Source: Candidatus Methylobacter oryzae (GTDB taxonomy: Bacteria > Pseudomonadota > Gammaproteobacteria > Methylococcales > Methylomonadaceae). From it: DNA of 48,724 nt. The translations under genes and the position numbers were made by a program. Below the pieces are notes generated by a model. That model had not been told where the DNA came from and ran no database searches. It saw only the letters and a list, made by a program, of their open reading frames with translations. Where the stretch lies: positions 1 to 48,724 of the forward strand of contig CAMAUL010000016.1 in NCBI GenBank assembly GCA_945861405.1, written 5' to 3'. Shown here one piece after another: positions 1-48,724 of the stretch (its first letter is position 1; each line of letters begins with the position of its first letter).

Positions 1-17
1 AGATCGACTACACCAGT

Positions 18-137
18 TTGCTTGGTGACCATAGCGAATGTGAACCACCCGATCCCATCCCGAACTCGGAAGTGAAACCGTTTAGCGCCGATGATAGTGT
101 GGCAGTTTGCCATGCGAAAGTAGGGAATTGCCAAGCT
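18..137 (+). rRNA. rrf: 5S ribosomal RNA
   Basis: The segment has the 5S rRNA core, including CCGATCCCATCCCGAACTCG and GAAGTGAAACCGTTTAGCGC. Its ends, GCTTGGT at 20-26 and GCCAAGC at 130-136, pair to close the molecule, giving the usual length of about 118 nt. It begins 18 bases into the window, so the 16S and 23S genes presumably lie just upstream. The exact mature ends are uncertain by a few bases. Confidence 0.95.
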
Positions 138-145
138 CTTAAATC

Positions 146-177
146 AAAACCCAAGTCGTTGACTTGGGTTTTTTTTT
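146..177 (+). terminator. Rho-independent terminator of the rRNA operon
   Basis: A perfect stem AAAACCCAAGTC/GACTTGGGTTTT with a GTT loop (146-172) is followed by an unbroken T run. It lies directly after the 5S gene and is a textbook intrinsic terminator. Confidence 0.93.
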
Positions 178-244
178 GACCGATATTTGATCTTTACAGC
201 TCTGAAGTTCGTGGTAGATTCGACAGAATCTAGAAAAATTAACT

Positions 245-559
245 TTATGGTTTACTAATGATTACGGTTTTTCTTAATTTTGGTAGGGAAAGGCTTAATG
301 TTGCCATAATAAGGGTACCTAATATCATAGGTATATTTTTTGATAGCTTGAAATATGTGGTGATAGCTACTGTTAAAATATAAATTATAGGAATGATTGC
401 TCCAACTATAACTGTTACCTTATTAGATATAAACTCATTGCGGAAAGTACAGTTGCACTTGTTACAAGTTAAGTTATGTGGCTTTAAGCTTAAGCGACCT
501 GGTTCTTGGGCTTGCATTGAGAATCCAGATTTTGCATTACATACAGGGCATGTTGCCAT
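245..559 (-). CDS. Small zinc-ribbon membrane protein, function unknown
   Basis: The 104-residue product starts MATCPVCNAK and has two CXXC pairs, at C4/C7 and C32/C35, a typical treble-clef or zinc-ribbon layout with 24 residues between the knuckles. Two hydrophobic segments follow (about residues 48-70 and 76-94), so the metal-binding head should be on one side of the inner membrane. The layout resembles small membrane zinc-finger proteins of the CXXC-20-CXXC type, but I do not recognise a named gene. It converges on the rRNA terminator and stands alone. Codon use looks AT-richer than in the neighbours, which would fit an accessory gene. Confidence 0.6.
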   Translation of the reverse strand: MATCPVCNAKSGFSMQAQEPGRLSLKPHNLTCNKCNCTFRNEFISNKVTVIVGAIIPIIYILTVAITTYFKLSKNIPMILGTLIMATLSLSLPKLRKTVIISKP

Positions 560-829
560 ATTGTTATATCCCTAATGTTTGGAGTAATAGTCGCCAGAGC
601 GTAGCGAAGGGAACAAAAAGAAAGCGTAGCTCTTTGGCGTTCGGTTGACAAACTTGTTAGCAAGCTCGGACATGCTTTTTATACCCGACATTCCTATGCC
701 CCAATATGGCGGCGAATTTTGTTTTACCGGCTACATCATTGATCACCAAAATGTTGGGCAACGAAAAGATGTTGTCCAGCCAGACTAGAATGCGGTAAGG
801 GCATAATGTGTAAAGTATAGCCTGTAAGT
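560..829. other. Intergenic stretch with an inverted repeat, no gene seen
   Basis: No convincing reading frame is present. At about 590-640 the sequence CGCCAGAGCGTAGC is followed by GCGTAGCTCTTTGGCG, forming an imperfect inverted repeat. It could act as a terminator or be a degraded repeat element. Confidence 0.4.
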
Positions 830-2239
830 TTAATCACCCTTAGCCAACCCACTATGCCGTACCGAATAAGAAAAATACACAATCAAGCCAATAACCAACC
901 AGACCACAAAGCGCAGCCATGTTAGCGACGGCAAAAACGCCATCAGCGCGGTGCAGGACAACATGCCCAGCACCGGAAACAGCGGGCTGAATGGTGAGCG
1001 GAACGGGCGTTTCATGTCCGGCTTGGTGATGCGTAGCACCAATACGCCTAAGCACACCAGTACGAATGCGGCCAAGGTGCCGATGTTGACCAGTTCGGCT
1101 AGGTCGCCGAGCGGTATGAAGCCTGCGGCGGTTGCCATGATGATGCCGCACAGCACGATCACGCGCACCGGGGTTTGGGTTTTTGGATTCACTTCGCTAA
1201 AGAACGGCGAGAGCAGGCCGTCGCGGGACATCGCGAAGATGATGCGGGTCAGTGCGTAATACAGCACCAGCATGACCGTGGTTAGGCCTGCAATTACGCC
1301 GGTAGAAATCAGCGCCGACGCCCAGTTGTAACCGAGTAGGTTCAGCGCGTGGGCGACGGGAGAGGATACGTTCAGCTCGGTATAGTTGACGACGCCGGTC
1401 AGCAGGCCGGATACCAGGATGTAGATCACGGTGCAAAAAGCCAGCGAGGTGACGATACCGAACGGCAGGTCGCGTTGCGGATTGTTGGCTTCATCGCCAG
1501 CGGTGGATACCGCATCGAAGCCAACATAGGCGAAAAATACCAGCGATGCGCCAGCCAGAACGCCGGTGGTTTTGCCGTCGGGCAGGGTTTGAAACCAGCC
1601 GAATGGCATGAAAGGATGCCAGTTTTCCGGGTGGACATTGAATGCGGCAACGGCGATAAATACGGTGATGGTCAGCAGTTTGACGAATACCATCGCGTTG
1701 TTGACTTTGGCGCTGTGTTTTACGCCCATAATCAGCAGCATCATCAATATCAAAATAATTGCGGTTGCGGGCAGGTTGATCACGCCGCCGAGTTTGGGCG
1801 ATTTGGTCAGCATCTCCGGCAACGGGATACCGATGGCAGTCAGAGCATTGTTGAAATAGCCCGACCAGCCGTTGGCGACGGTCGCTACGGCAAGGCTGTA
1901 TTCCAGCAGCAAATCCCAGCCGATCATAAAGGCGAATATCTCGCCGAAGGCCACATAGCTGTAACCATAGGCGCTGCCGCAGCCCCCGACCGAGGCGGAT
2001 AATTCCGCATAAGACAAGGCGGCGAATGCGCAGGCGAGTCCGGCGATCACAAATGACAGCATTACGGCAGGCCCGGATTGTGTGGCGGCGGCGACGCCGG
2101 TCAGTACGAAAATGCCGGTGCCGATGATCGCCCCTATGCCCAGAAAGGCCAAGTCCCATTTGGACAGGCAGCGTTTGAGGCCGCTACCTAATTCATCATC
2201 AGAAGTAACGCGTTTGCTGCGAAAAATTTGCATGGACAT
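830..2239 (-). CDS. APC-superfamily amino acid permease (CAT-like)
   Basis: A polytopic inner-membrane transporter expected to import an amino acid with a cation. The N-terminal signature GIGAIIGTGIFVLTG is the substrate-binding TM1 motif of the cationic amino acid transporter group of the APC superfamily. Hydrophobic segments recur through the whole length, enough for 12 or more helices, and GFDAVSTAGDEANNPQRDLP is the conserved TM6 to loop region. The frame stays open up to a TTG at 2302. I chose the ATG at 2239 (MSMQIFRSKR) because an AGAGA lies 8 bases upstream and the extra 21 residues do not look like family sequence. The product is 469 residues, normal for the family. Substrate is not predictable. 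It is divergent from the L,D-transpeptidase gene. Confidence 0.88.
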   Translation of the reverse strand: MSMQIFRSKRVTSDDELGSGLKRCLSKWDLAFLGIGAIIGTGIFVLTGVAAATQSGPAVMLSFVIAGLACAFAALSYAELSASVGGCGSAYGYSYVAFGEIFAFMIGWDLLLEYSLAVATVANGWSGYFNNALTAIGIPLPEMLTKSPKLGGVINLPATAIILILMMLLIMGVKHSAKVNNAMVFVKLLTITVFIAVAAFNVHPENWHPFMPFGWFQTLPDGKTTGVLAGASLVFFAYVGFDAVSTAGDEANNPQRDLPFGIVTSLAFCTVIYILVSGLLTGVVNYTELNVSSPVAHALNLLGYNWASALISTGVIAGLTTVMLVLYYALTRIIFAMSRDGLLSPFFSEVNPKTQTPVRVIVLCGIIMATAAGFIPLGDLAELVNIGTLAAFVLVCLGVLVLRITKPDMKRPFRSPFSPLFPVLGMLSCTALMAFLPSLTWLRFVVWLVIGLIVYFSYSVRHSGLAKGD

Positions 2240-2435
2240 GGAGAAGTCTCTTGTTATTGATTGAAGTAGCTGAATTATAGGTGGAGTAGCGATAATCTCC
2301 AAAATAAGTCAATAAAATCAACAAAATTATGCTTGATTCAGCCTTGCATGATAATATAAGTAGTTTTTTTAACTTGGCAGAACTTGAGTAATTACCTGAG
2401 GGATGGGCTGTAGGTGTTGATTTATCTGTGCCTAT

Positions 2436-2456
2436 AACCAACTAATATCGTTGGTT
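2436..2456. promoter_or_regulatory. Perfect inverted repeat upstream of the L,D-transpeptidase gene
   Basis: AACCAAC/GTTGGTT with a 7-base centre lies in the divergent intergenic region, about 48 bases before the ATG at 2504. No T run follows, so it is more likely an operator or leader hairpin than a terminator. No regulator is identifiable. Confidence 0.35.
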
Positions 2457-2503
2457 GTTAAGAAGAATTATTATTTTTATGTGTTTCTGAGAAATTTATT
2501 GCA

Positions 2504-3595
2504 ATGAATATTCGCGCTCTACTTAGCTTTACAATTTTACTATCCGTCATTAGCGGCCATGCAAATGCTACAACTTATGCAATGCCCGAAAACAGCAAGG
2601 ATACCGTCATCACGCAATACCCTGACGGCATGGCGTTAACCCGTGCAGACGAGAACGAAACCTTATTGGATGTGGCTCGCCGCTTTCTTTTGGGGCAAAC
2701 GGAAATCGTCAGGCTGAACCCGGATGTTGACCGTTGGCTGGTTAGAAAAGGCGAGATTGTTCGCTTATCCAATATGCGGATTTTGCCGGATTCGCCGCAT
2801 AACGGCATTACCCTGAATATCTCCGAATACCGCATGTATTATTATCCGCCGACTAAAAAGGGTGAGGTGCCTCGGCAGGTCATGTCTTATGCGCATGGCG
2901 TCGGCAGGCAGGATTGGAAGACGCCGCTGGGCAAAACCAAGGTTGCGCGAAAAATTATGAACCCTTCATGGCATCCGCCCGAATCAATCCGGCGCGAACA
3001 TGCCGCCAATGGCGATCCGCTGCCGGTTATTGTTCCGCCGGGGCCGCATAACCCGTTGGGCACACGGGCGCTGTACCTGGATTTGCCTGGAGAATACCGT
3101 ATCCACGGCACCGATATTGACAAGATTAACGGTATCGGCATGCAGATTACCCATGGCTGCGTTCGTATGTATCCCAAAGATGTCGAGGAGTTATATGATC
3201 TGGTTGCAGTTGGAACGCCAGTCTATATTGTTAAGCAGCCGATCAAGGTAGGCTGGCTGGATAATGTGCTTTATGTCGAAGCGCATCCCGATTTGGAAGG
3301 CGAGGAAACTACGCTGGATCAGCGTTTTGCCGTGGCGTTAAGGTTGATTGAAAAAGCCAATAATAATCAGGAATTGCCTGATTTCGACCAGCAAGCTTTA
3401 AACAAAGCGCTTAAAGAACAGACCGGCGATCCTGTGGCGATTTATGAACGTGTAATGCCTCTTGAGGAGGCATCAGCGGCTGCGTCTGAGCCGGTGCAAT
3501 CGACAACACCGGTATCTGCACCAGCTCCGGCTCCAGTGTCAGCGCCGAAACCGGCACGTAAAGCCTCCCCGGATGGTTATTACCACGGTAACTAA
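2504..3595 (+). CDS. Periplasmic L,D-transpeptidase (YkuD domain)
   Basis: Enzyme that forms 3-3 peptidoglycan cross-links or attaches proteins to the wall, acting in the periplasm. Residues 1-22 form a signal peptide ending ANA. A LysM-like or partner segment follows (about 45-85), then the YkuD catalytic domain. The domain carries RIHGTDI and the signature THGCVRM, with catalytic Cys219 next to His217 and Arg221. The C-terminal 60 residues are a Pro/Ala-rich tail. At 363 residues it resembles the ErfK/YbiS/YcfS/YnhG group. It is a single gene between divergent permease and serA, with its own leader. Which ErfK-type activity it has (cross-linking or Lpp anchoring) cannot be told from the sequence. 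Confidence 0.9.
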   Translation: MNIRALLSFTILLSVISGHANATTYAMPENSKDTVITQYPDGMALTRADENETLLDVARRFLLGQTEIVRLNPDVDRWLVRKGEIVRLSNMRILPDSPHNGITLNISEYRMYYYPPTKKGEVPRQVMSYAHGVGRQDWKTPLGKTKVARKIMNPSWHPPESIRREHAANGDPLPVIVPPGPHNPLGTRALYLDLPGEYRIHGTDIDKINGIGMQITHGCVRMYPKDVEELYDLVAVGTPVYIVKQPIKVGWLDNVLYVEAHPDLEGEETTLDQRFAVALRLIEKANNNQELPDFDQQALNKALKEQTGDPVAIYERVMPLEEASAAASEPVQSTTPVSAPAPAPVSAPKPARKASPDGYYHGN

Positions 3596-3615
3596 GACAG
3601 GATATTGTTTATAAC

Positions 3616-3637
3616 CGCAGGGTAAAACTGCCCTGCG
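3616..3637 (+). other. Stem-loop between the L,D-transpeptidase gene and serA
   Basis: CGCAGGG/CCCTGCG forms a 7-bp stem with an 8-base loop. No strong T run follows. It may be a weak terminator or part of the serA leader. Confidence 0.4.
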
Positions 3638-3692
3638 CATAAAGCTGTTAAACTACTATTTCTAACGCATAACCTTTTCCCGGTACGATCCT

Positions 3693-5276
3693 TTGAAAAA
3701 AATCCTTATTTCCGACAAATTAGCAGAAGCTGGCATCAATTATTTAAACGATCAGCCCGGCATACAGATACATATCGAGACCGGCCTCAATGAGGATCAA
3801 CTGTGTGACATCATTGGGGATTACGATGCGCTGTTGATTCGTAGCGACACCCAAGTGACCAAAAAAGTGTTGCAGGCGGCCAAGAACCTCAAACTGATTG
3901 GACGCGCCGGTATCGGTGTCGATAATGTCGATATTCCCGCTGCAACGGAGCTGGGGATTATCGTGATGAATACCCCTGATGCCAATGCGACCACGACTGC
4001 CGAACTGGCCGTTGCGCACATGATGTCGCTGAGCCGACATTTGCCGACTGCGGATCGCTCGGTTCGCGCCGGGAAATGGGAGCGCTCCAAGTTGATGGGT
4101 TCGGAAATTGCCCATAAAACGTTGGCGGTGCTTGGTTTCGGTACCATCGGGCGGATCGTCTCTCAGCGCGGCTTGGGCTTGAAAATGCAGGTAATTGCTT
4201 ATGACCCGTTTGTTGCGCCGGAAATATTCGAAGACCTGGGGGTTGAATCGGTCAGTTTGGATGAGCTGGTGACCCGAGCGGATTATTTGACCCTGCATTG
4301 CCCGTTGATTGAAAAAACCCGCAACGTAATCGGCAGCGCTCAGCTGGCGGTCATGAAAAAAGAGGCGATGATTATCAACTGCGCCAGAGGTGGCTTGATT
4401 GACGAGGCTGCGTTGTACGAAGCCTTGAAAAACGGTCGAATAGCTGGTGCAGCGCTCGATGTTTACGAAAATGAGCCGCCAGCAGGTTCGCCGTTGCTGG
4501 AGCTGGATAATATCGTTTTTACTCCGCATTTAGGCGCATCGACCAGCGAAGCGCAAGTGGCAGTGAGTGTCGAAATTGCCCGCCAGGCCGTCACGTTTTT
4601 GAAGACCGGCGAAGCGGTTAATGCTTTAAACCTGCCTAGAGTGTCGGCCGAAGAGCTGAAAAAATCGCACGAATTTATCACGTTGGCCAATATTTTGGGC
4701 AAGGTGTTGGTGGGGCTGGCAACCAAGCCGATAGAGAAAATAGAAGTGGCGTTAATGGGCAAGGCGGCAGAGGTCGAGGCGCGGCCTGTTTCAGTCGCGA
4801 CATTGATCGGCGTGTTAAGCGGGCAATTTTCGACGCCGGTAAACCGGGTGAATGCGGAAAATATCGCCAAACGCCAGGGCATTGTCCTGGTTGAATCGAA
4901 AACCGAAGAAACACAGGATTATTTGTCGCTGATCAAGGTGACCGGGCATTGCGCGGATCATACGATTACGCTGGCGGGAACCTTGCTCGGTGGCTGTCAT
5001 CCGCGTCTGGTGTGCATTGACCAGTTCGATATTGAAGTGGTGCCTGAAGGCACCTTGCTGGTGACTCAGCATGACGACAAGCCGGGCGTTATCTCGGCAA
5101 TCAGCAGTGTGCTGGGCAATGCCAATATCAATATCTCCAGAATGCAGGTTGGTACGGCGGATGAGCTGCAGCGGGCGATGGCGGTTATCAGCGTTTCCGA
5201 GCCTTTAACAGCGGATTTGTTGCAGCAACTTTGTCATATTCCCGCCGTACATAAGGCGATCCAGATTAACTTATGA
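3693..5276 (+). CDS. serA: D-3-phosphoglycerate dehydrogenase
   Basis: Catalyses the first committed step of serine synthesis, oxidising 3-phosphoglycerate to 3-phosphohydroxypyruvate with NAD. The 527-residue length and layout match the long form: substrate and NAD domains (about 1-310), an intervening domain (about 320-450) and a C-terminal ACT domain (about 455-527) for serine feedback. The Rossmann motif VLGFGTIGR and catalytic Arg232 (NCARGG), Glu261 (YENEPP) and His279 (TPHLGAS) are visible. The start is TTG; the reading begins MKKILISDK, which fits the family, and no ATG is available nearby. The stop overlaps serB by 4 bp, so the two are translationally coupled, matching consecutive work in one pathway. 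The intermediate aminotransferase serC is not in the window. Confidence 0.96.
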   Translation: MKKILISDKLAEAGINYLNDQPGIQIHIETGLNEDQLCDIIGDYDALLIRSDTQVTKKVLQAAKNLKLIGRAGIGVDNVDIPAATELGIIVMNTPDANATTTAELAVAHMMSLSRHLPTADRSVRAGKWERSKLMGSEIAHKTLAVLGFGTIGRIVSQRGLGLKMQVIAYDPFVAPEIFEDLGVESVSLDELVTRADYLTLHCPLIEKTRNVIGSAQLAVMKKEAMIINCARGGLIDEAALYEALKNGRIAGAALDVYENEPPAGSPLLELDNIVFTPHLGASTSEAQVAVSVEIARQAVTFLKTGEAVNALNLPRVSAEELKKSHEFITLANILGKVLVGLATKPIEKIEVALMGKAAEVEARPVSVATLIGVLSGQFSTPVNRVNAENIAKRQGIVLVESKTEETQDYLSLIKVTGHCADHTITLAGTLLGGCHPRLVCIDQFDIEVVPEGTLLVTQHDDKPGVISAISSVLGNANINISRMQVGTADELQRAMAVISVSEPLTADLLQQLCHIPAVHKAIQINL

Positions 5277-5914
5277 GTTTTGATGTCATCTGCTTCGATT
5301 GCGACAGCACTTTAAGCAAGATAGAAGGGATAGACGAACTCGCCGGACGTGTTGGCTTGGGCGAGGAAATGTCCAGGCTGACCGATGCCGCGATGAATGG
5401 CGAAGTACCATTGGAAGCAGTCTATGGGCAGCGTTTGTCGGCGATCAGGCCGGATCAGACTAGCATCGATTGGCTGGCGGATTTGTATATCGAGCAGATC
5501 GTCGATGGCGTTAAAGAGGTGTTTGATACCTTAACGGCGACGGGCAAGGAATTGCATATTATCAGCGGCGGACTCCGTCAGGCTATTTTGCCGCTGGCAA
5601 GTTATTTGGGCTTGCCTGAAACCCAAGTTCACGCAGTCGATATTTATTTTAATGCGGACGGCAGTTATCGGGATTATGACCAGGAATCGCCGCTGGCCCG
5701 ATCAGGCGGTAAAGCCGAGATATGCAGGCGTTTGCTAAAGTCGGAAGGCTCACTGGTTATGGTCGGCGATGGCAAGACCGACATGGAAGCCAAACAGGCT
5801 GGTGCCGTTGTGATCGGTTTTGGCGGCGTGGTCGATAGGCCAGTAGTCCGAGAGCAAGCCGATTTTTATTATGCTGAACCGAGTTTGGTTTCTGTATTGG
5901 GGCATATTTTGTAG
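5273..5914 (+). CDS. serB: Phosphoserine phosphatase
   Basis: HAD-superfamily phosphatase that releases serine from phosphoserine, the last step of the pathway begun by the overlapping serA. HAD motif I is FDCDST, with nucleophile Asp9 and acid Asp11; motif II is ISGG; motif III/IV is MVGDGKTDMEA near residue 165. At 213 residues it is the short catalytic form, without the N-terminal regulatory region of the E. coli enzyme. The gene ends in TAG inside the first bases of a GTAGGGGC palindromic repeat, so the stop is shared with that element. Specificity for phosphoserine is inferred from the serA coupling and overall resemblance. Confidence 0.93.
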   Translation: MSFDVICFDCDSTLSKIEGIDELAGRVGLGEEMSRLTDAAMNGEVPLEAVYGQRLSAIRPDQTSIDWLADLYIEQIVDGVKEVFDTLTATGKELHIISGGLRQAILPLASYLGLPETQVHAVDIYFNADGSYRDYDQESPLARSGGKAEICRRLLKSEGSLVMVGDGKTDMEAKQAGAVVIGFGGVVDRPVVREQADFYYAEPSLVSVLGHIL

Positions 5915-5981
5915 GGGCAATCCCTTGTGGTTGCCTTGGTGTGGCAGATGTCAAAAGGGCAGGCACAAGACCTGCCCCTAC
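5911..5981. repeat. GTAGGGGC-family palindromic repeat (paired unit)
   Basis: The ends GTAGGGGCA and TGCCCCTAC are exact inverted copies. The inner arms (GGGCAATCCCTTGTGGTTGCC and its diverged partner) also pair, so two small palindromes face each other as in REP doublets. A close copy lies at 41574-41648. The first bases supply the serB stop codon. It may act as a terminator or mRNA 3' stabiliser between serB and yebC. Confidence 0.85.
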
Positions 5982-6001
5982 GTTAATTTAAGAGAGGGAC
6001 A

Positions 6002-6748
6002 ATGGCTGGTCATAGTAAATGGGCTAATATCAAGCATCGCAAGGCGGGACAGGATGCCAAGCGCGGCAAGATTTTTACTAAAATGCTGCGGGAAATAACC
6101 GTAGCGGTAAAAACCAGCGGGCCGGATGCAGCCAGCAATCCGGCTTTACGGACGGCAATTGATAAAGCTTTGGGTGCAAATATGCGCCGCGACACCATTG
6201 ATACAGCAATCAAAAAAGCCTCCGGCGCACTGGAAGGCGTTAATTACGAAGTCGTTCGCTATGAAGGTTACGGCCCCGGCGGCACGGCGGTTATGGTCGA
6301 TTGCCTGACCGATAACCGCAACCGTACCGTCGGCGAAGTGCGCCATGCTTTTTCTAAAGCGGGCGGCAACTTGGGCACGGATGGTTCTGTGGCCTATATG
6401 TTCAGCAAGATAGGTATTCTCAGTTACGCGCCTACCGTTGATGAAGACGCGTTGATGGAGGAGGCTTTGGAAGCCGGAGCGGAAGATGTCATCGTTAATG
6501 ACGACGGCTCGGTTGATGTAATGACCACGCCGGAAAGTTATCTGGAAGTCAAAGACGCCTTGGTTGCCGCAGGTTTTGAGCCGGATAATGCGGAAGTCAC
6601 GATGCAGGCCGCAACAATGGCTGAACTGGATGCCGAAGGCGCGGAAAAAATGATGCGTCTGATCGACCGGTTGGAAGATCTGGATGACGTTCAGAATGTA
6701 TATTCCAATGCGGACATCAGCGACGAAATCATGGAAGGCCTGGATTGA
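6002..6748 (+). CDS. yebC: YebC/TACO1-family protein
   Basis: The start [19 protein letters not shown] is the near-invariant N-terminus of this family, and the 248-residue length is standard. The family has been described both as a DNA-binding transcriptional regulator (including of ruvABC) and, more recently, as a ribosome-associated translation factor that helps with difficult proline-containing stretches. A clear Shine-Dalgarno, AGAGAGGGAC, precedes the ATG. It lies 14 bases before ruvC, the usual order in gammaproteobacteria, and is likely co-transcribed with ruvCAB. Confidence 0.97.
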
Positions 6749-6762
6749 GTTCACTATAGCCG

Positions 6763-7260
6763 ATGCGAATTTTAGGGATAGACCCCGGCTCAAGAATAAC
6801 CGGTTACGGCATTATAGAAGGCTCGGCGAACAGCTATAAATATATCGCCAGCGGCAGCATTCATATCAAGGCCGATTATTTTCCCGACCGGCTCAAGCAG
6901 ATTTTCGACGGCATTGTGGAAGTTGTCGAGCGCTACCAGCCGGAGCAAATGGCTATAGAGCAAGTGTTTATGCATAAAAATGCCGACTCGGCGCTTAAGT
7001 TGGGTCAAGCCAGAGGGGCGGCGATTTGTGCGGTACAGACCACCGGGTTGCCGGTGTTTGAATATGCGGCCCGGCAAGTCAAGCAGGCCGTGGTGGGCAA
7101 GGGCAGCGCCGAAAAAACTCAGGTTCAACACATGGTGAAAATTCTGTTAAATATTCAAGGCGAGTTGCAAGCCGATGCCGGCGATGCGTTGGGCATCAGC
7201 ATTTGCCATGCCCATTACCAGCAGACCGCACAGCGTTTGCAGCAAGGTTTGTTGCGATGA
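6763..7260 (+). CDS. ruvC: Holliday junction endonuclease RuvC
   Basis: RNase H-fold nuclease that cuts Holliday junctions symmetrically, working with RuvAB during recombinational repair. The acidic catalytic residues are in place: Asp7 (ILGIDPGS), Glu66 (AIEQVF), Asp138 and Asp141 (ADAGDALG). The 165-residue length is close to the E. coli protein. It overlaps ruvA by 4 bp (ATGA), so translation is coupled. Confidence 0.97.
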   Translation: MRILGIDPGSRITGYGIIEGSANSYKYIASGSIHIKADYFPDRLKQIFDGIVEVVERYQPEQMAIEQVFMHKNADSALKLGQARGAAICAVQTTGLPVFEYAARQVKQAVVGKGSAEKTQVQHMVKILLNIQGELQADAGDALGISICHAHYQQTAQRLQQGLLR

Positions 7261-7859
7261 TCGGTTTCCTGCGCGGCAAACTGGCGTTTAAAGCGCCGCC
7301 GTTGCTAATGCTTGATGTGAACGGCGTCGGCTATGAAGTCGAAGCGCCGATGACGACTTTTTATAATCTCCCCGCCATCGGTTCCGAGATCATGCTGCAC
7401 ACCCATCTGGTGGTTCGGGAAGATGCGCATATCCTGTTCGGATTTTCTACCGAAGCGGATCGCTCGATGTTCAGAACCTTGATCAAGGTCAACGGTGTCG
7501 GCCCCAAGCTGGCGTTGACGATTTTATCGGGGCAGAGCGCCGAAGAGTTCCATCGCTGCATTCATAATAACGATACCCAGGCGCTGGTGCGTTTGCCGGG
7601 AGTCGGCAAGAAGACGGCCGAGCGCCTGGTTATTGAAATGCGCGACCGGTTACCGGACTTAGGCGATTCGACCGATTCAGCTGTGACCGGTATCGCTAAA
7701 TTCCACCCCGCTAATAACCCGAAACAGGAAGCCATCGGTGCCTTGTGTTCGCTGGGCTATAAGCCGTTGGACGCTGCTAAAATGGTGCAAAATATCAGCG
7801 TCGAAGGTAAAAGCTGTGAAGACATTATCCGGCTGGCGCTGCAAGGCTCGGTCAGATGA
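7257..7859 (+). CDS. ruvA: Holliday junction branch migration protein RuvA
   Basis: Tetrameric junction-binding protein that loads the RuvB motor. The start MIGFLRGKL is the family N-terminus; the frame is open further upstream inside ruvC, but the ATG at 7257 overlapping the ruvC stop is clearly right. Helix-hairpin-helix elements VNGVGPKLA and [12 protein letters not shown] (about residues 70-120) bind junction DNA, and the C-terminal domain (about 150-200) contacts RuvB. It has 200 residues and overlaps ruvB by 4 bp. Confidence 0.97.
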
Positions 7860-8890
7860 TTGAAAGCGACCGCATGGTGACCGCACACAGTCATTCGGAT
7901 GAGGAACGCCAGGATCGGGCAATTCGGCCCAAGCGCTTGGCCGATTATGTCGGCCAGAAAGAGTTGCGCGAGCAGATGGAAATATTCATTCAGGCGGCCA
8001 CGGCGCGGCAAGAAGCGCTGGATCATGTGCTGATTTTCGGCCCTCCCGGTTTGGGCAAAACCACATTGGCTAATATCATCGCCGCCGAAATGTGTGTTAA
8101 AATTCGTCAAACATCGGGGCCTGTGCTCGATAAAGCAGGCGATCTTGCGGCATTATTGACTAATCTCGAGCCCCATGACGTGCTGTTTATCGATGAAATC
8201 CATCGTTTGAGTCCGGCGGTTGAAGAGATTTTATATCCGGCCATGGAAGATTATCAGCTGGATCTGATGATCGGCGAAGGCCCGGCCGCACGCTCGATCA
8301 AGCTGGATCTGCCGCCGTTTACACTGGTTGGCGCGACGACCCGAGCCGGATTGCTGACCTCGCCGTTGCGTGACCGTTTCGGCATAGTGCAGCGCTTGGA
8401 GTTTTACACGGTTGACGAGCTGGCGAGTATTGCAGCGCGTTCCGCCAAGGTTTTAGGCATTGCGATGGAGCCGCGCGGTGCTTATGAAATAGCTCGCCGT
8501 TCTCGCGGTACGCCCCGGATCGCTAACAGATTGTTGCGCCGGGTGCGCGATTACGCGGAAGTAAAAGGTAACGGCACGATTACCGAGGAGCTGTCCTTTC
8601 AGGCCTTGGAAATGTTGAAAGTGGATCATAACGGTTTCGATTCGTTGGATCGAAAGCTGCTGATGGCGATGATTGAGGGCTTTGCCGGCGGGCCGGTAGG
8701 GCTGGATACCTTGGCCGCTGCGATCAGCGAAGAGCGCGGTACCATCGAAGATGTCGTTGAGCCGTATTTGCTGCAACAAGGCTTTATTATGCGTACGCCC
8801 CGGGGCCGTGTGGTCACTCAGAATGCTTACTTGCATTTTGGCTTGCAGCCCCCAAAACAGTTGGGCGTGTCCGAGGATTTGTTTGAATAA
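7856..8890 (+). CDS. ruvB: Holliday junction branch migration ATPase RuvB
   Basis: AAA+ hexameric motor that pumps DNA through the RuvA-bound junction. Walker A is [11 protein letters not shown] and Walker B is LFIDEIHRL. Sensor regions and a C-terminal winged-helix part (RTPRGRVVT) follow. At 344 residues it is of normal length. It overlaps ruvA by 4 bp at its start, and its last codons overlap the TTG start of ybgC, so the whole ruvCAB-ybgC-tol run is tightly packed. Confidence 0.98.
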
Positions 8891-9296
8891 TTTTAGCTGG
8901 CCGGTACGGGTTTATTACGAAGACACCGATGCGGGGGGCGTGGTGTTCTACGCCAACCACTTGAAGTTTTTCGAGCGGGCGAGAACCGAAATGCTCAGAG
9001 CCATGGGTTATGAGCAGGATGAACTGATCGCCAACGAAGGCATTATTTTTGTGGTGCGTTCGGTGCAGGTCGATTATTTGAGTCCCGCCCGGTTTAATGA
9101 GCTACTGCAAGTGACTGCCAAGTTGAGTCTGGCTAAAAAAACCAGTCTTATTTTTGAGCAAACCATTACACGAGGCGATGAGGTTTTATGCAAGGGCAAT
9201 ATTCGGATTGCCTGTTTGGATGCACATACCATGCGACCTAAAGCGATACCTGAAACCTTATTTAAACACTTAGAGCAGACAATACATGAACACTGA
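8883..9296 (+). CDS. ybgC: Tol-Pal-associated acyl-CoA thioesterase YbgC
   Basis: Hotdog-fold thioesterase acting on acyl-CoA, commonly the first gene of tol-pal clusters. The active-site stretch [19 protein letters not shown], with its nucleophilic Asp, is intact. The frame is open back to 8751, but the upstream residues lie inside ruvB and do not look like family sequence. I chose TTG 8883 (reading [10 protein letters not shown]), giving 137 residues as expected. It overlaps ruvB by 8 bp and tolQ by 11 bp. Confidence 0.92.
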
Positions 9297-9963
9297 TTTA
9301 TCGATTTTCCATTTAGTTAAAGAAGCCAGCTTTGTTGTTCAATTCGTGATGCTGATATTGTTAGTGGCATCGGTGTCGTCGTGGACTTTTATTTTTACTA
9401 AGCGCAAAGAGCTCAATCGGGCGGTTGAAATCACCGACGAATTCGAGGAGCAGTTTTGGTCCGGCGTGGTCTTGGCTGAACTATATAGAAAGCTGGCGGC
9501 CAAGGATTTCGAGCCGGAAGGCATCGAGAAAATATTTCTGGCCGGGTACAAAGAATTCTCCCGGATGCGCCAAGCCGGTAATGTCGAACCCGGCGTACAG
9601 GTGGAAAGTGCGCAACGGGTCATGCGTATCGAATTGTCGCGTGAATTGGAGCGGCTCGATGAGCATTTGGCCTTCCTCGCTACGGTCGGTTCGATCAGCC
9701 CTTACATCGGTTTATTCGGCACGGTATGGGGCATCATGAATTCCTTCATGTCGCTGGGCGCGGTCAAACAGGCGACTTTGGCGCAAGTTGCACCGGGCAT
9801 TGCCGAAGCCTTGATTGCAACCGCCATCGGTTTGTTTGCGGCAATTCCGGCCGTTATTGCTTATAACCGCTTTTCCACTCGATTGGATAGATTGACCGGT
9901 CGATATGAACTGTTCGTCGAAGAGTTCGTCGTATTGTTGCAAAGGCAGGCACACCAAAAATGA
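9286..9963 (+). CDS. tolQ: Tol-Pal proton channel subunit TolQ
   Basis: Inner-membrane protein that, with TolR, uses proton flow to energise TolA for outer-membrane constriction in division. It has 225 residues with three membrane helices: about 15-38, then about 135-155 (SPYIGLFGTVWGIMNSF), and about 168-190 (GIAEALIATAIGLFAAIPAV). These are the conserved MotA/ExbB/TolQ pore sequences. It overlaps ybgC by 11 bp and tolR by 4 bp. Confidence 0.97.
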   Translation: MNTDLSIFHLVKEASFVVQFVMLILLVASVSSWTFIFTKRKELNRAVEITDEFEEQFWSGVVLAELYRKLAAKDFEPEGIEKIFLAGYKEFSRMRQAGNVEPGVQVESAQRVMRIELSRELERLDEHLAFLATVGSISPYIGLFGTVWGIMNSFMSLGAVKQATLAQVAPGIAEALIATAIGLFAAIPAVIAYNRFSTRLDRLTGRYELFVEEFVVLLQRQAHQK

Positions 9964-10403
9964 GCGCGCCACAAATGGGTAGAAAAAATGGGCGCAGAAA
10001 GCCCATGGCGGAAATCAATGTCGTTCCGTACATTGACGTAACTTTAGTGCTGTTGATTATTTTCATGATCACAACGCCGATGTTGCAAACTGGCGTGGAA
10101 GTCGAGCTTCCGCAAGCCGAATCTGCAACCGTGGAATCCGAAGGCGATAATATGCCGGTCGTTGTGTCAATCAATGAACAGAGCCAATATTTTATTACCA
10201 TAGATGACAAAGAACCGGAGATGATAAAGCCGGAAGAAGCGGAGGCTCGGGTGATGGCGGTATTAAGCCAGAAACCGAAAACCCAGGTTCTGATCGGGGC
10301 TTATAAAGGTATTGATTACGGTGTCGTGGTTACGCTGATGGCGGGATTAAAAAATGCCGGTGTGACCAGTGTAGGTTTAATGACCAAGTCGGGCGAACAA
10401 TAG
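9960..10403 (+). CDS. tolR: Tol-Pal subunit TolR
   Basis: ExbD/TolR-family protein with one membrane helix and a periplasmic domain. The N-terminal part PMAEINVVPYIDVTLVLLI carries the conserved Asp in the helix (VTLVLLIIF) that takes part in proton transfer. The 147-residue length is normal. The gene overlaps tolQ by 4 bp and ends 4 bases before tolA. Confidence 0.97.
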   Translation: MSAPQMGRKNGRRKPMAEINVVPYIDVTLVLLIIFMITTPMLQTGVEVELPQAESATVESEGDNMPVVVSINEQSQYFITIDDKEPEMIKPEEAEARVMAVLSQKPKTQVLIGAYKGIDYGVVVTLMAGLKNAGVTSVGLMTKSGEQ

Positions 10404-10407
10404 CACG

Positions 10408-11712
10408 ATGGATAGTAAAAAGAGATTTTCATGGCCAATCATGCTGGCTCTGGCGTTGCATATTACGATTTTAGGCCTGTTTGCCTTAAGCGCATTATTA
10501 AAGCCTGATAAAAAAGAGCCGGAACCTGCGCCGGAAATTATTCACGCTGAAATTGTCGATGAAACTAAGGCTAAGAATCCGGCTGAGGCAGCCGCCGAAC
10601 CTCTAAAGGCGGCGGAAACTCCGATTGAAGAGAAAAAGCCCGAAACAGAAGCTAAGCCGGAAGTCGAACCGGCAGTGCAGCAGGCAGAAAAAGCCAAGGC
10701 CGAAGCAAAGCAGGCCGAAATAGCTAAAGAAAAGGCCGAAGCCAAACAGGCAGAGGCCGCCAAAGAAAAAGCAGAAGCCGCTACGCAAGCCAAAGCCGAA
10801 GCCAAGCAGGCAGAAGCGGCTAAAGCGAAGGCAGAAGCCGCTACGCAAGCTAAAGCCGAAGCCAAACAGGCTGAAGCTGCCAAAGCGAAAGCAGAAGCAG
10901 CCGCGCAAGCCAAAGCTGAAGCCAAACAGGCAGAAGCCGCCAAAGAAAAAGCAGAAGCTGCCGCAAAGGCTAAGACGGAAGCCAAGCAGGCGGAAGCTGC
11001 CAAGGCGAAAGCAGAAGCAGCCGCAGAAGCCAAAGCCGAAGCCGCCAAAGAAAAAGCAGAAGCTGCCGCAAAGGCCAAGACGGAAGCCAAGCAAGCTGAA
11101 GCAGCTAAAGCGAAGGCCGAAGCGACCGAACAAGCCAAGGCTGAAGCCAAGCAAGCGGAAATAGCCAAGGCAAAAGCCGAGGCCGCAGCACAGGCTAAAG
11201 CAGAAGCTGCAAAAGCCGCAGCAGAAAAAGCGAAAGCCGAAGCGGCGGCAGAAGCTGCCAAAGCGAAAGCCGCAGCTGAAAAAGCCAAGGCAGAAGCCGC
11301 CGCTCAAGCGAAAGCAGAAGCGGAGCGGGTGGCAGCCGCCAAAGCCAAAGCTGAAGCAGAACAGGCCGAGGCCGCGAGAATGGCAGCCGAGCAGGCCAGA
11401 ATGGATGCGGAGCAAGATCAGCTGGCGATAAAAACCGCCGCCTCAGCCATTCGGCAAAAAGTAGCGCGTAGTTGGATACGTCCGGTTTCTGCTGCAGAGG
11501 GTTTAAAGTGTACAATTCAGGTTACATTGATGTCCGATGGGACAGTAATAGATGCCGTGGTGGTTACTTCCAGCGGCGATGCGATTTTTGATAGATCTGC
11601 GGAAAATGCGGTACATAAAGCATCGCCGTTACCGGTGCCTAAAGATAAAGAATTGGCTACCAAAGAGTTTAAGTCATTTAAGTTTTTGTTTGACCCGGAT
11701 CGTTCCCGATAA
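10408..11712 (+). CDS. tolA: Tol-Pal protein TolA with a long Ala/Lys/Glu coiled coil
   Basis: Spans the periplasm from TolQR to TolB/Pal. After a short cytoplasmic start a membrane helix (about 9-29) leads into domain II, a very regular Lys-Ala-Glu coiled coil (about 90-335) built from near-identical copies of AKAEAKQAEAA. The C-terminal domain III (about 345-434) includes WIRPVSAAEGLKCTIQVTL, matching the TolA C-terminal fold. Domain II is encoded by DNA repeats, so its length could vary by recombination. At 434 residues it is similar in length to the E. coli protein (421). Regulation is shared with the tol operon. Confidence 0.95.
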   Translation: MDSKKRFSWPIMLALALHITILGLFALSALLKPDKKEPEPAPEIIHAEIVDETKAKNPAEAAAEPLKAAETPIEEKKPETEAKPEVEPAVQQAEKAKAEAKQAEIAKEKAEAKQAEAAKEKAEAATQAKAEAKQAEAAKAKAEAATQAKAEAKQAEAAKAKAEAAAQAKAEAKQAEAAKEKAEAAAKAKTEAKQAEAAKAKAEAAAEAKAEAAKEKAEAAAKAKTEAKQAEAAKAKAEATEQAKAEAKQAEIAKAKAEAAAQAKAEAAKAAAEKAKAEAAAEAAKAKAAAEKAKAEAAAQAKAEAERVAAAKAKAEAEQAEAARMAAEQARMDAEQDQLAIKTAASAIRQKVARSWIRPVSAAEGLKCTIQVTLMSDGTVIDAVVVTSSGDAIFDRSAENAVHKASPLPVPKDKELATKEFKSFKFLFDPDRSR

Positions 11713-11790
11713 TCCGAAACAGGATATGATCAGCAAAAAGATGATGCCGATTATTGATGGTCTTTTTTCAGTTAAGTTACTGAGGTATAC

Positions 11791-13074
11791 ATGAGTTTTT
11801 TTAGAAAAATTTTGTTGATTGCTCTGGTTAGTTGCTATGTGACTGGCAGCTACGCAGAAATGACGATTGAAATTACCGAAGGCGTTGAAAGTGCCTTGCC
11901 TATTTCCGTGGTTCCTTTTGCGATGCAAGGGGCATCGGGCGTTCCGGTTGACGTCAGTTTTGTGGTTAATGCGGATTTAGGTCGTAGCGGCTATTTTAAA
12001 ACGCTGGATAAGCAAAGCATGCCGGGACACCCCAGCACTGCGGAAGCGATTCAGTTTAAGGACTGGCAGGCGTTAGGGCAGAACTATCTGGTTATCGGTC
12101 AAGTGGTTGAAGATCATGGTCAGTACAATGTCCAGTTCCAATTGTTTGATGTCTACAAGGGCCAGCCACTAATGGGCTATCGGATGACTTCGACAGCGGG
12201 CGAGTTGCGCAAAACGGCGCACCATATCAGCGACCTTATCTTTGAAAAATTAACCGGCAAAAAAGGCGTTTTCAGTGGCCGGATTGCGTACATTACCAGC
12301 ACTAGACAAGGCAGAAAGAGCACCCATAAGCTGCAAATTTCAGATGCGGACGGTTTTAATGCACAGACCATAGCTTCATCTATGGAGCCGTTGATGTCTC
12401 CTGCGTGGTCGCCTGACGGCAAAAAAATAGCCTACGTGTCATTTGAGAAAAAATCAGCCGCCATTTATATCCAGACGCTAGCGACCGGTGAGCGGGTTAG
12501 GGGTGCCGAATTCCCCGGCATCAACGGAGCGCCATCCTGGTCGCCCGATGGGGGGAAATTGGCTTTGACCTTATCCAAAGATGGCAGTCCTGATATTTAC
12601 ATTCTAAATCTGACCACTCGCGCTTTAACCAAGTTGACCAGCAGTTTTGCTATTGATACCGAGCCGACTTGGTCGCCTGACGGCAGCAGCATCGTCTTTA
12701 CCTCGGATCGGGGTGGAAAGCCGCAGCTGTATATGATGTCCAGCCAAGGCGGACAGGAAAATAGACTGACATTTTCAGGAAATTATAATGCCAGGGCCAG
12801 CTTTTCACCGGACGGCAAAAGTATAGCCATGGTGCACGGCAACGGCAGCGATTATCGTATTGCCGTGATGGACTTGGCGACCAAGGCAGTCAATGTGTTA
12901 ACTGATGGACGATCGGATGAATCCCCCAGTTTTGCACCGAATGGCAGCATGATTTTGTATGCTTCCCGGAAAGGCAATGCCAGTTACTTATCGGCCGTCT
13001 CAATAGATGGTAAAATGCAACAGAAACTGGTGTTTGATAGCAGTGAAATTCGCGAACCTGCATGGTCACCCTAG
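11791..13074 (+). CDS. tolB: Tol-Pal periplasmic beta-propeller TolB
   Basis: Periplasmic partner of Pal and TolA. A signal peptide spans residues 1-22 (SYA cleavage). An N-terminal alpha/beta domain follows, then a six-bladed propeller with repeated WSPDGKKIAY-type motifs (for example WSPDGGKLAL, WSPDGSSIVF, FSPDGKSIAM). The 427 residues match the family. It starts 78 bases after tolA and ends 59 bases before pal. Confidence 0.97.
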   Translation: MSFFRKILLIALVSCYVTGSYAEMTIEITEGVESALPISVVPFAMQGASGVPVDVSFVVNADLGRSGYFKTLDKQSMPGHPSTAEAIQFKDWQALGQNYLVIGQVVEDHGQYNVQFQLFDVYKGQPLMGYRMTSTAGELRKTAHHISDLIFEKLTGKKGVFSGRIAYITSTRQGRKSTHKLQISDADGFNAQTIASSMEPLMSPAWSPDGKKIAYVSFEKKSAAIYIQTLATGERVRGAEFPGINGAPSWSPDGGKLALTLSKDGSPDIYILNLTTRALTKLTSSFAIDTEPTWSPDGSSIVFTSDRGGKPQLYMMSSQGGQENRLTFSGNYNARASFSPDGKSIAMVHGNGSDYRIAVMDLATKAVNVLTDGRSDESPSFAPNGSMILYASRKGNASYLSAVSIDGKMQQKLVFDSSEIREPAWSP

Positions 13075-13133
13075 TCCAGCAGGGTACAACACGATTTTTT
13101 ATAAAATTAATCTATTACTTTTTGGGAATTAAA

Positions 13134-13694
13134 ATGAAATTGAATAAAACAGTATGGGCATTGGCAATCAGTGCGGTAATCCTTTCAGGCTGTAGCGAAG
13201 ATGAAAAAGACGCAAGTCTGACTGACGGTTCTCAAAATGCGGCCAGCGGTATCAACGACGCATCAACCAGCGGTTTAAATGGCGGTTCAGGGATGTCCGG
13301 TTCGGATATGTATCCTAATGCTGGAATCGGCCCAGAATTTAGCGATCCGAACAACCCGCTGTCAAAAAGCACCATCTATTTCATGCTGGACAGCAGCCAG
13401 GTTCAGCCCGATTTTGTCCCCGTCATTGCAGCGCATGCACAATATCTGGTGGCACACCCTGATCAACGCGTGGTCATGGAAGGTAATACTGATGAGCGCG
13501 GTTCTCCCGAGTACAACATTGCATTGGGCGAGCAGCGGGCAAAATCAGTAATCGGTATGATGAAAGCTCAAGGCGTTTCGGAAAGCCAGTTACAAGCCGT
13601 CAGTTATGGCGAAGAAAAGCCTGTGGCAGCAGGGCACGACGAAGCAGCCTGGGAACTTAACCGTCGCGTTGAGATAGCTTACCAAGGCAAATAA
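13134..13694 (+). CDS. pal: Peptidoglycan-associated lipoprotein Pal
   Basis: Outer-membrane lipoprotein that binds diaminopimelate in the wall through an OmpA-like domain. The start MKLNKTVWAL gives a lipoprotein signal with lipobox LSGC. The frame runs upstream into tolB, but the ATG at 13134 after GGGAATT is correct. The OmpA domain shows NTDERGSPEYNIALGEQRA (about residues 118-136). The product has 186 residues. cpoB begins on the next base after the stop. Confidence 0.96.
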   Translation: MKLNKTVWALAISAVILSGCSEDEKDASLTDGSQNAASGINDASTSGLNGGSGMSGSDMYPNAGIGPEFSDPNNPLSKSTIYFMLDSSQVQPDFVPVIAAHAQYLVAHPDQRVVMEGNTDERGSPEYNIALGEQRAKSVIGMMKAQGVSESQLQAVSYGEEKPVAAGHDEAAWELNRRVEIAYQGK

Positions 13695-14570
13695 ATGAAA
13701 GCTCGTCTTATCTTGTTGCTGTGTTTTTGCAGCGCCGTCCATGCGGAATCGTTGCCGCCCGTTGTTGATAATTCCATGTATCCAGTGGGTGAGGCCAGCG
13801 CGGTAAAGCCGTCATCAAACAGCGCGGTATTGGAAATGATGGGGCGGCTGGAGCAATTGCAAGCAGAAGTGCAGCAGCTTACCGGCAAGATAGAAGAGCA
13901 GGCCTATCTGATCGTCGAGCTGAAAAAATCTCAAAGCACGATGTATTCCGATTTCGATGGTCGGATGCAAAGCCTTGAGAAAAAAACAGAGGGCGTTAAG
14001 CCAGCGACTGGTGAAAGTTCTGTCATGCAGGAAGGTTCAGCCGAGCCTTCCGCCAAGGCTGCCGAGTCTCCCGTTGCGGCTCCGGCTCCAGAAGCTAAGC
14101 AGGCTCCGGCACAGAAACAGGATGCTGTGCAAGCTTCCGGCGAAGCTTCCGCTCCTGCTAACGCCCCTCGCCTACCTCCTGTAGGCGATGAGAAACAGCA
14201 ATATCAACAAGCGTATGAAGCGTTAAGAAACGGACATAACGCCCAGGCAATTGCGGCATTTAATTCAATGCTGGATAAAAATTCGAAAGGCGAGTACGCA
14301 AATAATGCCCAATATTGGTTGGGTGAGGCCTATCGGGTTAATCAGGATATGGACTCGGCGCGCAAAGCCTTTAACAGCGTGATTGAAAAATATCCAGGCA
14401 GCCCAAAAGTGCCGGATGCTTTGTTAAAACTGGGCACTATCGAAATTGAGCAGAAAAATACAGTTAAGGCGCGTGAATATTTAACCCGCGTCACCGTGGA
14501 TTTCCCCAGCTCGACAGCGGCCCGATTGGCGACCAAGAAATTACTTCTGCTTGATGACGCAAAACAGTAG
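13695..14570 (+). CDS. cpoB: Cell division coordinator CpoB (YbgF)
   Basis: Periplasmic TolA partner that links Tol-Pal constriction to PBP1B peptidoglycan synthesis. It has a signal peptide (cleavage after VHA, residue 17), then an N-terminal trimerising coiled coil (about 37-80), a Pro/Ala-rich linker, and C-terminal TPR repeats from about residue 170, including YWLGEAYRV and ALLKLGTIEI. The length of 291 is normal. Zero spacing from pal indicates co-transcription. Confidence 0.94.
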   Translation: MKARLILLLCFCSAVHAESLPPVVDNSMYPVGEASAVKPSSNSAVLEMMGRLEQLQAEVQQLTGKIEEQAYLIVELKKSQSTMYSDFDGRMQSLEKKTEGVKPATGESSVMQEGSAEPSAKAAESPVAAPAPEAKQAPAQKQDAVQASGEASAPANAPRLPPVGDEKQQYQQAYEALRNGHNAQAIAAFNSMLDKNSKGEYANNAQYWLGEAYRVNQDMDSARKAFNSVIEKYPGSPKVPDALLKLGTIEIEQKNTVKAREYLTRVTVDFPSSTAARLATKKLLLLDDAKQ

Positions 14571-14578
14571 TTGCTAGT

Positions 14579-15214
14579 TTGTTACGCATCACTGAAATCT
14601 TTTATTCGTTACAGGGCGAGTCGAATACGGTAGGCCTGCCCACCGTGTTTATTCGCCTGACCGGCTGTCCATTGCGATGCGTTTATTGCGATACGGCCTA
14701 TGCTTTTACCGGCGGCAAAAAAATAGCGATTGATGCCGTTATTGCGGAAGCTGAGCAGTACGGCACCCGGTACATTACGGTAACCGGCGGCGAACCTTTG
14801 GCACAACCGGGCTGCCTTGAGTTAATGACCAAGCTGCTTGACAAAGGCTATGTGGTCTCTCTGGAAACCAGCGGGGCGCTTGACGTGTCGGAAGTCGATC
14901 CACGCACGGTCAAAGTCATGGACCTTAAAACCCCTAGTTCCGGCGAATTAAGCAAAAACCGCTATCAAAATATCGACTGTCTAAACGCCAAAGATCAGCT
15001 TAAGTTTGTTATAGGTAATGACGAGGATTATGACTGGTCAAAAGCCGTTTTAAGAGAATACGACTTGGCCAATCGCTGCGAAATATTGTTTTCGCCGGTG
15101 ATGGGGCAACAAAACCCGACCGAGTTGGCCGAAAAAATCCTAAAGGACAGATTGCCTGTCCGTTTCCAACTTCAACTCCATAAAATACTTTGGGATGATG
15201 CCCAAGGTAAGTAA
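14579..15214 (+). CDS. queE: 7-carboxy-7-deazaguanine synthase QueE
   Basis: Radical-SAM enzyme making 7-carboxy-7-deazaguanine for queuosine. The CX3CX2C cluster motif is at Cys30, Cys34 and Cys37 (GCPLRCVYC). The SAM and substrate motif TVTGGEPLAQ follows. It starts with TTG, reading MLRITEIFYSLQGES, which is the family N-terminus. The 211 residues are normal. It is followed by queC, the next enzyme in the pathway, in the common tol-pal-queE-queC order. Confidence 0.96.
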   Translation: MLRITEIFYSLQGESNTVGLPTVFIRLTGCPLRCVYCDTAYAFTGGKKIAIDAVIAEAEQYGTRYITVTGGEPLAQPGCLELMTKLLDKGYVVSLETSGALDVSEVDPRTVKVMDLKTPSSGELSKNRYQNIDCLNAKDQLKFVIGNDEDYDWSKAVLREYDLANRCEILFSPVMGQQNPTELAEKILKDRLPVRFQLQLHKILWDDAQGK

Positions 15215-15235
15215 ACCGACCATTCGGCTAAGCTC

Positions 15236-15919
15236 ATGACAAGCATGCAAAAGAAAGCCATCGTCCTGCTCTCCGGCGGATTAGATTCAATTACCGTACT
15301 TGCTCTTGCCAAAAAGCAGGGATACAAGTGTTACGCCTTAAGCTTCGATTACGGCCAGCGGCATAATGCTGAGTTAGCGGCGGCGGCGCAGATAGCCGCC
15401 GACTATCAAGTCGAAGATCATAAAATCATCAAGCTGGGCTTAAGCTCCATAGGCGGCTCAGCACTGACCGATGAACATATTGCCGTGCCAAACACGCCGC
15501 AGCAAGGCATACCGGTCACCTATGTCCCGGCAAGAAACACCATATTCCTGTCCTTTGCCTTAGGCTGGGCGGAAGTTTTAAACCTGACCGATATATTTAT
15601 CGGCGTTAACGCAGTGGACTATTCCGGCTACCCCGATTGCAGGCCTGAATTTATCCAGGCGTTCCAGCAATTAGCGAACCTTGCCACTAAGGCGGGCGTA
15701 GAAGGCGAACATTTCACCATACACACCCCGTTGATCGCGCTAAGCAAGGCGGAAATCATCAGGCAGGGCATTGAATTGGGCGTGGATTATCAGCGCACAG
15801 TATCCTGTTATTCCGCCGATGAGAAAGGTCGTGCCTGCCGAGTATGCGATGCCTGCCGCTTAAGAAAAACCGGTTTTACCGAAGCGGGAGTGCAAGACCC
15901 AACGCGGTATGCAAGCTAA
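15236..15919 (+). CDS. queC: 7-cyano-7-deazaguanine synthase QueC
   Basis: ATP-dependent enzyme that converts the QueE product to preQ0. The PP-loop SGGLDS sits at about residues 13-18, and the C-terminal zinc site is CxxCxxC ([11 protein letters not shown]) with an upstream Cys in TVSCYS. The 227 residues match the family. An internal ATG at 15245 (MQKKAI) is an equally possible start. It lies 21 bases after queE. Confidence 0.96.
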
Positions 15920-15925
15920 AAAACG

Positions 15926-15953
15926 TTGCTAGAAACGTATAAATCAGTATAAT
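15926..15953 (+). promoter_or_regulatory. Sigma-70-type promoter of tRNA-Lys
   Basis: TTGCTA and a perfect TATAAT are separated by 16 bases, placing the start of transcription about 8 bases before the tRNA 5' end. Confidence 0.7.
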
Positions 15954-15967
15954 AGGAAGTCTTTGTT

Positions 15968-16043
15968 GGGTTGTTAGCTCAGTCGGTAGAGCACCGCACT
16001 TTTAATGCGATGGTCCCGGGTTCGAATCCCGGACAACCCACCA
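15968..16043 (+). tRNA. tRNA-Lys (anticodon UUU)
   Basis: The acceptor strands GGGTTGT (15968-15974) and ACAACCC (16033-16039) pair. The anticodon loop CTTTTAA contains TTT at 16001-16003, the T arm has GGTTCGAATCC, and CCA is encoded. The sequence is very close to E. coli tRNA-Lys. Confidence 0.97.
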
Positions 16044-16083
16044 TCAAATTCTTTGAATAACCTACGTTATTTAGTAAAAAACG

Positions 16084-16106
16084 CCAGCTTTTATGCTGGT
16101 TTTTTT
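16084..16106 (+). terminator. Intrinsic terminator after tRNA-Lys
   Basis: CCAGC/GCTGG with a TTTTAT loop is followed by seven T residues. The upstream A run extends the stem. Confidence 0.85.
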
Positions 16107-16492
16107 ATGCCTGTAGGAAACTGGCGGGATATTCAAAACGGGCAACAAGCCGCAATACAATGTGGCGCGGCGCGATATTTGGCGGGATTTTTCGCCTTGA
16201 ACCCGCAATGCAATCTCGCCAATACATCATGCCGGACTTTCTGCTTGCATCGTTATTTTTTAACCAGCGCCAGCATATGATAGTTCTAATTCCCAATTAC
16301 GGGTGGTTCATCAAATATCGCCTTCTTCACAGATGATTATGTTATCGACACAGCGCTAATAGGTGTTGATAAAATGGAGGATTATCGACATAAATAATTG
16401 ACGTGTGATGACATCGATTAGCAATAATAACCAAGCGTAACCGCGTTTTTTAGGTAAAATTGACTCACCTTCAAAAACTCTAAAAAACACCC
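16107..16492. other. Intergenic region before the DUF3422 gene, no gene seen
   Basis: Short open frames on both strands (up to 91 codons) have no recognisable motif, signal or ribosome-binding site. A possible promoter, TTGACG at 16398 with AATAAT at 16423, has an over-long 19-base spacer. I see nothing else. Confidence 0.4.
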
Positions 16493-17797
16493 GTGACGAC
16501 TTTATTCCCGATCCCTGAAAACCATCCGCAACGCTTTGTACTGCACAACGAAGTCCACGCTCGAGCGCCGTTCATTCGCAATTTACCGGTTAGGGCAAGC
16601 CACCTTGCGCTATTGCTGTCCGGCGATGAAAAAATGCAGGAACGTAAGCACTTGGCAGCGCTGTGCGAAAGATTTGCTGTCGCCCCGCCTGAAAAAGAAG
16701 TGGATCACTTTAGCGCCACTTTTAATTCCTTTCAAATACGCTGGGAGCAACACGGCGAGTTCAGCACTTACAGTTTTTATGCGCATGATACCCCTGCCGA
16801 TCCTTTTGCGGATTCTGCGTTAAAAAAAGTTCCGGTCGATTGGATGTCGCAGTTAACCGGGCAAGTCATTGTTGCGGCTCATGCAACCATTGTCTCTGCT
16901 GCCGATATTAATTATGAAGAGAGTGCCGATTTGGCGGCTCTATCGGTACACTTTGCCGACAACCCCGTTATCGGTTCTAAGGTCACCGGCGGCGCCGCTT
17001 CGGTGTTTACGGACTTTCGTATTCATGTCGATGGGTTCAGTCGTTTTTTGATCGTTAATCATGACTTAAGAACGGAGCAGGCCGGGCGCTTATTGCAACG
17101 ATTATTTGAAATTGAAGTGTACCGGGTTATGGCGCTGCTGGCTTTTCCCATCGCGCGCCAGCTACGGCCTGCAATAAATAAGTCCGACCGGCAATTGTAT
17201 AGCATCACCAATGCAATGACGCTGCCTGATAATAATGACGGCGAATTGTTGGATGAGCTAACCACGCTGGCCGCTGAAGTTGAAAATTATATCTCCAGCA
17301 ATCACTTCCGCTTTGCGGCCGCTAGCGCTTATTATCAACTGGTACAACAACGGGTCAGCGATTTACGCGAAGTTCGGATTCAAGGTATTCAGACCTTGGG
17401 TGAGTTTATTAAGCGCCGACTGGAACCGGCGATTAATACCTGCGAATCGATCTCGCACCGCTTTACCCTGCTTTCCGAGCGGGTCAGCAATGCCAGTCAA
17501 TTGCTGCGTACCCGTGTTGACATCATTATCGAGAAACAAAATCAGGGCTTGCTTACGTCCATGGCCTTACGCGCAAAGATGCAGCTGCGGATGCAACAGA
17601 TGGTTGAAGGCATTTCGATGGTCGCTATTACCTATTATGCCGCCAGTCTGATCGGCACAATAGCCGAAGCGTTGCATATGATCGGCTGGAAAGTCAATCC
17701 GGCAATCATTGAGGGCATTTCGATTCCTTTTATCTTGATCATTATCGCTATCAGCAGCAAGCGGATTCATAAAATTATTGCCAATACCACTGAGTGA
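16493..17797 (+). CDS. DUF3422-family membrane-anchored protein
   Basis: Conserved proteobacterial protein of unknown function. The N-terminal motif FVLHNEVHARAP and the later RVSNASQLLRTRVDI helical segment are typical of DUF3422. Two hydrophobic helices near the C-terminus (about residues 375-395 and 407-423) anchor it in the inner membrane, so the large N-terminal part should be cytoplasmic. The start is GTG at 16493, reading MTTLFPIPENHPQR; the next Met lies past conserved sequence. It has 434 residues and stands as a single gene. Confidence 0.85.
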   Translation: MTTLFPIPENHPQRFVLHNEVHARAPFIRNLPVRASHLALLLSGDEKMQERKHLAALCERFAVAPPEKEVDHFSATFNSFQIRWEQHGEFSTYSFYAHDTPADPFADSALKKVPVDWMSQLTGQVIVAAHATIVSAADINYEESADLAALSVHFADNPVIGSKVTGGAASVFTDFRIHVDGFSRFLIVNHDLRTEQAGRLLQRLFEIEVYRVMALLAFPIARQLRPAINKSDRQLYSITNAMTLPDNNDGELLDELTTLAAEVENYISSNHFRFAAASAYYQLVQQRVSDLREVRIQGIQTLGEFIKRRLEPAINTCESISHRFTLLSERVSNASQLLRTRVDIIIEKQNQGLLTSMALRAKMQLRMQQMVEGISMVAITYYAASLIGTIAEALHMIGWKVNPAIIEGISIPFILIIIAISSKRIHKIIANTTE

Positions 17798-17882
17798 CGA
17801 GAATTAAAAACAAACTTTGCCATTTATCTTTTTTGGTAAAATACAAAACGAGCGGAATCTTGCGAAAAACAGGAGCGATAAA

Positions 17883-18074
17883 ATGAAAGAACTGAAATTC
17901 ACATGGTGGAAAACCGAACATTTTTTCCTAGGCTATTTAAACGAATATCCAGATTACATGACCCAAGGCGTTACCAAGGAGGAATTAGTCGATAATTTAA
18001 AAAGCCTGTTGGAAGATATTGAAAGCAACGAAATACCGTATATCAGAAAGACTGAAACTTTAATGGTTGCCTGA
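17883..18074 (+). CDS. hicB: HicB-family antitoxin (short form)
   Basis: 63-residue protein of the HicB-like partial RNase H fold, expected to neutralise the HicA toxin encoded immediately downstream. The frame is open to 17817, but AGGAGCG lies just before the ATG at 17883 (MKELKFTWWK), so that start is preferred. No added DNA-binding domain is visible at this length, so autoregulation, if any, would need the small fold itself. The stop overlaps the hicA start (TGATG). Just upstream, TTTTG-GTAAAATA-CAAAA (about 17831-17850) is a small inverted repeat that could be the operator. Confidence 0.75.
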   Translation: MKELKFTWWKTEHFFLGYLNEYPDYMTQGVTKEELVDNLKSLLEDIESNEIPYIRKTETLMVA

Positions 18075-18256
18075 TGAAGAGAAAGGACTTACTTAAAAAG
18101 CTAGCCGAACTAGGATGTACATTGGTAAGACATGGCAGCAATCACGACTGGTACACAAATCCCAAAACCCAAACATCACAAGCTGTACCACGGCATAACG
18201 AAATAGACGAACACTTGGCAAAAGCCATCATCAAGGCTTTAAGCAAGCAGGTTTAA
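18074..18256 (+). CDS. hicA: HicA-family toxin (mRNA interferase)
   Basis: 60-residue double-stranded-RNA-binding-fold toxin that cleaves mRNA in translation arrest. It has the HicA pattern: KLAELGCTLVRHGSNHDWY, with the likely catalytic His24 after GSN, and a C-terminal helix LAKAIIKALSKQ. It is coupled to hicB by a 1-base overlap. Gene order is antitoxin first, the less common HicBA arrangement. Confidence 0.87.
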   Translation: MKRKDLLKKLAELGCTLVRHGSNHDWYTNPKTQTSQAVPRHNEIDEHLAKAIIKALSKQV

Positions 18257-18376
18257 TATAAAAGTTGCCACATTTTCAAACATCAGCCCTACCATCCATG
18301 ACGGTTGAATTATTGCTGTGTTCATGGCGCGCGCTTCCTCTGTTTCAAGACAAGATTAATAAATGCGACTGAGTCT

Positions 18377-18577
18377 TTAGAATCCCCAATGGGCGACATC
18401 GTCCATACAATTTTGGTTTTGTTCGGCTTCCAGACGTCGTTTATATCGGTAAAAGGCTTTAAGCCCCAAAGAATGTAAGCGCTTCCTCTGCTCTGAGCGC
18501 GCTGGGGCTCCATAGCTTTGAATCCGAATGTTGTCGTAGAGTTTAAAGGCTTGCTCGGTTAATTCTATTGATCTCAT
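18377..18577 (-). CDS. Small hypothetical protein, function unknown
   Basis: 66-residue frame starting MRSIELTEQAFKLYDN; the frame remains open further upstream to 18694 but that part looks non-coding. The product is mainly helical and basic in the middle (SEQRKRLHSLGLKAFYRYKR), which would fit nucleic-acid binding, but I do not recognise a family. The same 12-base string GCGCTTCCTCTG occurs twice on the plus strand here (about 18333 and 18480). About 80 bases upstream of this start is a copy of the TAGGTAT motif seen before two other small genes, which gives mild support that the gene is real. Confidence 0.35.
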   Translation of the reverse strand: MRSIELTEQAFKLYDNIRIQSYGAPARSEQRKRLHSLGLKAFYRYKRRLEAEQNQNCMDDVAHWGF

Positions 18578-18658
18578 GACGTCAGTTCCCGTTTCGTAAA
18601 TCTTTGAGTTGAACGTATATCTGTAAAACCTCCACACTAAGTTAAATGAGTGGATTTT

Positions 18659-18678
18659 GGTATATCGGAAAATACCTA
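18659..18678 (-). promoter_or_regulatory. TAGGTAT motif, copy 1 (inverted-repeat form)
   Basis: On the minus strand it reads TAGGTATTTTCCGATATACC, containing GGTAT/ATACC as an inverted repeat. It shares TAGGTAT and CGA with the motifs at 24333-24360 and 27643-27670. It lies upstream of the small gene at 18377-18577. Otherwise the 650 bases from 18257 to 18906 hold nothing I can name. Confidence 0.35.
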
Positions 18679-18906
18679 GATGTTGATAAATCATTCGGGC
18701 GGAGTCAGTGCTTCCTGTGCAGTTATTGGAGGTAACGCGTTGTTAGATAAAAGTAAAAAAGCTCATTTTGAATGCCTACGCAATCGCACTTATTCCTTTA
18801 GCACGGCAAAAAGTCTAACCTCCAGCTTAGCCTGAAAGTGCCCGAGCGAACCCTGAATTCAGGAATTGGCATGGGATTAATGAAACTGACACTAAGGAAT
18901 TGCATC

Positions 18907-19284
18907 ATGAGCAACTTAATTCTGACCATAGCCTTCCTGTTCCCAATATCAGCGCAAGCCAATGAGGAAGGATGCCTCGCCAAGATTATGTTTGCCGAAT
19001 CGAGAGGTGAATCCATCGAAGGAGCGATTGCTGTAGGAGAGGCCACGGTTAATCGAGCAAAGCGCATCGGCAAGGCGATTTGCCTGCTAACGGGTGTGTC
19101 GCGATTAACCCCGCCGCATAATCTGATGGCTCATTACACGGCGTTAGCCAAATCGGTTATGAGCGGCAAGAACGCTACCGTGCGGAACTCCGATAGCTGG
19201 AACACCGGCACTAAGCCACGATATGCCGGAGAGGTTGTCAGGCAGATTGGCGGGCATGTTTTTTATGTGATGTCGGGGCTGTAA
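18907..19284 (+). CDS. Secreted cell-wall hydrolase, SleB-like
   Basis: 125-residue periplasmic protein with the catalytic core of the SleB/CwlJ hydrolase family, which cleaves peptidoglycan glycan strands. The family stretch FAESRGESIEGAIAVGEAT contains the putative catalytic Glu, and VNRAK follows. Residues 1-18 form a signal peptide (AQA cleavage). The frame is open to 18838, but AAGGA lies 9 bases before ATG 18907 and the signal peptide starts there. Only one domain is present. It ends 21 bases before the ABC-ATPase gene, so the two may be co-transcribed. Confidence 0.78.
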   Translation: MSNLILTIAFLFPISAQANEEGCLAKIMFAESRGESIEGAIAVGEATVNRAKRIGKAICLLTGVSRLTPPHNLMAHYTALAKSVMSGKNATVRNSDSWNTGTKPRYAGEVVRQIGGHVFYVMSGL

Positions 19285-19305
19285 AAACACCAAGATAGGA
19301 AAATT

Positions 19306-21051
19306 GTGCATAAATTACAATCGTTACTCGCTTCTATCGCCGACCAGCCTTTTCAGAACATACGAAAGCTGCACGGCACTTATCATTTCCCCCGATTTGA
19401 ACTTGGCTTTATCAAAATACAAGGCAGTCCTGGCGCTAACCCGGCTTCCATTGCCTCGGTAAAAATAGCGTTACAGGACAGTAAAATCCCCGAGGATTTT
19501 TTGCAGACCGACGAGTGCAAGCTGGCGGTAGCCGATTTTTTAATCAGGTGCTTTCGTGACGGCATAGCCCGGTTTGCGCTGCAAAATCGAGGTAAGGACG
19601 GCAGCGGTTCTTTTAACACCATTGCCTTGAGCCAAAAGATGCTGGTCAGGGACAGCGTTCTGTTTGATGGCGATACGGTCTATTTGCGTTTTATTATCAG
19701 CCTGCCAGCCAAAGGGCAGGGAGGCGGCGTTTTTGACGCTGAGCAGGCCTGGATCATGTTGAACCAGGAGCTGGTTGCAATTGTTGATGCGACATTCTTT
19801 TATCAGGACTACGACCAGAAAACCCAAACGCTATTCCAGCAGTTTGTCGATGTGCAAAAAAACCGTGCCGGGATTATTCAGTTTATGCGGCAGCATGAGC
19901 TGGTCGCCTTTATCGCCAATGACGCCAAGCTGCCACGGCAGAGCGGCGTTGATGACCGGCCAGATTTGGGCGAGTCAGTTAAACCTTTTCAATCCCCCGC
20001 ATTGTTGCAAATAACCATCCCCTTGCCAGATGGTCGCAGCATCACCGGCATGGGTATCAAGGAGGGAGTCACCTGCATTACCGGCGGCGGCTATCATGGC
20101 AAATCGACCTTGATGCAGGCGGTTTTGGCCGGGGTTTATGCGCATATTCCGGGCGACGGGCGGGAATACGTGGTGACTCGCGAGGATGCTTTTTTCATCA
20201 GGGCCGAAGAGGGCCGCAGCATCAGGGATGTTGACATCAGCCCTTTTATCAGCGACTTGCCGAACGGCCTTAAAACCGATCATTTCTCATCGGATAACGC
20301 CAGCGGCAGCACCTCGCAAGCGGCCAATATCGTTGAGGCCATCGAAAGCGGTAGCCGACTGCTGCTGTTTGATGAAGACACTTGCGCAACCAATTTCCTG
20401 GTGCGCGACGAGCTGATCAAAAAAATCCTTGATGCTTCGCAAGAGCCGATTAAGCCGCTGTATTCGACGGTAAGGTCGCTATGGAAAAAACACCAGGTCT
20501 CGATGATTTTTGTGGTCGGGGGCTTAGGTTATTTTTTGCAAAAAGCCGACACCTGTTTGTTGATGGATAATTATCGTTGCGAGGATATTACCGCCAAAGT
20601 GCGCGACAGGCTGGGGCCGATAGCGGAGGAGGGCGCGCCTATTGCCGATTTTGCAGTATCGCGTCGGCTGGATGTCGATAATTTCGATCCCGCTTATACC
20701 AATCAACGCCTGAACAAGACACTGCCCAAGCGCATAAAAGATTTACGCAATGCGCCTAGGCAATTGGAATACGGCATGGATTTGATCAATCTGGATGCAG
20801 TGGCGCAAATTGCAGAAGCGCCGCAGATTTTAACCATCGGCTATTGTCTGTTGGCATTGCGGACTAAAATGCAGTCGGGCGATAAGCCGGAGACCGTCCG
20901 TTTCTGGATAGACTGGCTGGTTGGCGAAATCGGCAAACACGGTTTGGACGCATTGGAACCGGATTATCCCGGCACCCTTTCGATGCCGCGCAAATATGAA
21001 CTGGCGGCTGCGATTAATAGAATTAGGTCGTTAAGGGTTTTTCAGGGATGA
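19306..21051 (+). CDS. Predicted ABC-class ATPase (ABC_ATPase family, COG3044-like)
   Basis: Cytosolic P-loop ATPase of an uncharacterised family that is not a transporter: there are no membrane segments. Walker A is GGGYHGKSTL with Lys266; a signature-like FSSDNASGSTSQAANIVEA (about residues 326-344) and Walker B LLLFDEDTCATNFL follow. The N-terminal third (about 1-245) is the family's own domain, and a C-terminal region from about 450 ends the protein. The start is GTG 19306 (MHKLQSLLAS). At 581 residues it has the family length. Its biological role is unknown; it follows a wall hydrolase gene closely. Confidence 0.85.
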   Translation: MHKLQSLLASIADQPFQNIRKLHGTYHFPRFELGFIKIQGSPGANPASIASVKIALQDSKIPEDFLQTDECKLAVADFLIRCFRDGIARFALQNRGKDGSGSFNTIALSQKMLVRDSVLFDGDTVYLRFIISLPAKGQGGGVFDAEQAWIMLNQELVAIVDATFFYQDYDQKTQTLFQQFVDVQKNRAGIIQFMRQHELVAFIANDAKLPRQSGVDDRPDLGESVKPFQSPALLQITIPLPDGRSITGMGIKEGVTCITGGGYHGKSTLMQAVLAGVYAHIPGDGREYVVTREDAFFIRAEEGRSIRDVDISPFISDLPNGLKTDHFSSDNASGSTSQAANIVEAIESGSRLLLFDEDTCATNFLVRDELIKKILDASQEPIKPLYSTVRSLWKKHQVSMIFVVGGLGYFLQKADTCLLMDNYRCEDITAKVRDRLGPIAEEGAPIADFAVSRRLDVDNFDPAYTNQRLNKTLPKRIKDLRNAPRQLEYGMDLINLDAVAQIAEAPQILTIGYCLLALRTKMQSGDKPETVRFWIDWLVGEIGKHGLDALEPDYPGTLSMPRKYELAAAINRIRSLRVFQG

Positions 21052-21078
21052 TTCTGTTCAACAAGTGTTGAAAAATCC

Positions 21079-21191
21079 GGTAGGGTGCGCTGTGCGTACC
21101 ATTGATGCTCAGTAAAGTACCGGTCATAGATGGGCAATAACCAAAGCCAGCTTTGGACTCCTGACTGCGGAGTTCAAAGCTGGCTTTGAAC
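21079..21191. repeat. Short palindromes between the ABC-ATPase and response-regulator genes
   Basis: Three units are present. GGTAGGGTGCGC-TGT-GCGTACC is at 21079-21100. CCAAAGCCAGCTTTGG is at 21141-21156. GTTCAAAGCTGGCTTTGAAC is at 21172-21191. The last two belong to the paired family also seen at 27545-27606 and 30806-30860. Two genes converge here, so the palindromes may serve as terminators. Confidence 0.8.
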
Positions 21192-21297
21192 AGATTACTG
21201 AAAAGACATACACAAATCTTCGGGCCACATGGATGTTGGGCCCTTCCGGGGTATCGCAACTGTTTATCTCCTTTCGTAGACCTATCGTTGTTTTAGG

Positions 21298-21948
21298 TTA
21301 ATGAAACCGCTCCTCCAGTGAATTGCTGTCTGGGGCTTCACAATACATAACCATCGTTATCAATTCGGCGACATTATCAGCCTTCATTTTTTCCATGATA
21401 CTGGCCCGATGTACGTCTACGGTGCGATTGCTGATTTTGAGGATTTTTGCCGATTCCTTATTGGAGTGACTTCTGACGATCAGCCCCAGTACTTCTTTTT
21501 CCCTAGGGGTTAAATGTTCGAGGCGGTCTTGTATTCGGCGTCTCTTGACAAACTCGCCTCTGAATGTAGTGTCCTTTATAAGGGCTTCATTGATTCGTTC
21601 CAGCAATAGCGCGTTATCAAACGGCTTTTCCAGGAAATCGACGGCACCGGCCCTGAATGCTTTTGCCGAGTCGGGAATCTCTGCATGACCGCTGATAAAT
21701 ATGATAGGAATGATATAGCCTCTGCTCGATAATTCCTTCTGGAGGTCGTGACCGCTCATCAACGGCATTCGAACATCCAAAAGCAGGCAGCCCGGCTGAT
21801 CCGGGTCATAGTCCTTCAAAAAGGCCTCGGCGGAGTCAAAGCTTCTGACCGGTTGTCCTGTTGATTCAATCAGCATAGTCAGCGAGTCGCGTATGGCGAA
21901 TTCATCGTCCACTAAATAAACCAGCGGTGTTGAGTTATTAACGCTCAT
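21298..21948 (-). CDS. FixJ-family response regulator (REC-LuxR HTH)
   Basis: 216-residue transcription regulator. The receiver domain (about 1-125) has acidic pocket Asp14/Asp15 (LVDDE), phospho-acceptor Asp58 (LLLDVRMP), the Ser of FISGHAE and Lys of LEKPFD. The C-terminal LuxR-type HTH (about 145-205) reads LTPREKEVLGLIV through NRTVDVHRASIMEKM. This layout is that of FixJ/TtrR-like regulators. Its start overlaps the end of the upstream histidine kinase gene by 11 bp, so the two form one operon and very probably one phosphorelay. No target is fixed by the sequence, but the TAGGTAT motifs nearby are candidates. Confidence 0.92.
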   Translation of the reverse strand: MSVNNSTPLVYLVDDEFAIRDSLTMLIESTGQPVRSFDSAEAFLKDYDPDQPGCLLLDVRMPLMSGHDLQKELSSRGYIIPIIFISGHAEIPDSAKAFRAGAVDFLEKPFDNALLLERINEALIKDTTFRGEFVKRRRIQDRLEHLTPREKEVLGLIVRSHSNKESAKILKISNRTVDVHRASIMEKMKADNVAELITMVMYCEAPDSNSLEERFH

Positions 21949-23902
21949 TGGATTTTCTCCGTACAGGTAAGGTGAAATAAAAAGTAGTGCCTTTTTCGAG
22001 TTGGCTATTGAAATGCAACGCGCCTTTATGCGCTTCGATAATTGAGCGGCTGATCGACAGCCCCATGCCCATGCCGTCCGCCTTGCTGGTGTAAAAAGGC
22101 GTCAATATTTTTTGCTGCTGCTCTTCATTAAGTCCAGAGCCGTTGTCCTTGACCCTGACCCGTATGCAGTTATTGGGAATCATGAGGCTATCGATGGTTA
22201 ACTGGCGCTGTTGATTTGCGGGCAAGATCTTTAAGGCGTCAACGCTGTTTCGGATCAGGTTTATCAGAACCTGTTCAATTTGTATCTGATCGACATAGAT
22301 AGGCGGCAGATTATCTTCGAGTTCAAATATCAGCCTTATGTTGCTTTGTTTAAGTTCGGAAATACACAGATCGACAGCGTCATGAATCAACGCATTAAGG
22401 TCGGTGGTTGAGCGATGTTTGGAATGGGATTTAACAAACTCCCTCATGCGATGAATGATTCCGCCTGCCCTTAACGCCTGTTGCTGGGTTTTGAGTAAGA
22501 TTTCGCCAAGCTTTTTCAGATCGGGAGGTTCAGCCTTAAGATGGTTTAAACTGACTTGCGTGTAGGTGGAAATCGCCGCCAGAGGCTGGTTGACTTCATG
22601 GGCGATGCCGGATGCCATCTCCCCCATCAACCCCAGTCGGGTGACATGAGCGAGTTCGTCTAGATGTTCCTTGTCCAGCTTTTCCCGGTGCTTACGCAAG
22701 CTTACATCACGCACAATATTGGTAAAATAGTGCGCATTATCGATTGAAAACTCCGCGATGGACAGATCTAGCGGCACTATAGAACCGTCTTTGCGCAGGC
22801 CTTCAACCTCCCGAATTTGATCGACAAATTTTACTGCACGGGGCAAGCGGTAATAGCTTACTTCTCTTGGCGATAGCGGCATGATTTTGTCAATGTTGCA
22901 ACCGATCAGTTCCGCCGGTTTGTAGCCGAAAATGGTATCGACCGCCGCATTGGCCGATACGATACAGTCGGCTATGTCAATGGTGATAATGCCTTCCACC
23001 GAGGCATTGAAAATGGAGTTGAGTTTAACTTCCCGTTCCAGTAATTGATGCTTGGAGCGGCGTAGCTCTTCGACTTTTTTCATTAAACTCAGGTTGGCTG
23101 AGGTCAGTGCGTTGTTTTGCTTGCGAACCTTTTCTTCCAGCTTTTCATTAAGGCAGGCGATGGTTTCTTGGGCTTGCTTACGTTCGGTAATGTTATTAAT
23201 GTTCAGGCATATCTGTAATGCGTTTTTATCGTCGTAAACGACTCTTGCGTAGCATTCAACATAGGTTGGCGATTTGCATTTATTGGAGGGTTGTGACAAG
23301 TTAGCACAAAATTGAAAATACTTGCATTCTGGATGAGTTGACGAGTCATGCTTATCTCTGATGATGGCGTTAAGGACGTGACCGGTTTTTTGGCTTAACA
23401 GGTTGCGGATAAACAGGTAATAATCATCCTGATCCGAAGGATGAATAAATTGCCCCAGCCGTTTGTCGAGCAAGTCTTGTTTTGAACAGCCCAGCAGGGC
23501 TGAGGCCGCCAGATTGGCTTTTTGGATGATCCCGGCTTCATTCAGCGTCAGGTAACCGACCGGCGATGAATCATAAAGTTGCGCATAGTTATCACGGGAC
23601 ACGGTCAGTTCCTGCTGCGCCCGGTTTAGCTCCTCGTTCTGCATTTTCAGCTCGATTTGGTGAACCTGAGATTCAAACAGCAGTTTTTGTATGTCCTCGG
23701 TAGACATGCGAGCAATATCAGCGGCGGAGTGAGAGAGCATGATTTTCGCCTGTTCCCTGATAGCTTCACGGTGCTGAGCCAGCAAGGTTTCTGCGTTATC
23801 AAGACTTTCAGTATTCAGGCGTCTATTAGGTGTTTTGCTCATAACAGTTGTTGTTTCCATGTGTTGGCGAAATAAGAGGATTCCCAAGAATGAACACATC
23901 AT
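21938..23902 (-). CDS. FixL-like PAS sensor histidine kinase
   Basis: 654-residue kinase with no clear membrane helices apart from a weakly hydrophobic N-terminus (CSFLGILLF). Order: a helical segment with VHQIELKMQNEEL (about 75-90), PAS with SPVGYLTLNEAG (about 110-215), a coiled coil (about 245-290), a FixL-type PAS with SVEGIITIDIADCIVSAN (about 295-405), HisKA with the phospho-His in GIAHEVNQPLAAIS (about 430), and HATPase_c with DNGSGLNEEQQ and GMGMGLSISRSI. Start: two adjacent ATGs (23902, 23899) follow a strong GAGGGAG; the second has better spacing. A heme ligand is not certain, so oxygen sensing should not be assumed. Confidence 0.92.
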   Translation of the reverse strand: MMCSFLGILLFRQHMETTTVMSKTPNRRLNTESLDNAETLLAQHREAIREQAKIMLSHSAADIARMSTEDIQKLLFESQVHQIELKMQNEELNRAQQELTVSRDNYAQLYDSSPVGYLTLNEAGIIQKANLAASALLGCSKQDLLDKRLGQFIHPSDQDDYYLFIRNLLSQKTGHVLNAIIRDKHDSSTHPECKYFQFCANLSQPSNKCKSPTYVECYARVVYDDKNALQICLNINNITERKQAQETIACLNEKLEEKVRKQNNALTSANLSLMKKVEELRRSKHQLLEREVKLNSIFNASVEGIITIDIADCIVSANAAVDTIFGYKPAELIGCNIDKIMPLSPREVSYYRLPRAVKFVDQIREVEGLRKDGSIVPLDLSIAEFSIDNAHYFTNIVRDVSLRKHREKLDKEHLDELAHVTRLGLMGEMASGIAHEVNQPLAAISTYTQVSLNHLKAEPPDLKKLGEILLKTQQQALRAGGIIHRMREFVKSHSKHRSTTDLNALIHDAVDLCISELKQSNIRLIFELEDNLPPIYVDQIQIEQVLINLIRNSVDALKILPANQQRQLTIDSLMIPNNCIRVRVKDNGSGLNEEQQQKILTPFYTSKADGMGMGLSISRSIIEAHKGALHFNSQLEKGTTFYFTLPVRRKSNER

Positions 23903-24077
23903 TCTCCCTCAGTATCATTAATCTTAACTTTATTCGGTTGTTTCGGTTATAGGTTTTAAGGGGTTAAATTTTGTGTGTCTTTTAAACTATAGATGAGACA
24001 GATTAATTTAAAATTTAGCTTTATATTGTGACAGCAGTGGCAATCCTCCTGATTAGCAAGGCACCTCGGTCATCACA

Positions 24078-24236
24078 CCGTCATACCGGCATGGATGCCG
24101 GTATCCAGCGCCATGGACGGTAACTTTCCAGACCCGCTACGTTGTTCGAAGTGCTGGGTATCTGTGGGCTTTCACATCCCTGTGCCTGGATTCGCTTCGC
24201 GCTCTAACGAGTCCGGCATCCATGCCGGAATGACGG
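24078..24236. repeat. MITE-like element with 24-bp terminal inverted repeats
   Basis: The left end 24078-24101 (CCGTCATACCGGCATGGATG...) and right end 24213-24236 are inverted copies with one mismatch. The 159-bp element holds no reading frame of its own. It lies between the sensor kinase gene and the small gene at 24418. The rest of 23903-24417 shows only the TAGGTAT motif. Confidence 0.8.
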
Positions 24237-24332
24237 AATCAAGGAATTTTTGCAGAAAACTAACATCAATTATCAATTTTAAACACTTAGCATAATGTAC
24301 GGCATTAATCCGTGGAAATACATAGGTAAAAT

Positions 24333-24360
24333 TACTTAGGTATGCGTACGAATTTTGCCG
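24333..24360 (+). promoter_or_regulatory. TAGGTAT motif, copy 2
   Basis: TTAGGTATGCGTACGAATTTT followed by GCCG. The 24 bases from 24337 match 27647-27670 at 20 positions. A further TAAGATT (24376) aligns with TTAGATT (27685) at nearly the same distance, so a promoter with upstream operator is likely. It ends 57 bases before the ATG at 24418. Confidence 0.45.
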
Positions 24361-24417
24361 TTGTTTTCTTTACTATAAGATTTAATCATAAGACTAATAC
24401 AGAGAGGCTGGTGAGTA

Positions 24418-24606
24418 ATGGTGATGTGTATAGAAGACGATGGCCAACAGTTGGATATAAATTGGCAACATAAAATTCCCTGGATTGATATTGAACTTAA
24501 GGAAAAGCAATTTATGCATGATGAACTTGAGTATTACAAAGAGGTAAAAACCAAGTCAAAGAAAAATGCGCATGCAGAAACTAAAAAGCCCCGGTTTTTT
24601 CGCTGA
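24418..24606 (+). CDS. Small charged hypothetical protein
   Basis: 62-residue frame starting MVMCIEDDGQ; an alternative ATG lies at 24424. The product is very hydrophilic with a Lys-rich tail (KTKSKKNAHAETKKPRFFR) and a central acidic/helical part (HDELEYYKEV). There is no signal peptide or known domain. A GAGAGG and a GGTGAG lie upstream of the start, and a TAGGTAT-type promoter motif precedes it. I do not recognise the family. It could be a small stress-induced protein, given its shared upstream motif with the 27738 gene, but that is inference. Confidence 0.45.
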   Translation: MVMCIEDDGQQLDINWQHKIPWIDIELKEKQFMHDELEYYKEVKTKSKKNAHAETKKPRFFR

Positions 24607-24711
24607 AGTGACAATGAGAGCCAAATGCTAAATCGGTGTAAGGCGGCGCAGGCGGGCTGTAGTAAGCATAAAAGCCCTAATCAGTCCCAATATTTAGGAA
24701 CGGACTTGAGC

Positions 24712-24745
24712 ATTTGTAGGGGCGGATAAATCCGCCCCTACAAAT
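24712..24745. repeat. Perfect palindrome of the GTAGGGGC family
   Basis: ATTTGTAGGGGCGGA and its exact complement are separated by TAAA, forming a 15-bp stem with a 4-base loop. It lies between the small gene at 24418 and the GGDEF/EAL gene and may act as a bidirectional terminator. Confidence 0.9.
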
Positions 24746-24874
24746 CGCAATATATTTCATGGGTGATTTTATTTCATGTGCGTTCCTTAATGATGACGCG
24801 ACCCTGTAAAAGATTATTGGAAATGACCCAAATCGAATGCTGGATATGTATTTATCCTAAGGAGTAAAAATGCA

Positions 24875-27025
24875 ATGCTTGAAAAACTTAAAGAAGCTCT
24901 TGGAGCATTTGGTTCGTTTTTTTTTATGCCGCCATTAACGAATCCTAAACTGGCTATTGATACCTTACGGATTAGTGAGGCTAAATACCGCAGCTTATTC
25001 GAAAACATTGATCAAGGCGTAATTTACCTGGACGCGGCGGGTATCGTGATGGCGGTCAATCAGGCTGCCGAACAACTGCTGGGACTGCCACGGGACGTCA
25101 TTATCGGTCGTAAGTTTGCCGATTCCTGCTTTAAAGTTATCAAGGAAGATGGATCAACTTTCCCGGAAGAGCAACAGTCTTCAGCATTGGCGTTGCATAC
25201 CGGTAAGCCTGTGGAAGGTGTGGTGATGGGGCTGTTTAATGCTGAACGGCAAAGTTATATCTGGGTTGTTGTTAATTCAGTACCCGAACTTCGGGTGGGC
25301 GAGCAACATCCCTATCAGGTGTTAATGACCTTGACCGATGTTACCCGGCAAAAGCAGTCCGAAGGCAAACTGAGCATGGCATCGGTGATTTTCAATAATA
25401 TAGGTGAGGGTATTTTTGTTACCGATAAAGACAAAAAGATCATCTCGGTTAACGAGGCGTTTACTACCATAACCGGCTTTACCCAGCAGGATGTTTATGG
25501 GAGGAGCGCTGGTTTTTTGCAAGCAAAGAAAAAGAACCTAAAAAGCGATGACGAATTAAGCGGTCTTACCGGTAATGTAACCAGCTGGCAGGGCGAGGTG
25601 TGGCGTCGCCATAAAAGCGGCATAGACTTTCCTTCCTGGACTACCGTTAGCGAGGTCAGGGATTCAGGCGGCGAAGTACTCCATTATGTTCATGTGTTCA
25701 TGGATATAACGCATTTTAAGAAGGCGCAGGATCATCTGGGTTTTTTGGCCTATCACGACCCCTTGACCAAATTGCCCAACCGGCTGTTACTGAAGGATCG
25801 CATTGATCATTCATTGCAAACCGCATTGCGGGAAGGCTCAGAGGCAGCCGTGTTATTCCTTGATCTTGATCGGTTCAAGGGTATTAACGATACCTACGGT
25901 CATGCGGTCGGCGACGGCTTGTTACGGGAGGTCGCAAAACGCATAAAAAATCTGGTCAGAAAAGAAGACACGGTTTCACGTTATGCCGGTGATGAATTTG
26001 TAGTGTTTATGGAAAATATTCCTGACGCCAAAAACCCTGCCAAGCTGGCGCAAAAGTTGATCGATACCTTTGACGCCCCCGTTTATATTAAAGGCTTTCG
26101 GTTAAAAATATCGCTCAGCGTGGGTATCAGCCTGTTCCCGCAGGATGGCAAGGATACGGATACGTTGATTAGAAATGCCGACGCGGCCATGTACCGGGCC
26201 AAGAAAGAAGGTCGGAATAACTTTCAATATTATAGCTTGGAGCTAACCGCCGAAGCGTTCGAGAAAATGTCGTTGGAATGCGCGTTACGCCAGTGTCTGG
26301 ATAGACATGAGTTGATTTTGTATTATCAGCCTCAGGTTTGCCTTAAAACCGGAAAATTGGTGGGTGTCGAGTCCCTGGTGCGTTGGATGCATCCAACGCA
26401 GGGGCTGATGTCGCCCGACCAATTTATACCCATAGCCGAGGAAAGCGGGTTTATTGTAGCGATTGGCGAATGGGTGCTGCAAAACGCCTGTATACAGATG
26501 CGCCGCTGGCTGGATGAGGGATTGCAGGTCAATAAAATGGTCGTCAATGTGTCGGCAGTTCAGTTTTTACGCTCCGATTTTGTGGCAGCGGTTGAGCGGA
26601 TATTGCATTCGACAGGGCTAGCGCCGTCTTATCTTGAGCTGGAATTGACCGGCGGCAGCTTTATGGATAATTCCGAACAAACCATCAAGGCGCTCAACCG
26701 GTTGGTTGCAGCGGGGATCGATTTGACGATTGACGATTTTGGCGTGGGCTGTTTTTCGTTTAACAACTTAAAACGCATTCCGGTAAAAAAATTGAAAATT
26801 AACAGTACATTTGTCGTTGATGTGTTGAACAACGCTAACGATGAGGACATTACCCGCGCTGTGATTGCTTTAGGCCATGGCTTGCATTTACAGGTTATTG
26901 CGATGGGGATTGAATCGAATGCCCAGCAAAACCGGCTGATGGATTTAGGCTGCGATGAAGGCCAAGGTTATTTATACAGTTCCCCGGTATTGCCTTGGTC
27001 GAATATTTTTCAACAGTTGATGTGA
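24875..27025 (+). CDS. PAS-PAS-GGDEF-EAL protein with a degenerate EAL domain
   Basis: 716-residue cyclic-di-GMP protein. Two PAS domains (about 32-150 and 165-285) precede a GGDEF domain (about 290-450) with AGDEF at 371-375 and an inhibitory RxxD site (R362-D365), so diguanylate cyclase activity is plausible. The EAL domain (about 465-716) keeps the first Glu (VESLVRW), the Asn of NVSA, the Glu of ELELT, Asp-Asp of DDFG and the Gln of GQGYLY. But the catalytic Glu of the usual AEGVE is Met677 (AMGIES), KID is KIN, and the TE of LTE is TG. It is predicted to lack phosphodiesterase activity. The start ATG follows AAGGAG; an ATG 5 bases earlier is out of frame. No membrane segment is visible. 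Confidence 0.92.
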   Translation: MLEKLKEALGAFGSFFFMPPLTNPKLAIDTLRISEAKYRSLFENIDQGVIYLDAAGIVMAVNQAAEQLLGLPRDVIIGRKFADSCFKVIKEDGSTFPEEQQSSALALHTGKPVEGVVMGLFNAERQSYIWVVVNSVPELRVGEQHPYQVLMTLTDVTRQKQSEGKLSMASVIFNNIGEGIFVTDKDKKIISVNEAFTTITGFTQQDVYGRSAGFLQAKKKNLKSDDELSGLTGNVTSWQGEVWRRHKSGIDFPSWTTVSEVRDSGGEVLHYVHVFMDITHFKKAQDHLGFLAYHDPLTKLPNRLLLKDRIDHSLQTALREGSEAAVLFLDLDRFKGINDTYGHAVGDGLLREVAKRIKNLVRKEDTVSRYAGDEFVVFMENIPDAKNPAKLAQKLIDTFDAPVYIKGFRLKISLSVGISLFPQDGKDTDTLIRNADAAMYRAKKEGRNNFQYYSLELTAEAFEKMSLECALRQCLDRHELILYYQPQVCLKTGKLVGVESLVRWMHPTQGLMSPDQFIPIAEESGFIVAIGEWVLQNACIQMRRWLDEGLQVNKMVVNVSAVQFLRSDFVAAVERILHSTGLAPSYLELELTGGSFMDNSEQTIKALNRLVAAGIDLTIDDFGVGCFSFNNLKRIPVKKLKINSTFVVDVLNNANDEDITRAVIALGHGLHLQVIAMGIESNAQQNRLMDLGCDEGQGYLYSSPVLPWSNIFQQLM

Positions 27026-27059
27026 TTGACAAGGGAACCTTAAGTTAACATTGTCATAC

Positions 27060-27408
27060 TGGCGAAAAGGCTATGCGGGACGGGGGGTAACCCATACGCA
27101 TCAAGCTAAGAAAAAAACCAATCATTGTGCAGCCAAATAGAACACGACTGACACTGATAAGACGTATTTTTGAAAAGCTAAATCCCGAGTTTTTCTGGTT
27201 TCCAAGTTTCAGCTTAGGAGCCTACTCAGGCGTAGGCCGGAATAAGGCCATCCAAGCGCGTAGCGCGAGGTGGCGTTTCCGGCTTGTTGGATGATGTTTG
27301 CCGGAAACGCCAGTTCTCGCTGTCGCTCGAACCGGCTTATTCCGGCCTACACATGGCTTAGCTTGATGCATATGGGTTTGCAACCCCGTCCCTAACGTTT
27401 TTGCGATG
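27060..27408. repeat. Nested palindromic element, about 350 bp
   Basis: The outer arms are diverged inverted copies: 27060-27115 contains GGGACGGGG, CCCATACGCATCAAGCTAAG, and 27355-27408 carries its complement with CATATGCATCAAGCTAAG. Inside are an exact 15-bp inverted pair, GTAGGCCGGAATAAG at 27232-27246 and 27336-27350, and an exact 12-bp pair, TGGCGTTTCCGG at 27271-27282 and 27301-27312. No protein is encoded. It looks like one mobile-type repeat inserted inside another. Confidence 0.75.
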
Positions 27409-27544
27409 CCCGAGCAATGCGGTTACGGTTAACCAATGCAAAACGATTCGGACGGGCAACATGCCTATAGTCCTGCTTGGTTGGAAATTTCGAAGAATAG
27501 GTGTAACTGCTCTCCCCTTTGTTAACCGCAAAGCCGATTCTTAC

Positions 27545-27606
27545 AGTCCAAAGCCGGCTTTGGACTCCAGAAAGCGAGCTATCGGAGTTCAAAGCTGGCT
27601 TTGAAC
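27545..27606. repeat. Paired CAAAGC(C/T)GGCTTTG palindromes
   Basis: AGTCCAAAGCCGGCTTTGGACT (27545-27566) is a perfect palindrome, and GTTCAAAGCTGGCTTTGAAC (27587-27606) is nearly so. The pair repeats the arrangement at 21141-21191. Confidence 0.85.
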
Positions 27607-27642
27607 ATTACAGAAGTGAGCATTAGATAGGGTGAGTAGTTA

Positions 27643-27670
27643 CGAATAGGTATTCATACGAATTTTATCG
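27643..27670 (+). promoter_or_regulatory. TAGGTAT motif, copy 3
   Basis: CGAATAGGTATTCATACGAATTTT then ATCG, 20 of 24 bases identical to the motif before the gene at 24418, with a matching downstream TTAGATT (27685-27691). It ends 67 bases before the ATG at 27738, similar to the 57 bases of copy 2. Confidence 0.45.
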
Positions 27671-27737
27671 CCTAGTTTTTGATGTTAGATTGACTACGTA
27701 CTCATACCAATTGTTCCGCTATGCCGTTGCACATAAA

Positions 27738-27980
27738 ATGGAAAATGGAGGATATTCCTTCGAGATGTGCAGGGGGTGGGTTGTGGCCGGTTTTAATTCA
27801 GTGCAAAAATCAAATAGGGAGGCTTTCGACAAGGAAAGATTTCAAGAAATGGTTGCAGAACGCGCTTACTGCAAATCCGAAAAAAGGGATTTTGTAGGTG
27901 GGCATGAAATGGACGATTGGCTTGAAGCCGAATCGGAAATTAAAAATCAATACGTCTACTGGTTCCAGGATTCTGAATAA
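27738..27980 (+). CDS. DUF2934-like small protein
   Basis: About 80 residues. The C-terminal half, MVAERAYCKSEKRDF then GGHEMDDWLEAESEI, matches the DUF2934 pattern (IAxRAY...G..DWLxAExE), a short domain of unknown function. The frame is open from a TTG at 27690, but that would put the start in the promoter-like region just after the TAGGTAT motif, so I prefer ATG 27738; neither has a good ribosome-binding site. It precedes the M41-like gene by 44 bases in the same direction and may be in one unit with it and ftsH. Function is unknown. Confidence 0.6.
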   Translation: MENGGYSFEMCRGWVVAGFNSVQKSNREAFDKERFQEMVAERAYCKSEKRDFVGGHEMDDWLEAESEIKNQYVYWFQDSE

Positions 27981-28024
27981 TTTTTCAGGTCGGATGATGT
28001 TGACTTAAAACTACGGTGCTTACT

Positions 28025-28780
28025 ATGAAAAGAAACAAGATAACTGAGACGCTCAGTCAGGATAAATTAATAGAACATAAACAGCGTGTTGCTTTTCATG
28101 AAGCAGGACATGCGGCGGGCATTCATTTAAACAACAAAGCCAGACAGCTGCCAGCGGTTTTTTTCAAAATCATCTTTAAAGAGATGAACGGCGTGACAGC
28201 AGCGGATGTCATAGCCTATCAAACAACCCATGACGATTGTATTGCCCGAGTGGAAGGCGGACGCTTAATCGACTTGTTGCCGCCGTCTATTGATAGCCTG
28301 ATGAGTGAATTAACGGAATACAGTGACGCAATGGTGCAATTGGTCAAGGATTACCAGGTAGCCTTTGAGGCGGATATTATTAACCTGCTGATCGGGCCGT
28401 TGACTGAAGCTAAACATGTCGCTGCCACCGATGACGAGATGTTTAATCATAAGTTAATCGATCTAAAAGCATTGAAAAACTATGGCGGCAGTTCTGATCT
28501 TGCCTTGGCTAATGAATATTTACAAAGTTTTTCTGCCGATAAACAACAACAAGATGAAAAATTGGATGAGTTGTTTGCCGTCGCATTTGACTTTGTAAAT
28601 AATGATGCAAACTGGGCCGCAATCACCAAATTGGCTGATTATATTCTTAGCAGTAGTAAAAATATTATTGGCTGCGAAGAGATCGTTTTAATGCTCGACC
28701 AGTCGGTAGCTCATTTTCAAAATCGAAGAACCATGGTAAGGTGTCAATGGCCAGCAGAACTGAGTCAACATCGCTATTAA
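28025..28780 (+). CDS. Stand-alone peptidase-M41-like protein without AAA+ domain
   Basis: 251-residue soluble protein with [11 protein letters not shown] at residues 22-32, the same zinc-binding HEAGH as in the FtsH encoded next. Further on, LLIGPLTEAKHV followed by GGSSDLALANEYL (Asp158) parallels Fts[15 protein letters not shown] and [13 protein letters not shown], where the Asp is the third zinc ligand. So the peptidase fold of FtsH appears to be present alone, with no Walker motifs and no membrane helix. The frame is open from GTG 28016; ATG 28025 (MKRNKITETL) looks more natural. It ends 17 bases before ftsH, so the two are almost certainly co-transcribed. Whether it is an active peptidase, an FtsH modulator or a decoy is unknown. 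Confidence 0.75.
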   Translation: MKRNKITETLSQDKLIEHKQRVAFHEAGHAAGIHLNNKARQLPAVFFKIIFKEMNGVTAADVIAYQTTHDDCIARVEGGRLIDLLPPSIDSLMSELTEYSDAMVQLVKDYQVAFEADIINLLIGPLTEAKHVAATDDEMFNHKLIDLKALKNYGGSSDLALANEYLQSFSADKQQQDEKLDELFAVAFDFVNNDANWAAITKLADYILSSSKNIIGCEEIVLMLDQSVAHFQNRRTMVRCQWPAELSQHRY

Positions 28781-28797
28781 CATAAGGCATCATTACA

Positions 28798-30747
28798 ATG
28801 GATGAGTCAAAGAACAACATTATAAAGACTGTACTCACGTTGCTGGGTAATGTCTTTGTGTATCTGAAAAATTTATTGATGGTCGGCTTTAGTTATTTAT
28901 CCAAAGAAGAACCGGAGCGGGAACTCAATAAACCGCTGGATAAAAAAATATTCAGCTCCAGAAAAGGGAAAATTCTTTTTTTTGCGTTGTTATTAATCCT
29001 GATGCTGACCTTTATTAATAGCGTTCAGGAAGTGCAGCGTGACGAGATCCCCTACAGCCAATTTATCAAGCTACTCAAAGAGACAAAAATTGACAAGGCG
29101 GTGGTAACCGAGCGGTTTATTACCGGTGTTATCAAGTCTGATGATCCGAAACAGCCCGCCAAAAACTTCATGACGATTCCGTTGTGGCAAAACGACCTTG
29201 CTCAAATGCTGGAGCAGAACAAGGTAGAGTTTGTGGTCAGAAGCGGCGAGAACTGGTTGACCAATCTTTTTTTCAACTGGGTCATCCCGATGTTAATCCT
29301 GGTGCTAATCTGGTCATGGGTCATACGCCGCACCACGGCTGGTGGCGCGCAGTCTTTCCTTAATTTGGGTAACAAAATTCACATCCATCAGGACACCCAA
29401 GCCAAGATTACCTTTGATGATGTGGCTGGTGCCGATAGCGCCAAACAGGAACTTAACGAGTCCATCGATTTTCTAAAAACCCCGGAAAAATTCCAAAGAT
29501 TAGGCGGGCGCATGCCCAAAGGCGTGTTGATCGTGGGGCCGCCCGGAACCGGGAAAACCCTGCTGGCGCGTGCTGTTTCCGGGGAAGCGCAGGTGCCGTT
29601 CTTTAACATCAGCGGCTCTGAATTTATCGAGCTGTTTGTCGGCGTGGGCGCAGCCAGAGTGCGGGAGCTTTTTGAGCAGGCGCGGAATCAAGCGCCCTGT
29701 ATCATATTTATTGATGAACTCGACGCGATTGGCCGCACCCGTGGCGGCCCGGTGATGATCGGCGGGCATGATGAGCGCGAACAGACCCTGAACCAGCTGC
29801 TGACCGAAATGGACGGTTTTGATCCCTCAGTCGGCGTAGTGGTGATGGCGGCAACCAACCGCCCTGAAGTGTTGGACAAAGCGCTGCTGCGCTCCGGGCG
29901 TTTCGACCGCCAGATCGTTGTTGATAAACCGGATTTGCGCGACCGTGTTGAGATTCTTAAATTGCATACCAAAGCGCTGACGCTGGCTAAAAATATCGAC
30001 CTGTCAATCATTGCCAGGCGTACGCCGGGACTGGTCGGCGCAGACCTTGCCAACATCGCCAATGAAGCGGCGATCATGGCGACGCGGGTCGGCCACAACA
30101 AAGTCGAAAAAGAAGACTTCGAGGCGGCTATCGACCGGATATTGGCCGGGCCGGAAAAGAAGAACCGGGTGTTAACTCCCGACGAAAAGCGCCGGGTAGC
30201 TTTTCATGAAGCAGGCCACGCGATGGTCGCCGAGCATGTGCCGACCGGCCAGCCGGTGCATAAGATTTCCATTATTCCGCGTGGCGTGTCGGCATTGGGT
30301 TTTACTTTGCAATTGCCGGTAGAGGAAAAGTTCTTATCGACCGAAGATGAACTTAAAGACCAGCTTGCCATCTTGCTGGGCGGACGCATGGCCGAACAGA
30401 TTGTATTGGGAAGCATCTCAACCGGCGCCCAAAATGACCTGGAAAAAGCCAGCGAGATTGCCCGCAACATGGTCTGCAACTTGGGTATGAGCAAAAAAAT
30501 GGGGCCGTTGACTTACGGCAAACGCCAGCAGCTCCAGTTTCTGGAAACAGAGGTCTCGGAGTACCGCAATTACTCCGATGAGACAGCCCGTCTGATTGAT
30601 ACCGAAATAATAGCGCTGGTCGAAGAAGCCGAAACGCGGGCTCGTGAGATCATCACCGCAAACAGGAAGGCTCTGGAAAAATTGGCTGACTTATTACAAG
30701 AGAAGGAAGTGATTAACAGGGATGAAATGTTGGCATTGCTGGGGTAG
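28798..30747 (+). CDS. ftsH: ATP-dependent zinc metalloprotease FtsH, N-terminally extended
   Basis: Membrane-bound AAA+ protease that degrades short-lived and misassembled membrane proteins. Membrane helices are at about 59-75 ([18 protein letters not shown]) and about 160-178, with a periplasmic part between them. Walker A is GPPGTGKT (247-254), the pore motif is LFVGVG, Walker B is [11 protein letters not shown], and the zinc site is HEAGH at 470-474 with Asp547. The core is complete. E. coli FtsH enters the membrane within its first residues; here about 55 residues precede the first helix, including a hydrophobic stretch (11-34). This and the accessory setting suggest an additional, specialised FtsH rather than the main copy, but the rest of the genome is not visible. 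Confidence 0.95.
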
Positions 30748-30770
30748 TTGAGAAGAGTCTCATTGTCCCT

Positions 30771-31036
30771 CATTCCCATGCAGCGCGTGGGAACGAGAAA
30801 AATGGAGTACAAGGCTGGCCTTGTACTACCGCTCCTCCATACTGCAAGGCCAGCCTTGCACTCCAGTCGCTGAAAATGGGCAACCCTTAACTTAAGGGAG
30901 TGACTGTCTCGTTCCCACGCGCTGCGTGGGAATGCATCCAAGGCGCGCTGCGCCGCGAGTCGAAGTGAATACAGGTCTTACCAACTCAGGACGCAGCGCG
31001 TCCAGCACTGCATTCCCACGTAGCACGTGGGAACGA
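30771..31036. repeat. Cluster of palindromic repeats of two families
   Basis: The stretch between ftsH and the cheB-cheR gene has no gene but five palindromes. Three are of the TTCCCACG(C/T) family: 30771-30797, 30912-30932 (TTCCCACGC-gct-GCGTGGGAA) and 31013-31033 (TTCCCACGT-agc-ACGTGGGAA). Two are of the CAAGGC-GCCTTG family: AGTACAAGGCTGGCCTTGTACT at 30806-30827 and TGCAAGGCCAGCCTTGCA at 30843-30860. Confidence 0.85.
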
Positions 31037-31086
31037 GGATACGAGGATCTGCTTATCAATAATGTAACGCCCCACAGCAAATTAAA

Positions 31087-31115
31087 TTGACTTTGCCCCG
31101 ATAAAACACTATTAA
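31087..31115 (+). promoter_or_regulatory. Candidate sigma-70 promoter for the cheB-cheR fusion
   Basis: TTGACT and TATTAA are separated by 17 bases, about 65 bases upstream of the start at 31181. Confidence 0.5.
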
Positions 31116-31180
31116 ACCAGCTGGACTCAAAACATTTACCTGCCCGCCGCATCAGTGCCGCGCAAACCCAGCATCTTGCC

Positions 31181-34099
31181 ATGACCCAGAATAAAACCCC
31201 ATCAGCGCAACCGGATAATCAGCCCCAACAAGACAAAGGCTTCCCCATTGTCGGCTTGGGCGCTTCCGCCGGGGGGCTGGAGGCCTTCGAGCAGTTCTTC
31301 CGCCATGTCCCTGCCGATAGCGGCATGGCCTTCGTGCTGGTATCGCATCTCGATCCCAGCCACGCCAGCATCCTGACTGAAATACTGCAACGCATCACGG
31401 CCATGCCGGTGGTTGAGGCGCAAGATCGGATGCAGGTTATGCCTAACCATGTCTATGTGATTCCTCCTAACCGCGACATGACCATCTACCACAGCTCATT
31501 GCAACTGAGCATTCCGGCAGAACCGCGTGGACAGCGCATGCCCATTGATGCGTTCCTGCGTTCGCTGGCCGAAGACCAGTCCGAAAAGGCCAACGGCATT
31601 ATTCTGTCCGGCACCGGCACCGACGGTACGCTGGGTTTGCGTGCGATCCTCGGTGCAGGCGGCATTACGCTGGCGCAGGAGCCGACTACCGCCAAATTCG
31701 ACGGCATGCCGGTTAGCGCTATTCAGGCAGGCTACGTCACCCATATTTTACCGGTCGATAAAATGCCCGAAGCGCTGCTGTCCGGCTTGCGAACACTGAT
31801 CCTTCCGTCCCCCGCCGCTACACCCACGATTGCATTAAGTGGTATCAATCGCATCCTGTTGCAAATACGCACCAGCACCGGTCACGATTTCTCGTTATAC
31901 AAGAAAAGCACGATCACCCGCCGCATCCAGCGGCGCATGTCGCAGAACGGCATTGAGAGCACTGAGGGTTATATCCGTTACCTGAAGGAACATCCGTCCG
32001 AGATTACGGCGCTGTTCAAGGAACTGCTGATCAATGTCACCAATTTCTTCCGCGACCCGGAGGCTTTCGTGGCGCTGAAGAAGGACATCTTGCCGCCACT
32101 GCTTATGGACAAGCCGGATGACTATATTTTCCGCGTCTGGGTGGCAGGTTGCGCTACCGGCGAGGAGGCCTATTCCATTGCCATCGTGTTGCGTGAGCTG
32201 ATGGATGAAAACCGCTATCCGTTTAGAGTGCAGCTATACAGCACCGACCTTGCCGAGGATGCTATTGCCACCGCCAGAGCCGGTTTTTATCCGCCCAATA
32301 TTGCGCCGGATGTCTCGCCTGAACGATTGCGCCGTTTCTTTATCAAGGAGGACGGGGGTTTCCGGGTCAAGAAGGACATCCGCGAGATGCTGGTGTTTGC
32401 CGTTCAGAACGTTATCAAGGATCCGCCGTTTACCAAGTTAGACCTGCTCAGCTGCCGCAACCTGATGATTTATTTGGAGCCGGAGCTGCAAAACCGCCTG
32501 ATCCCGGCCTTTCATTACGCGCTCAAACCGGCCGGTGTGCTGTTTTTGTCGCCATCGGAGGGCATCGGCAACCATACCGAGCTGTTTACGTCGATTAACC
32601 GCAAGTGGAAATTCTATCGCGCCACCCTTACCGCCGCCTCAACCCGGGCCATGTTGACCAGCAATTTAAACTGGACTGCGGAACAGCCGCACAAAGCGCC
32701 GGAAGAAGTCATAAAAACCGTCAGGGAGACCAACTTGGCCGAACTGACCCGGCGCATGTTGCTGCAATACTATGCCCCCGCTTCGGTGGTGTCGGATCTC
32801 AAGGGCAATATCCTGTATGTCTATGGCGAGACTGGAAAATACCTGCGCCCTGCGCCAGGACACGCTACCCTGAATATGATCGAGATGGCGCGGGAAGGCC
32901 TGCAACTGGAGCTGCGCGCCGCGATCCAGGCCGTCAACCAGGGCACACAAGCACTGAATCGGGAACTGTCGGTCAAGACCGACGGCGATTTTCACCCGGT
33001 GCAGCTTAGTGTGCGAACGCTGAGTAATCCGAATGACCAGCAAAACCTACTTCTGACCAGTTTTCAGGACATAACGCCCTCGGCGTTCGCCAAACTGCCA
33101 CGCAAGCGTAGTTCCAAACCGGATGAACTGCGTCATATCGAGGAGCTGGAGTACGAGCTGTCCTACACCAAGGAAAATCTCCAGGCTACCATCGAGGAAC
33201 AGTATGCGTCTAATGAGGAGCTTAAATGCACCAACGAAGAGATGCAATCGACCAATGAAGAGCTGCAATCCACCAACGAAGAGCTGGAGACTTCCAAAGA
33301 GGAATTGCAATCGATCAATGAAGAGCTGGTCACCGTAAACTCCGAGCTACAGGCCAAAATTGTGCAACTGGCCGACATGCAAAACGACATGAAGAACCTG
33401 CTCGACAATATCCAGGTCGGTACCATCTTCCTCGATCAACACCTGATCATCCGGCGTTTTACCCGCGATGCGGCGCAAATCTACCGGCTGGTTGCCTCGG
33501 ATGTAGGTCGCGCATTGAGCGACATTAAAGCCGAGCTGGCGGGCGATGAGCTGCTGGATGCGGCCCATGCCGTGCTTGACAATCTGGTGCCCATCGAACG
33601 CGAAGTAAAAACGCTGGGCGGCAACTTCTACCTGGCACGCATCCAGCCCTACCGGACGCTGGAAAACATGATCGACGGCGTGGTGCTGACTTTCACTAAT
33701 ATCACCGAGCGTACGAAGGCTATAGCCGTACAGGAAGCGGGGCTGTTGGCCGAAGGCATCGTCAACACGGTGCGCGAACCGCTGCTGGTGCTCAATGCCG
33801 AGTTGAAGGTCATCACCGCCAGCCGCTCGTTTTACCAGGGCTTTCAGGTGACTGCCGAACAGACGGTGGGTAGGCCGATTTATGAGTTGGGCGACGGTCA
33901 ATGGAATATCCCCGTCTTGCGCGACTTGCTGGGAGCCGTTTTGTCGAACAATCAGGCTTTTGAGGGCTATATGGTGGCGCATGATTTTCCTGGTATCGGC
34001 TACCGCAAAATGCTGCTGAACGCCAGCAGCATCATTGGCCAAACCGGCGAGCCGCAATTAATTTTACTGGCGATGTATGATGTGACTGATAAGGGGTAG
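31181..34099 (+). CDS. CheB-CheR-PAS fusion protein
   Basis: 972-residue cytoplasmic signalling protein. A CheB methylesterase domain (about 20-205) has the Ser29 motif GLGASAGG, His56 in SHLDPSH and the Asp of GTGTDGTLGL, so its triad is complete; no receiver domain precedes it. A CheR domain (about 220-490) has NVTNFFRDP and the SAM-binding VAGCATGEEAYS. A PAS-like part (about 525-625), a long coiled coil of NEELQSTNEELETSKEEL type (about 650-725) and two PAS domains follow (about 735-850 and 865-970). It stops at the last PAS, without kinase or GGDEF. No chemoreceptor or other che gene is nearby, so an isolated sensory role is more likely than classical chemotaxis. Confidence 0.9.
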   Translation: MTQNKTPSAQPDNQPQQDKGFPIVGLGASAGGLEAFEQFFRHVPADSGMAFVLVSHLDPSHASILTEILQRITAMPVVEAQDRMQVMPNHVYVIPPNRDMTIYHSSLQLSIPAEPRGQRMPIDAFLRSLAEDQSEKANGIILSGTGTDGTLGLRAILGAGGITLAQEPTTAKFDGMPVSAIQAGYVTHILPVDKMPEALLSGLRTLILPSPAATPTIALSGINRILLQIRTSTGHDFSLYKKSTITRRIQRRMSQNGIESTEGYIRYLKEHPSEITALFKELLINVTNFFRDPEAFVALKKDILPPLLMDKPDDYIFRVWVAGCATGEEAYSIAIVLRELMDENRYPFRVQLYSTDLAEDAIATARAGFYPPNIAPDVSPERLRRFFIKEDGGFRVKKDIREMLVFAVQNVIKDPPFTKLDLLSCRNLMIYLEPELQNRLIPAFHYALKPAGVLFLSPSEGIGNHTELFTSINRKWKFYRATLTAASTRAMLTSNLNWTAEQPHKAPEEVIKTVRETNLAELTRRMLLQYYAPASVVSDLKGNILYVYGETGKYLRPAPGHATLNMIEMAREGLQLELRAAIQAVNQGTQALNRELSVKTDGDFHPVQLSVRTLSNPNDQQNLLLTSFQDITPSAFAKLPRKRSSKPDELRHIEELEYELSYTKENLQATIEEQYASNEELKCTNEEMQSTNEELQSTNEELETSKEELQSINEELVTVNSELQAKIVQLADMQNDMKNLLDNIQVGTIFLDQHLIIRRFTRDAAQIYRLVASDVGRALSDIKAELAGDELLDAAHAVLDNLVPIEREVKTLGGNFYLARIQPYRTLENMIDGVVLTFTNITERTKAIAVQEAGLLAEGIVNTVREPLLVLNAELKVITASRSFYQGFQVTAEQTVGRPIYELGDGQWNIPVLRDLLGAVLSNNQAFEGYMVAHDFPGIGYRKMLLNASSIIGQTGEPQLILLAMYDVTDKG

Positions 34100-34103
34100 G
34101 CCA

Positions 34104-34306
34104 ATGCCGTTAAGGTAAGGAAAGCCTTCGGCATTTGGAGTGCAGGCTTTGCCTGCTAACGCAAGCAGAGCTTGCACTCCAGCGATCACTATTTCTCATG
34201 TGAACTAAAAAAGGATTCCGGCATAACCCACAGGGATGTGGGGAATGCAGATATTGCATAAGACCATGGATGGTCTGTAGTAGAGCAACGCAGGAGCAGT
34301 TGCCGA
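34104..34306. repeat. Hairpin and repeats downstream of the cheB-cheR gene
   Basis: ATGCCG/CGGCAT (34104-34134) forms a possible terminator hairpin after the stop. GGAGTGCAGGC...GCTTGCACTCC (34137-34180) is a palindromic repeat related to 46451-46475. GTAGAGCAACGCAGGAGCAG plus TTGCCGA (34280-34306) is 25/27 identical to 42499-42525. The remainder up to 34489 holds no gene I can support. Confidence 0.7.
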
Positions 34307-34489
34307 GGAGCAAATATCTGTCCCTGCCGGAAAACGTGTGCATAACAACCAAACACAATGCTGGAGCGTCACTTACTGCATCCCCTGCTAAGTAATCGCA
34401 CTAATTGCTTGAAAAAGTTAAACCTCCTATCCTAAAAACCTTTGCAAATCATCTGCCGAACTACCTTCAAAGAGCAGCAAGGAGTTTAC

Positions 34490-36712
34490 GTGCCAAACCA
34501 AACCAGCGAACCGGATCAACAAGCAAGGCTGCGTATCGATGCCGAAGAGCGGCTAGCCATTTCTCCACCATCGCCATCGCCTTCTGTGGAAGAACTGTTG
34601 CATGAACTGCGGGTGCATCAGGTCGAGCTGGAGATGCAAAACGAGGAGTTGCAGCGCACCCGTGCCGACCTGGAGGCATCCCATAACCGCTATGTAAATC
34701 TTTATGAATTCGCTCCCGTCGGCTACCTCACTCTCACGCCAGAGGATGAGATTGTCGAGGCTAATCTTGTTGCCGCCGGGCTGCTTGGGGTAGGTCGCAA
34801 CCATCTGCTCAATAGCTATTTCACCAACTGGGTCGCGCCAGAATATTGCGACCGCTGGTATCTTCTGCTCAAAAATATGCAACAGCAGGAAGGACAGACC
34901 AACTTCGAACTGATGCTCAAACGCGGCGATAGCCACTTTCCTGTCCGGCTGGACTGTCTGTCGATAATGACTGACGATCAGACTCCGATGTTGCGTATTA
35001 CGCTCACCGACATCACCGAAAGTAGGCGTGCCGAAGAGGAGTTGCGCATCGCCGCCGTCGCCTTTGAGGCGCAGGAAGGCATCATGATCACCAATGCCGA
35101 CAAGGTGATTTTGCGGGTCAACCGGGCTTTTACCGAGATCACCGGCTACAGCGCCGAAGAGATCGTAGGGCAGACTCCCCAGCTATTTAAATCGGGACGC
35201 CACAGCGCGGATTTTTACGCTGAGATGTGGGAAAGCATTAACAGCACCGGATCCTGGCACGGCGAAATTTGGGATCAACGCAAAAATGGCGAGGTCTATC
35301 CCAAATGGGTGACCATCACGGCGGTGAAGGACAAGGACGGAGCCATTAGTCATTATGTTTTCCTGCATACCGATATATCCGAACGCAAGGCTTCGGAAGA
35401 GGAAATTAATCAACTGGCCTACTTCGATCCACTGACGGCATTGCCGAATCGGAGGCTGCTGCTGGACAGGCTGAAACAAGCGCTGGCGACCAGTGCGCGC
35501 AGTGAGAAATACGGCGCACTGCTGTTCATCGACCTGGATAACTTCAAGGCGCTTAATGACAATCTGGGGCATGACATGGGCGACATCTTGTTGCAGCAGG
35601 CCGCGCAGCGCCTTCTTGCCTGTGTGCGGGAGGGTGATACGGTGTCTCGTCAGGGCGGCGATGAATTTGTCATCATGTTGGAAGAGCTGAGCGAGTATTC
35701 TGAAGAAGCTGCTGCCAAGGCTAAAACCATCGGCGAGAAAATTCTTTACTCACTGAATCAGACCTACCAGCTCACTTGCCACGAGTACCTGAATACACCG
35801 AGCATTGGCGTCACGTTGTTCGTCAATCATCATCATACTATCGGCGCACTGCTGAAACGGGCGGATATTGCCATGTACGGAGCCAAGGCAGCAGGCCGCA
35901 ATACTTTGCGTTTCTTCGATCAGGACATGCAAAAGGCGGTGACGACGCGTGCCGCATTGGAGGCGGACTTGCGCGCTGCGCTGGCGAACAATCAGTTTGA
36001 GCTGTATTTTCAACGGCAGGCGCTGCATGACGGAACAGTCGTTGGCGCTGAAGTGCTGTTACGCTGGAACCACCCTGAGCGGGGTTTTGTCTCGCCCGTT
36101 GAATTCATTCCACTGGCTGAAGAAGTCGGACTGATCATACCCATTGGGCTGTGGGTATTGGAAGCAACTCGCGATCAACTTAAACACTGGGAGGATTATG
36201 CGCAAACCCGGCATTTGCAGCTTGCCATTAACGTCAGCGCCCGTCAGTTTCATCAATCCGAATTTACCGAGCATGTGTGCGCCATGCTGAAAAAAACCAC
36301 TTACAAAGCGGTTCGACTTAAACTTGAATTCACCGAGAGCTTGGTGTTCGAGGACATCGAAGACACCATCGCCAAAATGCAGCGACTCAAAGCAATAGGC
36401 GTGAGTTTCTCTATGGATGATTTCGGTACCGGTTATTCATCACTGACCTACCTGACCCAGCTGCCGTTCGATCAACTAAAAATCGATCAGTCTTTCGTGC
36501 GCAACATCGGTGACAAACCTGCCGATGCAGCAATCGTACAGACCATTATCGGTATGGCCAAAAACTTAGGGATGGACATCATCGCCGAGGGTGTAGAAAC
36601 GGAAGAACAACGCGCATTTCTGGAGCTTCACGGTTGCCATACTTTTCAAGGCAACTTGATCGGCAGGCCAATGCCGATGGCGGAGTTTGAACGTTCATTG
36701 GGGATTTTGTAG
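34490..36712 (+). CDS. PAS-PAS-GGDEF-EAL protein with intact catalytic motifs
   Basis: 740-residue cyclic-di-GMP enzyme. An N-terminal helix with VHQVELEMQNEELQRTRADL leads to PAS 1 (APVGYLTLTPEDEI), then PAS 2 (EEIVGQTPQLFKSG), GGDEF (GGDEF at 389-393, RxxD I-site five residues before) and EAL. The EAL domain has AEVLLRW, INVSARQF, LEFTES, MDDFGTGYSSL, LKIDQSF and AEGVETEEQ (Glu700), so phosphodiesterase activity is expected. The start GTG 34490 follows AAGGAG by 7 bases; an earlier TTG at 34442 lacks such a site. The stop TAG is part of a GTAGGGGC repeat end (36709). The N-terminal sensory segment resembles that of the histidine kinase at 21938. Confidence 0.93.
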   Translation: MPNQTSEPDQQARLRIDAEERLAISPPSPSPSVEELLHELRVHQVELEMQNEELQRTRADLEASHNRYVNLYEFAPVGYLTLTPEDEIVEANLVAAGLLGVGRNHLLNSYFTNWVAPEYCDRWYLLLKNMQQQEGQTNFELMLKRGDSHFPVRLDCLSIMTDDQTPMLRITLTDITESRRAEEELRIAAVAFEAQEGIMITNADKVILRVNRAFTEITGYSAEEIVGQTPQLFKSGRHSADFYAEMWESINSTGSWHGEIWDQRKNGEVYPKWVTITAVKDKDGAISHYVFLHTDISERKASEEEINQLAYFDPLTALPNRRLLLDRLKQALATSARSEKYGALLFIDLDNFKALNDNLGHDMGDILLQQAAQRLLACVREGDTVSRQGGDEFVIMLEELSEYSEEAAAKAKTIGEKILYSLNQTYQLTCHEYLNTPSIGVTLFVNHHHTIGALLKRADIAMYGAKAAGRNTLRFFDQDMQKAVTTRAALEADLRAALANNQFELYFQRQALHDGTVVGAEVLLRWNHPERGFVSPVEFIPLAEEVGLIIPIGLWVLEATRDQLKHWEDYAQTRHLQLAINVSARQFHQSEFTEHVCAMLKKTTYKAVRLKLEFTESLVFEDIEDTIAKMQRLKAIGVSFSMDDFGTGYSSLTYLTQLPFDQLKIDQSFVRNIGDKPADAAIVQTIIGMAKNLGMDIIAEGVETEEQRAFLELHGCHTFQGNLIGRPMPMAEFERSLGIL

Positions 36713-36851
36713 GGGCGGTTTTAATCGCCCACATCAGCTTGAATCGCACCCGATGCTGTGGCGACCAGCTAAGTCTAAAAGCAAATAACGTATAATTAAA
36801 AAATAGCGTTTGCGTATAAAGTCACCCGTTTAACAAAAAATCTTAATATCA

Positions 36852-37268
36852 ATGTTACAAATATCCAATCAGGTCAGCATCCCGGACAATGAGATTGAAG
36901 TTAATGCCATTCGCGCACAGGGCGCTGGCGGGCAGAATGTCAATAAAGTTTCAAGCGCCGTTCATTTGCGTTTTGACATCAACGCGTCCTCATTACCCGA
37001 GGTTTATAAAGAAAAGCTGTTGGCTTTAAATGACCAGCGCATTTCAAAGGAGGGGGTGATTGTGATCAAGGCGCAGCAGTATCGCACTCAGGAAAAAAAC
37101 AAAGAAGATGCCTTCGACCGGCTACAGGCATTAATTCAAAGCGTGGCTATAACGCATAAAAAACGCAAAGCCACCAAGCCCACTAAAGGCTCGAAGCTCA
37201 GGCGCTTGGATAGCAAAAGCAAACAAGGTCGGCAAAAAGCGTTAAGAGGGAATGTTGATTACAATTAG
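36852..37268 (+). CDS. arfB: Alternative ribosome-rescue factor ArfB (YaeJ-like)
   Basis: Peptidyl-tRNA hydrolase that frees ribosomes stalled on truncated mRNA. The catalytic GGQ is at residues 26-28 within RAQGAGGQNVNKV. The domain continues with VHLRFDI, and a basic tail (KKRKATKPTKGSKLRRLDSK) enters the empty mRNA channel. The length of 138 is right for ArfB and far too short for RF1/RF2. It stands as a single gene between the GGDEF/EAL gene and pssA. Confidence 0.93.
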   Translation: MLQISNQVSIPDNEIEVNAIRAQGAGGQNVNKVSSAVHLRFDINASSLPEVYKEKLLALNDQRISKEGVIVIKAQQYRTQEKNKEDAFDRLQALIQSVAITHKKRKATKPTKGSKLRRLDSKSKQGRQKALRGNVDYN

Positions 37269-37410
37269 CATCAAAAAATAACGATGCGTATTAGATCGTC
37301 ATGATGATGGTTCATACGGGGTGATTAAGCTAGGCGCAGTTTGCAGGCTCATTGTATAATTCAAGCCATGTTTTTTACCGACTTCCTAAAACTTAAGGAT
37401 TGATTAAAGT

Positions 37411-38151
37411 ATGCTTCCAGAAAAACGCTTAACTCGTCGCCGTGGAATTTATTTGCTGCCTAATTTATTTACCACGGGAGCCATGTTTTCCGGATTCTAT
37501 GCGATTACTTCGGCGATGGGCGGGCGTTTTGAAACCGCTGTTATCGCCATCTTTGTGGCGATGATTCTGGACGGCCTGGATGGCCGGGTGGCGCGGCTGA
37601 CCAATACCCAAAGCGAGTTCGGCGCTCAATACGACAGCCTTTCGGACATGGTTTCATTCGGCGCGGCACCTGCATTGGTGATGTATTTGTGGGCGTTTTC
37701 GAGCCTCGGTAAAGTGGGGCTGTTTGCTGCATTTGTCCATGCGGCGGGCGGCGCATTACGGTTGGCCCGCTTTAATACCCAGCTTGCGACAGCCGATAAG
37801 AATTATTTTCAAGGGCTTCCTAGCCCTGCCGCCGCCGCTATTCTTGCCGGGTTTATCTGGATTTGTCTGGAATATAAATACGACATCGAGATGTTCAAAT
37901 ATTTTGCTCTCGGCTTAACGGTCAGCACCGGTTTGCTGATGGTGAGCAATTTTCGCTATTGGAGCTTCAAAAAAATCGATTTGAAAGGCAAAGTGCCTTT
38001 TATTGTCGCGATTGCCGCGATGCTGGGTATCGCGTTTGTGATGGCGCAGCCGCAGACGATGTTGTTTCTGTTTTTCTTGGGTTATGCGATTTCAGGCCCG
38101 GTCATCACTTTGGTCATGCGCAGACGCAGGCTACAGGGGCGCAAAGCGTAA
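37411..38151 (+). CDS. pssA: CDP-diacylglycerol-serine O-phosphatidyltransferase
   Basis: Integral membrane enzyme making phosphatidylserine, the precursor of phosphatidylethanolamine. The CDP-alcohol phosphotransferase signature DG(x)2DGRVAR(x)8GxxxDxxxD is complete: DGLDGRVARL, then FGAQYDSLSD (about residues 52-77). Hydrophobic helices fill the remainder. With 246 residues it is the membrane-embedded type, not the peripheral E. coli type. It uses serine, whose synthesis genes serA and serB are in this window. leuA follows after 245 bases. Confidence 0.93.
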   Translation: MLPEKRLTRRRGIYLLPNLFTTGAMFSGFYAITSAMGGRFETAVIAIFVAMILDGLDGRVARLTNTQSEFGAQYDSLSDMVSFGAAPALVMYLWAFSSLGKVGLFAAFVHAAGGALRLARFNTQLATADKNYFQGLPSPAAAAILAGFIWICLEYKYDIEMFKYFALGLTVSTGLLMVSNFRYWSFKKIDLKGKVPFIVAIAAMLGIAFVMAQPQTMLFLFFLGYAISGPVITLVMRRRRLQGRKA

Positions 38152-38158
38152 AATCTGC

Positions 38159-38187
38159 TTGAGGCCGCACAGCCATTGGCGTATAGT
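38159..38187 (+). promoter_or_regulatory. Candidate leuA promoter
   Basis: TTGAGG (38159) and TATAGT (38182) are separated by 17 bases, just after pssA. The predicted transcript start (about 38194) gives a leuA leader of about 200 bases. Confidence 0.5.
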
Positions 38188-38194
38188 CGTAACC

Positions 38195-38302
38195 ATGTTT
38201 ACTCGAATCAAACCAGCATTTCAAACCCCGCTTTCCGGTGCAATGTCCGCCGGAACAGCTTTGTGCGCGTGGTTATGCCTGTCTTTAAGATTCCTGCCCT
38301 GA
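38195..38302 (+). CDS. Possible leucine-rich leader peptide of leuA
   Basis: A 35-codon frame ends LCAWLCLSLRFLP, with five Leu in its last 13 codons. An internal ATG at 38243 would give 19 residues. Neither has a strong ribosome-binding site, and the first ATG nearly coincides with the predicted transcript start. It overlaps the terminator-like hairpin that follows, as attenuator peptides do. It may also be chance. Confidence 0.3.
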   Translation: MFTRIKPAFQTPLSGAMSAGTALCAWLCLSLRFLP

Positions 38303-38320
38303 CGGGCAATCAATCTTTTT
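38289..38320 (+). terminator. Putative leuA attenuator terminator
   Basis: GATT-CC-TGCCC-TGAC-GGGCA-ATC folds with a bulge and is followed by CTTTTT. A second hairpin, TGCCGAC/GTCGGCA (38351-38370), lies just before the leuA ribosome-binding site, and TTCCGG/CCGGAA (about 38232-38254) lies in the leader frame. Confidence 0.4.
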
Positions 38321-38396
38321 CTATTTAATCATTTATATCCCAATATCCCGTGCCGACGTAATAGTCGGCAGTTCTCCAAGAATGGAGTGAGCTTTT

Positions 38397-39941
38397 ATGA
38401 AAGACAAATTAATAATATTCGATACCACCTTGCGCGATGGCGAGCAAAGCCCCGGCGCATCGATGACCCGCGACGAAAAAGTCAGAATCGCCAAGGCTTT
38501 GGAACGCTTAAAGGTTGATGTGATCGAGGCCGGATTCCCTGCGGCCAGTCCCGGCGATTTTGAAGCCGTGCAGGCAGTCGCCAACGTCATTAAAGACAGC
38601 GTGGTTTGCGGTTTGGCCAGAGCCTTGGACAAAGATATAGACCGTGCGGGCGAAGCGCTTAAAGGCGCTAACCAATCGCGGATTCATACCTTTATCGCCA
38701 CCTCGCCGATTCATATGCAAATGAAGTTGCAGATGCAGCCGGAGCAGGTGATTGAGTACGCGGTCAGGGCAGTCAAGCGGGCGCGGCAATATACCGATAA
38801 CGTTGAGTTTTCCCCGGAAGATGCGGGACGCTCGGATGAAGATTTTTTGTGCCGGATACTGGAGGCGGTAATCGACGCCGGAGCCACGACGCTTAACATT
38901 CCCGATACCGTTGGGTACAGCGTTCCGCAACAGTTTGGCGCGACCATTGCCAACCTGATCCGCCGCATCCCTAATTCGGACAAGGCGATTTTCTCCGTGC
39001 ATTGCCACAATGACTTGGGGCTGGCGGTTGCCAATTCCTTGTCGGCGGTCATGAACGGCGCACGGCAGGTTGAATGTACCATCAATGGTTTGGGCGAGCG
39101 TGCCGGTAACGCGTCGCTGGAAGAAGTGGTGATGGCGGTGCGCACCCGCAAGGATGTGTTTACCTGCCAAACCGGTATCGACACCCGCGAGATTTTGACT
39201 TGCTCAAAACTGGTGTCGTCTATCACCGGCTTTCCTGTGCAGCCTAACAAAGCCATCGTCGGCGCCAATGCTTTTGCCCATGAGGCGGGTATCCACCAGG
39301 ACGGCGTCTTGAAAAGCCGCGAGACTTACGAAATCATGCGCGCTGAAGATGTCGGCTGGACGGCTAACCGGATGGTGCTCGGCAAGCATTCGGGCCGAAA
39401 TGCGTTCAAGAGCCGCATCGCCGAATTGGGCTTTGAGTTCGGCTCGGAAGAAGAGTTGAACGAAGCGTTTGCCCGCTTTAAGCAGCTGGCCGACAAGAAG
39501 CACGAAATCTTTGACGAAGATTTGCAAACCTTGATTTCGGAAGCCAGTTTTGAGGCGGAAGACGAGCATGTCAAATTGATCGCGCTGAAAGTGTGTTCTG
39601 AAACCGGCGAAATACCCAATGCAACCGTTACTTTGCGGGTGGACAACAAAGAAGTCACCGGCAATTCCGATGGCGGCGGCGCGGTGGATGCAAGTTTAAA
39701 AGCCATTGAAAAGCTGGTGCAGACTGAGGCCACGCTGGAGCTGTATTCGGTGAACAGCATCACTAACGGCACCGATGCTCAGGGGGAGGTGACTATCCGC
39801 CTTGAAAAAGCAGGCCGGATCGTTAACGGCTTGGGCGCCGATACCGATATTGTGATCGCCTCGGCCAAGGCTTATATCAATGCCGTGAATAAGCTGCAAA
39901 GTCCTGATCAGCGTAGGCATCCTCAGAAAGGGGATGTTTGA
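38397..39941 (+). CDS. leuA: 2-isopropylmalate synthase
   Basis: First committed enzyme of leucine synthesis, condensing acetyl-CoA with 2-oxoisovalerate. The catalytic TIM barrel starts [18 protein letters not shown] and contains the metal-binding [15 protein letters not shown] and the [10 protein letters not shown] loop. The C-terminal regulatory domain (about 390-514) is present, so leucine feedback inhibition is expected. The 514 residues are standard. GGAG lies 9 bases before the ATG. A putative attenuator lies upstream. Confidence 0.97.
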
Positions 39942-39976
39942 CTAAGGCTCGCAAGATGAAAAGCGAAAAACTCATC

Positions 39977-40000
39977 ATTCCCACGCTCCTGCGTGGGAAT
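39977..40000. repeat. TTCCCACG-family palindrome
   Basis: ATTCCCACGC-tcct-GCGTGGGAAT is a perfect 10-bp stem, the same family as the three copies near 30771-31033. It follows leuA and may terminate it. Confidence 0.85.
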
Positions 40001-40048
40001 GCATTCGTGTTATGCTACTGACATTTTAAAACTTGCAGGATTTTCATC

Positions 40049-40315
40049 ATGACAACAATAACATTTGATACCTTGAAGTTTGTTGAAAAACTCAAAGCTG
40101 CGGGTGTGCCTGAATTACAGGCTAAAGCTGAATCCGAAGCATTGCAGGAGGTTCTTGGAACAGCGGAAGTAGCTACCAAGCGCGATATTGAACGGGTTGA
40201 AGGTCAGTTGCGTGAAATGAAAGCCGAAATTAATGGTAAGTTGACCCTTGTTCAATGGATGCTGGCGTTAGTCGTTGCCGCTGAAGTTGTTCCTTTATTA
40301 GGCAAGCTTTTTTAA
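40049..40315 (+). CDS. DUF1640-like small coiled-coil membrane protein
   Basis: 88 residues: an N-terminal part (FDTLKFVEKLKAAGVPELQA), a helical coiled coil with TKRDIERVEGQLREMKAEIN (about 43-62), and a C-terminal membrane helix (VQWMLALVVAAEVVPLLG). This is the DUF1640/CCDC90 layout, related to mitochondrial calcium-uniporter regulator homologues, but bacterial members have no established role. GCAGGATTTTC lies before the ATG. It is 18 bases upstream of the uracil-DNA glycosylase gene. Confidence 0.75.
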   Translation: MTTITFDTLKFVEKLKAAGVPELQAKAESEALQEVLGTAEVATKRDIERVEGQLREMKAEINGKLTLVQWMLALVVAAEVVPLLGKLF

Positions 40316-40333
40316 TTTTAAAGTTTCCGAAGT

Positions 40334-41029
40334 GTGGCAATAACAACCAGTTCAGTTTTGGATAACGCGACGCGTCTGCAATACCTGGAGGCTATGGGCA
40401 TTGATGTTTGGGTGTCCAGAGCCTCTGCCGATCATCAGCAAGCGCCGGTATCCGATGCGTTGCCAGAGACAATCGACAGCTGGGAACTATTGCAGGCCGA
40501 AGTCGCGCCTTGCACCAAATGCGATTTGTGCAAGACACGCACCCAAACCGTTTTCGGCTCAGGCAACAAAAATGCCGAGTGGATGTTTATCGGCGAAGGG
40601 CCTGGACAAAACGAAGACCAGCAAGGCTTGCCGTTTGTCGGCAAGGCGGGGCAGCTGTTAACGGAAATGCTGCGAGCCATCGGTCTTGACCGGGAAGAAG
40701 TCTTTATCGCCAATATTGTAAAGTGCCGCCCTCCCGCCAACCGTGACCCCAATCCTATCGAAATCGAGACCTGCAAACCTTACCTGCTGCGACAATTGGT
40801 ACTCATCAAACCGAAAATCATCGTGGTTTTAGGGCGAGTGGCCGCACAGGCGTTGCTAAACACGGACGAACCGATAGGCAGGCTAAGAGGCAAAATACAC
40901 GCTTTAAATGACACGCCGGTTGTTGTAGTCTATCACCCGGCGTATTTGTTAAGGTCGTTGCTGGATAAGCGTAAAGCCTGGGCGGATTTAAAGCTCGCAA
41001 TGCAAACAGTTAAACACATTAAAGGTTGA
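40334..41029 (+). CDS. Uracil-DNA glycosylase, family 4 (Fe-S)
   Basis: Removes uracil from DNA. The 4Fe-4S cysteines are visible as CTKCDLCKTR (about residues 58-67), VKCRPPANRDP and ETCKPYL, and the active-site motif GEGPGQNEDQQGLPFVGKAG is intact, as is the C-terminal VVYHPAYLLR. The start is GTG 40334. An N-terminal extension of about 50 residues (VAITTSSVLDNATRLQYLEAMG) precedes the catalytic domain, as in many proteobacterial members. rimI follows with no gap, a common pairing. Confidence 0.92.
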   Translation: MAITTSSVLDNATRLQYLEAMGIDVWVSRASADHQQAPVSDALPETIDSWELLQAEVAPCTKCDLCKTRTQTVFGSGNKNAEWMFIGEGPGQNEDQQGLPFVGKAGQLLTEMLRAIGLDREEVFIANIVKCRPPANRDPNPIEIETCKPYLLRQLVLIKPKIIVVLGRVAAQALLNTDEPIGRLRGKIHALNDTPVVVVYHPAYLLRSLLDKRKAWADLKLAMQTVKHIKG

Positions 41030-41031
41030 TC

Positions 41032-41574
41032 ATGTTGGGAACGATGCTGGAAAAAATAAAAGACTTTGTGGTTTATGATGCCGATAAAGAGTTCTACGCC
41101 AAGCTGTTTCCCGATTCGGTGGGTAGAAAAGATTTAATGCGCCTGAGGAAAATGCGCAGCTCCGACTTACCCGGAGTGATGGCGATTGAAAGAGCAAACT
41201 ATCAATTTCCCTGGGAAGAAGACATATTCACGGACTGCTTTAAAGCCAACTATGGTTGCTGGGTCTGCGAGGAGAACGATACCGTATTGGGTTACTGTAT
41301 TCTTGCGATGGCCGTCGGCGAGGCGCACGTTTTAAATATTTGCGTAGCGCCAGCCGAGCAAGGGCAGGGGATAGGCCGCAAAATGCTGGAAAATCTTATC
41401 GACACAGCCAGGGGTCGGGCGGAAACCATGTTCCTGGAAGTCAGGCCGTCCAATACCGTCGCCATCGCCCTGTATCAGGACATAGGCTTTAACGAAATCG
41501 GCATCAGAAAAGGTTACTACGAAGCGGAAAACGGTCGCGAAGATGCCATTATGTTGGCGTTGCAGATTTTTTAG
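41032..41574 (+). CDS. rimI: Ribosomal protein S18 N-acetyltransferase RimI
   Basis: GNAT acetyltransferase expected to acetylate the N-terminal Ala of S18. The acetyl-CoA loop AEQGQGIGRKML and the C-terminal LEVRPSNTVAIALYQDIGF and GYYEAENGREDAIML are diagnostic. The start is ATG 41032 after AAAGG, two bases beyond the upstream stop. About 35 extra residues (MLGTMLEKIKDFVVYDADKE...) precede the domain compared with the 148-residue E. coli protein. The stop TAG abuts a GTAGGGGC repeat. Confidence 0.9.
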   Translation: MLGTMLEKIKDFVVYDADKEFYAKLFPDSVGRKDLMRLRKMRSSDLPGVMAIERANYQFPWEEDIFTDCFKANYGCWVCEENDTVLGYCILAMAVGEAHVLNICVAPAEQGQGIGRKMLENLIDTARGRAETMFLEVRPSNTVAIALYQDIGFNEIGIRKGYYEAENGREDAIMLALQIF

Positions 41575-41648
41575 TAGGGGCAATCCCTTGTGGTTGCCCT
41601 TTTTTTCAATTGCACGGATAAAAGGGCAGGGACAAGCCCTGCCCCTAC
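41574..41648. repeat. GTAGGGGC-family palindromic repeat between rimI and suhB
   Basis: Begins GTAGGGGCAATCCCTTGTGG and ends CTGCCCCTAC, nearly the same as 5911-5981. It sits between convergent genes, touching the rimI stop at one end and ending 8 bases before the suhB stop, so a bidirectional terminator role is likely. Confidence 0.88.
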
Positions 41649-41656
41649 AATGCAAA

Positions 41657-42451
41657 TCATTTCAAATTATCAGTCACATGCGGCTCGATAAGCTGGTACA
41701 TGATTTGATGCATTTTGGGGCTTGCGCCGATCAGGTTGCCTGATTCCAGATATTTGTCATTAAAAGAAAAATCGGTCACTACGCCGCCTGCTTCCTTTAT
41801 CAATAAAATCCCTGCGGCCATATCCCACTCCATCAGGCCGATTTCCCAAAAGCCATCCAATCGACCGGCAGCCACATAAGCCAGATCAAGCGCTGCAGCG
41901 CCTGCACGGCGAATCCCAGCCGAATCGGTCGCTAATGCGCGGAACATGCCCAGATAAGCATCCATGTGTAGGCCGGTTTTAAACGGAAAGCCGGTGCCGA
42001 TCAATGCGCCTTTCAAGCTGGTTTGATTGGTCACCCGAAGACGGCGGTTGTTTAGCATCGCGCCGCCACCGCGTTTGGCGGTAAACAGTTCATCGCGTAA
42101 CGGGTCATAAATGACGCCGACTTCAATCCGGCCTTTGTGTTTTAAGGCGATGGACACGGCGTATTGCGGAAAGCCGTGCAGGAAGTTGGTGGTGCCGTCC
42201 AGCGGGTCGATAACCCAGACAAAATCGTTGCCTTCCTGTGCGCCGCTTTCTTCGGCAAGGATGCTGTGGTCGGGATAGGCCGCCTTGATAATGTTGATGA
42301 TTTCCCGTTCGGCCATACGGTCAACTTCGCTGGCATAATCGTTTTTGCCTTTTTGATCGACCTTGAGGTGGCCGATATTGTCGGATGAGCGGAGGATCAA
42401 GTCGCCGGCGGCTCTTGCGGCACGGACGGCAGTATTTAACATCGGTTGCAT
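41657..42451 (-). CDS. suhB: Inositol-1-monophosphatase SuhB
   Basis: Mg-dependent, lithium-sensitive phosphatase; in E. coli SuhB also takes part in rRNA antitermination complexes. Metal-binding motifs are ILAEESGA (about 64-71), WVIDPLDGTTNFLHG (about 79-93) and WDMAAGILLIKEAGG (about 212-226). The 264 residues match. It is divergent from trmJ, the typical arrangement in gammaproteobacteria. Confidence 0.95.
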   Translation of the reverse strand: MQPMLNTAVRAARAAGDLILRSSDNIGHLKVDQKGKNDYASEVDRMAEREIINIIKAAYPDHSILAEESGAQEGNDFVWVIDPLDGTTNFLHGFPQYAVSIALKHKGRIEVGVIYDPLRDELFTAKRGGGAMLNNRRLRVTNQTSLKGALIGTGFPFKTGLHMDAYLGMFRALATDSAGIRRAGAAALDLAYVAAGRLDGFWEIGLMEWDMAAGILLIKEAGGVVTDFSFNDKYLESGNLIGASPKMHQIMYQLIEPHVTDNLK

Positions 42452-42498
42452 AGGCAGATGGATTTATATGAGTACAGACGACTGCATGGACGCAGGAG

Positions 42499-42525
42499 GT
42501 AGAGCAATGCAGGAGCAATTGCCGA
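42499..42525. repeat. GTAGAGCAA repeat, second copy
   Basis: 25 of 27 bases match 34280-34306. It lies in the divergent suhB/trmJ region. The family resembles a dispersed non-coding repeat rather than a promoter element. Confidence 0.6.
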
Positions 42526-42589
42526 AAACGCCATATAATACCAAATATTTTGCTAAACTTAGGCTCTTTTTTTAACCAAGGACGACGCT

Positions 42590-43381
42590 TTGCTGTCTAC
42601 TATAAAAATTGTGCTGGTCGAAACGACGCATCCGGGGAATATTGGTGCCGTTGCCCGCGCGATGAAAAACATGAAGATGGATAATCTCTGGCTGGTTGCG
42701 CCTAAGATATTTCCCAGCGCTGACGCAACTTCCAGAGCTTCCGGCGCGGATGACGTGCTAGCCGGTGCGACCGTTTGCCAAACCCTGCAAGAGGCCATTG
42801 CCGACTGCCAGCTAGTGTTTGGTGCCAGCGCCCGAGGCCGAACCATCAGCTGGCCGGAAATGACGCCCAGGGAATGCGCGGAAAAAGTGTTGGTCAAGGA
42901 ACCCGGCAATCGCCGCGACTGCTCCCAGCAGTCTTGCGGCATACACACCATCCCTGGCAATAAAGTGGCTATCGTTTTCGGTCGGGAAAATTCAGGCCTA
43001 AAAAATCACGAACTGGATCTGTGCCATTTTTTGCTGCGCATCCCCTGCAACAGCGAGTACAGTTCCCTAAATATCGCCGCTGCCGTGCAGGTGGTTTGCT
43101 ATGAATTATTTGTCGCATCCGGGCAGACCGCCGAAGAACAAATCAGGGTTGGCGATAAAGGCGAAGACCCGTTGGCCACGGCGGCGCAAATGGAGTCTTT
43201 TTATGCTCACATGGCAGAAGCCTTAACCGATATAGGCTTTATGCATCCTGCCAAATCAAAATCCATCATGCGCCGTTTGCGCCGGATTTATAACCGGGTA
43301 CAAATGGATACCAAGGAACTGGACATACTCCGGGGCATTTTAAGGATGTCTCAAGGCCACAAGAGGAATAACGATGTTTAA
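42590..43381 (+). CDS. trmJ: tRNA (Cm32/Um32) methyltransferase TrmJ
   Basis: SPOUT-class enzyme that 2'-O-methylates position 32 in the tRNA anticodon loop. The N-terminus [20 protein letters not shown] and knot motifs [17 protein letters not shown] and [19 protein letters not shown] are diagnostic. The C-terminal extension typical of TrmJ is present (263 residues in all). The start is TTG 42590, after AAGGA at 8 bases. The stop overlaps cysE by 8 bp. Confidence 0.94.
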
Positions 43382-44138
43382 CCGAATTAAAGAAGATATT
43401 GCCTGCGTATTCGACCGCGATCCGGCGGCGCAAACGGTCTTTGAAGTGATTACCACCTATCCCGGATTTCATGCCGTTTTGATTCACCGGGTCAGTCATT
43501 TTTTCTGGATAGCCGGATTCAGATGGCTGGCCCGGTTTATTGCCCATATCGGCCGCTGGCTGACCGGGATTGAAATTCACCCCGGCGCAGTCATCGGCAG
43601 GCGTTTTTTTATCGATCACGGCATGGGCGTAGTGATCGGCGAGACCGCCATTATCGGCGACGACTGCACTTTGTATCATGGCGTAACCTTAGGCGGAACC
43701 AGCTGGGATAAAGGCAAGCGTCATCCGACCCTGCATAACGGCGTGGTGATCGGTGCGGGGGCAAAAGTCTTGGGGCCTATCGATATAGGCGAAAATGCTA
43801 GAGTGGGTTCAAACTCGGTAGTGTTGAAACCGATACCGGCGGGAGCGACTGCAGTCGGCATTCCCGCCCATATCGTTGATCCTAACAGCAAAGCCGCAAC
43901 AGCAGAGCGTGACAAGATTGCCTACAAGATGGGCTTTCATGCCTACGGCGCAACAACCGACGTGCCCGACCCCATCGCCTATGCCATTAACCATATGTTG
44001 GATCATATTCATGACATGGATAAACAGATAGAAACCCTGCAAAAAGCACTCAACGATGCCGGTATTCAATACGCTGAATCGCCTATTTCCAAATTAGACG
44101 GCTGCGAAATTGAGGATGGTTTTGGGAGAGAAGGATGA
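43374..44138 (+). CDS. cysE: Serine O-acetyltransferase CysE
   Basis: Makes O-acetylserine for cysteine synthesis. The N-terminal helical domain is followed by left-handed hexapeptide repeats ([20 protein letters not shown], then [13 protein letters not shown]) with catalytic His in DHGMG and in LYHGVTLGG. The 254 residues match. It overlaps trmJ and precedes iscR-iscS, linking cysteine supply to Fe-S cluster building. A heptamer tandem repeat starts 2 bases after the stop. Confidence 0.95.
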
Positions 44139-44140
44139 AG

Positions 44141-44189
44141 GTTCAAGGTTCAAGGTTCAAGGTTCAAGGTTCAAGGTTCAAGGTTCAAG
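44141..44189 (+). repeat. Seven perfect copies of the heptamer GTTCAAG
   Basis: 49 bases consist of seven identical head-to-tail copies, immediately after the cysE stop. Such perfect arrays change copy number by slippage. It lies about 100 bases upstream of the iscR promoter. Confidence 0.97.
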
Positions 44190-44290
44190 GGCGAAAGGGC
44201 TTAATCGTAAAACATAATATCCGCATTTATTGCGATTACTCAGCTTTGAGCCTATAGCCTTGTACCTTTCCCCTGCCCGTCAGGGCCATA

Positions 44291-44322
44291 ATAGTTGACT
44301 ATTTTGCTGGGTTAAGTATAGT
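44291..44322 (+). promoter_or_regulatory. iscR promoter with a possible type-1 IscR box
   Basis: TTGACT (44295) and TATAGT (44317) are 16 bases apart. The -35 is embedded in ATAGTTGACT, which fits the left half of the type-1 site that [2Fe-2S]-IscR binds in the E. coli iscR promoter; the right half (GGTTAAGTAT) is weaker. Autorepression by IscR is therefore likely. Confidence 0.6.
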
Positions 44323-44358
44323 AACAATATCTTAACGGTATTTATTGAGGATGCTACT

Positions 44359-44832
44359 GTGCGTTTAACAACTAAAGGTCGCTATGCGGTCACTGCAATG
44401 CTGGATTTGGCTTTTCACAGTCAAGCCAAACCGGTCACCCTGACGGAAATTGCAGCTCGTCAAACCATTTCCCTGTCTTATCTGGAGCAACTATTTGCCC
44501 GCCTGCGTCGCGCAGGTATGGTCAAAGGTGTGCGTGGGCCTGGCGGCGGTTACAAGCTGTGTCGTAAGGCCAGCGAGATTAATGTTGCCGAGATTATTGC
44601 CGCTGTCGATGAACCGCTCGATTCAACCAAATGCGGCGGCGAAGGTAACTGCCATAAGGGTCAGGCCTGTTTAACGCATAATCTGTGGATGGGCTTGAGT
44701 GAGCATATCAGGACTTATTTAGTGGGCATTTCTTTAGCCGACCTGTTGGAAAAGAATCAGGTTCAGGAGACTGCCAAAAGACAGCATCACGAGGTACATC
44801 AATCCGGTGAAATTTATCATCATCCCGAATAA
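44359..44832 (+). CDS. iscR: Iron-sulfur cluster regulator IscR
   Basis: Rrf2-family DNA-binding protein that senses cluster demand. Residues 1-20, MRLTTKGRYAVTAMLDLAFH, match IscR closely. The cluster ligands are exactly placed: Cys92, Cys98, Cys104 and His107. The start is GTG 44359. The 157 residues are normal. iscS follows after 9 bases. Confidence 0.96.
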   Translation: MRLTTKGRYAVTAMLDLAFHSQAKPVTLTEIAARQTISLSYLEQLFARLRRAGMVKGVRGPGGGYKLCRKASEINVAEIIAAVDEPLDSTKCGGEGNCHKGQACLTHNLWMGLSEHIRTYLVGISLADLLEKNQVQETAKRQHHEVHQSGEIYHHPE

Positions 44833-44841
44833 TGTCACGGA

Positions 44842-45951
44842 ATGATCTACCTCGATCATAACGCGACCACACCGTTAGATGATCGCGTTCTGGAGGCGAT
44901 GCTCCCTTTCCTGAAAACATTCTACGGCAATCCTTCCAGCCTTTACCGTCTCGGCAGGGTCGCCAATAGCGCCATAGATGCCGCTCGTGAGCAGCTTGCG
45001 GCGCTGGTCGGCGTTCAGCCTGGACAAATCATTTTTACCAGCGGCGGCACCGAGGCTAATAATCTGGCCTTGGCGGCGCTGGCTCCTCAGGCCGGACTTG
45101 CCGTTTCAGCCATTGAACATCCCTCAATTATTGAGCCAGCCCGGCATTTACAAAGCCAGGGGCATCAGCTTACCTTGCTTAATGTCGATGCCAACGGCCA
45201 GATAATTCAGGAGGCTATCGATGAGGTTATCCGGTTAAAACCCGGTCTGGTTTCGATGATGCTGGCCAATAATGAAACCGGCGCGGTGCAGAATATCGCG
45301 CACTATGCCGATCAGTTAAAAGCGCAAGGCATCAAGGTTCATACCGATGCTGTGCAGGCGCTGGGCAAAATCCCGGTGGATTTTAACCGGCTCGGCGTAC
45401 ATTTGATGTCGCTGTCCAGCCATAAAATTTACGGCCCCAAAGGCTGCGGTGCGCTGGTGTTCGATAAATCCGTGGCGATAAACCCCGTCTTGCTGGGTGG
45501 GGGGCAGGAGCAAGGATTCAGGGCGGGGACTGAAAATGTCGCCGCCATCGTCGGATTCGGCAAAGCGGCGGAACTTGCCAAAACCGAACTTGCCGAACGC
45601 CATATGCATCTGCTAAAACTTAGAAAACTGCTGGAGCAAGGTTTAAGCGCGATTCCCGGCCTGACTGTTTTTGCCGGGCAGGCGGAGCGATTGCCCAATA
45701 CTGTGCAAATGGGCGTCCACGGCATCGACGGCGAAATGCTGCTGATGCAGCTAGACCAAAAAGGCATCGCCGTTTCCAGCGGTTCAGCTTGCGCAAGCGG
45801 CATCAGAGAACCCAGCCCGGTGTTGGTCGCGATGGGCGTTGAACCCGATCAAGCAAAAACCGCAATTCGCATCAGTTTGGGGAAAGCCAACACTGAAGCT
45901 GAAATTTTTGAATTTATTAAACAATTAAAATCCTTAATCGAAAAAGGATAA
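44842..45951 (+). CDS. iscS: Cysteine desulfurase (IscS/NifS group)
   Basis: PLP enzyme that takes sulfur from cysteine for Fe-S clusters and tRNA thiolation. It starts MIYLDHNATTPLD. The PLP Lys is in SSHKIYGPKG and the catalytic Cys in SSGSACASGIREPS. At 369 residues it is shorter than E. coli IscS (404), lacking much of the C-terminal tail, and is closer in size to NifS/IscS2-type enzymes. It lies between iscR and iscA. Confidence 0.92.
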   Translation: MIYLDHNATTPLDDRVLEAMLPFLKTFYGNPSSLYRLGRVANSAIDAAREQLAALVGVQPGQIIFTSGGTEANNLALAALAPQAGLAVSAIEHPSIIEPARHLQSQGHQLTLLNVDANGQIIQEAIDEVIRLKPGLVSMMLANNETGAVQNIAHYADQLKAQGIKVHTDAVQALGKIPVDFNRLGVHLMSLSSHKIYGPKGCGALVFDKSVAINPVLLGGGQEQGFRAGTENVAAIVGFGKAAELAKTELAERHMHLLKLRKLLEQGLSAIPGLTVFAGQAERLPNTVQMGVHGIDGEMLLMQLDQKGIAVSSGSACASGIREPSPVLVAMGVEPDQAKTAIRISLGKANTEAEIFEFIKQLKSLIEKG

Positions 45952-45960
45952 AGAGGTTAT

Positions 45961-46284
45961 ATGTCTGTCTCACTAACTGAAAGCGCCGCCCGGCAAATCA
46001 AAAAACAACTGGAAAAACGCGGCAAAGGCTTAGGTCTAAAATTGGGCGTAAAGCAATCCGGCTGCTCAGGATATGCTTATACGATTGATTACGCCGACGC
46101 ACTGAATGACGGCGATGCCGTGTTTGAAAATTTCGACGTCAAAGTCATCGTCGCCGCAAACGACCTGGAATTTGTGGACGGCATAGAGCTGGATTACCGC
46201 AGGGAAGGCATAAACGAAGCCTTCCAGTTCAACAACCCGAATGTAAAAGGCACCTGCGGCTGCGGCGAGAGTTTCTCGGTTTAA
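45961..46284 (+). CDS. iscA: A-type iron-sulfur carrier IscA
   Basis: 107-residue HesB/IscA protein with Cys35 (KQSGCSGYAY), Cys99 and Cys101 (GTCGCGESF), at the same positions and length as E. coli IscA. It carries clusters or iron to target proteins. It begins 9 bases after iscS. No iscU, hscBA or fdx follows, so the usual scaffold gene is missing from this cluster. Confidence 0.95.
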   Translation: MSVSLTESAARQIKKQLEKRGKGLGLKLGVKQSGCSGYAYTIDYADALNDGDAVFENFDVKVIVAANDLEFVDGIELDYRREGINEAFQFNNPNVKGTCGCGESFSV

Positions 46285-46321
46285 TCGAGGCAATGTACGG
46301 GGCTAAAAGGTAGATTCTTTA

Positions 46322-46475
46322 AGGTAGGGCGTACCGTGCGCGCCTTTTTCGAAGTCCCTCAAACTGGGCGAGGCAACATGCCCAGCCCAGTTTGTGCCGA
46401 TGCCGTTAAGAAGCGGGTTCTTTAATTTTATATGAGAAAGAGCGTTTGCTGGAGTGCAGGCTTCGCCTGCACTCC
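46322..46475. repeat. Palindromic repeats between iscA and the NlpE-like gene
   Basis: GGTAGGGCGTACCGTGCGCGCC (46322-46343) resembles 21079-21100. AAACTGGGC...GCCCAGTTT (46360-46392) is an exact 9-bp inverted pair. GGAGTGCAGGC-ttc-GCCTGCACTCC (46451-46475) is a perfect 11-bp hairpin. The genes converge here. Confidence 0.85.
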
Positions 46476-46513
46476 AAATGCCGACATTGTGCGGCTCGCC
46501 CTCACTATTCACC

Positions 46514-47050
46514 TTAGTGAATATGTACCTCACGTGATTTTGTCATATCGCTTCTGCGTAAAGTATAGCGATCCGCCGACCAGCCAGTCATCCGCATTCC
46601 ATCACTGTTAAGCTGAATGAGCGTGCCTTCATCTTCAATGTAATATTTCCGTATGGTTGATTCCTGGCGCGGCGTTAAAACCACGATTTGATTTTTATCA
46701 TCCCAGCTATATTTGCCTTTTTCATAAAACTCCTTTGAGGAATCTTTTGCGGGCTGAGTCACCAACAGATAATTGTTATTTTGTTTTAACGACAACGTCG
46801 CTTTAATCCCATCGCAATCATTGCAAGGGAGATAGCCGTAAAACACACCATGAAACTCCAGGCTATTATCTACAGGGGTTAAATGGGCGGCGTGATCGGT
46901 AGTTTGCTGGCGGTTCATTACCCGTGCATTGAGAAGCTTTTTTTGATCGGCGAGGTCTGTTTCTGCCATTGCAGGGTGTGAAGCCAAAAGCAGCGTACTG
47001 AAAAAAGTCAAAGTCAGCTTTTGTATTAATTGTTTTTTTAATGCTGGCAT
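46514..47050 (-). CDS. NlpE N-terminal-domain protein, secreted
   Basis: 178 residues with a signal peptide (cleavage near AMA-ET, about residue 29). The motif FYGYLPCNDCDGIKATLSL with CXXC is the hallmark of the NlpE/copper-resistance lipoprotein N-terminal domain, and IQLNSDGMRMTGW is a typical ending. E. coli NlpE is an outer-membrane lipoprotein that triggers the Cpx stress response. Here no lipobox Cys is present, so the protein should be soluble in the periplasm. ATTCAC/GTGAAT (46507-46522) forms a small hairpin at its end. Confidence 0.82.
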   Translation of the reverse strand: MPALKKQLIQKLTLTFFSTLLLASHPAMAETDLADQKKLLNARVMNRQQTTDHAAHLTPVDNSLEFHGVFYGYLPCNDCDGIKATLSLKQNNNYLLVTQPAKDSSKEFYEKGKYSWDDKNQIVVLTPRQESTIRKYYIEDEGTLIQLNSDGMRMTGWSADRYTLRRSDMTKSREVHIH

Positions 47051-47362
47051 ATAAGCTCCTCTGTTGATAATTCGGACGGCTTGTTTGGGAATTGGTTTAG
47101 ATAAGTTTACCCTGCAAACGCATCTTTTAATAGCGCTTGTAGGGGTTGTTCTGCGTAGCGTAGGCGCATCCAGATGCGCCTTACCGAGTTGTCTGGTAAA
47201 AGCAGTCGTTTAAAGTGTGATTTTATTACTGAATCCAGATAACCAGTCTATATTTATGTCAGTAATGCTTTATTTAGCGGAGACTAATATCATCCTTTTC
47301 ATCAGATAGTACCAAGCATATAATGTTATGGTATTAAAAACACACATTGAAACAAATAAGCC
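47051..47362. other. Intergenic region with one palindrome and a promoter
   Basis: No gene is seen. TAGGCGCATC-CA-GATGCGCC (47161-47180) is a palindromic repeat, preceded by a partial GTAGGGG unit at about 47139. A good promoter, TTTTCA (47296) and TATAAT (47319) with 17 bases between, lies about 38 bases before the gene at 47363. Confidence 0.6.
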
Positions 47363-48139
47363 ATGAATCCAACCGACCAACTACGTTTCGCCGTTAATGA
47401 CCGCATCAATGATGCAGAAGTCAGGCCGACGCATGTCCCTTTGGCGTTGTTGGGCGAATTTCAAAAAGACGTGAGCGAGTTTTTAAAAGGCTCAAGCCGT
47501 GATGTTGATCCTGCTAAGATTCTAGTTTCAATAGAGGAGGGTTCACTGGCTTTCGTGGCTACCGGATTGCTTGCGGCAAGCACTCTATGGGCCGATCTTG
47601 AACATTTAAAATCGGCGGATTCACTCAGTTTAATCGACTCAAAACGGGCAAGCGTGGTGGAGCGCTGGCAATCTGTAGCTCAGAAAAATCCACATAGACG
47701 CTATTCGGTTGCAGATCAATCAGCTCAGGTGTCTTTTATGATCGACTCAACATCTAACTTTCGCAGAATTGAAGATGCGTGGGTGTATGTGGAAAAATAT
47801 TTGCACGGCATCGTTGTTGATATGGGAGGGAATACTAAGCCTAATGTTCATCTTAAACTAGAAAATGGCATGACACTGCCTCCTATTGCCTCCACTCAGA
47901 ATTTGTTGGCGCAAGGTGAACAGAACCGATTATATCGTCCTGCTCTGCTTCATGTGACAGCAGAGGAAAATTTGCTTACTAGAGAATTACGGAACTTGAA
48001 TTTGCTTGCTTTCGAAGACCATCAACCCAGCTATGACGATGATGAATTCAATCTCATGGTAGAACGGGGAACTAAAGCGTGGGCAGATATCCCTGATGCA
48101 ACTGCATGGTTGGAAGCTCTGCGGGGTAATCAAGCGTGA
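47363..48139 (+). CDS. Unrecognised protein coupled to a PIN-domain gene
   Basis: 258 residues, soluble, no signal peptide. I do not recognise the family. Visible features: an N-terminal segment that looks alpha/beta (VRPTHVPLALLGEFQKDVSE), a hydrophobic stretch in SIEEGSLAFVATGLLAASTL (about 58-77), a basic region (NPHRRYSV) and an acidic run (YDDDE). It overlaps the PIN gene by 4 bp, so the two are made together. By position it would be the antitoxin, yet it is three times the usual size and shows no obvious AbrB, RHH or Phd fold. It has its own TATAAT promoter. Confidence 0.75.
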   Translation: MNPTDQLRFAVNDRINDAEVRPTHVPLALLGEFQKDVSEFLKGSSRDVDPAKILVSIEEGSLAFVATGLLAASTLWADLEHLKSADSLSLIDSKRASVVERWQSVAQKNPHRRYSVADQSAQVSFMIDSTSNFRRIEDAWVYVEKYLHGIVVDMGGNTKPNVHLKLENGMTLPPIASTQNLLAQGEQNRLYRPALLHVTAEENLLTRELRNLNLLAFEDHQPSYDDDEFNLMVERGTKAWADIPDATAWLEALRGNQA

Positions 48140-48597
48140 CAGCATCCGTTCTGTTGGATACCAGTTTTTTGATTTCACTAGTTGACCGTAATCGGGCTAA
48201 CCATGGCGTTGCAACTCAATACTATAAATGGTTACTTGAGCAGCAGTCACCCCTCTATTTCTCAGCTATCGTAGCGGCAGAAATTGCTATCAAGCAACCC
48301 ATTACAGATTTTCCACTTAAAAATTTTCGGCATATCCCCTTCAATATTCCACATTCAACTGAAGCTGCACGTATATGGAATTTGCTTGGTGGACATGATA
48401 ACGGCGATAATCGATCAGTAGTCCGAGATGATGTGAAGATAATGGCGCAAGCCTTGCATGAAGGCATTTCATTCATTCTGACAGAAGATGCCTTTACCCT
48501 TTACAAATATTGTGAGCGATTACGAGTTTCACACAAGTTAAACATTAGGGCGATAAAATTAGCGGATGGCTTTGACTCTAGGAGGCTGTCGGATTAA
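48136..48597 (+). CDS. PIN-domain ribonuclease (VapC-like)
   Basis: 153-residue PIN nuclease. Acidic active-site residues are Asp8 (VLLDTSFLISLV), Glu49 (AIVAAEIAI), Asp99 (RDDVKIMAQAL) and Asp118 (LTEDAF). In VapC toxins this set cleaves tRNA or rRNA. The start is GTG 48136, overlapping the previous stop. Toxin function is inferred from fold and coupling. The 127 bases after it, to the window end, show no feature. Confidence 0.85.
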   Translation: MTASVLLDTSFLISLVDRNRANHGVATQYYKWLLEQQSPLYFSAIVAAEIAIKQPITDFPLKNFRHIPFNIPHSTEAARIWNLLGGHDNGDNRSVVRDDVKIMAQALHEGISFILTEDAFTLYKYCERLRVSHKLNIRAIKLADGFDSRRLSD

Positions 48598-48724
48598 TAG
48601 AGCGAACCACCCCGCTTAATCACGTTTAAAATTTAAAAAAATGGTTTGTTGGGATTTTTAATGCCCTTGGTTCTGATTTATCACCCCATCAAGGCTCTTT
48701 TCCTCCCTATTAGCCTCTCAATAC

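Follow-up and report, generated by a model that had tools for sequence, protein, structure and literature searches.

What might an FtsH-type zinc site do once it has been separated from its motor? FtsH-type peptidase domains are parts of ATP-driven membrane machines, and the DNA examined here, a stretch of 48,724 nucleotides (the window) from a 3.58 Mb assembly of 154 contigs, places a gene for a small HEAGH-containing protein directly ahead of a complete ftsH. FtsH is described as such a machine in the accessible parts of two accounts (PMC6629908, PMC10850787). We therefore asked what the small protein is, how widely it occurs and whether its position before ftsH defines its function, drawing on the following features of the window.

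24875..27025, plus strand: PAS-GGDEF-EAL protein, upstream of the 251-aa gene and on the same strand (domain scan)
27690..27980, plus strand: small DUF2934 protein, 44 bases upstream of the 251-aa gene (Pfam)
28025..28780, plus strand: 251-aa soluble M41-like HExxH protein (open reading frame, Pfam scan, family alignment)
28097..28111, plus strand: codons of HEAGH, residues 25-29, with two putative zinc histidines and the putative catalytic Glu (sequence, conservation, M41 specificity)
28394..28411, plus strand: GPLTEA, residues 124-129, Glu128 being a possible counterpart of Glu533 in GGRMAE of FtsH (a non-significant hhalign run only)
28484..28498, plus strand: GGSSD, residues 154-158, Asp158 being the proposed third zinc ligand (conservation; the match to FtsH Asp547 is not above shuffles)
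28798..30747, plus strand: accessory FtsH, complete, 649 aa, its first membrane helix preceded by a segment some 57 residues long (Pfam, TIGR01241, hydropathy)
31181-34099: CheB-CheR-PAS protein, past ftsH (domain scan)
34442-36712: large open reading frame, past the CheB-CheR-PAS gene (ORF list)

The layout given in the original prediction was reproduced exactly: the small gene runs from an ATG at 28025 to a stop codon ending at 28780, the ATG of ftsH follows at 28798 after a gap of 17 bases, and HEAGH and GGSSD occupy residues 25-29 and 154-158 of the product. The prediction had also denied this protein an AAA+ module and a membrane helix, and we agree on both counts, since Pfam and TIGR01241 scans gave no AAA match and the top 19-residue Kyte-Doolittle mean was 1.08, as against 2.32 and 2.15 for the FtsH helices. 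Hydropathy maxima over 121 family rows reach 2.01 in one distant member (L250) and 1.64 in the next highest, and the protein is probably cytosolic. The downstream gene is, as had been claimed, a full FtsH (TIGR01241, 774.2 bits; cut-off, 600) with FtsH_ext, AAA, lid and M41 domains in Pfam, two strongly hydrophobic stretches, and the motifs HEAGH at 470-474 and GAQND at 543-547; M41 domains exceed the Pfam cut-off at three places in the genome of the window. The DUF2934 gene is a possible first gene of an operon, and its relatives form a cluster (c3) of 11 small genes in 11 loci near family copies, the window counted. A promoter scan of 27000-31300 found four sites, no excess over the mean of 5.1 in shuffled sequence. 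The intergenic stretch 30752-30880 holds a palindromic GTACAAGGC..GCCTTGTAC element that resembles a terminator on the minus strand and is perhaps a dispersed repeat, and the window also contains a 5S rRNA gene (21-136) and a tRNA gene (15968-16040).

We next consider whether the 251-aa protein belongs with the M41 peptidases. No Pfam or NCBIfam model reached its cut-off on the window protein; Pfam M41 (PF01434) scored 13.2 bits, where the cut-off is 29.9, and at nine other family places its 13.9-16.0 bits were likewise below cut-off. The 65 scanned members matched 18 Pfam families at E<=1, of which M41, matched by 49 members (best E 0.0027), was the sole one with HExxH, and the NCBIfam FtsH model matched 29 of 90 members (best E 0.013). 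A profile built from 90 members (A2) and compared with the PDB at E up to 10 returned four sequences, all FtsH or AFG3L2 and all weak (E 0.34-1.2). When the full family profile was aligned by hhalign with 68 M41 domains (67 fetched plus that of the window), the probability was 91.9 and the score 51.6, the highest of 20 column shuffles being 19.7. The HExxH region (residues 12-60) scored 51.5 with M41, 20.5 with M48 and 30.2 with M50, in a comparison that is slightly uneven because the M48 and M50 controls, taken from the same genome set, were whole open frames of 29 rows each and longer than the M41 domain alignment. These scores indicate that the HExxH helix is M41-like in particular.

Outside this helix the likeness fades. 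Without residues 1-45 the hhalign score against M41 is noise. A run over residues 105-180 pairs GPLTEA with GGRMAE and GGSSD with GAQND, at a score of 13.5 that falls within 40 column shuffles (mean 11.7, maximum 19.4). For residues 185-230, 12 of 100 shuffles scored at least as high as the real order; residues 160-230 stood narrowly above all 100 (17.4; shuffle maximum, 16.5) and residues 105-230 above 99 of 100; both of the latter two runs lay residues 167-185 on the FtsH helix that precedes GGRMAE, which argues against the proposed motif order. With the N-terminal block fixed and the downstream columns shuffled, the local score was reached by 76 of 100 shuffles, whereas in global mode the real order exceeded all 100 (46.0 vs a maximum of 40.5). 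The global alignment inspected, from an earlier run, pairs GGRLI with GGRMAE and leaves the proposed ligands unpaired. Column shuffling also destroys helix periodicity, so the result in global mode is suggestive and not decisive. By eye the motif order is that of FtsH (HExxH, G..xAE, GG/GA..D, C-terminal I..EE), with spacings of 103 against 63 residues from His to Glu, 30 against 14 from Glu to Asp and 60 against 95 from Asp to the C-terminal motif. The alignment of Asp158 with Asp547 of the window FtsH put forward in the original prediction is consequently unconfirmed: the order agrees, the spacing differs and the hhalign score lies among those of shuffles.

In FtsH crystal structures Asp495 is the third ligand. 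The accessible part of one account mentions Glu479 of FtsH alongside both HEXXH histidines (PMC6629908), and by eye Glu128 and Asp158 of the window protein could be the counterparts of Glu479 and Asp495. Compared with the M41 domain of FtsH (PF01434, TIGR01241), the protein shares the HEAGH helix and a similar stretch preceding it and, to the eye, the order of the G..xAE and GG/GA..D segments; it differs in spacing and in having neither the AAA+ module nor the membrane helices. The idea of an M41-type protein thus stands for the HExxH helix, which is that of M41 and not of M48 or M50, and is unproven for the remainder, which in local mode does not rise above shuffles. On these alignments the family would best be called M41-like and not be filed as a member of M41 or FtsH, an M41 fold beyond the HExxH helix being putative.

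The residues expected of a metal site are strongly conserved. In an alignment of 121 rows, in which one locus appears twice (L024 = L227) and one row (L076) has no N-terminus, all 120 rows that reach the HExxH motif have H25, 117 of them have E26 and 116 have H29. Position 158 is D in 114 rows, E in five and G in two, both of the latter from the doubled locus L024/L227, so that 119 of the 121 rows carry an acid; D117 and E128 are invariant (121/121). The His/His/acid set is thus retained in most homologues, and zinc binding is predicted for them. HExxH residues have been lost at five distinct loci (L063, L068, L073, L227 and L248), and the locus that has no acid at position 158 also has no H29, which fits a shared metal site without proving one. 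The N-terminal MKRN (window 28025-28036) is kept across genera, R3 in 109 of the 117 rows with a residue, and is followed by a variable linker; it may be a short linear motif. The 251-aa gene is under purifying selection, with dN/dS values of 0.105-0.179 against five relatives (0.052-0.127 for ftsH; dS exceeds 1 in one pair).

The single gene of the original prediction proved to be one of a multi-copy family, of which the genome of the window holds four members, the three additional ones being 66, 50 and 44% identical to the window protein. In a sample of one methanotroph family, which we take to be the GTDB Methylomonadaceae, 121 of 151 genomes and 26 of 29 genera had matches at E<=1e-5; the 20 listed among the 30 family genomes without a match measure 1.0-3.3 Mb. 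Among genomes of relatives, 25 of 41 matched at E<=0.001, all within the bacterial family of the window, and the 23 that belong to the genus of the window carried two to seven matches each, fragments included. At this threshold none of the 16 genomes that represent the order's other families matched, and a class-wide sample of 369 genomes gave two matches, both inside the methanotroph family. A relaxed search of the order (251 genomes, E<=0.1) added 20 genomes outside the bacterial family, all at E 0.02-0.1, where the match is perhaps to the HEAGH of FtsH itself. As far as sampled, the gene family is confined to one family of methanotrophs. Two of its copies lie in tandem at L237:4051-5675, with 287 bases between them.

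Other origins and identities were considered and set aside. Phage and plasmid records gave no match to the family, and its sole relative on a viral-collection contig (L317) reads as host DNA; there, by open reading frames, the copy lies between a dehydrogenase gene, of a type that also flanks the host copies L102, L103 and L106, and phage tail-like genes, so the contig is probably a prophage beside a host copy. We accordingly rejected a mobile or phage origin. A role in defence was rejected because three family proteins scanned with PADLOC gave weak matches (best E 0.0068), the IetA matches belonging to the AAA module of FtsH, and identities with SCAPER_N, PRK12708 and PHROG entries were dismissed as weak matches.

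To gauge how firmly the small gene is tied to ftsH, we counted 64 FtsH genes of the subfamily of the window (at least 65% identity, window included), leaving out nine lower-scoring rows, among them a partial gene of 77% identity (G511). In a first set of 30, 20 were linked to a family gene on the same strand, one was tail-to-tail with one and nine were unlinked; a second set of 34 added one linked gene, two repeat loci from the first set not being recounted. Homologues of the 251-aa protein do therefore adjoin ftsH: a family gene stands directly upstream in 21 of the 64, in five genera (g1, g289, g299, g303 and g305). The other 43 have no partner directly upstream (one tail-to-tail, 42 with none in the fetched flank, 'unlinked' here meaning outside that flank, which in G533 comprises just 239 bases of contig). 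In five of the 19 listed linked genomes of the first set the two genes overlap by eight bases, which fits translational coupling, and in the window they are probably co-transcribed. Most family copies examined have no ftsH behind them, and several genomes (for example G407, G430 and G433) carry both genes separately.

A tree of 120 rows, quickly built, midpoint-rooted and with many open forks, placed all 23 ftsH-linked copies in one of two main clades (59 of 120 rows, SH-aLRT 98); three linked copies added later joined the 23 in a group of 61 of 122 rows (SH-aLRT 96), and the linked copy of G474 lies outside the trees. We refer to the clade with linked copies as clade A. The other main clade (61 tree rows; 60 loci, clade B) contains no copy in front of ftsH, and one of its members, L240 in genome G488, lies tail-to-tail with an ftsH. 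Pieces of ftsH persist behind L016, L108, L109 and L076, and at L110 an MHYT-PAS-GGDEF-EAL gene (L110:2055-5054), which overlaps the family copy by eight bases, has come to start with the opening codons of ftsH, apparently a gene start captured by duplication. Such remnants suggest that the pair was duplicated and that ftsH then decayed several times while the small gene was retained. The original prediction had treated the pair as one system, and what survives of this is its recurrence in five genera, not its generality, since 43 of the 64 FtsH genes have no partner directly upstream. As to its suggestion of a subunit mixing into the FtsH hexamer, so many FtsH genes are partnerless and no clade B copy precedes ftsH that the protein is unlikely to be simply an FtsH subunit, and the independence of the family from ftsH elsewhere argues against an obligate one.

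Signalling genes are a further feature of the surroundings. The segment 24875-36712 of the window is rich in them, and EAL-GGDEF genes lie upstream of family copies in several relatives too. Where a clade A copy (55 loci) has a gene on its strand within 1 kb upstream, that gene is of the signalling kind in 23 of 38 cases, compared with 42 of 316 background genes more than 2.5 kb away (Fisher 6e-10, not corrected for shared ancestry), and a signalling neighbour accompanies 15 of the 35 clade A copies without ftsH as against 7 of 60 in clade B (P 0.0009), P values that are overstated because the neighbour domain models are small, each having been built from one to eight examples, and because related loci are not independent. 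Signalling neighbours are not enriched in clade B (7/60). The 20 clade A copies counted as followed by ftsH include one with a remnant (L016); the neighbour count left out L243 (gene unselected), four duplicate loci, one copy that is truncated, and L032, L038, L042 and L044, which are short loci carrying the pair. The kinds found near the one clade are c-di-GMP, two-component and chemotaxis genes, and further neighbours, over both clades, include CheB, a hybrid kinase, a chemoreceptor, EAL proteins and a receiver-HD protein.

A receiver domain (PF00072) is absent from the window protein and present in two of 65 scanned members. L068 and L073 are fusions with a C-terminal receiver domain (E 1.6e-21 and 3.1e-22, respectively) and stand before histidine kinases; L068 has lost Glu26 and L073 has lost His29. 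Response regulators with an enzymatic output domain exist, CheB being an example, and the two fusions resemble them in joining a receiver to an enzyme-like domain. They differ from the CheB type in that the receiver is C-terminal and a residue of the zinc site is lost in both.

Our search of the open-licence PubMed Central literature found no paper on such a family, and the nearest known systems differ from it. Plant FtsHi proteins retain the AAA module. In the accessible parts of two accounts they are FtsH-related and presumed proteolytically inactive (PMC6460958, PMC8850778), which makes them comparable, as far as those parts go, with the few members here that have lost zinc-site residues; the 251-aa family as a whole is motor-free and has mostly retained the zinc motif. 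Pseudomonas aeruginosa clone C carries an accessory FtsH2 in a protein-quality-control gene cluster, and hetero-oligomers with FtsH1 are mentioned (accessible parts of PMC6629908 and PMC10850787). To that extent it offers a second FtsH like the accessory one of the window, but the neighbours named in a figure legend (PMC6629908) include no ATPase-free HExxH partner.

Taken together, the catalytic residues kept in most copies, the signalling genes around clade A copies and the pairing with FtsH in one branch suggest that the family clips or presents particular proteins in a regulated way. We tentatively favour a soluble, ATP-independent, signal-linked M41-like zinc peptidase that is co-expressed with FtsH in the branch of the window, a reading that falls just short of probable. 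Such a protein would work without an ATPase through its M41-type HExxH helix, and a site of this type without a motor would presumably be limited to segments that are exposed or unfolded. Its targets might be particular signalling or regulatory proteins, cut in a regulated, ATP-independent manner, and members with a lost zinc site would bind in place of cutting. Since the 251-aa gene of the window branch is probably co-expressed with the accessory FtsH, the two proteins most likely act on the same substrates, and they may cooperate by a division of work in which the soluble protein clips or presents substrates that FtsH extracts and degrades. A more far-reaching version, which we regard as unlikely, is that in one methanotroph family an FtsH-type protease core was separated from the ATP motor to become a signal-controlled regulatory protease, multiplied beside sensor kinase, c-di-GMP and chemotaxis genes; the receiver-fused pseudo-proteases would then be phosphorylation-controlled decoys or adaptors, and one branch would be hard-wired to its own full-length FtsH.

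The confinement of significant similarity to the stretch around HEAGH invites a different explanation, namely a zinc protein of another, possibly new, fold that has only this helix in common with M41, whether through convergence or through very distant descent, and has a regulatory function. The spacing to the remaining motifs is unlike that of FtsH, D117 and E128 are kept more strictly than Asp158, and the best downstream sub-region alignment is out of the expected order, all of which speak for a separate fold; however, the helix resembles that of M41 specifically, the motif order by eye is that of FtsH, and the global alignment surpassed every downstream shuffle. We consider a different fold possible, if on the unlikely side.

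Other explanations concern the meaning of the pair. The 251-aa protein might be a non-proteolytic regulator that docks on the protease ring or the N-terminal segment of the accessory FtsH and controls it or delivers substrates to it, its HExxH binding without cutting. The tight pairing in five genera, the eight-base overlaps and the five loci with a naturally broken zinc motif are as such a regulator would have them. A docking protein would have no need, however, for a catalytic Glu kept in 117 of 120 rows, and the many subfamily FtsH genes without an upstream partner, together with a clade B in which L240 comes no closer than tail-to-tail, also weigh against this role, which we judge unlikely too. 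The pairing may even be without functional meaning, a duplicating gene having landed before ftsH once and been inherited there: every linked copy placed in the tree is in one clade, as a single origin would have it, and the ftsH pieces behind L016, L108, L109, L110 and L076 are what a gene duplicated with fragments of its neighbour would leave. The linkage is nevertheless found in five genera with differing upstream genes, and the genus of the window has preserved a short gap or overlap between the two genes, making an accidental pairing distinctly improbable.

What is new here is a motor-free M41-like protein family with a biology of its own; it would be categorically new only if its fold or its control by signals were demonstrated. 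Should the signal-linked peptidase reading be true, these methanotrophs would possess a regulatory protease family that is new, is present in 26 of the 29 sampled genera and has as many as seven matches in a genome, and it would become testable what an M41-type site does without a motor. Should the protein turn out to be non-proteolytic, it would still represent an uncharacterised family that is widespread among bacteria of ecological importance, and would be a candidate regulator of FtsH.
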